Below, in pieces: positions 1-40,751 of a stretch of DNA of 40,751 bases (within the stretch, counting starts at the first letter, position 1; each line of letters begins with the position of its first letter). The translations under genes were made by a program, and so were the position numbers. Origin of the DNA: Priapulus caudatus (Eukaryota; Priapulida; Priapulimorpha; Priapulimorphida; Priapulidae); the NCBI RefSeq assembly GCF_000485595.1, contig NW_014577957.1, forward strand, positions 87,526 through 128,276, in the 5' to 3' direction. A model generated the notes under the pieces. The model was not told the origin of the DNA. It ran no database searches and saw nothing but the letters and a program-made list of their open reading frames with translations.

Positions 1-441
1 CGTGTTTACTTAAGCTGTGAGGCAAAATACGCAAGGGAGAACAGCTTTGATGTAAATATGGTCGAAGAACTGTCCCTCACACAGGCGGGACTCGGCAGTA
101 TTAGAAACAACACTAAGATTGACGAAGAACTGCAACAACTCATCGCGATCATCATGGCAGGCTGGCCAGACAGCAGACATGACATACCGCCCACTGTACG
201 CCCGTACTTTCACTGCCGTGATGAACTGAGCGTGCAAGAAGGGTTTGTCTTTAAAGGAGAGCGCATCGTAATACCTACAATGATGCGTCAGTATACGCTA
301 AAGAAGCTGCACAGCAGCCACATCGGTACAGGATGTCTGCGCCACGCACGAGAAGCGTTTTACTGGCCCCGCATGAACGATGAGGTACGTGACTACATAT
401 CTGCTTGCAGTACATGCAATGCATTCAAGCCAGAACAATAA
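1..441 (+). pseudogene. Ty3/Gypsy pol fragment: RNase H tail and integrase zinc-binding domain (copy 1)
   Basis: The frame is open from base 1 and enters the window already coding, so the left end is cut by the window edge. Counting from the Met at 58, residues 85-88 (H..H) and 117-120 (CSTC) form the HHCC zinc-binding module found at the N-terminus of retroelement integrases, with the usual YWP motif between them. Copy 2 (4285-4735) has the same sequence and shows that this copy has lost one codon next to the second His. The frame stops at 439-441, where the integrase catalytic core should begin; copy 2 retains a short stub of that core. The Gypsy assignment rests on copy 2, where RNase H and reverse transcriptase pieces lie upstream. 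It is a dead fragment. Confidence 0.8.
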
Positions 442-688
442 CCTCATAACAGTAGATTACTTCTCGTAGTATCTGTATTTTAGTAATATCCTATAGATCT
501 GTATAATAAAATAGTATCAGTATAAGATATCTGTATTTTTTCGGTAATATGCTATTGTTTAAAATTTAGATTATTTTATTATAATGATTGTTTTCTCACT
601 AAACATTTTATCTTGTTCCATTGTACAATCGTTTCCATTTGTTAAAATCTTCTAAGTAAACTTGCATTGTAAATGTACTGTATTTCAG

Positions 689-811
689 AATGCAACATTG
701 CTCACAAAGGAAAAAGATATTGCTTCCCTTAGAAGTCACCATGCAATAGCAATGAGGCAATATGTGAAACAGGAGTTGCTGAAAGAAAAGAGAAGCATCA
801 TTACAGCTTAA
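689..811 (+). other. Orphan 3'-terminal exon, coiled-coil type (copy 1)
   Basis: A good 3' splice site (ATTTCAG) ends at 688, and a frame of 40 codons opens immediately and stops at TAA 809-811. The peptide is charged and alanine/leucine-rich (for example LLTKEKDIASLRSHH), as in a helical coiled coil. It resembles the last coding exon of a gene rather than a known transposon domain. The second copy at 5042-5140 keeps the splice site but stops eight codons earlier. I cannot name the parent gene. It may be a captured host exon carried in the duplicated block, or the tail of an unrecognised element protein. Confidence 0.4.
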
Positions 812-1217
812 AGCTTCTTTGCTACAAACAAAGATTAGTTCATTTACAAAATTCAGAGTTTGTTTTCAAGCTACAATGTGTTTTGTAAGGCAAGATGTCA
901 GGCTCCTACGACGTGAAACAGTCGTGCAGCCTGGGCAGGCTAAGGCTGAGGCTTTTGTAATAATCGTAATATATGAAACGTAACAAAAAATAGAAAAAAG
1001 AATACTAAAATATATCTGCCTTTTATTTTATTAACTAAATATGCATAAGAATGCAAGATTGGATAATATTATAGAGGGGGAACAGGGGTGTCGATGTTAG
1101 TGTAAATAAGGGCAGGAAAATATAATATTAATAGTACTGTCGACTGGGGTAACTTTGAACACTCAATTTAAAAAAAATGAAAAGTTAATAATTTTCCTAT
1201 TATTATTANTTTTTTCC

Positions 1218-1674
1218 ACTTTTACCCATTCATTATCCTGAGTGTCCCATTCAGGAATTTTACATGTTTCGGTACATGTTTTTTATTACCAGAGTTATGT
1301 TGTACATTTTTTTCACACAAATACATGTATAACAGGGAATGTTGATAGTAAATGCGACAAGGCGTTATAGTATTGTTCCCCACAGGCACAAAATATATAT
1401 TATTATTTGTAGGCGTTTTGCCGACTCCAGTTATTGCGGCACCATAGTTAGGCGTGGCTCAGCCGGATCAGTTTTAGTCTCCCTTTTTGGTCGTACCCTT
1501 CACAGCGGGCCTTGATATGGGCCGTGCGTGCGTTGTGTAATTCCCCATCGTCGTCCTACACACCTCGACCGTTAGCCTGCGTAGAAGGAAAGATGCTTGC
1601 CGAATACGTGAAAGTTTAGAAAAGAGGTTCGAAGATAGAAGGTAGAGTGACAATATGACGCGCGACAACCCGAC
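1218..1674. other. AT-rich intergenic stretch, nothing recognised
   Basis: One ambiguous base (N, at about 1210) lies near the end of the preceding repeat. I see no coding frame with a recognisable motif, no RNA gene and no clear repeat structure here. Confidence 0.5.
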
Positions 1675-2338
1675 TGTTTATTGCGGGTTGACACCCTTCC
1701 GTTTATACGCACCACTTATGTAGTCCACTCACAGGCCCGAGAACGCCGAATGCTGTCGATTATACGTACAATAAGCGGCGGCGTCACGTTACTTACCGCT
1801 CCTCTCTCCACTGCAGGGTCTTAAGCTTGTCAAGAACTGTGAAGAACTGGGAAAACTGTCTCTTCCTTCCCTCCTAGTCGCAACTCTCAAGTGCTTTCAC
1901 ATATCCTAACTCCCGCTGTTCAACCGCTGGCGTTCTACACTCTTTGTTGATTCCGAACTGCCTAACGTACGCACTCTCCGACGCACTGTTTTCTCTCCTG
2001 CTTCCTCTCATCTCTCTCTCTCAAACCGTCTCTTCCGACACTCGCACGCGTTTATTACTACATCTTCACGTGACGTCGTGACTGATACAGAATGTTTCGC
2101 CAGGGCGTTCTACATCATCACGTAGCGCTCCGATGACCTGTACAGGAATGTCTCCTAGAGCGCTTTCTCTTCTCGAAGCCACACCAATTCGCTTCTCTGC
2201 TTAACCTAACGTCCACCCTACACGTGATCTTCCCGATTGGAACCACTCCGCCGCCTGCCTCTGTTGACACGCCCTTCTTACCTGCTTACTCCCGTCATCA
2301 AACCGTCAGCTCCGTCCTAACATTCACTCTCCCCCGCC
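1675..2338 (-). mobile_element. Possible 3' LTR and polypurine tract on the minus strand
   Basis: Read on the minus strand, a polypurine tract (core GGCGGGGGAGAG, plus coordinates about 2323-2338) is followed by TGTTAG and, about 650 bases on, by AATAAACA. That gives a TG...CA unit at 1675-2322 with a poly(A)-type signal near its end. This is the layout of the 3' LTR of a retroelement lying to the right on the minus strand. I found no second copy of this LTR in the window, no target-site duplication and no coding sequence on the internal side, so this is a layout-based guess. Confidence 0.3.
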
Positions 2339-3537
2339 AAAATATCACTCTCTAAACAATGTATATACGCATACAATTTGCCTAGCACTAAATATCCGTG
2401 GGCTAGATATTACACACTCGCTGCGCGCGGGTGCATATCACCGCCGTGGTTGCGCACGCCGCTGTATATGCGTCCAATGACTTGCCTGCGGCGCTGTATC
2501 TATCTCGCGCGTCACGGCCGCCGTTACCAATTATATGTCTACCATTAGCAACTGCCAAACATCAACCAGCTGAATAATGTAGGGCCTGACACCCACCCGT
2601 TTCCTCATATGCTTATCTTTCACTGCAACATAAGCGATCTGTTGTCAACGATCAAGTGGACGACTCCCTTATCTTCCAGTAAAGTCAATGCACTTGATGA
2701 GGCCCTCCAGTTCCCACTGCGCAGTATAGAACTTCTGCCACCTGCACTACTCTGTGAGGGAAAAAATTCGTGAAAGGCTCAATCTTGTGTCTTATTTGAA
2801 CGAGCACACACTAAAAAATGCTGGAACATTAACGTTCAATAATCTCAATTTAAATTTAAATTTTAAATATCGTTATTTATCCATTCAAAATGCAATATTA
2901 ATTGATTAATCATGACCCTTCTAATATTTAACCTGCATGAGTATCAGATGTCCAGCACTTTAGCTGTGATAGATTTATGACAAGTAACTGCCATGTTTTA
3001 GGGCAGATGACTCCGGGCCTGCAGCACTTGCTGTCACCAGCCTATCGCTAAGGGGCATCCTTGAAATTTTCTGCCAACTAGCTTCTCTTGGTTTGCATCT
3101 TCTTCCATACTACTTGCTAACTGAAGGATCTCAGGTATGTTGTTTGTACCAAGGTGTAATGTCCGAATGAGATCGCACCAAGTTGTACATGTTCTTAACA
3201 GACTGATCACTTTCCCAGCAGGGCTGGCCTCCGCTGAATAGGAATGCCAATTAGCTAAGGCCAGGTTGCCTCACTGGTAGCTTTTCATTCATATTGACTG
3301 ACTTGCCAAAAAATCCTTGAGTGTCCGTCTCACATATCTGCTGCATCCACTAGAAGGCTTCCCATGATTCCTCGTGATCAAAACACGACAGAGCGAGCAG
3401 CACACATGTGGCAGAGCAGAAATAAGGCAGCCAGGCAAAGACTAAAAAACTAATTACCTTTTGTTCAAAGCAGATCAGCGCTGTAGGATTACGCTTAGAC
3501 ATATCTTCTCTACCTGAATAAAAAAGAATTGTAAAAA
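2339..3537. other. Unassigned 1.2 kb stretch
   Basis: It contains an AT-rich palindromic tract near 2845-2870 and otherwise mixed sequence. I see no open frame with a recognisable domain on either strand. It may be internal, decayed sequence of the minus-strand LTR candidate to its left. Confidence 0.4.
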
Positions 3538-4060
3538 AATAATCCTAGAGGATCTTGCGACACGACTGTTAAAGGCAAAGGTGTTCTCTGTGCTCGATGC
3601 GAAATCAGGGTTCTGGCAGGTCAGGCTAGACCAAGAATCGAGCATGCTTACCACTTTCAACACGCCATTTGAAGGCTCACCACGCGTTCAGGTGGTTTAG
3701 GTTAAGAATGCCGTTCGGGATCAGATCCGCGCCGGAAATATGGCAAGCGCGCATGCATGATGCTGTGGAAGGGCTAAAAGGAGTAGAGGTTATAGCAGAT
3801 GATTGTCTAGTGCTGGGATTCGGCGACGACATGGAGTACGCTGTAAAGGACCATAATCGTAACTTAGCAGCATGTCTGCGATGCGCACGTGACCGTGGAA
3901 TTACGCTCAATAATGAAAAATTCAAGTTGCGTCTCACCGAAGTGCCGTTCATAGGACACCTCGTTACTGCTAATGGCTTACTCGCGGATCCAGCAAAAGT
4001 CAAGGCAATAGTCGAAATGCCCACACCAGTAGACCCAACAACATTACGCACAGATAGAGA
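3538..4060 (+). pseudogene. Ty3/Gypsy reverse transcriptase fragment
   Basis: Two frames together cover the middle of a Ty3/Gypsy reverse transcriptase. The first (about 3541-3690) holds the block with the first catalytic Asp (VLDAKSGFWQV) and ends at a TAG after a short out-of-place insertion near 3667. The second (3669-4050) continues with GIRSAPEIWQ, the two-Asp active site read as VIADDCLVLG, and a thumb-like section ending in PVDPTT. YxDD is replaced by IADD, a form known in some Gypsy lineages. The 5' part (gag, protease, start of the polymerase) is absent. After 4050 the frame runs directly into the middle of RNase H, so the RT-RNase H connection has been deleted. Confidence 0.85.
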
Positions 4061-4810
4061 AAGAGTTGCTGGCGATTGTGTATGCCTGCGAAAAGTTGGA
4101 CCAGTACGTTTATGCTAAGAGCATACATGTGTAATCTGACCACAAACCTCTAGAGGTGATCTCTAAGAAGCCTATACAAAGTGTTCCTAAGAGACTTCAA
4201 CGCATGTTGATACGTCTACAGAAGTACGATGTCAACATACAGTACAAGTGTGGCACAGAAATGTACATAGCCGATACGCTATCCCGTGTTTACTTAAGCT
4301 GTGAGGCAAAATACGCAAGGGAGAACAGCTTTGATGTGAATATGGTCGAAGAACTGCCCCTCACACAGGCGAGACTCGACAGTATTAAAAACAACACTAA
4401 GATTGACGAAGAACTGCAACAACTCATCGCGATCATCATGGCAGGCTGGCCAGACAGCAGACATGACATACCGCCCGCTGTACGCCCGTACTTTCACTGC
4501 CGTGATGAACTGAGCGTGCAGGAAAGGGTTTGTCTTTAAAGGGGAGCGCATCATAATACCTACAATGATGCGTCAGTATACGCTAAAGAAGCTGCACAGC
4601 AGCCACATCGGTACAGAAGGATGTCTGCGCTGCGCACGAGAAGCGTTTTACTGGCCCTGCATGAATGATGAGGTACGTGACTACATATCTGCTTGCAGTA
4701 CATGCAATGCATTCAAGCCAGAACAATATTAAACCTCATAACAATAGATTACCTCTCGAACTTCTTCGAGATAGACCAGTTACACACAATCAATAGGCAG
4801 GATTACAAGT
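4050..4810 (+). pseudogene. Ty3/Gypsy RNase H tail, zinc-binding domain and integrase stub (copy 2)
   Basis: The RNase H C-terminal half is recognisable as KELLAIVYACEK, then SDHKPLEVISKK after an in-frame TAA near 4130, and finally an ADTLSR motif at about 4270-4287, the usual end of Gypsy RNase H. The integrase zinc-binding domain follows; relative to copy 1 a one-base insertion near 4522 breaks the frame. After the CSTC motif this copy retains about 20 codons of the integrase core start (an ITIDY-type strand, at about 4738-4780) before homology ends. Part of this segment is the longer partner of the fragment at the left edge of the window. Confidence 0.82.
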
Positions 4811-5572
4811 ATCTGTATTTTAGTAATATCCTATAGATCTGTATAATAAAATAGTATCAGTATAAGATATCTGTATTTTTTCGGTAATATGCTATTGTTT
4901 AAAATTTAGATTATTTTATTATAATGATTGTTTTCTTTGCATCCTGGCTCACTAAACATTTTATCTTGTTCCATTGTACAATCGTTTCCATTTGTTAAAA
5001 TCTTCTAAGTAAACTTGCATTGTAAATGTACTGTATTTCAGAATGCAATATTGCTCACAAAAGAAAAGGATATTGCTTCCCTTAGAAGTCACCATGCAAT
5101 AGCAATGCGGCAATATGTGAAACAAGAGTTGCTGGAATAAAAGAGAAGCATCATTACAGCTTAAATCTTCTTTGCTACAAACAAAGATTAGTTCATTTAC
5201 AAAATTCAGAGTTTGTTTTCAAGCTACAATGTGTTTTGTAAGGCAAGGTGTCAGGCTCCTACGACGTGAAACAGTCGTACAGCCTGGGCAGGTTAAGGCT
5301 GAGGCTTTTGTAATAATCGTAATATATGAAATGTAACAAAAAAAAGAAAAAATAATACTAAAATATATCTGCCTTTTATTTTATTAATTAAATATGCATA
5401 AGAATGCAAGATTGGATAATATTATAGAGGGGGAACAGGGGTGTCGGTGTTAGTGTACATAAGGGCAGGAAAATATAATATTAATAGTACTGTCGACTGG
5501 GGTAACATTGAACACTCAATTTAAAAAAATGAAAAGTTAATAATTTTCCTATTATTATTATTTTTTATTTAA
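4285..5572 (+). repeat. Long direct repeat, copy 2 (partner 1-1217)
   Basis: This is the more complete copy. It carries about 50 bases after 4765 and the TTTGCATCCTGGC segment near 4937, both missing in copy 1. The spacing between copies is about 4284 bases, and the sequence between them is not repeated. Confidence 0.9.
5042..5140 (+). other. Orphan 3'-terminal exon, coiled-coil type (copy 2)
   Basis: Partner of the exon at 689-811. The splice acceptor (TTTCAG ending at 5041) is kept, and the frame is open for 32 codons before an early TAA at 5138-5140, caused by a change in the codon after Glu. The peptide differs at only a few positions from copy 1 over the shared length. Confidence 0.4.
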
Positions 5573-5650
5573 AAAGGAATATTAGAGAGTATATCATGCC
5601 AGGTTCGAATGAATTGACCTACTTTTAATTCAAATAAGCCGCTGGAATAG

Positions 5651-6217
5651 CTTTGCAGCAAAATTGCAAATGGTCGCCATCTGTCAATTAAACAGGTACT
5701 TTGTGAAAATTTGTGTGGCTTTGGCAAAGGAAAATCATCAATATTAATGCCATCTAAGGCACTTGCTGTCAAGGCACTACTTGGGAGCCATGTAAATAAC
5801 TTTGTTATATCATACAAGCGATTTGTGTATAAACATGAGCTATTTACTGGAACAGAGTATGTCAGGTCTTCACGGCATTGCAATTCGTATGCAACATTTT
5901 CTCATGGTGTATATCGGTGTGGTATTATAGACAGTCTTATTCATGTAAAACTTAAATGCAACTGTGTGGGTAATGCTGTGTGTGTATGTGGGGAAGTAAA
6001 GACATGTATCGTAATAGTGAAGCCTTTTAAAGTGGTTCATAAGCCATTATTTGTGGATCATAGGTTATCGTGCTCGTCAGATTTTTTAATGGAAATTAAT
6101 AGCGTAAATCGGTACATTTGTATACGTCCTCAAGACATTCTTCAAAAGTGTATTTTCATAAATAATGCTGACAAATACTTTCCATGCCCACTGCCTTCTG
6201 GCTTTTACTGGGATTGA
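5651..6217 (+). pseudogene. Transposase-like ORF, possibly the C-terminal region of a CACTA/EnSpm protein
   Basis: The frame is open for about 188 codons from a TAG at 5648-5650 to TGA at 6215-6217, with no Met near its start, so the 5' end is missing or lies in another exon. The protein has a paired-aromatic motif (FVISYKRFVYKHELFTG), a run of short hydrophobic strands, a Cys-rich stretch (CNCVGNAVCVCGE) and a VIVKPFKVV strand. This order resembles the C-terminal part of CACTA/EnSpm (Tnp2-type) transposases seen in invertebrate genomes, but no catalytic residues are present in this part, so the match is tentative. A poly(A) signal follows 200 bases downstream. Confidence 0.35.
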
Positions 6218-6415
6218 CTTTAAAATATCCAGTAACTTGCAAATGCAGTACTTGTGTCCAATCCGCTAGCTATAGTTTAGTCGAAAAAAACTACTTGCTA
6301 ATTGTTGCTTATGTTTATACAACATAAAAATTGGTAAAATACATAATTGTATTTTGTTTGCGAGCGTATATCTTATGCCTTATTCATGTAGTATCAGATA
6401 CTGTACGTATGGTTG

Positions 6416-6421
6416 AATAAA
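6416..6421 (+). promoter_or_regulatory. Poly(A) signal AATAAA
   Basis: It lies 199 bases after the stop of the ORF at 5651-6217 on the same strand, a plausible 3' UTR length. The stretch 6422-6709 holds nothing else I recognise. Confidence 0.4.
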
Positions 6422-6709
6422 TATTGATTGATTGCATAATTCGCTAAACATGTATGCGACCGCCATCATCATACTGAACAGACGTATGATCATGCCATAG
6501 AAATATTACAAAAAATAACGTAGGTGCGAGTGACGAGTGCTGACTAATTATTCACGTTTTCAGCCTTACCCAATCCCGGGGTTACTGCTTAAGGTACAAA
6601 AGTTGGTTTGTTACATTGTTGTTAATAGAAACAATAGAAAATAGGTACGACGTCAAAAATACTCTCAAATGTAGTTCAGAAAAAGTAAGTTTTTGACTTT
6701 GGCATTGTA

Positions 6710-8248
6710 ATGGTGTCATCACAGGCAGTCCATATCTGTGCGCATTTTGGACATTTTTATTTACCCTTCCTTCGACCTTTTTCTTTTAAGACATGGAAAT
6801 GGGAGAAAGCTGACCTTCCAAACCCAGGTGACCTCCCTGAGAATCAACTTAGGCCAAAAGGACCAGCACTAGCTGCAAAGAGCAAACTGGGTTTTTTTCT
6901 GGCATTGTTTGGACAGGAAACAATTGCCTTACTTGTGTTGGAAAGCAACCGTTACAAATTCCAAGAGAAAAAAGACCAAGTCAAGGCTGTGACAGAGGAA
7001 GAGATGAGAAAAACTCTGGGTGTTGTATTGTACATGTCAGTAGTTAGTTTGCCATGTAGGAGGGATTATTGGGCTGCTGATACAAGGCAAGAATTAGTGG
7101 CAAATGCCATGCCTGTCAATAGGTTTGAGCAGATACTGTCATTCCTACATGTAAACGACAATACTTTTCAGAAAGATCGGAGACAACCTGGCCATGACCG
7201 CCGTCATAGAGTACGCCCCCTTATTGAGATCATTCAACACAATTTTGCTGAGTGTGCAGAGGCAGAGGAGCACATGTCTGTGGACGAACAAATTGTCCCT
7301 TTCAAAGGTCACCATGGGCTTAGTGTATATGAAAAACAAACCCACTAAATAGGGTTACAAATTGTGGGGACTTTCCAGTCAGTCTGGCCATTTGCATAAG
7401 TTCCACGTAGCTGGGGATGATACTCTTCCTGACAGGTTAGATAATGAAGCAATTGGTAAAAGTGGCCAGGTTGTTCTAGAATCTAGATCTAACTGAGCAC
7501 TCGCCACCTGGAACCCACATATACTATGCATCACCAGAACTTCTTGAAGAATTGAAGAAGAGAAGGTTTCATGCTACATGCACCAACAGACGTGGCAACT
7601 GTCCAGTTATGGGTGAAAAAGAACTAAAAAAGTTAGGAAGGGGTTCCTTTGACTACAGGTCTTGCGATGGCATTGCCATGTGCTCTTGGTTGACAACAGA
7701 GTTGTCTCAGTGACCTCCAACTAAAGCTGAGTACTTCCACCTAAACAGGTTAGAAGGTTCAGTAGAAAGGAAAAGAAATTCGTGGACATCACCAATTGTC
7801 CTCAACTGATCTCTGCCTATAACAAAAGCATGGGTGGTGCTGATAGGTGTGACATGTTACTGTCCTTGTATAGGAAGTGGTACAGGCGTCTCATATTCCA
7901 CTTCGTAGACCTCTGTATTGTCAATGCAGCTATGAATGGGTCAAGTCTAAACTGTACAAGTGCAAACTGAATGTGGCCAAAGCCCTGCTACAAGGTGAAG
8001 CAAACGCTCAACCCCAGCGCAGGACAGAAAGGCCAGAGGACATGCAAAGTGCACGTGCCAGGAATGTGTCCGATAACCTCAGATTGAATGGTGTTGGCCA
8101 TCTCCCAAGACAAGTGGCTGCGGTTCCCAAGCGTTGTAAGAACAAAGGTTGCGACCGCAGGTCAAACTACATCTGCATGAAGTGCAGGCTCTACCTTTGT
8201 ATAGATAGAAAGAGTGATTGTTTCTATAATTACCAAACAGTTGAATAG
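6710..8248 (+). pseudogene. piggyBac-family transposase, frameshifted (copy 1)
   Basis: Four pieces in three frames give a nearly full piggyBac (DDE_Tnp_1_7) transposase. Bases 6710-7348 carry the N-terminal half with the first catalytic Asp in MSVDEQIVPFKG (about residue 190). A frameshift at about 7328 and a Trp-to-TAG change at 7348-7350 break the next block, which continues as GYKLWGLSSQSG. The stretch 7510-7780 is open in one frame apart from a TGA at about 7711. Bases 7782-7920 carry the third catalytic block, YNKSMGGAD, followed by the WYRRLIFHFVD helix. The final frame, to 8248, ends in the Cys-rich zinc-ribbon domain typical of the family (CKNKGCDRR, CMKCRLYLC, then DCFYNY). No terminal inverted repeats or TTAA duplication were identified. 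It cannot make transposase as it stands. Confidence 0.85.
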
Positions 8249-8337
8249 GATTGTTGTGGCTACACTGCTGAATAGGACAGTTGAATAGAACTGTTGTGGC
8301 TACACTGCTGAATAGGACTGCTGTGGCTACACTGCTT
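8245..8337 (+). repeat. Short tandem repeat, three units of about 27 bases
   Basis: The unit is roughly GAATAGGAYTGYTGTGGCTACACTGCT, broken in two across lines of the sequence as GAATAGGAYTG and TTGTGGCTACACTGCT. The second unit carries an extra 13-base start. It begins at the stop of the piggyBac frame, so it extends that element's 3' UTR. Confidence 0.8.
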
Positions 8338-8379
8338 AGATCAAATGAATTTGGTCACATTGGACATACATGTATTCGT

Positions 8380-8437
8380 AAATGTATTTTTCTTCGGTTG
8401 AGTGTAACGAATAAGATGGAAAATTATTTCCCTTGGC
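8380..8437 (+). repeat. Repeat A, left copy
   Basis: A 58-base sequence with core GGTTGAGTGTAACGAATAAG recurs at 10699-10756 with only a few mismatches, in the same orientation. The two copies flank the tyrosine-recombinase retroelement. Same-strand terminal repeats fit the split-direct-repeat layout of Ngaro-like elements better than the inverted repeats of classical DIRS1. Confidence 0.75.
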
Positions 8438-8472
8438 TTTGTGACGCTCCATAGATGGCGCGTCGGTAACAC

Positions 8473-8540
8473 AAGTAACGGGCGGGAATTCTACCAGGTT
8501 GTAGTCATTCAGCTTGGGGTACCACGGCTGAGAGGGCGTA
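8473..8540 (+). repeat. Repeat B, left copy (partner 13028-13100)
   Basis: A 68-base sequence (core GGCGGGAATTCTACCAGG) recurs at 13028-13100 with about four mismatches. Here it lies just after repeat A and 29 bases before the gag-like ORF. At the right copy it begins within the last codons of the BEL pol frame. The GGCGGGAAT core looks like a polypurine tract. Confidence 0.75.
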
Positions 8541-8568
8541 TTTTTTCTCCGTTTAGCTTTATTACATC

Positions 8569-9027
8569 ATGACAGAGCAGAGCGGGCAATCAGAGATAAA
8601 CGATACTTTGAGAGAGATTCTGAGTGGGTTTAAAAGATAAAGAGCAGAATTAAATTCATTACGAGATGAGGTTCGGGGCAATTCTCTGGCTGTTTCTAAT
8701 GAGGTAAAAAAAACTAAAATCGGAGAAGGACCTGATCTGGAAATACACGGGAAACAGAATTCAGTACGTATTTAATGGAGATTTATTAGATTCTGTTACT
8801 CAAGTCCTGTGGGCGTGTGACAACGACAGTGTCTTATGACAGAGATTTTAACAGAGATTGTCAGAAGGTTGAAGCAGAGAAATAAGCTTATTCGTATTGC
8901 TGATTCGTCCAAAGCCGGTTGGGAGACAGTGCGTCAGTACGAGACGAATCCCGTGGATAGTGATTCAGATGATGAATCCCGCATTCGGAAGGCCGAGGCT
9001 CGGGCTTTACGCCAGAGTGTACAGTGA
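8569..9027 (+). pseudogene. gag-like ORF of a DIRS/Ngaro-type retroelement
   Basis: Starting at ATG 8569, a coiled-coil-rich frame runs 23 codons to a TAA (8638-8640) and continues in frame to a frameshift near 8710. A second part is open from 8836 to 9027. It contains the acidic and basic block IADSSKAGWETVRQYE followed by a DSDSDDE acidic tract and an ARALRQS end. That combination is characteristic of the first ORF of DIRS-like elements in animals. The frame then meets RNase H sequence directly, so the reverse transcriptase has been deleted. Confidence 0.6.
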
Positions 9028-9120
9028 CGCCAGTGACACTGGTTATGGAGGTTACATAGTGGAATCTGGATAGCAGCCAAGATATGTTTTTCCTAATTCG
9101 GACTACAGGTGGACAAGAGT
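9019..9120 (+). pseudogene. RNase H start of a DIRS-like retroelement (remnant)
   Basis: One frame beyond the gag-like ORF reads VYSDASDTGYGGYIVESG and then a TAG. The SDAS...GYGGY strand is the signature of the RNase H domain following the reverse transcriptase in DIRS-type elements. It joins the gag end with a one-base frame offset, which marks a large internal deletion removing the polymerase. Confidence 0.6.
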
Positions 9121-9660
9121 TGTCTCCCTTGAACTGTTAATGCAGTATGTCATTTGACAATCAAAGACCGTGTGGTCTGTGTATTGTGCCGTTATTCGCA
9201 TATCGAGTAGTGTTGTCTACATTTACCATTATTAGAGTACAGTTGTTAGAAGGCCGCTTGGCTGTGGATGACCACTTGGTCCAGTGTTGTGCTGTTACCA
9301 GGTAACACGAAGAGCACAATGTAATGTGGGTTGGTTTGTAATATTGTAGCATTTCCATTGACAGTTGTCATGTGTATGATGTGTAGTTTTTGTTTAGATT
9401 AAACATTTATTTATGGTTTGTGTTGACCAACTCGTATATGTTTGGATTATTTTCTGTTACATTTTTGTGTTTTTATTGCATCAGATTCCGGATTTGAGGT
9501 ATGAGCGGTAATTTATGGCGTGTGCGTATATCAATTAATTTTGTTTTGGTTTATACGATTATTTTTATAGACATTTGCTGACAAAATAGACGATTTACCT
9601 GAGGTTTTGGTGGATATAGTTAACGTCATTCCGGAACTACTTAAAGAATCTTGAGCTTCC
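9121..9660 (+). other. Non-coding interval inside the recombinase retroelement
   Basis: No reliable frame is seen. The part 9119-9310 resembles 13131-13225 in pieces (GTTGTCTCCCTT, then GGCTGTGGATGACC..., then CAGGTAACA), so it belongs to the same family as the sequence right of the BEL fragment. The rest is T-rich. Confidence 0.45.
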
Positions 9661-9690
9661 ACTACGTGCGCATCTTATCGCAGAGGTTTT

Positions 9691-10551
9691 ATGAGGTGGA
9701 GAGATTGGGCTCTTAAGAATGGTTTGAATAATGTGGACATTCTTTCAGCTAAATCGTTTCATTTTGCATTGTATTTAGATTCTATTATACAAACATCACG
9801 TTCTTCAAGTTCATTGTTAAATTCGGTTTATAGTGTTAAATGGATGCATAATTTGTCTGATTTTGTTTCATCCACTAATTCCAAGCTGGTACAGAATATT
9901 GTTGAAACTGGAAATCGGCGTTTGTCCAGGCCTGTGTGCAAAAAGCTGCCCATTACAATAGACATTCTAACAAAAATTTACCAATCCATGTATGTGGTTG
10001 GTAACATTAAAAACCAACGGACTTTGTGTGCATTATTGGTAGGTTAGGCAGGTTTCATGCATAGTGAAGAGATTTTGCTGTGCCAGGCGTTCAGATATTT
10101 ATTTTGAGTCTACTCACATGATAATTTTTGTGGAGTCTAGCAAGACGGACAAGTACCGAGATGGTGCGTGAATTTTGTTGGCCAGGACGGGGACAATGTG
10201 TGTCCCGTGGTTAACATGGATTTGTGCATATTTTGTAATCTTAGCGCAACCAAAAATGGTTTTAGATTTCGGAGTGATAAGAAAAATATTTCATACACTA
10301 CACTGCGTGAGCTGTTTATAGAAGCTGTAAAACCACATGTCGAAGATGTCACTAGGTATGGTTTACATTCTCTGAGATCAGGAGGGGCCTCGGCGGCAGC
10401 AAATAATGGTATACCAGATAGACTTTTTAAAAGGCATGGACAATGGTTAAGTGAGAACGCGAAGGATGGATATGTGGAAGATTCATTTGTTAAACTTTTG
10501 AGTTTCCCAGAATTTAGGGCTGTAGAAGTGTGGACATTTTCATTTGTATAA
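9691..10551 (+). pseudogene. Tyrosine recombinase of a DIRS/Ngaro-type retroelement, inactivated
   Basis: The product would be the integrase-equivalent of this element class: a phage-integrase-fold tyrosine recombinase. Bases 9691-10044 carry the N-terminal SAM-like DNA-binding region. After a TAG (10045-10047) the same frame continues with GFMHSEEIL, where family members have GF[LM]RxSE: the first catalytic Arg is His (CAT at 10060-10062, a change expected from CpG decay of CGT). The catalytic Lys block (ESSKTDKYRDGA) is in another frame near 10130-10165. The last frame, 10168-10551, keeps HSLRSGG (HxxR box), RHGQW and the nucleophile Tyr in KDGYVEDS. Two frame changes and stops make it a pseudogene. 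Confidence 0.78.
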
Positions 10552-10698
10552 TATTGATCAGTGGTTGCTTTATTTATCTTCTTCCCGTTCTTTATGTTTC
10601 AGTCGGTATACCCCAGTGCTATAACAAATAACAATAAATGATATTTGTTAAAGAGAATTGGTTGTTTGATCATTTATGGATAGTCAGTGTTTTAAGGA

Positions 10699-10756
10699 AA
10701 ATGTATTTGTCTTCGGTTGAGTGTAACGAATAAGATGAAAAATTATTTCCCTTGGC
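10699..10756 (+). repeat. Repeat A, right copy
   Basis: Partner of 8380-8437. It lies about 150 bases after the recombinase stop and ends 12 bases before the BEL pol frame opens. Confidence 0.75.
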
Positions 10757-10768
10757 GGGAGTAGCTAG

Positions 10769-13033
10769 GGATGGGAGAGATCCATTTCTATCAAGAGATG
10801 TTACAAGCCAGATGACTTCAAAGAAATTGAGTCAGTTCAATTTCATCATTTCTGTGATGCCAGCACGAGTGGATATGGACAGTGTACATTTATAAGACTT
10901 ACCGATACAGAAGGAAGGGTACACTGTACGCTAGTCACTGGAAAAGCAAGAGTGACACCATTAAAATCCATCACGATACCACGCCTAGAACTCACTGCTG
11001 CCACCATCGCTGTCAGAGTAAAGACGTTTCTGAATGAAGAACTCAAGCTAGATGATGCTGAGCACATTTTTTTGACTGACAGCAAAGTCGTGCTTGGATA
11101 CATAAAGAACTGTGAAAGACGCTTTCATGTCTTTGTAGCAAATCGGATTCAGCAAATCACGGACAATTCATATCCATCACAATGGAGATATGTAGCCACG
11201 AAAGAGAATCCTGCTGATGAGGTATCAAGAGGGCTAACTGTACAACAGTTGACAGAATCAAAGTGGCTACGAGGACCAGACATGCTATGGGAGGATGCGA
11301 TCTCTAAAGAGGCAGAAGAGAAGACAATTGAGGTACTGCCAAATGATGCAGAGGAAAAGAAGGCACAGGTACACTCGTTACACTCTGGAACTCCAAGCTT
11401 GGAATTGACCAGACTGAATTGCTTCTCTACTTGGTTCAAGGCTAAAAGAGCAATTGCGAATTGTCTGCTCTTTATCTCCAGACTGAAACAACGCTGTGAG
11501 AACAAGAGGCATCAACGAACTGGAGAAAAGGACGACAGAGAGACTCCAAAGGTAGGAATCTCGGTACAAGACATGCATCTTGTAGAGAAAGAGGTCCTGA
11601 AACATGTTCAAAAAGAGTCCTTTCCAGATGAAATTCAGATCATTGAATCGGTGACGAAGAGACAGGACATTCCTGAGAGGATGAAGAGGCGTCACATAAA
11701 GAAAGCCAGTCGCCACTATGGCTTTGATCCATTCCGGGATGAAGACAGACTATTGAGAGTAGGAGGGCGACTACAAAGAAGTGACGAGGCTTACGAAAGA
11801 AAGCATCCAGGTATCCTCCATCAAGGACACCACGTGACAAAATTGGTGATTCTACACTGTCATGAACAGACCAAGCATCAAGGGAGAGGCATGACGCTAA
11901 ACCAGATTAGAGAAAGTGGCTACTGGATACTTCGAAGCAGTATTCAAGTGGCCAGATTGATCAGAAAGTGTGTCATTTGCAACAGACTGCGCAGTCCAGT
12001 TCAAATACAGCAGATGTCTGATCTACCATGTGACAGATTAACTCCCGCACCACCTTTCACGTATAGTGGAGTTGATTGTTTTGGCCCATGGATGATCAAG
12101 GAAAGTAGGAAGGAACTGAAGAAGTGGGGCGTCCTCTTTACGTGCATGGCCTCGAGGGCAGTACATATCGAGATTGTGAACTCCTTGTCGACTTATGCCT
12201 TCATACAAGCATTCCGTCGGTTTACAGCTTTGAGAGGACAAGTACGTCAACTGAGATGTGACAGAGGGACGAACATTGTGGGGGCTGACTCAGAGTTCAA
12301 GAAAGCATGGTCTGAGATGGACCATGAGAAAGTCAAGGACACCCTATTGAAAGAAGGATGTGACTATGTGAAATTCGTCTTTAATGTTCCCTCTGCGAGT
12401 CACATGGGAGGCGTGTGGGAACGTCAGATTCGTTCCATACGCAGTGTGCTGGAGGCCTTAATGTTCCAGTCTGGTAGACAGCTAGATAGTCGACGAGTCC
12501 TTGCGCACCTTGATGTGTGAGGCAGCTGCAGTTATCAACAGTAGACCCCTGACGGCGAATCATCTCAGCGACCCGACGTATCCAGCACTTCTTACGCCGA
12601 ATCATATATTGACGATGAGGTCTACGGTTCTCCTTCCTCCACCAGGCAACTTCCAGAGTGCTGATCTCTATTCTAGAAAACGATGGAGGAGAGTGCAACA
12701 TCTATGATCTAGTAAATGATTTCTGGAATTGCTGGAAAAAGGAGTTTCTTCAGGGCCTGCAGATTCGACAGAAGTGGACGCGCCCTCAATGCGATGCCAT
12801 GGTAGATGATGTGGTAATCATCAAAGACGACAACGCGCTGAGAAACCAATAGTCCATAGCGAGGGTCATCGAAGTCTTTCCATCTGTCGACGGTCGCGTA
12901 CGCAAAGTAAGACTGACTCGCCGTAGAAGATCCCAGGATCGACGACAAGGGGAAGCGTGCAGGACCCATTAGCGAACTAGAACGTCCGATCCACAAGTTG
13001 GTATTATTATTACCGAAAGAAGACTCCAAGTAA
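10769..13033 (+). pseudogene. BEL/Pao retrotransposon pol fragment: RNase H and integrase
   Basis: The frame is open from 10769 to 12520, so there is no start codon and gag, protease and reverse transcriptase are missing. Order of parts: RNase H region of Pao type (FCDASTSGYG, then TIPRLELTAA and LTDSKVVLGYI), linker, integrase zinc-binding domain (HxnH near 11817-11875, then CVICNR), and catalytic core with the three acidic blocks GVDCFGPW, RCDRGTNIVGA and GGVWERQIRS. A frameshift at about 12515 leads to 12501-12707 (INSRPLT, a conserved C-terminal motif), another at about 12705 leads to the part ending near 12850, where a Trp codon has become TAG. A last frame runs to a TAA at 13031-13033 after a PIHKLVLLL end typical of the family. 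Asn in the second acidic block is replaced by Arg. Confidence 0.88.
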
Positions 13034-13260
13034 CTGGCGGGAATTCTACCAGGTTGTAGTCATTCAGCTTGGAGTACCACGGCTGAGAGGACGTACTTTT
13101 TGTAAAAAATTGTGCCTAATTAGTTGGAGTTGTCTCCCTTAGTTGTAAATATTGTGTACAAGACAGTCATTTGGCTGTGAAGGACTACCGGGTCCTCGGT
13201 TGTTAGCAGGTAACAAATTTCAGATGCTTATATGCATAGGTGTCATTAGTTGGTCCACAA
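13028..13260 (+). mobile_element. Repeat B right copy and attached element remnant
   Basis: Bases 13028-13100 repeat 8473-8540. What follows (GTTGTCTCCCTTAG, then GGCTGTGAAGGACTACCGGGTCC, split here as GGCTGTGAAGG and ACTACCGGGTCC, then AGCAGGTAACA) matches sequence near 9119-9310 in pieces, without the gag and RNase H sequence in between. It is either a second, internally deleted copy of the recombinase retroelement or the 3' LTR of the BEL element, whose pol stop it overlaps. Confidence 0.5.
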
Positions 13261-13311
13261 CGATAACTGTTGTCGGTAAAGTCAATAACCTGACTTAAAG
13301 GTTAAAGTAAC

Positions 13312-14394
13312 CATTGGTGACAAATTGAGCAGCCACTTTAGTGAGTCTGTACTCAATCTGGCATAGGGAAAACAACATAGTTCTCGTCTGCATGCCATCA
13401 AATGCAACTCACCTTATGCAACCACTAGATGTTGCTTTCTACGAACCGTTGAAGAAACACTGGAGGACCATCCTGGATGACTGGAATAACAGTGCCGGCA
13501 ACTGGTCACAAACTCTGACCAAAGATGCATTCCCACGCCTCCTGAAAAAACGTTATGAAAAACTACCCTGACAACAATGAGAGGAGCCAGAACCTATTCT
13601 ATTGTTTCCAGAAGTGTGGAATCTACCCACTTGACCCAGAGCCTGTCCTCAAGAGGTTACCTGACGGAACAGACAGCAGTGGAGATACCGATGTAGGGAA
13701 GTCATCCAGTGTTTCAAGTGCAGTTATAGATTTGTTGAAGTCAATGCGTGGGGTTGAAAATAAACCAGCCCAAAATCAACGCAGGAAGAAGGTCAATGTC
13801 GAGCCAGGAAAGAACATCAGTATCGAAGATATGGCCACAACAAGCACCTCTAAAGCTGCTGTTCAAAGGAAGAGGACAGATGATGACATTTTGAGCACCG
13901 AGGAGAGTGATGAAAGTGACAATGAGTTCAGCGAGGATGATGCAATGGTTGAATGTGATGATGACACCAACACTGACCCTGGTCTGGATGTCTCAGATGA
14001 AGATCTTGAATGAAGTGAGGAGGATGAGCATGCAGTTACAAATAGGAGTGTCACCGAGGATGTCAATGTACAACCTGGTCGATTCTACATAGTCGCATTC
14101 ATATCGGAATCAAAGAACAACACAATGCACTACATAGGAAAACTGGCCTCATCTGATGTGGGTGCTGATGCTGAGGGCCATGACATGATCTTCATGCGAA
14201 AATCAAGGAAAGTTGCACACAAGTTCCTCTGGCCTGACATGGAGGATCAAGGATCTGTGGTCCAGAAACAAATAATACGTGTCCTGAGTGCCCCGAGGGA
14301 AGAGAGGCAAGGACTCCTGTTTAGTGAAAAAGTAGACTGTCCCAAAACCCACAGGAAATGTGACGTGTACGCAAACGGTACGAACACCAGCTGA
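13312..14394 (+). pseudogene. pogo/Tigger DDE transposase fragment (copy 1) with acidic tail and C-terminal domain
   Basis: Only the C-terminal half of a DDE_1 transposase is present. It opens with the second catalytic block (GDKLSSHFSESVLNLA, where GDN is usual), has a one-base insertion near 13361, and continues with NATHLMQPLDV, which carries the third Asp. A second frameshift at about 13555 leads to FQKCGIYPLDP, the end of the catalytic fold. The frame then runs through an acidic serine-rich tail to TGA at 14011-14013. The same frame continues open beyond that stop to 14394 and encodes a compact domain (PGRFYIVAFISE, HYIGKLAS, MIFMRKSRK, KFLWPD) similar to small beta-rich C-terminal modules found on several invertebrate transposon proteins. 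The N-terminal helix-turn-helix DNA-binding part is absent. Confidence 0.8.
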
Positions 14395-15028
14395 CACAGG
14401 AAGCGACCGTGTGCGACAGGGAGGCATGCAAAGTCCTTATCGGACGAGGTCTGGTAGGACAGTGAAACCGACCGCCCATTTCAATGTATAGTAGGCGATG
14501 ATACGAGTGCATTGAGAACTGTTCGAGCAGATAATTTTGAATAAGTTCTGATCGTTTCAAGTTCATCGTAATGTTCCCTGAATGTTAGAATCTTTTGAAG
14601 TTCAAGATAATTTGGTGTTTTTTTGTAAGGAAGACAACAGTGTGAATTCTAAAATATGTCGATTATTTTCCTTTAAAGAGGGAAGGTGTTGCGTGAAGAC
14701 AAAATACATGTAATATGTTTAATGATTTATGTTGCTCATAGGTGGAGCCACTGTCGCCCTCTCTGTACCTTATGGCATCCTAATAAAGTTGTCTGATACT
14801 TAGCTTTGTGTTCTATCGTCCATACTGAATCTGCTAACAAGAGATACAACACGAAACATCTACTACCACAGGTTCCTCTGCATTGCATGAGCGAAAGGTT
14901 AAAATAATCTTGGCCACTCGTACGAATTTTACTCATATATAATAAGCTATTTAATAAATTATATTACCAGTTAACTAGTGGTAAGTTCAGTAATTAGTTA
15001 CTTTGTGTATGCCAAATAATTTCTGAGT
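14395..15028. other. Non-coding stretch between Tigger and LINE fragments
   Basis: It holds an AATAAA at about 14780-14785, 390 bases after the Tigger frame, and otherwise AT-rich sequence. No coding motifs, terminal repeats or RNA genes were seen. Confidence 0.4.
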
Positions 15029-15109
15029 TTGCGTGATAACGGCACTGACAGTGTGTGCGCTCATGGCACGGGCGTGGCACGGGCGTTCACGAGCGTTATG
15101 CCTTTACAG

Positions 15110-15500
15110 CAGCCCGAAGAGTGCACGAACCATCTTGTTCCAAACCTGGAGAAAAAGCTGGCAGAGGGCGATCTGAAGCAGGAGCAAGAGCTGATGATAA
15201 AGCTCTACCAAAGTATTATCAACGGGGCCATGCCGAAGTCCCGAATTTGTGCTAGTGCACAAATAAAGCATGAGGACATAGAAACAACTGATAGACTCGG
15301 TGTGAACCAGACTAATGGAGACAAACCCAGACCAATAAGGATAAAATTCAAATCCTCAGACCCGAACAAGACCCTATTCAGAAACTTGAGTAAATTAGCT
15401 GCGACAACAAGGGAGGAGACCCAAGGTATACATATTGACATGACCAGACTCAATCACAGAGAGAACAATACAAGAATCTCGCTGCAGAAGCCAAAAAAAA
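15110..15500 (+). pseudogene. LINE ORF1-like fragment (RRM and C-terminal domain type)
   Basis: Within a longer open frame (15029-15877) the first part carries a short helix and then IKHEDIETTDRLGVNQ, KPRPIRIKFKSSDPNK and RNLSKLA. This is the pattern of the RNA-binding ORF1 protein of animal non-LTR retrotransposons (DIxRxxRLG, then RPIxVKF). The part after it (HIDMTRLNHRENN) fits the C-terminal domain of those proteins. The frame then meets BEL integrase sequence at about 15510 without a stop. LINE reverse transcriptase is found just downstream, which supports the assignment. Confidence 0.6.
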
Positions 15501-15510
15501 AGAAGAAGAT

Positions 15511-15756
15511 GAGCAGGAGACTGGTCTCCAAATGTGTTACATGCAAGCGACAGCAAGGTAAACTTTGTGAACAGAAAATGGCCGATTTGGCAGAAGTTCG
15601 TCTAGTCCCAGACGAGCCTGTGTTTACCAGAGTAGAGTGTGATTACTTTGGTCCGTTTGAAGTGAAACAGAAAAGGTCTCTTGGGAAGCGTTATAGGGTT
15701 ATTTTCACTTGCTTGGTGAACCGGGCCGTATATCTAGAGGTTGTCTCTTTAGATGT
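15511..15756 (+). pseudogene. BEL/Pao integrase fragment fused in frame to LINE ORF1
   Basis: The open frame continues with CVTCKRQQGK, the CxxC half of the integrase zinc-binding domain, then RVECDYFGPFEVK, which holds the first catalytic Asp of the core, and LVNRAVYLEVVS. It is a different BEL lineage from the fragment at 10769-13033 (KQKRSLGKRYRV here, ESRKELKKWGVL there). The other two catalytic acids are missing; homology ends near 15756, where LINE reverse transcriptase begins in another frame. Confidence 0.75.
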
Positions 15757-15948
15757 GGCTAAGGGAACGAAGGCAGAGAGTAGTTGTGAATGGTCAACAA
15801 TCGCACTGGAGACCAGTGACAAGTGCTGTGTCTCAAGAGTCTGTGCTTGGCCCTGTCCTTTTCTTAGTGTACATTGACGACATTGACGATACAGTGGCCA
15901 GTAGTCTCTCAAAGTTTGCGGACGACACTAAGCTATTCGGAAGTGTCA
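15753..15948 (+). pseudogene. LINE reverse transcriptase fragment (jockey/CR1-like)
   Basis: About 65 codons carry the best-known part of a non-LTR reverse transcriptase: WLRERRQRVVVNG, SVLGPVLFLVYIDD and SKFADDTKLFGS. FADD is the catalytic two-Asp motif. The usual GVPQGSVLGP block is altered to AVSQESVLGP. The fragment is cut on the right at 15949, exactly where LTR element E1 begins, so E1 inserted into it or recombined there. Confidence 0.82.
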
Positions 15949-15949
15949 G

Positions 15950-16884
15950 TGTAACAGAGCGCGCGAGATTTAAATCCCCGCGCTATTTAAATAGTCTAGT
16001 AGTTTTAAAATAGATGGATAGCACTGCGCACGATCAGCGAGATGCAGCAGCATGACTGGCTCCTACAGCGCATGTCCGTGACGCTGGAGAGCGGAGCAGC
16101 ACTGTCGCTCACGTGTCTCTGACTAGCCGCGACGTCAGGGCGCCACAGCGCATGCGCGGGAGACCACCGGTCAGTCATGACGACGCAGCGGGGAAGGCGA
16201 CCAATAAACCTTTGGAAGTCTCCTCCCAAGCTGGGCGAGTTCCCAAGAAACATGTCGGCCAACACCTCACGTTAGCGCCTCACCCTAACTTTAGCGTACG
16301 GCCTTCTCCTGTCTCAATAAATTCCCATTGCCCGTGTACTTAGAAGTAGAGCGCCAAAACGATTAGGCGCTCTCCTTGTCACTAGAAATAAATGACCACC
16401 AGTCAAGTATAGTTACGCCTAGTTACGCCTGTTTAAAGCGACTCATACAAAAACCCTCCCTTAGAAAAAACAGGATCTTATCTTATCTTCTCCTCTTTTC
16501 TACTTCCGACGTGTCGTGCGGTTTATACATATACTCGCCGTTGTAGCCACATAGTTATCCACACCAAGTAGGATCTTTACGTGTTTCCGTCTAACTACTT
16601 GTACGATTAGGACCTGATTGGTGCGCAAGTGAATAAAGATCATCAGTAGTGTTTCATTCTTCTAACTCATGTTTAATTTACTCGTCTTGCGCTGCATCGG
16701 ACACATCGACACCTCGGCTGACGATCACCTTCAAACAGGCAACGTTCACACCAGCACGATAGCGACCAGGTTAAGACACACGCAAGGACAATAACATAAT
16801 TAAGTCATCGCCTATACGATCGCGAAGATACTCACAGTTGGCATCTCCCGCTGTGTCCCACGAACAGTCTAGAACACCAGTACA
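15950..16884 (+). repeat. E1 5' LTR (LTR1)
   Basis: It is a 935-base TG...CA unit beginning TGTAACAGAGCGCGCG and ending ACACCAGTACA. It is nearly identical to LTR3 (23634-24575) and an indel-rich match to LTR2 (21063-21990). It contains an AATAAA at 16316-16321 and, just after it, an 8-base-pair stem-loop at 16348-16373 (AGAGCGCC / GGCGCTCT), so the RNA 3' end probably lies here. The promoter is not certain; a TATTTAAATA box near 15985 is a candidate. Confidence 0.85.
16348..16373 (+). promoter_or_regulatory. Conserved stem-loop in the LTR
   Basis: A perfect 8-base-pair stem (AGAGCGCC with GGCGCTCT) encloses a 10-base loop (AAAACGATTA), 27 bases after the AATAAA. It is present unchanged in LTR2 (21446-21471) and LTR3 (24032-24057), although LTR2 has many indels elsewhere. 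Confidence 0.6.
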
Positions 16885-16889
16885 TTAAT

Positions 16890-16909
16890 TGGTGCCGTGA
16901 CCAGGATCG
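16890..16909 (+). promoter_or_regulatory. E1 primer-binding site, probably tRNA-His
   Basis: Five bases after the LTR end, the sequence TGGTGCCGTGAC matches the complement of the last 12 bases of animal tRNA-His (as I recall it, ending GTCACGGCA plus CCA). The following eight bases diverge. The same site follows LTR3 at 24581. Confidence 0.65.
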
Positions 16910-17560
16910 TGCGGAAGGGAAAGTCAGCGGCGAGAGAGGAGGCAGAAAGTGAAAGCAAGTATTAATAAGAAACAGATGCCGCTAGAAGAACCGGCCAGCA
17001 ACCAGCAGCAGCAGCGTAACGGCGAACGTACGTGAGTAACATACGTGCTTAAACATTGGAGTATCGATGTCAGCACTAAACTATCTAGGAACTGCATTGA
17101 CATTCGAGCGCTAGCATCACTAGCAAGCTAGCATTAGTAGCGGTGACGTCAGCATCGTATCATCGCCAGCATTCAGAACTATTAAACTTTGAGCGCTAGA
17201 AGCATCATCAGCGTCAGCGTAGCGTCAACGTCGACAGAAGCAGCATCATCATCGTAAAGAGATCGCCTGCAGCAGCATCAACATTAACAGCCACGACGGT
17301 AGCCTTGCCATCGTCAACGTCGACTGCAGCAGCAGTAACAGTAACAGCCGCGACGTCAGCTTAGCCATCGTCAACGTCGACTGCAATACCGTCAACAGCA
17401 GCAGCGGCCCATCGCCATAAGAACTGAGACTATAGCAATGCGTATCACACGAACACGCTGAAGCTATTCCTAGCGAAGAAGTAACCTCGCGGCAGCGGCA
17501 GCACACCAGCGCTGGTACAGCGTAGCATGGACGCGTGTCATGTAAGTACAACACTCATTA
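16910..17560 (+). other. E1 leader with short upstream exon and CAG/GTC-rich tract
   Basis: ATG at 16976 opens a short frame (MPLEEP... with a Gln run) ending at a good splice donor: AC then GTGAGT at 17032. The rest is rich in CAGCAG and GTCAACGTCGAC motifs, which give long but meaningless leucine-rich or serine-rich frames on either strand. A further donor-like site (CATGTAAGT) lies near 17538. This part is almost identical to 24601-25240 in E2. Confidence 0.5.
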
Positions 17561-17733
17561 ATGTCAGCTTAACATAATGTAATCGATGAATAGTAATTTT
17601 AAAATCGAGTAAGCGTCATGCAACCTATTGCCTAATCCTGCCCCGCTATGAAGCCCCACCACTACTGCCTTCCATCACCCTGAACCTCCAATGACACAGT
17701 GAAGTTGAAGCGAAACTAAACAGGAAAGATCCG

Positions 17734-18006
17734 ATGCCGGAGTTTAAACGGAAGTTGGAAGAGGAAAAGGAAACGGAGGAGGACTCTTCGAATTCACGTG
17801 GCTCGCACAAGGACTCCGACCAGAGCGCATCATCGCGCAACCCAGTCCAGCGGAGAGCTCATGTTTTTGATGAGTGGGAAGGTAGCCAATGAGGTAGATT
17901 GGGTCCCAGGCCCGCAAGCAAATATTAAATGCCCCAGGTTGTAATCAGATTCTACGAAGAGGAATAACGGCGCAGCGAGAATGATGAAGAACAAATTGAG
18001 GCATAA
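17734..18006 (+). pseudogene. HP1-type chromo shadow domain in E1 (frameshifted copy)
   Basis: It is the counterpart of the open frame 25429-25704 in E2. Relative to E2 it has at least five single-base insertions or deletions (in the GGCTCGC, CATCGCGC, GATGAGTGGG, GTAGCCAATG and GCCCCAGG stretches), so no continuous chromo shadow domain can be read. The indels start abruptly at about 17535, while the preceding 1.6 kb matches E2 almost perfectly. That pattern could reflect decay, recombination or poor consensus quality. Confidence 0.75.
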
Positions 18007-18691
18007 CTGCGATCATAACTGCAACAGCAAGCAAGCGGCATGATCAAGGCGCAGCGTCAAGCCGCCATTGCAATCACGCTACATATCTACCATATGCCGC
18101 AGCCGACACCGCGGGCGATGCAGATTCAACCAGCGACGCGGAGGCAGCCTACACGCTCTGGCTACCAAGTAGCACACTGTGGCAGCAGCGAGGCAGGCCA
18201 CGGAGATGCCAGCCATTCAAACAAGTTTGAAAAGATAGATATTCTCTTAATAGGCTATCTAGATAGTTAGACTTTTCTGTGTAAAGTTATATATAATGTG
18301 TGAAGGAGACGGGACGTACAACATGCAAGTGTACTGTCAACAACATGCACAACAGGCACGTACGTCAGTGACGCGCAGGCAACCACATGCAAGGACGAAG
18401 ACGTCGCTAGCCCACAAAAGGGATCACACACCAAAGGCTACAAAGCAACCGCAGCCGCCAATGTCTCGGGCAGTTGATTCCTTCGGCCAAGGATTCATCT
18501 GCAAGTGACCCTTGAGGCTCAGGACCCGATGACGCAATCATCTACACCCCGCGGAGCAGAGAGTACAGCCACAACGCCTTGACATGGAAGAAGGTTTGAT
18601 GTAGGGTACGGACGGTGCAGAAGATCACAACCGTCCAGGAAAAGAAAAGTAGACGGGAATAAATCAGATTCCCAAGTAGAGGCAGTACTAA
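18007..18691 (+). other. E1 region downstream of the chromo shadow domain
   Basis: It matches 25705-26390 in E2 with frequent indels. No continuous frame exists here; in E2 the same region carries small Pro/Ser/acidic frames. It ends at the CTAA that was duplicated by the solo-LTR insertion. Confidence 0.6.
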
Positions 18692-19365
18692 TGTAACAAT
18701 GCCCAGTTAATATTTAACAGAGCTGAGTCGATATGTAGAGTAGGTAATTACAGAATTACAGAAAACTAAAATGGTAAAGTATAATGAGGCAACACCCCGG
18801 ATAACGCTTCGGATGTTTGTTGGGAAGAACACGGGGTGGAAGCTCTTAGAATACAGGAAGTGCGCATGTGAAATCTACACGTGAGTAGAACGTGATTTGG
18901 TAAAGTCCATTTCAATATTACACGGTTAACCCGACACCTTGGTGACAGCCTAAGCACGTGCAGACTGAATGGTCTTGCACATGCAGGAAATAAGATGACG
19001 TCACCTAGCTGGTGATATATATATGACCACACCTTGGGAGCTCTTCAGTAGTTTCCTAATGCGCGCACAGTTACGATTCATGTATTAGACTACGTTTCCG
19101 GACTCTTGCTCACGCGCGGCGTGAGCAACCATAAATTACTGTGGGTGGAAAACTCATTCATGGACTTACGAATTAATTGTGTTTGATCATTGATACTACC
19201 TGAAATCTCCTTCAAGCTTCACCGCAAACACGAAACAAGCAGAACAGTTAACAACACAACGCAAGAAGAATAAACAATATCTAACCTACGATCACGTGGC
19301 CTACATACAGTCGGCATCTCTCGACGTATCACACTGGAACTGAGACAAGTAATAGGCTAATTACA
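18692..19365 (+). mobile_element. Solo LTR of a second family, with 4-base target duplication
   Basis: A 674-base unit begins TGTAACAATGCCC and ends GGCTAATTACA. It is flanked on both sides by CTAA (18688-18691 and 19366-19369). E2 preserves the empty site: it reads GTACTAACTGCACAGG at the same place (about 26380). Its last 70 bases resemble the end of LTR1/3 (CAGTCGGCATCTC, then CGACGT), so it is a related LTR family. No internal sequence or second LTR is attached. Confidence 0.88.
18996..19025 (+). promoter_or_regulatory. CRE and TATA box in the solo LTR
   Basis: A perfect palindromic TGACGTCA (18996-19003) lies 12 bases before a TATATATATA tract (19016-19025). This is the usual core-promoter layout of a retroelement LTR, with the transcription start expected about 30 bases further on. 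Confidence 0.5.
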
Positions 19366-19752
19366 CTAACTGCACAGGGAAAGATATAATTGTTATAACA
19401 ACGGCAGTGTAGCGAGTAGAGCTAACTGCACAGGGAAGATAAATGTTATAACAACGGCAGTGTAGCGAGTAGAGCTAACTGCACAGGGAAGATAAATGTT
19501 ATAACAACGGCAGTGTAGCGAGTAGAGCTAACTGCACAGGGAGATAAAATGTTATAACAAACGGCAGTGTAGGCGAGCAGTGCTAACTGCACAGGGAAAT
19601 AAATGTTATAACCACGGCAGTGTAGCGAGCAGTGCTAACTGCACAGGGAAGATAAATGTTATAACAACGGCAGTTGTAGCGAGTAGAGCTAACTGCACAG
19701 GGAAGATAAATGTTATAACAACGGCAGTGTAGCGAGTAGAGCTAACTGCACA
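19366..19752 (+). repeat. 53-base tandem repeat in E1, seven units plus a partial one
   Basis: The unit starts CTAACTGCACAGGGAAGATA and continues with TGTTATAACAACGGCAGTGT and AGCGAGTAGAG. Seven full units and one truncated unit are present. E2 shows the start of the first unit at 26380-26428 and then the assembly gap, so the gap probably contains the same array. Confidence 0.92.
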
Positions 19753-21049
19753 TGAAGACAACGACGAGGGAGATGGGACAACGACGAACGTTGAGAGATT
19801 TACTGTATCTCCTTCCATTGTGCCCCTACCCTACCACTCCGCCCCTTTCGTGAAGGCTTGAATTAGCACTACGCGTAAATTTAGCACTGAGCACGGATGT
19901 GAGTGTTGTAGCGCGCATGTTCAACGGGGAACGCGAGAAGTGAATACGATGATCATTGGGTTATGATTATGATTTTATCACTGTTGTACATGCATGCGAT
20001 TCGGTACTAGACTACCACGATGATCATGTGTTATGATTATCACTGTTGTAGCCGCATGCAATTTGAGTGTTGTACGCTGCGCGATTTACGTTCAACGCGA
20101 GTATGGCCATACGACGATTCATGACTTATGATTATTATTGCGTTATTCAGAGGTTTTCTTTTGGAACGGCGGATCAGGAAGATATCGATCGCCTGAATTC
20201 AAGAATTTCTCAATTCGAGTTGTCTCAAGAGGCTTCCGAGCTATGCATTGGAGGTATAGCCTCACAGTATTTAATCTCACGCGCACGCAGTACAGCTGAA
20301 TAGGCAAAACCCTTAACAAGCTCATTAATGGTACAAATATCTGCGAAAAATTTGAATAGAGTCAAATAACGGCGTGACCGGCTTGCGACTTCAACCAGCA
20401 AAGCAGTCTACGAGTTTCACACAACTTCTAGTCCACAGTGGACGCGATAGAAATGGCATTGGGTGACGTTACAAACGTCAAAATAACAACTATGGAACAT
20501 GCACTCAGCGATCTGTTGCAGGAACCTTGCCCATATCCTTGATACCTCCGGCACAGCTAGGAGTTTAGGCACAGCTAAGAGATTAGCAGGAAAATATAGA
20601 ATTAAAGACATTTATGGAAAGTTCAACGAATTAGATGGGGTTTATGAGCACAGCCTGCGTTGTACCGTTGATTTTTGTGTGTGTTTTGTTTACTATGAGA
20701 CGCGTATACCCTGTTATTATTTTAGGAAAATGTGATTGCACTCGCGTGTTTAATGAGGAATGCGTATAAGGTGACTACGATGATCACCCGTTACGAGTAG
20801 CAGAGATATGATTCTGGATTTGTTTCTGAGTTGATTTTGTTTTGTTTTGATTTGTTTGATTTGGTGCAGAGTTGTTTCTGGTTTTAAATTGGATTTCCAG
20901 TGCTATTGTATATTTACACGCGCGTTAGTTAGGTCAGGGTACCACGTACTTATATTACTTTAACGAGAGGTCTACGTTAGAGATTGCGAGTATAGTGGAT
21001 GAGTTTTTGGACGCCAGTTGTTGCCATTTGAGGGCAAGCAACTTTTTAT
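19753..21049 (+). other. E1 internal region between tandem repeat and polypurine tract
   Basis: No pol or env motif is visible. Imperfect repeats of a segment with ACGATGATCA and GGTTATGATTAT occur near 19950-20050, 20018-20060 and 20777-20800. A modest frame at about 20149-20301 (QEDIDRLNSRISQFELSQ, a possible coiled coil) and another at 20499-20735 are the longest in it; neither has a recognisable domain. The final 250 bases are T/G-rich. Confidence 0.45.
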
Positions 21050-21062
21050 GCGGGGGGGTGTG
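21050..21062 (+). promoter_or_regulatory. E1 polypurine tract
   Basis: GCGGGGGGGTGTG lies immediately before LTR2 and would prime plus-strand DNA synthesis. Its presence shows that LTR2 is a 3' LTR in the same orientation as LTR1. Confidence 0.7.
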
Positions 21063-21990
21063 TGTAATAGAGCGCGCGAGATTTAAATCCCCGCGCTATT
21101 TAAAATAATCTAGTAGTTTTAAAATAGATGGATAGCATCTGCGCACGATCAGCGAGATGCAGCAGCATGACTGGCTCCTACAGCGCATGTCCGTGACGGC
21201 TGAGAGCGGAGCAGCACTGTCGTCACGTGTCTCTGACTACCGCGCGACGTCAGGGCGCACAGCGCGTATTGCGCGGAGACCACCGTCAGTCATGACGACG
21301 CAGCGGTGGAAGGCGACAAATAACCTCAGCTGGGCGAGTTTCCCAAGAAACATATCGGCCCACCTCACGTTAGCGCCTCACCCTAACTTTAGCGTATGGC
21401 CTTCTCCTGTCTCATAAAATTCCATTGCCCGTGTACTCCGAAGTTAGAGCGCCAAAACGATTAGGCGCTCTCCTGTCACTAAGAATAAATGACCACAGTC
21501 AAGTATATTACGCCTAGTTACGCCTGTTTAAGCAACTCATATAAAAACGCTCCCTTAGGAAAAACGGTGGTTCTTGTCTTAGATCATCTATTCTTATCTT
21601 ATCTTCTCCTTTCTATTTCGACGTGTCGTGCGGCTTTATACAATATACTAGCCGTTGTAGCCATATAGTTATCCACACCGAGTAGATCTTTAACGTGTTT
21701 TCTTCTAGCTATTTGTACGACTATCACCTGATTTGTGCGCATCGTGAACTAAATGACCATAAGTAGTGCTTCATATTCTTCTATCTCGTGATTTATTTAC
21801 TTCGTCTTGCGCTGCATCGGACACATCGACACCTCGCTGACGATTCCTTCAAACAGGCAACTATTCACGAGCCAGCACGATAGAGAACAGGGTAATACAC
21901 AACGCAAAGGACAATAACACAATCAAGTCAATGGCGCCTATACGATCGCGAAGCTACACGGGACACGTACAGAAGTAGAACACCTGTACA
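21063..21990 (+). repeat. E1 3' LTR (LTR2)
   Basis: It is a 928-base unit starting TGTAATAGAGCGCGCG and ending ACACCTGTACA. It matches LTR1 and LTR3 throughout but with many single-base indels and substitutions. The hairpin at 21446-21471 is intact. Tigger coding sequence begins at the next base, 21991. Confidence 0.85.
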
Positions 21991-23229
21991 TTTGGACCTG
22001 CAGCGACGCCCATAGATATCATGAAAGGGTTTGAAGTTAGTGGCATATACCCATACAATGCCGACGTCTTTGGTGATGACGAGTACGCTCCATCATCAGT
22101 CACTGACCGCCCGAAAGTGCCTAATCAGGATCAGGATAGCACATCCATGGACGAAAACTGTTCCAGGAGGATGAGCCCCCAGCCACCACCATCTCTTGGT
22201 GAAGACCAATTCGAGACCTATCTACAACACAGAGGACTACAAATTGAAACAGTTCGTTGTGATGTCATTGTATGCAATGGTCGCCAGCCTAAAGTCGGAA
22301 GGGATCACAGATATTACTCACCAGGAGTTGTGTGACAAAGTTACAGAAGAGGCAAGAAAGAATGAAGCATTCTACCAGGCGTTTAGTACATCCTGTGACC
22401 AAGATGTTGTGACGAGTGTAGGGAATTATGTCTTCTCCAAAGCCTACGACAACAATTTTGGAGATCTGGTGATAGCTGCTCTATGCAATACTATGTCGGT
22501 TACTGCAACAGTATATCTGCTTAGAGACGGAGCTGTCTCGGAACTCAATCATGAACCAGGGCAACCAGGGATTACATCTAGAGGTATCGTTCATCTTGTA
22601 TTACGGGGAACCGGAGTTGCTGCACACTACAGCGCTGCGGTGAAAAGACAAACATAGACACAACCCATTCAGGCCGAGAAGGAAGATGCTACAAACATGA
22701 CGAAAAACGTTGTACACAGTTTCACATCCCCTCAGCAGCACAGGACATCACAAGAGCCTGGCCGTACATCGTTTTCACCCGAGGAAGTGCGACCTCTACC
22801 AAAAGCTCCACCTAGAAAAATCTCTACCCGAGGAAGAAACGTAAAACTGCAATATTGACCGACACACCGGAAAAGAATGCTCTTGAAGAAGAAGCCAAGG
22901 CGAGAGAGGAAAAGAAACGTAAAGCAGCAGAATCAAAATCCACCAATAAAGCAGATAAAACGAAACCGAAAAAAAGGCAAACGAAAACGAAAGTGGCAAC
23001 CAAGAAATCAGCAATAAACACTGCTACAAAGTCTCAGAAACGACTCAGATATGAAGCGTCGGATAAGGAGGAAACTTTCTGACTCGTCTCTGACGAACCA
23101 TATTCCAACAGCAGGCCTGGGGAAAACTGGGTTCAGTGTGTTGGTTGTTTAAACTGGTCACATGAAGAATGTATTGCTGCAAAGGAACCTTACCTGTGTC
23201 ACAACTGTGATACCGATGAGTATGCATAG
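21991..23229 (+). pseudogene. pogo/Tigger transposase C-terminal region (copy 2) with PHD-like zinc finger
   Basis: The frame is open from 21991 with AATPIDIMKGFEVSGIYPYN and SSVTDRPK, the end of the DDE_1 catalytic domain of a pogo-like transposase; the rest of the catalytic domain is cut off by LTR2. After a frame change near 22200 an OTU-like segment follows (own entry). From about 22770 the Tigger tail resumes: FSPEEVRPLPKAPPRK, then TDTPEKNALEEE and a Lys-rich stretch (frameshift at about 22835). A TGA at about 23082 interrupts the frame just before a zinc-finger module, GENWVQCVGCLNWSHEEC and LCHNC, the PHD-like finger found at the C-terminus of some invertebrate Tigger proteins. Copy 1 at 13312 has a different C-terminal domain, so this is another family. 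Confidence 0.78.
22196..22657 (+). CDS. OTU-like segment inside the Tigger frame
   Basis: About 150 codons are open in a frame one base away from the Tigger frame on its left. They include an alpha-helical part (ELCDKVTEEARKNEAFYQAF), a VGNYVFSKAYDNNFGDLVIAALC segment (quoted in two parts: VGNYVFSKAYDNN, FGDLVIAALCNTMSV), a beta strand TATVYLL and an end reading GTGVAAHYSAAV. Helix, GDLV.AAL, beta strand and a final HY is the order of the C-terminal half of OTU-fold cysteine proteases, whose catalytic His lies in such an HY motif. The N-terminal block with catalytic Asp and Cys is absent. The assignment is a fold-level guess; it may instead be an uncharacterised domain of the transposon. Confidence 0.35.
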   Translation: MVKTNSRPIYNTEDYKLKQFVVMSLYAMVASLKSEGITDITHQELCDKVTEEARKNEAFYQAFSTSCDQDVVTSVGNYVFSKAYDNNFGDLVIAALCNTMSVTATVYLLRDGAVSELNHEPGQPGITSRGIVHLVLRGTGVAAHYSAAVKRQT

Positions 23230-23569
23230 GTCATAGGCTTAATCTGATGATCAAGCCTGAGGTGGGCCCTTCATTTGGTTTTAGGTAGGCAAGCTTAGCC
23301 TGCTATTGTTGAATCAGGATTGACGTTTGAACAATAAGAGCTAGGCTGGGAAAGACAGTGCAGTTTTGTTTTAGAGCAAAGGAGGACAGTAGCCATGTAT
23401 TTTTGTAATCCTGGATCCACCCCTGGTGTAACAGTACGTCAGTTTGTTTGACGCTGGGAACTTATGAACCCCGGGGTATATATTTGGGAGGAAAAAACCA
23501 GGTAGTTAATAAAAGCAAATGACCGCAGTAACCCTACAGTTTCAAACACCACTGTTTATATTATTTCAG
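23230..23569. other. Non-coding stretch after Tigger copy 2
   Basis: It contains an AATAAAAGC near 23508, a possible poly(A) signal, and no coding motif. It ends in a good splice acceptor (TTATTTCAG at 23561-23569). Confidence 0.4.
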
Positions 23570-23633
23570 ACGAAATATGGGACACCCAGAGCAGAGGAAA
23601 CGTGACCTCAAACGCGCAGCGGAAAGTAATCAG
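23570..23633 (+). other. Exon-like start interrupted by LTR3
   Basis: After the acceptor at 23569, an ATG at 23577 opens 19 codons (MGHPEQRKRDLKRAAESNQ) that run exactly to the first base of LTR3. It is Arg/Lys-rich and could be the N-terminus of a transposase or other nuclear protein. It might belong to the hAT-type frame that resumes after the gap at 26874; nothing in the sequence proves this. Confidence 0.35.
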
Positions 23634-24575
23634 TGTAACAGAGCGCGCGAGATTTAAATCCCCGCGCTATTTAAATAGTCTAGTAGTTTTAAAATAGATG
23701 GATAGCACTGCGCACGATCAGCGAGATGCAGCAGCATGACTGGCTCGTACAGCGCATGTCCGGGACGCTGGAGAGCGGAGCAGCACTGTCGCTCACGTGT
23801 CTCTGACTAGCCGTGACGTCAGGGCACCACAGCGCATGCGCGGGAGACCACCGGTCAGTCATGACGACGCAGCGGGGAAGGCGACCAATAAACCTTTGGA
23901 AGTCTCCTCCCAAGCTGGGCGAGTTCCCAAGAAACATGTCGGCCAACCCCTCACGTTAGCGCCTCACCCTAACTTTAGCGTACGGCCTTCTCCTGTCTCA
24001 ATAAATTCCCATTGCCCGTGTACTTAGAAGTAGAGCGCCAAAACGATTAGGCGCTCTCCTTGTCACTAGAAATAAATGACCACCAGTCAAGTATAGTTAC
24101 GCCTAGTTACGCCTGTTTAAAGCGACTCATACAAAAACCCTCCCTTAGAAAAAACAGGATCTTATCTTATCTTCTCCTCTTTTCTACTTCCGACGTGTCG
24201 TGCGGTTTATACATATACTCGCCGTTGTAGCCACATAGTTATCCACACCAAGTAGGATCTTTACGTGTTTCCGTCTAACTACTTGTACGATTAGGACCTG
24301 ATTGGTGCGCAAGTGAATAAAGATCATCAGTAGTGTTTCATTCTTCTATCTCGTGTTTAATTTACTCGTCTTGCGCCGCATCGGACACATCGACACCTCG
24401 GCTGACGATCACCTTCAAACAGGCAACGTTCACGCCAGCACGATAGCGAACAGGTTAAGACACACGCAAGGGCAATAACATAATTAAGTCATCGCCTATA
24501 CGATCGCGAAGCTACACACAGTCGGCATCTCCCGACGTGTCCCACGAACAGTCTAGACTCTAGAACACCTGTACA
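23634..24575 (+). repeat. E2 5' LTR (LTR3)
   Basis: It is a 942-base TG...CA unit, starting TGTAACAGAGCGCGCG and ending ACACCTGTACA. It differs from LTR1 by a handful of substitutions and a few short indels. The AATAAA and hairpin (24032-24057) are conserved. Confidence 0.85.
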
Positions 24576-24580
24576 TTATT

Positions 24581-24600
24581 TGGTGCCGTGACCAGGATCG
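24581..24600 (+). promoter_or_regulatory. E2 primer-binding site, probably tRNA-His
   Basis: TGGTGCCGTGAC begins six bases after the end of LTR3 and is identical to the site in E1. Confidence 0.65.
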
Positions 24601-24666
24601 TGCGGAAGGGAAAGTCAGCGGCGAGAGAGGAGGCAGAAAGTAAAAGCAAGTATTAATAAGAAACAG

Positions 24667-24722
24667 ATGCCGCTAGAAGAACCGTCCAGCAACCAGCAGC
24701 AGCAGCGTAACGGCGAACGTAC
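24667..24722 (+). CDS. Possible first exon of the E2 chromo-shadow protein
   Basis: ATG at 24667 opens 18 codons (MPLEEPSSNQQQQRNGER) plus two bases, ending at a strong donor (AC then GTGAGT at 24723). The phase matches two acceptors upstream of the chromo shadow domain, ACACAG ending at 25394 and AACAG ending at 25418: either join keeps the HP1 frame. The intron would be about 0.7 kb and would remove the stop-filled CAG/GTC-rich tract. This is inferred from splice signals and phase alone. Confidence 0.45.
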
Positions 24723-25394
24723 GTGAGTAACATACGTGCTTAAACATTGGAGTATCGACGTCAGCACTAAACTATCTAGGAACTGCATTGACATTCGAGC
24801 GCTAGCATCACTAGCAAGCTAGCATTAGTAGCGGTGACGTCAGCATCGTATCATCGCCAGCATTCAGAGCTATCAGACTTTGAGCGCTAGAAGCATCATC
24901 AGCGTCAGCGTAGCGTCAACGTCGACAGAAGCAGCATCATCATCGTAAAGAGATCGCCTGCAGCAGCATCAACATTAACAGCCACGATGGTAACCTTGCC
25001 ATCGTCAACGTCGACTGCAGCAGCAGTAACAGTAACAGCCGCGACGTCAGCTTAGCCATCGTCAACGTCGACTGCAATACCGTCAACAGCAGCAGCGGCC
25101 CATCGCCATAAGAACTGAGACTATAGCAATGCGTATCACACGAACACGCTGAAGCTATTCCTAGCGAAGAAGTGACCTCGCGGCAGCGGCAGCGCAGCCA
25201 GCGCTGGTACAGCGTAGCATGGACGCCGTGTCATGTAAGTACAACACTCATTAATGCTCAGCTTAACATAATGTAATCGATGAATAGTAATTTTTAAAAT
25301 CGAGTAAGCCGTCATGCAACCTATTGCCTAATCCTGCCCCGCTATGAAGCCCACCACTACTGCCTTCCATCACCCTGAACCTCCAATGACACAG

Positions 25395-25704
25395 TGAAGT
25401 TGAAGCGAAACTAAACAGCGAAGATCCGATGCCGGAGTTTAAACGGAAGTTGGAAGAGGAAAAGGAAACGGAGGAGGACTCTTCGAATTCACGTGGCTTC
25501 GCACAAGGACTCCGACCAGAGCGCATCATCGGCGCAACCCAGTCCAGCGGAGAGCTCATGTTTTTGATGAAGTGGGAAGGTAGCAATGAGGTAGATTGGG
25601 TCCCAGCCCGGCAAGCAAATATTAAATGCCCCCAAGTTGTAATCAGATTCTACGAAGAGAGAATAACCTGGCGCACGAATGATGAAGAACAAATTGAGGC
25701 ATAA
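25395..25704 (+). CDS. HP1-type chromo shadow domain protein carried by LTR element E2
   Basis: The frame is open from just after a TGA at about 25388 to TAA at 25702-25704; an internal ATG at 25429 would give 91 residues. A charged hinge ([15 protein letters not shown]) is followed by the chromo shadow domain: [20 protein letters not shown], then [26 protein letters not shown] and ITW. This is the pattern of animal HP1 (CBX1/3/5) chromo shadow domains, which dimerise and bind PxVxL partners. The Ile and Trp equivalent to HP1-beta I161 (dimer contact) and W170 (partner binding) are present. No N-terminal methyl-lysine-binding chromodomain is seen. Chromoviruses carry chromodomains at the integrase C-terminus; here the domain lies just downstream of the primer-binding site, and no pol is visible. 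The best reading is a captured host gene piece. Confidence 0.8.
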
Positions 25705-26379
25705 CTGCGATCATAACTGCAACAGCAAGCAAGCGGCATGATCAAGGCGCAGCGATCAAGCCGCCATTGCAATCACGCTACTATCTACCATATGCGCAGC
25801 CGACACCGCGGCGGATGCAGATTCAACCAGCGACGCGGAGGCAGCCTACACGCTCTGCCTACCAAATAGCACACCGCGGCAGCAGCGAGGCAGCCACAGA
25901 GATGCAGCCATTCAAACAGTTTGAAAAGATAGATATTCTCTTAATAGGCCTATCTAGTAGTTAGACATTTCCTGTGTAACAGGTATATATAATGTGTGAA
26001 GGAGACGGGACGTACAACATGCAAGTGTACTGTCAACAACATGCAAACAGGCACGTACGTCAGTGACCGCAGGCAACCCATGCAAGGACGAAGACGTCGC
26101 TAGCCACAAAGGGGATCACACACCAAAGGCTACGAAGCAACCGCAGCCGCCAATGTCTCGGGCAGTTGATCCTTCGGCCAAGGATTCATCTGCAAGTGAC
26201 CTTGAGGCTCAGGAGCCCGATGACGCAATCACCTACACCCCGGCGGAGGCAGAGAGTACAGCCACAAGCCTTGACATGGAAGAAAATTTGATGTAGGGTA
26301 CGGACGGTGCACAAGATTCACAACCGTCCAGGAAAAGAAAAGTAGACGGGAATAAATCAGATTCCCAACTAGAGGCAGT
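25705..26379 (+). other. E2 region downstream of the chromo shadow frame, small frames only
   Basis: Two short frames can be read: about 25767-25964 (Gln/Arg/Pro-rich, MQIQPATRRQPTR) and 26063-26296 (Ser/Pro/acidic, SAKDSSASDLEAQEPDD). The second meets a TAG at 26294-26296 but continues in frame with SRKRKVDG, a nuclear-localisation-like basic patch, and on into the first tandem repeat. Neither has a recognisable gag domain or zinc knuckle. Confidence 0.4.
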
Positions 26380-26428
26380 ACTAACTGCACAGGGAAAGAT
26401 AAATGTTATAACAACGGCAGTGTAGCGA

Positions 26429-26872
26429 NNNNNNNNNNNNNNNNNNNNNNNNNNNNNNNNNNNNNNNNNNNNNNNNNNNNNNNNNNNNNNNNNNNNNNNN
26501 NNNNNNNNNNNNNNNNNNNNNNNNNNNNNNNNNNNNNNNNNNNNNNNNNNNNNNNNNNNNNNNNNNNNNNNNNNNNNNNNNNNNNNNNNNNNNNNNNNNN
26601 NNNNNNNNNNNNNNNNNNNNNNNNNNNNNNNNNNNNNNNNNNNNNNNNNNNNNNNNNNNNNNNNNNNNNNNNNNNNNNNNNNNNNNNNNNNNNNNNNNNN
26701 NNNNNNNNNNNNNNNNNNNNNNNNNNNNNNNNNNNNNNNNNNNNNNNNNNNNNNNNNNNNNNNNNNNNNNNNNNNNNNNNNNNNNNNNNNNNNNNNNNNN
26801 NNNNNNNNNNNNNNNNNNNNNNNNNNNNNNNNNNNNNNNNNNNNNNNNNNNNNNNNNNNNNNNNNNNNNNNN
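26429..26872. other. Assembly gap, 444 N
   Basis: The run of N begins inside the first unit of the E2 tandem repeat and ends in the hAT-type frame. Its true length is unknown; by comparison with E1 the missing sequence should include the array, about 1.3 kb of internal sequence and a 3' LTR, which is longer than the run shown. Confidence 0.95.
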
Positions 26873-26873
26873 G

Positions 26874-29205
26874 CCACCTGCTTCCACCGCTCATTATACC
26901 CATCCGGCGAACGACGTCGAGGAAAGTGGCGAATTGATAACGGACGTTGGTAGTATGTACCCCGCGTCGGAAAACTATGATAACATACCTCATGAAAATG
27001 TACAAACTTTTCTCAAAAACATTCGCAATCTAACCCGCAAACAAAAATACCACCTGCTAAAGCACCATGCGCGCATGCCACATGACTACGTGTTTCCGTC
27101 GCGGTATATCGCCGTATGCAACAGAAGATTTAATAACCAGTGGATCGATGACTTTTCTTGGATTGTCTATTCTAAAGCAACCGACGGCGCATTCTGTCTC
27201 CCATGTGCCCTGTTTGTGGAGGAGAAGAGGGAACACCTTGGTCTGCTAGTGAATAAGCCGTTCCGAAAATGGAGTAAAAAGAAGGACACAATCAACCCGC
27301 ATGCGGAATGCCTGTACCATACTCGTGCCATGCAAGTTGCGGACGGTCTGATCCACAGCATCGAAACCCTCCAATCAACAATTCCAGCACTCAGCGACGC
27401 TCGTGTCAAAGAAAACATTGGCAGAAACAGACATTGTGAAATGTGTCACCGAAGCTGTGCTGTAATGCAGCAGACAATGCATCGCGTTACGCAGGAACAA
27501 GGAATACCTCAAGAGCGGCGGAAATCCCAGCAATTTCTTTGCCCTCATGAAACTGATGAAAACCACAATCCAATATTGAGAGCACACTTGGATTCACCAA
27601 TCCTCAAGAATGCAACATATGTGTCCACGAAAATTCAAAATGAGGTGATAAATATAATGGACAAGGACATGATCCTCGTGCAGATAGTCAGTGAGGTAAA
27701 TTCGGCAGTTTACTATAGTGTGTTAGCTGACGAGACCACCTCGCATAACAAAGAACAACTGTCGCTCTGTATCCGGTTTGTGGACAAATGTAAGGATATA
27801 AAAGAGGAATTTGTGAGGTTCTCTGGACTACACAGAACCACTGGCTATCACATTGCCCAAGAAATGAAATCTGTTCTCGCGGAGATAGGACTCGACATCA
27901 GCAACATGCGAGGTCAGGGCTATGACGGAGCGGCTGCAATGTCGAGTGAACGTATCGGCGTACAAAAGTTAATCCGTGATGACGCCCCCAAGGCAGTGTA
28001 CATGCACTGCAATGGTCACTGCCTGAACTTGGTAATTGGACATGCCTGTTCCAATACGGACGTGCGCAATATGATAGACAAACTCAAGGCCGTGTGCCTG
28101 TATTTTAAGTACAGTCCTAAGAGACAAGGTTTGTTGGAGCACATCATAACAAAAAATGCTCCTGGCAGTAAGCGGAAGCCGCTACTAAACTTATGTAAGA
28201 CCCGCTGGGCAGAGCGTCAAGAAGCATATACGCACGTCAATGACTCGTACCCGCATCTAGTGACGGCATTTGAAAAGATCGCGCACAGATTACATTCCGA
28301 TATTCTGGACGACGATATTCTGCTATTCAGAGCAGCATGGGATGCTAAGTCAAAACAAGACGCCGTGTCCATCCTGGCATCCATAACCTCGTTCGGGTTC
28401 ATAATGACGTTCAACGTTGTCTACTATTCCCTCGCGCATCTGGAAGTCATCACAGTGAAGTTGCAGAAATCGGCGTTGGACATCTTCAAAGCCCATGAAT
28501 TTGAAATGGTCCAAGAGTTTACAGATTATTTTCGGATGCGGAGAAACACTGTGGACGATGCTATGAAAGACATGTTCACGACGTCCATGCAAATGGCAGG
28601 AAAGGTGGATGTGGTACCCTCCATGCCACGCATCAATGCGTGGCAAATAAACAGAGGCAATACACCAGCTGAGAGCGTGGATGAATACTACAAGCAAAAC
28701 CTGTTGATTCCGTTCACAGACCATATTGTCACGAAACTTGAGGCTCAGTTTTCCGGGCTGCAGACAACCGCCAGTAAATTGCTGGGTCTCGTTCCTACTC
28801 TACTGGTGGAAAACATCGACATCTCGGAGGTTGTGGACATGTACGAAGACGATTTGCCGACGCCTCATCTTGTGGCCACTGAACTGGATCGCTGGAAGCA
28901 TAAGTTTACTAATGTGGCAGACAAACCGATCTCCCTTGCACAGGCTCTGAAAAATCTGTGATGAAACGATGTTTCCCGACATCTTCGTTCTACTGAAGAT
29001 AGGATGAACGTTGCCTGTGACTTCATGAGAGTGTGAGCGAAGTTTCAGCACGATACGCCGCTTACACACATACTTACGTGCATCAATGGGGCAGGAACGC
29101 CTCTCGAATTTGGCGCTAATGACTGTCCATTACAATGATCCGATAGATCTCGAGGTGGTTAACATCTTCGCACAAAAGAACACCAGAAAATTGAAATTGG
29201 ATTCG
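26874..29205 (+). pseudogene. hAT-superfamily transposase with DUF4371 domain (ZMYM1-like), near-intact
   Basis: The frame is open from the gap edge (26874) to TGA 28959-28961; the first Met is 26934 but the frame extends upstream, so the true start is missing. Counting from 26934: TTF-type zinc-finger region (WIDDFSWIVYSKATDGAFCL, then PCALF) at residues 70-100; DUF4371/RNase-H-like core with LADETTSHNKEQLSLC (about 263), RGQGYDGAAAM (about 325) and HCNGHCLNLV (about 358); CKTRWAERQEA at about 420. Between about 27425 and 27585 the protein does not fit the family, whereas another frame of the same DNA does (TEAVL, stop, CSRQCIALRR, then NPSNFFALMKL): two compensating frameshifts. After 28961 another frame gives the hATC dimerisation domain (CERSFSTIRRLHTYLRASMG, then ERLSNLALMTVHYNDP) with two stops before it. 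Likely dead. Confidence 0.82.
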
Positions 29206-29312
29206 GTATTATTGCAATACTGTATTATTATTGTATTGTTGTTGTATATCACACAGTGATCATATCTGAAAAAGGGTCATCTACTTATCCATGCATTCTT
29301 CATTATGTATGC

Positions 29313-29641
29313 AATGTTATGTATAGCCGGCATTTTACTGTTTACGGTTTACACATCGTATGTGTATGTTCCAAACCATCTTTGTGTCCGGTAATACATA
29401 AACATTATTTTACAAAAAAAACTGGTTTGAAAATGTATCCATCCGCAGCAGAAAATACGTCAGAATGACGCTAAAGGGGTCCCTTTTTTCAAAATTTTCT
29501 GGGGGAGGGCCCCCATACCCCCCGCCGTGCTCGGGCTCCTCCCTCGAGTTCCGGGTGTTACCTAATTCGATCCCCCCCGCAAAACTAGCTGGTTACGGGA
29601 CTGACCACGGCCACGAACTAAACATAGAAACAGAGTAAAAC
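29313..29641 (+). repeat. Dispersed repeat R, copy 1
   Basis: About 329 bases starting AATGTTATGTATAGCCGG recur at 29928-30255 with roughly 90% identity in the same orientation. Near the middle lies a GC-rich palindromic block (TTTTCTGGGGGAGGGCCCCC) that also occurs elsewhere in the window. Between the two copies (29642-29927) I see no feature. Confidence 0.9.
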
Positions 29642-29927
29642 ACACGTACTAATCACGGACGCACATGGACAGCCCTGACAAAAAGTTCCTTATCACGAGC
29701 GTCCGTGTTTACGAAATCACTGATGATAGCATTGCATACGGCCGAGCATGTATAATCTGTATCACACCCGCTTCGCTGGCAGCGGTTTGAAAGTGAAACT
29801 GTAAACTGTAAACATTTCTTGGACTGCGGATTTCAATTAAACATTTCTTAGTAACCAGCAGTGACATTGGACAAACTAATACGCGTTTGGCTATAAGGTA
29901 ATGTACTTATTAACTACACAAGGTGAC

Positions 29928-30255
29928 AATGTTATGTATAGCCGGCATTTTACTGTTTACGGTTTACACATCGTATGTGTATGTTCCAAACCATCTTTGT
30001 TTCCAGTAATGCATAAACATTATTTTACAAAAAAACTGGTTTGAAAATGTATTCAAACGCAGCAGAAAATACGTCAGAATGACGCTAAAGGGGTCCATTT
30101 TTTCAAAATTTTCTGGGGGAGGGCCCCCCATACCCCCGCCGTGCTCGGGCTCCGCCCTCGAGTTCTGGGTGTTACCTAATTCGATCCCCCTGCAAAACTC
30201 GCTGGCTACAGGCCTGACCACGGCCACAAACTAAACATGGAAATGGAGTAAAACA
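29928..30255 (+). repeat. Dispersed repeat R, copy 2
   Basis: Partner of 29313-29641. It ends 27 bases before the exon-like segment at 30282. Two same-strand copies separated by about 290 bases could be the terminal repeats of a short element or a local duplication. Confidence 0.9.
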
Positions 30256-30281
30256 TTTAGTTTTTCTTTCTCTCACTGTAG

Positions 30282-30380
30282 GTGGAAGAACAACGTAGCC
30301 AGTCTCTGCAACAGCAAATTGCCAGTCTGGAAGTACAGTTAGACTTCACGAGCACACAACTACAAAGCAGCCTATTATGA
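30282..30380 (+). other. Orphan coiled-coil exon-like segment
   Basis: A very strong acceptor (TTTTTCTTTCTCTCACTGTAG, of which the last base is 30281; the tract is CT-rich) precedes 32 open codons reading VEEQRSQSLQQQIASLEVQL and then DFTSTQLQSS. Leucine spacing suits a coiled coil. piggyBac sequence begins at about 30365, near its end, so the exon appears interrupted or fused. Parent gene unknown. Confidence 0.4.
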
Positions 30381-30918
30381 AACAAAAATGTATACTTGAG
30401 TACAACCGTTACATGTCAGGGGTAGATCACCTTGACCAGATGGGAAAATACTATCTTTGCACCAGAAAGACTACTAAATGGACAAAAAAGTTAGCTCTAC
30501 ACCTAATGCATGTTGGCATGCTAAATGCATTCATTCTATATAAGAAACGGTGGTTCTATAAAAGATGATTGGTTCCATGGTTGAGTTGGGCCGTGTTCAG
30601 AATACCGACTCTGACTCCTCTTCCTCGTCGTCTGATGAACCGCAGAATGAAGTATTTGGCCGAGTTCCAAAGCAGGACCCTCTTACTCGACTTCTGGGTG
30701 GAAATTCTAGGCATTCTCTGACACACATCCCACCAAGCCATGGAAAGGAATACCCAACAAGTCTGTCGTGTGTTCAAAACAAAGAAGTCGTAGTGAAACA
30801 AGGTTTTACTGTCAACAATGCAGGATACATCTCCACCAAACAACTTGCTTTGAAGCATACCATACTAAAAAGTATTACTGGCTATAGACTTTTGAATTTT
30901 GAGGTAAAAGATAGTTAA
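30365..30918 (+). pseudogene. piggyBac-family transposase, C-terminal fragment (copy 2)
   Basis: The frame beginning near 30377 carries the third catalytic block, ILEYNRYMSGVDHLDQMG, followed by KTTKWTKKLALHLMHVGMLN, the family's next helices. A TGA at 30566-30568 or a frame change leads to 30565-30918, with an acidic serine tract (DSDSSSSSSDEP), DPLTRLLGG and a tail that becomes the Cys-rich domain only if read across frames (CRVF, then further Cys and His codons near 30815-30880). It belongs to a different piggyBac lineage from copy 1 (GVDHLDQM here, GADRCDML there). The N-terminal two thirds are absent. Confidence 0.78.
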
Positions 30919-31079
30919 ATTCATTTAATTTTATTTGTCTTTGTTTGTCATAAGTAACACTCACAGTGTAATTTTCACAAAAAAACCTCAGCACAGGGGG
31001 CATGCGAGATCATAAAAGTTCAGGGAACGAGCTGTGCGCTCTCCTGCAAGTGACACCGGCTGAGTGTGGACGTGTGTCA

Positions 31080-31236
31080 GAAACGAAGAGAGATTTACAC
31101 GCGGTGCCAGCGTGACAGCGGTGCAGGCCGAAAACAAAGAGAGATTTACACGCAGTGTTAGCGTGGCAGCAGTGCAGGCCAAAAGCGGAGAGAGACATAG
31201 CGCAGTGCTAGTGTGGCAACAGTGCATGTGTAAAAC
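31080..31236 (+). repeat. 54-base minisatellite, about three units
   Basis: Units starting AAAGAGAGATTTACACGC and containing GCGTGGCAGCAGTGCAGGCC occur at about 31080, 31134 and 31188. The period is a multiple of three and one frame (31064-31246) stays open, giving an 18-residue repeat (ERFTRSVSVAAVQA core). I do not regard it as a gene. Confidence 0.75.
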
Positions 31237-31246
31237 TGTCGTGTGA

Positions 31247-31863
31247 TGTGCACCGTGAGATACAGTACGATAACAGTATGATAACAGTAAGATGTGCACG
31301 GGATGTCAACGAACTGAGTAATATGTGCACGAGGTGTCAACGCGGCCACAACCAGTGTGGCGAGGTAATGGCGCAGGCGTAGGGAGGAATAAGAAAGAGG
31401 ACAGGCCGACAGGAAGCGAGGCAAGGCGGCGGAAGCTGATAGTAAGTATGCTGGCAAGATTATAATTCATTTGTGAAGGTGGCCACCTATCGTATATGAT
31501 TTCTGTTAATGTATCACGGAATTACTGTAATTGGCAATAGATTTGTTTGTGATAGTTATATATATCTGTTTTTGTATTCGATTTGTTCGCGTGACCATGC
31601 TTTGGGTGCGGACGCGTTGGCACAGTAATGGCGCGGGTGGGTGCTTTACATACAGCGTGAACCCGTGTCGTAACAGCGGTCACTGAATAAAAAAAGCCCA
31701 GCAGTCAAAGTGTTAAGTTAGCTTGACCTTATAAGCAGACCACTGAGATATGTAGCATCTCTCTGATCTCCAAATTGCAGGCAATGCACAGGTCAATACT
31801 ATATACTGAGACAGCCTCATTCAATGTTTAGGTCATTATTTTTATATGCATGAGCAATCTCAA
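31247..31863. other. Non-coding stretch left of the Harbinger element
   Basis: It holds short duplicated words (GATAACAGTA and TGTGCACGRGRTGTCAACG each twice near 31270-31345) and otherwise nothing recognisable. Confidence 0.4.
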
Positions 31864-32071
31864 GCCCTGTCTACACTAGCAAACTTTAGTTTGCAAACTC
31901 GAGCAAACTTGAGCAAACTCCGAGTTTGCCAAAGTTTGGAGAAGTTTGTGGTGCCTGTCTACACTATGAAACTTGAACAAACTTTGCAAAACTTTTATTT
32001 TGTGAAGTTTCTGAAAGTTTACATAAATTGGAGGGAAAAAGAGGCGATTTCCCTCCAATAAGTCAATAACA

Positions 32072-35000
32072 ATGGAGAATCACAGGAAGAGAGTATGTGT
32101 GAGTAGCGCAGCAGCAATAATTGCAATTGTTATTCGACGCCGCCGTCGTCGCCGAGAGCAAAAAAAGCCACGTTTATGGACCAGACCCTGGATCATGAAA
32201 AGAGACCAGTTTGGGGCCTATCATTGCCTGCTTCAGGAATTGAGGGCCTCAGACAGAAAAAGTCTAAAGAATTTCCTGAGGATGGATGAAGACTCATTCA
32301 ACGAAATTCTGAACAGGGTAGCACCATTAATACAGAAGGAAGATACACAACTTCGAGCATCTATTTCTCCAGCAGAAAGACTAGCCATAACGCTTAGATA
32401 CCTAGCATCAGGTAAGAAAATCAGAATGTGATGCAGGCTGGAAATTATGCCAGGAGCCATTGCCAGTTTCTTTGTGGTGGCACTGTTATTTAATTATTAT
32501 AATCATAAAATTCAATGGTATCACCTAAAAACTGGCAATTGCTTGATTCCCCAGTAACTCGTCAATTGTGAGCAGAATCAAGACTAACTCATAATTATTG
32601 TCACTTTTTACATGATGAAAAAAACAACACTTGATGTTCGATGATATCCTTTATCATGTTTATTGAAAATCACTACTAAATAAATGAGAAATTTACTAAA
32701 CAATGAGTTCAAACGGAATTGGTTTACTTAACTATAAGTTTTAACTATGAGTTAAAACTGAGTTGGTTTTCCATTTATAAGAATTTCAGCTACAAAATAA
32801 TTGTCATCAATCATCATCAATTCACATATACCAGTACTTGAATGACATCAAGGTATTTTGGTTTTTGCTAGGTGATTCATATACAAGCCTACAGTACCTC
32901 TACTGGGTACCAAAGTCAACCATCTCCATCATTGTGCCAGAGGTGTGCGAGGCTATCTATGAAGCCATGAAAGATGACTATCTAAGGGTAAGACTTATGA
33001 AATCAGCAGCTATTATTCCTAACTCCTAAGTAACCGGCATAACATTGCCAAAACATTTTCAATCTCTAATGAGAAAAATTCTGTAATCATAAACATTTAT
33101 CTGCAGTAGAGTGCCTTAATTGAGCACAGTGTAAATGTTCTCATATGAATTTGATGCATACTCACTGACATCAGAATACTCACTGAAATCGGGGGGTGGG
33201 GGCGAGCTCAGCAGAGTTGAAGGTGGGGCTGAGGTTGGCCTAACAGCAGTGAAGCTTTTGTGGGGAAACTGTGAGGCTGATATCTGCTGAGTCTGCCCTG
33301 AGGAATTACATGGAGGAGGGGGAGCCATTCCATTGTCAAAAGGCTTAAAGGAAATGGGTGGTGTTTGATTCACCCCTGGATATCCTTGATTTAGGAAAGG
33401 GGAACTGGGAGGCATCTGTGTTTCAAACAAGACAGTGTGGATCCTGTGTTTAATCATTTTCTTCAGGTATTCATCCTTGACACCCTTTAGCTCACTGGCA
33501 ACATACTGCCCAAAAATGTCATCTGGGGTTGAGTCATTCATTGCAGGGCTGCGTGATGCCTTATCAAGAGCCGTCATTGCTTTATTTAGCACGATATCTT
33601 CATCGTCCACCTGTTTCTGCTTTCGACTGCATTTTCTGCCGGTGGGCTGTTTAGTGGATTTTTTAGGGGCAGCTGCTCTCGGGGTGACTAGATCATTTAC
33701 GTCCTCTTCAATTTCCATGATGGGTTGATAATCTGTGACATCAGAATCGATAGCAGTGTCATAATGGTTTGGAGTTTCTTCATCTTCAGCAACTTCATCC
33801 TGAAAGAGGATCAACGTACTAATAATATCATAATACTTCTTATATACAGACATGCCAACCATTACGATTTGGGCGTAATTATTACGATTTTGGGCAGAGA
33901 TCTGAGATATTTTGTGTCACTATGTAATCACTATTGAGTCAATAAGAAAGATAACATAATCAGGGTATCCTGATCCATTAATGTTCCCTATAATTGTGGG
34001 TGTATGCACAAGTTTACTGTAATAAAATTTAGTTCTCGTTTGATAAATCTCTGAAATAATTCTTGATTTTCCCCACTATTTTCAGGCAGAAAAACATCAT
34101 TTTGCCTAATTTAAATCAATGCTGAAAGTGCCACAGATGGCTCCAGAATGCACCACAGAGCATCTAAGTTTCAAAATTTTCTTGGGGGAGGACCCCCAAA
34201 CCCCCCCTCAATGGGAGGGGGATACCTGCGGCGTTTGTCGAAACCCAGCGAATTTAAGAATCATTACTCTTTGCTTCATTGAATGTTGGCATGTCTGTAT
34301 ATATAAGAATATATATAATATATATATATAAAAAAAAAATATATATATATATATAAAATATATAAGAATTCTAATATAATAAGACTTCACAATATATTTT
34401 CTGCTTTCAGATGCCTAACTCAGATGAAGAGTGGGAAGCCATAGCACACCAGTTTGACGAAAGGTGGAACTTTGTCAACTGCATTGGTGCCATGGACGGC
34501 AAACATGTGCATATTCAGGCTCCAGCTAACAGTGGCTCATACTACTTTAATTACAAAGGGACATTCAGTATTGTGTTGTTGGCTGTAGTCGATGCCGATT
34601 ACAAATTCGTATTTGTGGATGTTGGATGCAATGGTCGCATATCTGATGGTGGTGTTTTCAAGAACTCAACTCTTTCAGAGGCACTAGAATCAAACAAGAT
34701 ACAGATAACATCTGAGTGTCAGCTACCAGACACAGCTGTGACAGTCCCATATGCGATGGTGGCAGATGATGCATTCCCCCTAAAAACCTACATTCTCAAA
34801 CCTTACGGGCAACGTGGTCTGACCAAAGAGCAACGTATATTCAACTATCGCCTCAGCCGAGCAAGAAGGATTGTTGAAAATGGATTTGGTATACTGGCAA
34901 ACCGTTTCAGGGTTTTTATGAAACCTATTGCTCTTGAGCCAAGGAAGGTGGAAAGTATTGTGCTAGCGTCGGTCACGCTACACAATTTCCTTCGATCCAA

Positions 35001-35250
35001 ATCTGGGGCAAGAGCAGTGTACACCCCACCTGGAAGTTTCGACTACGAAGACACAGAGGCTGGAACCATTTTGCCTGGATCATGGAGAAATGATTATGAA
35101 CCCAAGGGATTGACACCTCTTGAAACGCAACCCCAGGGTAGACCAAGAAGAAATGCCAAAGAAATCAGGGATAAACTTTGTGCATACTACAATTCAGAAG
35201 AAGGTTCAGTTCCTTGGCAATGGAAAATGATTGAACCATTACCTAAGTAA
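32072..35250 (+). CDS. HARBI1-type PIF/Harbinger transposase, three exons
   Basis: Exons 32072-32411, 32872-32987 and 34411-35250 join in frame to 431 codons plus stop. The start ATG has a good context (ACAATGG). Splice sites: CAG then GTAAGA; TTTGCTAG then GTGATT; AAGG then GTAAGA; CTGCTTTCAG then ATGCCT. Exon 1 encodes a basic N-terminus (RRRRRRREQKK) and a helical region (FLRMDEDSFNEILNRVAPLI); exon 2 adds GDSYTSLQYLYWVPKSTIS; exon 3 is the DDE_Tnp_4 nuclease. Acidic residues in conserved blocks are D181 (GAMDGKHV), D231 in RISDGGVF and D272 in VADDAFPL as second-Asp candidates, and E308 (RRIVENGFG); D272 to E308 spacing of 35 suits the family. No stop or frameshift is seen. The length is at the upper end of the family range. 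The MADF exon 33116-33799 sits inside intron 2. Confidence 0.85.
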
Positions 35251-36538
35251 GCAACATAATCTACATCGCATTGAACAAACAATTCTTACCTGAGGCTGCG
35301 ATGCAGTGGATGCGAAATTCGATCTTGTTGATCTTGGGGTGCAGAAGTCGCTAAGGAACTCGAGGGCATCGAAATGGACCCAGGTGCTCTTTTTATTGAC
35401 ATCACCTGCAGAACTGCCACTCTTGGGTGTAGCTGTAAGTTTAGCTCTCTCTCGGTTATAATAGATCCGTAGTTTTGAAAACTTGCTGCTAACCTCATCA
35501 GCTGTCATGGAAAGAGAAAGAAAATGTGTTGATGTTCTTTTATGTTGCTGTCTGAACTTTAGATTGGTTTGAAATATGACTATAGAGACCCCCCTTTCAG
35601 TAACCAATAAGCAATGTTCTAATTGAATTCCAATGTTCTATGATACAGAGACATCATATTTGACATGTGTCAATTTTTAAATAGTTTAATACATGTTTAT
35701 ACTACAGGGTGTTTCATAAAAAATACAGAAAACAATTTGATGGAATTTGGCTATATTCTTTATTTGTTTTCTTTTTCTTCTGATTCATTGATAGGACTTG
35801 AATAAAATCAAAATTTTACATGGCAACAAAACTAGCTTTAATATCTGAAATAGAAGGGGAGTGCTTGAATCATTCTGCATTAATTGCTGGTATGCAAAGT
35901 GCAGGCAAAATAAAATTCCATATGGTTTTTAGCTATTGCTGCTTGACTAAATGTGTGTGTGCTCAAATGGTGCTTATTTTTGTGCCCAGGGACCCTTGAA
36001 ATTATTAAATTTCCTGGGGGAAGCCTCCCAGACCCCCCGCCATGTGCTTTCGCGCCTAACGGCGCTCACTGTGGGGTGGTGTGCCCTTTTTGGGGGATGT
36101 GCACTTAAAATCTGAAAAAATACTGTCTAGCTTCAGCCCTGGATCCGCCCCTGCTCAGTACAGAGAGATGGAGCCCACTGTGTACACTATCTGCCTTGTA
36201 CACTAAATCTGCCTTGTAAGCTACATGAAAAATCTATAGACAATAGTTATGTAGGTCAACACAATGCTGCATATGCTGCATACATGGAAATGCAAGCAAC
36301 TGAGCCAGCATTCAGAAATGTGTAAAATAGTGTATCCTACAGGCCTACCTGTTGTATCAAACACAGCTGCAATCTGCTGTAATGCGGCCTTCTTTTTCTC
36401 TCTGTCTTTGTATTCCCTGAGGGTGGTGTTGTAAAGACATTCGTATTTTTCATACTCTTGAATTAAATCAAGAATTTCTTGAAAACTCCAGTTCCTGTCT
36501 GATTTCGTTACGTTACTGGAGGCTGCCATTTTGTCCAT
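33116..36538 (-). CDS. MADF-BESS DNA-binding protein of the Harbinger element, three exons
   Basis: On the minus strand, exons 36538-36349, 35501-35290 and 33799-33116 join in frame to 361 codons plus stop. Splice sites read ACAACAG then GTAGGC; TTCCATGACAG then CTGATG; CCTCAG then GTAAGA; CTCTTTCAG then GATGAA. Exons 1 and 2 form a MADF/Myb-SANT-like domain (WSFQEILDLIQEYEKYECLY, KKKAALQQIA, then FSKLRIYYNRERAK). Exon 3 holds an acidic linker, a basic KKSTKQPTGRKCSRK patch, a BESS-like motif (DDIFGQYVASELKGV...MIKHRIH) and a Pro/Ser-rich tail. Such proteins bind Harbinger ends and help import the transposase to the nucleus. Transposase exon 3 lies inside intron 2 of this gene. A second ATG three codons in (AAAATGG) has a better start context. 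Confidence 0.82.
34297..34380. repeat. TA-rich microsatellite in transposase intron 2
   Basis: A run of TATATA and AATATATA with an A9 tract, lying 30 bases before the branch/acceptor region of exon 3. Confidence 0.9.
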
Positions 36539-36643
36539 CTGCAGGATCACATGACTACAAACTGTCATTTGATTGGCTGAGTTATTCCAAACCTCAGCAA
36601 ACTCGAGCAAACTAGTTTGCCAAGAAGGTGCACGGCCTAACTT

Positions 36644-36673
36644 CTGCAAACTTCTGCAAACTTCTGCAAACTC
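36644..36673 (+). repeat. Triplicate CTTCTGCAAA at the Harbinger edge
   Basis: Three copies of a 10-base unit (ACTTCTGCAA) directly follow the right end of the Harbinger element and share its GCAAACT words, so the exact element end is uncertain by up to about 35 bases. Confidence 0.7.
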
Positions 36674-36917
36674 ACATACATGACCGCACAATCACCTACA
36701 TGCACATACCCGCACACGCACTCACATACATGACCGCACAATCACCTACATGCACATACCCGCACACGCACTCACATACATGACCGCACAATCACCTACA
36801 TGCACATACCCGCACATAAACCCACATACATGTCCATACCCACACACGCACTCACATACATGACCGCACAATTACCTACATGCACATACCCACACACGCA
36901 CCCACATACATGACCGC
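36673..36917 (+). repeat. 50-base minisatellite, about five units
   Basis: Units starting CACATACATGACCGCACAAT and continuing CACCTACATGCACATACC begin at 36673, 36723 and 36773, then a shortened unit, then at about 36853 and 36903. The first three are exact or nearly so. Confidence 0.92.
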
Positions 36918-37115
36918 TCTAATATGACATACATGACTCTAAATATCAGTTTGCATCGTCGGCATGCTGTTAAAAGGCGCATATAAATCTCTTTGCATTG
37001 ATCATATCATACGAGGTAACGACGATTCTCCATTCTCACAAAATATTTACGCACAATATTTAACGGGACAGTAATATCAAGAGTAGATAATAAAACAAGA
37101 GTGAGACACCCGATT

Positions 37116-37222
37116 CCCGCATTTTTAACCGATTTTTCTCATCAAAATTTGCCACCAATAAAGAAGCGATCCCGCATTTTTAACCGATTTTTCTCATCAA
37201 AATTTGCCACCAATAAAGAAGC
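37116..37222 (+). repeat. 55-base exact tandem duplication
   Basis: The segment starting CCCGCATTTTTAACCGATTT and ending AATAAAGAAGC is present at 37116 and again at 37171 with no visible mismatch, pointing to a recent duplication. Confidence 0.92.
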
Positions 37223-37422
37223 AGGTGTATACGTTCCTCAGCTTATTATGACCACTAATCACTCACCTTCGTGGTACTGATATTCGTTTACATATATTTT
37301 ATATATTCGTTTACATGCGTATTGCTGTAAATCGTAATCTTGCACGAGCTGAATTCGCACGATTTACCGCTATTGTGTGAGGTGTTTAGACAACTTGAGA
37401 AGCTATCGGGGCGCCAATATTT

Positions 37423-37692
37423 AGCAACGGACGGTTTCCAAATCATTCGTGCCCCGATAGGGTTTAGAGACAATCTAAATTCCGAATTTTGATCTCGTGA
37501 GGAACCGCGAGCCGCGCTCAGTTATTGTGATCGCAACACAAGAAATTGACATACTATCTTACATAAGTAATAATACAATAATAACAATATTCTCTGTAGT
37601 AGTTTGCAGTAAGTATCACATTACGCACGCGCAGGTAATCAAGTACATTAAACCCCTATCGGGGCACGAATGATTTGGAAACCGTCCGTTGG
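37423..37692. mobile_element. MITE-like element with 40-base terminal inverted repeats
   Basis: The left arm 37423-37464 (core GGACGGTTTCCAAATCATTC) is the reverse complement of the right arm 37650-37692 (core GAATGATTTGGAAACCGTCC) with one or two differences. The 185-base centre has no coding capacity. The outer ends read CAACGG and CCGTTG; flanks (ATATTTAG and GTAATATC) show partial further symmetry but no clear target duplication. Confidence 0.8.
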
Positions 37693-37699
37693 TAATATC

Positions 37700-37980
37700 C
37701 TTGGTCCTTGGTAATATCCACGCGTGTTGCATTTCTGCATGCAATTTTACGAATGCAAGGTATATAGACATTCACGATCGTTCATGTGTGTAAATGGACG
37801 TTATGTAACTAACTGATATTTGCGTCCACAACACTTTGATATGACGAACCACTACAAATGCACTGCGCACGTATCTCCCTCAATCTGCAATAAAACCTGA
37901 AAATGTTTAAAACTTGCGTCCGATTTTAAAAGTGGTGCGGGCGATTACATCCATCGCCTAAATGGGATTGTATAGAGCAG
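37700..37980. other. Non-coding stretch, nothing recognised
   Basis: Ordinary mixed sequence; the words GGTAATATCC and CCTTGG repeat twice at its left end. Confidence 0.4.
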
Positions 37981-38040
37981 GCCCGTAGCCAGCTTTCTAT
38001 TGGGGGGGGGAGGTTCGTTTTTCAATGTTGGCAATTTGCT

Positions 38041-38228
38041 CGGCAGGGGCGTGTACAGGATTTTTGTACCAGGGGGGTCTAACCGTAACCCATAGTTGCG
38101 AGCACGCGAAGGGGGGGTCTGGGGCCCTCCCCCAGAAATTTTTTAAAATTACACCCCCTCAGATGCGTTTTTTGCGCGAGCAAGGGGGGGTCCGGACTCC
38201 CTGGACCCCCCTGTACACGCCCCTGCTC
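38041..38228. mobile_element. Short MITE-like element with inverted ends and G/C-run interior
   Basis: The left end GGCAGGGGCGTGTACAGG (38042-38059) is mirrored by CCTGTACACGCCCCTGCTCG (38210-38228). The interior carries a CCCTCCCCCAGAAATTTTTT block, the reverse orientation of the GC-rich palindromic repeat at 29490 and 30110. Length about 188 bases, no coding capacity. Confidence 0.75.
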
Positions 38229-38800
38229 GGGCGCGAAGCGACCAGGCGAGGGAGCCAAGCGACCGACCGGGGGGGAGGGTGTGGGAGGGGGGTGTTCACT
38301 GTTCACCCTCCCGCACGAATGGAGATTTTGCAATTATTACACTAAAATGGAGCGACCTGAACGTGATAATTCTTGCCAAATAAAAAAAAAAATTTTTTGG
38401 CTTGTGGGGGCGGGAGGGCGCTCGGGGGGCGCGGGTTCGTTCGAACCCCCGCAACCCCCCCCCTTGCGCTACTCGGCCTGTATAGAGTTTATATATATAT
38501 ATAGTATATATATTATATAATATATTATATGATATATATGCCTTATAGTTGTGCCCATTATATAAGCCTTCGGCTTGTTATCAGAAACAAAATTATTATT
38601 CTTAACATGAACCTTTTTTTCGTGGACTCGTCGACAGAAACAGTCGTAAAAATTACCGATAGTGTACCTATACCCTGAGTATAAGGAGCATCCGGTTCTA
38701 CGCAGAAAAAGGTTAATGTTAAGCACTAATGTTGCAGACTATAAATTTTGTGTCTGACAACTCCCCCCCCCCCCGGGGGGCGGCGGCCAGAGCGGGTGGT
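38229..38800. repeat. Simple-sequence region: G/C runs and TA microsatellite
   Basis: It contains G-rich and C-rich blocks (38270-38290, 38405-38463), a TA-rich microsatellite at about 38488-38540, a small hairpin AAGCCTTCGGCTT at 38565-38577, and a C14 then G6 run at 38761-38780 that would fold on itself. No coding frame is credible. Confidence 0.75.
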
Positions 38801-39560
38801 TTACGTTTCAATGGCTAGAGTCTTCTCCCCCTTTCTCTTTTCTCTCATTAGCACCCCGGAGAAGGAGCGGCGGCGTCTCTAGCGCAGTGGCTGCGCGATC
38901 ACACGACACCTTCGCCTCCTCCTCTCTCTCTCATTAGCACCCCTGCCGCCGTCGGGGATGGAAAGGAGCGAGTGAGGAATGGTGGTTCTCCCGCGCTGCT
39001 GTGATCACCTCGATTACCTTCTCCCTCTATCTTCGCGTGCCTTTCTTTCCCACGGTATTATTCGACGTGCTGGCGTCTTACTTCACACTACGGCAAGTGT
39101 TTCCACATTAGCCGCAAAATTAAAATATATCGTGAAGAGGAAAGAGAGTAGATAGAAAACGAAATGGACAGTGCGAGCGGGAGCGGGCGCGACGTGGACA
39201 GGCTTTCCTGGGGAGCAGGCGGCGACGGAGAGAGATGGGGGAGACAGCGTGCCAAGAGTAGCAGGGGGGAATAAGTGCGCCGAGAAAGTCGCAGGGGAAG
39301 ACGGGGAGATGGGGAGACGGGGAGAGGGGAAGAGGGGGCAGGGGGGAAGCAGAGGGGCAGAGGGGAGGCTGGAAGAGGAGGGACGGGGAGATAAGGAGAG
39401 GGGCAGAGGGGAGGCTGGAAGAGGAGGGACGGGGAGATAAGGAGAGGGGCAGAGGGGAGGCTGGAAGAAGAGGGAGAGGAAAGAGATGACATAAAGGAGA
39501 GGGGGAGGAAGGAGGGGAAGTGACAAAGACGGGCGTGCACGCGAGCTTACATGCAACACT
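38801..39560. repeat. Purine-rich minisatellite region
   Basis: CTCTCATTAGCACCCC occurs twice near 38843 and 38928. From about 39290 the plus strand is G/A-rich, with a 46-base unit (GAGGCTGGAAGAGGAGGGAC start) repeated at 39365, 39411 and 39457. The proline-rich frames on the minus strand are by-products of this composition. Confidence 0.8.
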
Positions 39561-39799
39561 GGGTGGGTTTAACACGTTCCTACCATGATCCCTGTCGCAC
39601 TCTCTTACGTCTGTCCCTGTCGGTGCTCTCACCATTATCCCTGTCGGTCGCCCGACAAATCTGATACAAGAAACGTAAACGCCGTAACGAATGGCGGTTA
39701 AGACAAGAGAAAAAAACTCGCATGAAATAAAACCTGCCTTTTTTCCTTTCGTCAAATCATTTTCGTCATTTCGTCAAAGGCTTCGTTAGCAGTGAAGAG

Positions 39800-39900
39800 C
39801 GAGCGAGCGAGCGAGCGGCGCCTGCATGCGCCATCGTTCCTTTATTCGTGCCAATTAGCTATTCATGCTAATTAGCTATTCGTGCTATTAGCTATAATGC
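39800..39900. repeat. GAGC microsatellite and 19-base degenerate tandem repeat
   Basis: (GCGA)n at about 39801-39818 is followed by three imperfect units of CAATTAGCTATTCATGCT near 39850-39893. Confidence 0.75.
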
Positions 39901-39919
39901 GTGTATGGGTTGTTTGCAG

Positions 39920-40014
39920 GTATTTTTTTGGCTCAACCGTGAACACGTGCGACTGCCCTCCCGCGTACGAAGGCATGATCTGTGAAAACCGCAAGGAAGG
40001 CTATGTAGACACAG
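39920..40014 (+). CDS. Internal exon of an EGF-domain gene
   Basis: A 95-base exon is bounded by TTTGCAG (acceptor ending at 39919) and CAG then GTAAGG (donor at 40015). Only one of the three frames is open: a split codon, then YFFGSTVNTCDCPPAYEG and MICENRKEGYVD. CDCPPAYEGMICE is the C-terminal half of an EGF-like domain (CxCPxxYxGxxCE), found in secreted and cell-surface proteins. The downstream Gly-Tyr suggests another module follows. Flanking exons are not in the window, and the exon's upstream phase (2) differs from its downstream phase (1). It is the only segment that looks like part of an ordinary host gene, transcribed left to right. It may equally be a lone exon trapped among repeats. 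Confidence 0.6.
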
Positions 40015-40020
40015 GTAAGG

Positions 40021-40626
40021 TAGACATTCCTATCCAGTCTCCCTCCCTCTCTCTCCCTCCCGCCCTCTCTCCCTCCCTCCCCTCTTTCCATCCCCATTCT
40101 CTTTCCCTCTCTCCCACCTTACCCTCCCTCCCTCCCTCCTCTATCTTCCTCTCGTTCTTCTCTCACTCTCTCCTTCCCCACCCTCTCTCCCTCCCCACCC
40201 TCTCTCCTTCCCTACCCTCTCTCGCTCCCTCCTCTTATTTTTCTCTCGTCCCTCTCTCACTCCCTCCCCTCTACACTTCTCTCACTCCTTCCCTCCCCTC
40301 TCTGCCTTACTCATTCTCTCCGTTCCTTCTCTTTTTCTCTCCCACTGTGCCTCTCCCCCTCCTCTCTCCCCTTCCCTTCTCTCTCTCTCTCTGTCTCTAT
40401 ACCTACGTCTCTCTCTCTCTCCCTCTCCCTTCCTCCACTTTCTTCCTTTCTCCCTCTCCTCTCTCTCTCTATCCCTCTCCCTTCCTCCACTCTCTCTCTC
40501 TCTCTCTCTTTCTCTCTCTATCTCTCTCCCTTCCTCCACTCCCTCTTTCGCTCTCTCTCTCTCTATCCCTCTCTCTTCCCCATTCTCTCTCTCTTTTCTT
40601 TCTCTCTCTGTCTATCCCTCTCCCTC

Positions 40627-40701
<75 letters not shown>

Positions 40702-40751
40702 TTTCTAGCCCTCTCCCTTCCCCTCTCTCTTTCTCTATCTCTCTCCCTTCC
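40021..40751 (+). repeat. Long polypyrimidine CT/CCCT microsatellite
   Basis: About 730 bases to the window edge are almost pure pyrimidine: (CCCT)n-like on the left, near-pure (CT)n at about 40630-40705. It begins seven bases past the splice donor of the EGF exon, so it lies in that intron. Such mirror-symmetric tracts can form triplex DNA. The Arg/Glu-rich frame on the minus strand is a composition artefact. Confidence 0.95.

Follow-up and report, generated by a model that had tools for sequence, protein, structure and literature searches.

Architecture of the E1 and E2 elements

The window, a 40,751-nucleotide stretch of Priapulus caudatus DNA (contig NW_014577957.1, positions 87,526 to 128,276), harbors two long terminal repeat (LTR) elements, E1 and E2, whose end coordinates were read by eye from the sequence and whose features all lie on the + strand. 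E1 comprises a 5' LTR (15950..16884; TGTAAC...GTACA), a primer-binding site (TGGTGCCGTGACCAGGAT; 16890..16907), a G-rich polypurine tract (about 21050..21062) occupying a position comparable to that in a further copy, C23, and an abutting 3' LTR (21063..21990) placed by LTR comparison and alignment. E2 begins with a 5' LTR delimited in the same manner (23634..24575) and a primer-binding site (24581..24598); its 3' half falls in a gap of 444 N starting at 26429, and no 3' LTR is visible. Two LTRs starting with TG and ending with CA are thus present in E1, as they are in C23, and only the 5' LTR in E2. In both elements, all 18 nt of the primer site are complementary to the 3' end of tRNA-His, as judged from the tRNA-His sequence found with ARAGORN in C1716/L022. 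That C1716 tRNA-His sequence itself adjoins an LTR of the E1/E2 family. The LTRs, primer site and polypurine tract claimed by the initial annotation were all located in E1, as were the 5' LTR and primer site of E2.

The E1 interior contains a broken frame for the HP1 chromo shadow domain (CSD) at 17734..18006, recognized through a PF01393 fragment and alignment to E2 and interrupted by one-base indels and stops. It is followed by a pol-end remnant (18444..18524; 75% nucleotide identity to L021 4046-3968), a nested solo LTR (18692..19365), a 53-bp tandem repeat common to family members (19371..19760) and the remnant of a Baculo_F-like envelope gene (20145..20566; 84% nucleotide identity to L021 3164-2747, inside the env ORF of the coding relative C1610). 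E2 carries an open frame of 91 residues (25429..25704) that encompasses the tail of a chromodomain, a shortened hinge, the HP1 CSD and the native HP1 stop, and likewise retains a pol-end remnant (26136..26220; 78% nucleotide identity to L021 4046-3962). Both remnants correspond to the frame after the integrase in C1610, and their position suggests that they are integrase tails.

The initial annotation had reported no visible pol. A tblastn search of 15950-26428 with C1610-type partner proteins (gag, the frame intervening between gag and RT, RT, integrase and envelope pieces), which a strongly divergent pol could escape, agreed in finding no gag-pol, its only match being the envelope remnant at 20151-20518; errantivirus-type gag, pol and env frames are absent from E1 and E2 by this measure. 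The pol-end remnant, the envelope remnant and the nested LTR of E1 had nevertheless been overlooked. A Pfam search of four other frames in the window returned nothing informative.

The 5' LTRs of E1 and E2 are identical at 922 of 940 positions (98%; K2P 0.019), whereas within E1 788 of the 883 aligned LTR bases agree (89%; K2P 0.116; 85% when BLAST includes gaps). The flanks of E1 differ and show no target-site duplication, and none is clean by eye at C23; among the candidates checked (E1, C23 and the nested LTR), the sole duplication is the 4-bp CTAA surrounding the nested solo LTR, for which E2 has an empty site (26350-26428). LTR-like stretches in the vicinity of other CSD copies (L028, L030, L041, and others) are related to this nested LTR. 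With discordant LTRs and no target-site duplication in evidence, E1 may have arisen by recombination or through a join made in assembly. A reading of E1 and E2 as a single locus that appears twice, or as products of local duplication instead of separate insertions, would accord with this discordance, with the near-identity of their 5' parts and with the TCAG that precedes both LTRs. It is nonetheless unlikely, as the upstream sequences differ beyond those four bases and only E1 carries the nested LTR. Relative to E2, the E1 interior has five one-base gaps in 751 aligned leader bases and 16 gaps, all but one of them a single base long, in 666 aligned bases after the CSD; it resembles lower-quality sequence, and the frame breaks of E1 are therefore untrustworthy in either direction.

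Identity of the chromo shadow domain

The E2 domain is a genuine HP1-type CSD. The stretch 25390-25701 matches PF01393 with E=1.5e-24 (86.2 bits, the cut-off being 22.4), the Chromo_shadow match proper being confined to 25516..25671 (residues 43-94 of the translated stretch); its best PDB sequence is CBX5 (7.9e-33), and the predicted structure has a CSD core with a pLDDT of about 91, the best-matching folds being the CSDs of CBX3 and CBX1. The initial annotation assigned a CSD to both elements, which stands for E2; in E1, only a broken fragment is recognized (17720-17941; PF01393, 9.3e-5). The N-terminal chromodomain is absent from the E2 frame apart from its last residues (the Chromo profile reaches only 0.044, below its cut-off), as is the lysine-rich hinge of HP1. 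Residues placed by eye at I165 and W174 of HP1alpha, whose roles are described in PMC6123478, are kept in E2, C23 and C178. Chance similarity to the CSD is ruled out by the E-values, the fold and the number of copies (13, see below).

Genomic copies and probable origin of the domain

Genome searches, two of which used different queries and returned the same 17 places, identified 13 CSD copies on 10 contigs, E1 and E2 included; the LTR likewise has 17 matches across the genome. The domain thus travels with the element, and the possibility raised by the initial annotation of an HP1 pseudogene confined to a single copy is excluded, even though the domain does originate from a processed piece of HP1 that was copied with the element. 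Twelve of the 13 copies share at least one junction with the element, in that leader, intron-like or post-CSD element sequence adjoins the CSD; the thirteenth, C242:106052, has only an LTR-like match beside it. A capture boundary at window position 17163, suggested by a gap in the C838 copy, was rejected, since the leader aligns with C1716 somewhat past it; to judge by the alignments, the gap is probably a deletion in C838.

The initial annotation had proposed a search for further copies with both LTRs. Of the four copies with fetched flanks, one (C23) has paired LTRs, within a full layout of LTR, primer-binding site, CSD, purine-rich polypurine tract and LTR. No pair was found in the fetched flanks of C178 (one 56-bp repeat) or C192, and the count cannot include the 3' side of C1968, whose downstream piece is all N. 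Nothing in the stretches retrieved for C178, C23 and C192 was matched in tblastn by the partner gag, RT and integrase proteins.

One HP1 gene was found in the genome (C554, the final three exons of which correspond to the Priapulus caudatus HP1 record) by a search for similarity to E2 or C178, which a more divergent HP1 could escape. A molluscan host, to which an initial protein search had pointed, was discarded in view of this match to Priapulus. Of the HP1 proteins compared, that of Priapulus is the best match for the CSD of E2 (297 vs 286) and, narrowly, for those of C23 (263 vs 261) and C178 (292 vs 290). The C554 gene is interrupted by an intron within the CSD and by a second just before it; 10 of the 13 copies cross both positions and are intronless. 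By eye, the match between the copies and HP1 also extends about 35 bases beyond the HP1 stop. As the copies lack introns at both host positions and the match passes the stop, the CSD appears to have been captured from spliced mRNA. Entry as genomic HP1 DNA, with no RNA stage, could be entertained in view of an intron-like stretch with GTAAGT that precedes the CSD in E2 and is matched in eight of the 11 copies other than E1 and E2. It is very improbable, however, since the 10 informative copies lack the two host introns that lie from the hinge to the CSD end, and since no similarity is seen by eye between the upstream stretch and the surroundings of the host exon.

E1 and E2 are thus best regarded, with a probability of roughly 0.85, as members of a dispersed non-autonomous LTR family that carries a CSD captured from spliced HP1 mRNA and is related to Ty3/gypsy elements with an envelope in the same genome. 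Most simply, the capture happened once and was then amplified with the element. An ancestral element would have joined a stretch of spliced host HP1 mRNA into its own sequence during reverse transcription, presumably by template switching in a particle; this stretch would have comprised the chromodomain end, part of the hinge, the whole CSD, the stop codon and the start of the 3' UTR, and would have been placed where gag-pol had been. The chimeric element would then have been copied to at least 13 places, probably moving in trans with proteins of C1610-like elements.

A coding relative

The autonomous partner envisaged by the initial annotation has a partial counterpart in C1610, whose LTRs are 85-86% like those of E1 and which has Pfam matches to RVT_1, RNase H, Integrase_H2C2, rve and Baculo_F (none above cut-off for gag or protease). 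A protein search with its RT gave 253 matches, the best-scoring at 51% identity, with uninformative names. Similar LTRs, a pol-end piece, an envelope piece and the polypurine region are common to C1610 and E1; the tail of C1610 matches at 73% and its env piece at 84%. The LTR of C23 is of a different type. By contrast, E1 and E2 have neither gag-pol nor an open env. Because C1610 has interrupted frames and a primer site unlike that of E2, it is taken as a relative with an unproven helper role, and sequence comparison makes non-autonomous kinship with C1610-like elements the best reading of the CSD elements.

Selection, decay and possible function

HP1 is a core part of the transposon-silencing machinery, and a captured CSD could in principle be kept for its effect on that machinery. 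If made, the product should fold, dimerize and bind PxVxL ligands. The CSD might then, as the initial annotation supposed, contact HP1-bound chromatin or interfere with HP1; it might dimerize with host HP1 or occupy its ligands, and be retained for weakening the silencing of the LTR family or steering integration; a functional domain of this kind is a minority possibility. In its favor, the frame of 276 bp from the ATG at 25429 to the stop has a single frameshifting indel in eight copies, compared with 21 in 452 bp of flanks, a count that is biased towards the frame by repeat-rich flanks, by the detection of copies through protein similarity and by the omission of five of the 13 copies as damaged or truncated (E1, C242:34668, C242:113356, C242:106052 and C470; two of the eight were shortened). 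Four stop codons were seen where 8.2 were expected (p=0.09), the key residues are kept in E2, C23 and C178, and omega on the branch to host HP1 is 0.065. Against it, a codon model of host HP1 and nine of the 13 copies (excluding E1, C242:34668, C242:106052 and C470, with stop and gapped codons entered as missing data) gave element omega values of 0.67 at the tips and 0.76 on internal branches, and neutrality was not rejected (p=0.12). Base identity to E2 in the frame (81-87%) also does not exceed that downstream (84-90%), and C178 lacks the ATG. The test for purifying selection that the initial annotation called for thus does not reject neutrality, and strong purifying selection as a settled matter is unsupported by the model. 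Given the low omega of the host branch, the CSD may derive from a diverged HP1, or constraint may have acted on the early element.

That the CSD is purely a passenger, acquired by chance and in neutral decay ever since, is the more probable account. Omega is indistinguishable from 1, and seven of the 13 copies have a stop or frameshift within the CSD, although that of E1 may reflect poor sequence; C242:113356 has one TGA in a wider match and none in a narrower one (residues 29-96). The shortfalls of frameshifts and stops in the frame, both suggestive only, run counter to it. The present role of the CSD is hence most likely that of a passenger under weak or relaxed constraint, and a function in competition with HP1 is conceivable. 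In one such scheme, which we consider quite unlikely, the captured CSD, devoid of chromodomain and lysine-rich hinge, would pair with host HP1 and its ligands and lower the silencing of the whole LTR family, benefiting helper and passenger alike. As no published case of a dominant-negative CSD was found in the available text of the literature searched, this mechanism rests on general HP1 biology.

Relation to known systems and significance

In acute transforming retroviruses, a piece of a host gene stands in place of viral genes and a helper is needed; the present family differs in being endogenous and in having no known transforming role, and HP1 is not known to be among the genes captured by such viruses. 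Several LTR elements offer further comparisons. In LTR-mediated retroposition, template switching fuses a processed host mRNA with an LTR element (Tan and co-workers, PMC5408686); the absence of introns and the supply by LTRs of a promoter and of further movement are shared, whereas the present case is a dispersed family with diverged LTRs and an HP1 CSD as its cargo. Plant LTR elements have also captured genes, including Bs1 of maize (PMC5408686) and elements of rice and sorghum with pieces of host genes, some neutral and some under purifying selection (PMC3726574); here, by contrast, the host is an animal, the relatives bear an envelope and the captured gene encodes a chromatin protein. Chromoviruses and Skipper-2 are Ty3/gypsy elements with a chromo-type domain after the integrase core, and the group II chromodomain of Skipper-2 resembles the HP1 CSD (PMC5006619); E1 and E2 differ in having a true HP1 CSD in a separate captured frame and no integrase found, which rules out chromovirus membership and upholds the unusual arrangement noted by the initial annotation. 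Bdelloid rotifer LTR elements, invertebrate elements that likewise have extra ORFs, have gained these while retaining gag and pol (PMC5408684), but what they added were enzymes or envelope, in contrast to the chromatin domain seen here.

LTR elements are already known to capture genes, and the new aspect is an HP1 CSD amplified as the cargo of a family; no LTR family with an HP1 CSD was found in the literature searched. E1, E2 and their kin form a clear animal example, in a phylum that has received little study, of an LTR element that took up a host mRNA and multiplied into a family. Furthermore, a transposon that carries the dimerization and ligand-binding domain of HP1 minus its histone-reading domain would offer a ready test of whether a silencing protein can be turned against its owner.

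Architecture of the Elements

The window holds two members, E1 and E2 (15950-26428), of an LTR family that carries a captured, processed HP1 fragment. As the initial annotation had it, both are LTR elements: E1 comprises a 5' LTR (15950-16884), a primer site (16890-16907), a 3' LTR (21063-21990) and, immediately 5' of the latter, a polypurine tract, and E2, which is interrupted by 444 N from 26429, has a 5' LTR (23634-24575) and an identical primer site. This site, TGGTGCCGTGACCAGGAT, is exactly complementary to the final 18 bases of a tRNA-His sequence in contig C1716, where it adjoins an LTR of the same family. The C1716 tRNA-His (6709-6783 of L022, a fetched stretch) is complete, with an encoded CCA end, is reverse-complemented relative to the element and sits after the LTR at the expected primer-site position; reverse transcription seems to have copied the primer tRNA over its whole length. 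With LTR ends taken a few bases longer than these coordinates, K2P distances are 0.019 between the 5' LTRs of E1 and E2 and 0.116 between the two LTRs of E1, and the E1 flanks contain no target-site duplication; recombination or an assembly join may have produced E1. Its interior looks to be of lower sequence quality, given that the E1-E2 alignment has few small gaps in the LTR and leader and many 3' of the chromo shadow domain (CSD). E1 also holds a nested solo LTR (18692-19365, 4-base CTAA duplication), the site of which is empty in E2; this solo LTR has matches in LTR-like stretches close to several further copies of the CSD.

A CSD had been proposed for both elements. It is intact in E2, in which the frame at 25390-25701 matches Pfam Chromo_shadow (E=1.5e-24; Chromo score under the cut-off), and broken in E1. 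The closest PDB sequences to the E2 domain are CBX5 and CBX1, and an AlphaFold model built from ten sequences (pLDDT ~91 across the CSD, mean 71.9) has the shadow domains of the HP1 proteins CBX3 and CBX1 as its top five Foldseek matches (0.7-0.9 A, 56-58 columns). An intron-like stretch starting with GTAAGT (25237-25395) is matched in 8 of the 11 copies located beyond the window, has no visible similarity to host HP1 and could serve a spliced transcript. Elsewhere in the window, a long open frame 3' of the N gap (26873-28961) presumably resembles a hAT/ZMYM-type transposase-derived protein, and an open frame directly 5' of E1 (15020-15874), which has no Pfam match, resembles what we take to be a BEL/Pao-like integrase.

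Distribution across the Genome

Whether queried with the CSD of E2 or with that of C178 (copies are named for their contigs), the genome yielded the same 17 places, representing 13 element copies (E1, E2, C192, C23, C178, C622, C1, three on C242, C1696, C1968 and C470) and one gene, C554; the possibility raised initially, a separate HP1 pseudogene inserted in one copy, is contradicted by the presence of the CSD in 13. In 12 of these copies the domain has one or more further parts of the E1/E2 interior beside it; C242:106052 has an LTR-like match alone. In the better-preserved copies (C192, C23, C178, C622, C1696 and C1968), such parts as are present keep one order: leader or intron-like stretch, CSD, pol-end remnant and then, unless lost or N, the tandem repeat of 53 bp followed by another stretch; one element piece in C470 lies on the opposite strand. 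Outside the window, four of the 11 copies have a tRNA-His-type primer site ~590-665 bases 5' of the CSD (exact over 18 bases in C622, one change in C1696, poorer in C23 and C1968), and none was recognised in the remaining seven. A short member on C838 (L018 5739-9981) has LTRs, leader, pol end, tandem repeat and tail without the CSD segment, an absence read as a deletion.

Flanks were fetched for C23, C178, C192 and C1968. C23 presents the full layout of LTR, primer site, open CSD frame, purine-rich tract and 3' LTR, with pieces of its two LTRs matching at 87-96% and foreign sequence apparently interrupting both. Regarding an LTR pair, the C178 flanks gave a 56-bp repeat only and the C192 flanks nothing; the downstream piece of C1968 is all N. 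Because the E1 LTR had no match in the fetched pieces of C178, C23 and C192, the CSD cargo occurs under diverged LTRs.

Origin of the Cargo and Its Carrier

The host HP1 gene, C554, has its final three coding exons (L039 804 onward, 1501-1605 and 1900-2031) split by two introns, one inside the CSD and one directly before it; over these exons the encoded protein equals, by eye, the chromobox record P0241 of Priapulus caudatus, part of the first exon differing. Ten of the 13 element copies cover both intron places and are intron-free. In the copies compared by eye, similarity to HP1 begins at the chromodomain tail (EPEANLDCEDL), skips 24-25 residues in the lysine-rich hinge and extends beyond the native stop codon into ~35 bases of 3' UTR. 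As hinge loss and flanks are common to the copies, the alignments point to one capture from spliced HP1 mRNA. Priapulus HP1 is the top-scoring of the HP1s fetched for the CSDs of E2, C23 and C178, its lead over the next being 2 points only for C23 and C178. On the basis of LTR-mediated retroposition, as described in PMC5408686, we propose that HP1 mRNA would have been packaged into a particle, that a reverse transcriptase template switch would have created an element/HP1 chimera, and that the chimera would have integrated and afterwards been copied with proteins supplied in trans.

A pol- and envelope-bearing relative, C1610, has an LTR pair 9.5 kb apart (85-86% identity to the E1 LTRs) and frames matching Pfam RVT_1, RT_RNaseH, Integrase_H2C2, rve and Baculo_F (E=4.7e-8, 32.5 bits versus a cut-off of 24.1), the last denoting the baculovirus F-type envelope protein; its gag and protease frames gave nothing over the Pfam cut-off. 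E1 and E2 look like gag-pol-deleted relatives of such an envelope-bearing Ty3/gypsy element because they share with C1610 an envelope remnant (E1 20145-20566, 84% DNA similarity) and a piece of the frame 3' of integrase, retained in both. The C1610 gag, RT and integrase proteins found no match in 15950-26428 or in the fetched CSD surroundings of C178, C23 and C192. The same queries gave weak RT/integrase matches at window 124-429 and 4036-4717, outside the described elements, and an RT match (27% identity) in L038 (C242), outside the described pieces. Set against the autonomous partner with the same LTR and primer site that the initial annotation suggested looking for, C1610 offers RT, integrase and similar LTRs, but its primer site differs from that of E2 and its coding frames are interrupted. 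The baculovirus-F-like envelope protein has at least 110 matches on many contigs, many in long open frames, so that elements with an envelope seem to be plentiful here. Same-strand envelope matches lie a few kb 5' of CSD copies at C23:434106-435194 and C242:110557-111637.

Tests of Selection on the Captured Frame

The CSD is open to the native stop in only three of the 13 copies (E2, C23 and C178) and within the part retained in C1, C1696 and C242:113356, and seven carry a stop or frameshift; C178 is without the ATG, and directly 5' of this codon a single base is deleted in C622, C1696 and C1. Nei-Gojobori dN/dS was 0.17-0.96 among nine element copies and 0.07-0.19 between element copies and host. 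A codon model of the same nine copies and host, on a tree with three nodes supported at only 45-50, gave omega values of 0.67 (tips), 0.76 (internal element branches) and 0.065 (host branch), the last reflecting either constraint on the early element or a source HP1 already diverged from C554. Neutrality, modelled with omega at 1 for both element classes, could not be rejected (2dlnL 4.24, p=0.12), nor could it when tips (p=0.083) or internal branches (p=0.475) were fixed by themselves. Stop codons numbered 4 versus ~8.2 expected (p=0.09), and 0 versus 2.35 on internal branches (p=0.095). Counted over 8 of the 13 copies, the 276 bp between ATG 25429 and the stop contain four indels, one frameshifting, versus 21 of frameshift size in 452 bp of flank (11 of 16 upstream indels and 10 of 19 downstream), a contrast biased towards the frame by repeat-rich flanks, the exclusion of damaged copies and the detection of copies through protein similarity. 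The frame is no better conserved in bases, since identity to E2 is 81-87% within it versus 84-90% downstream and 72-93% upstream. On purifying selection, for which the initial annotation had suggested testing, these results taken together are suggestive, not proof, of past constraint on the CSD frame.

Relation to Known Systems and Predicted Product

LTR elements are known to capture genes in plants and animals (PMC5408686; PMC3726574), and those of rotifers to carry extra ORFs (PMC5408684). One chromodomain of Skipper-2 of slime moulds also resembles the HP1 shadow domain, but it comes after the integrase core (PMC5006619), whereas the CSD of E1 and E2 is a separate cargo. No HP1 shadow domain borne as such cargo by an LTR family is reported among the papers listed, at most 20 per query and for one query out of 1,986 hits, a coverage outside which most subscription journals fall. 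The arrangement, which the initial annotation did not know from described families, falls within a known process, host-gene capture.

The Trp that we place at HP1alpha W174 is altered, near truncation points, in C1 and C242:113356. Both it and the Ile that we place at I165, positions with roles in dimerisation and ligand binding in HP1alpha according to PMC6123478, are retained in E2, C23 and C178, and the predicted CSD product could for this reason pair with HP1 and HP1 ligands.
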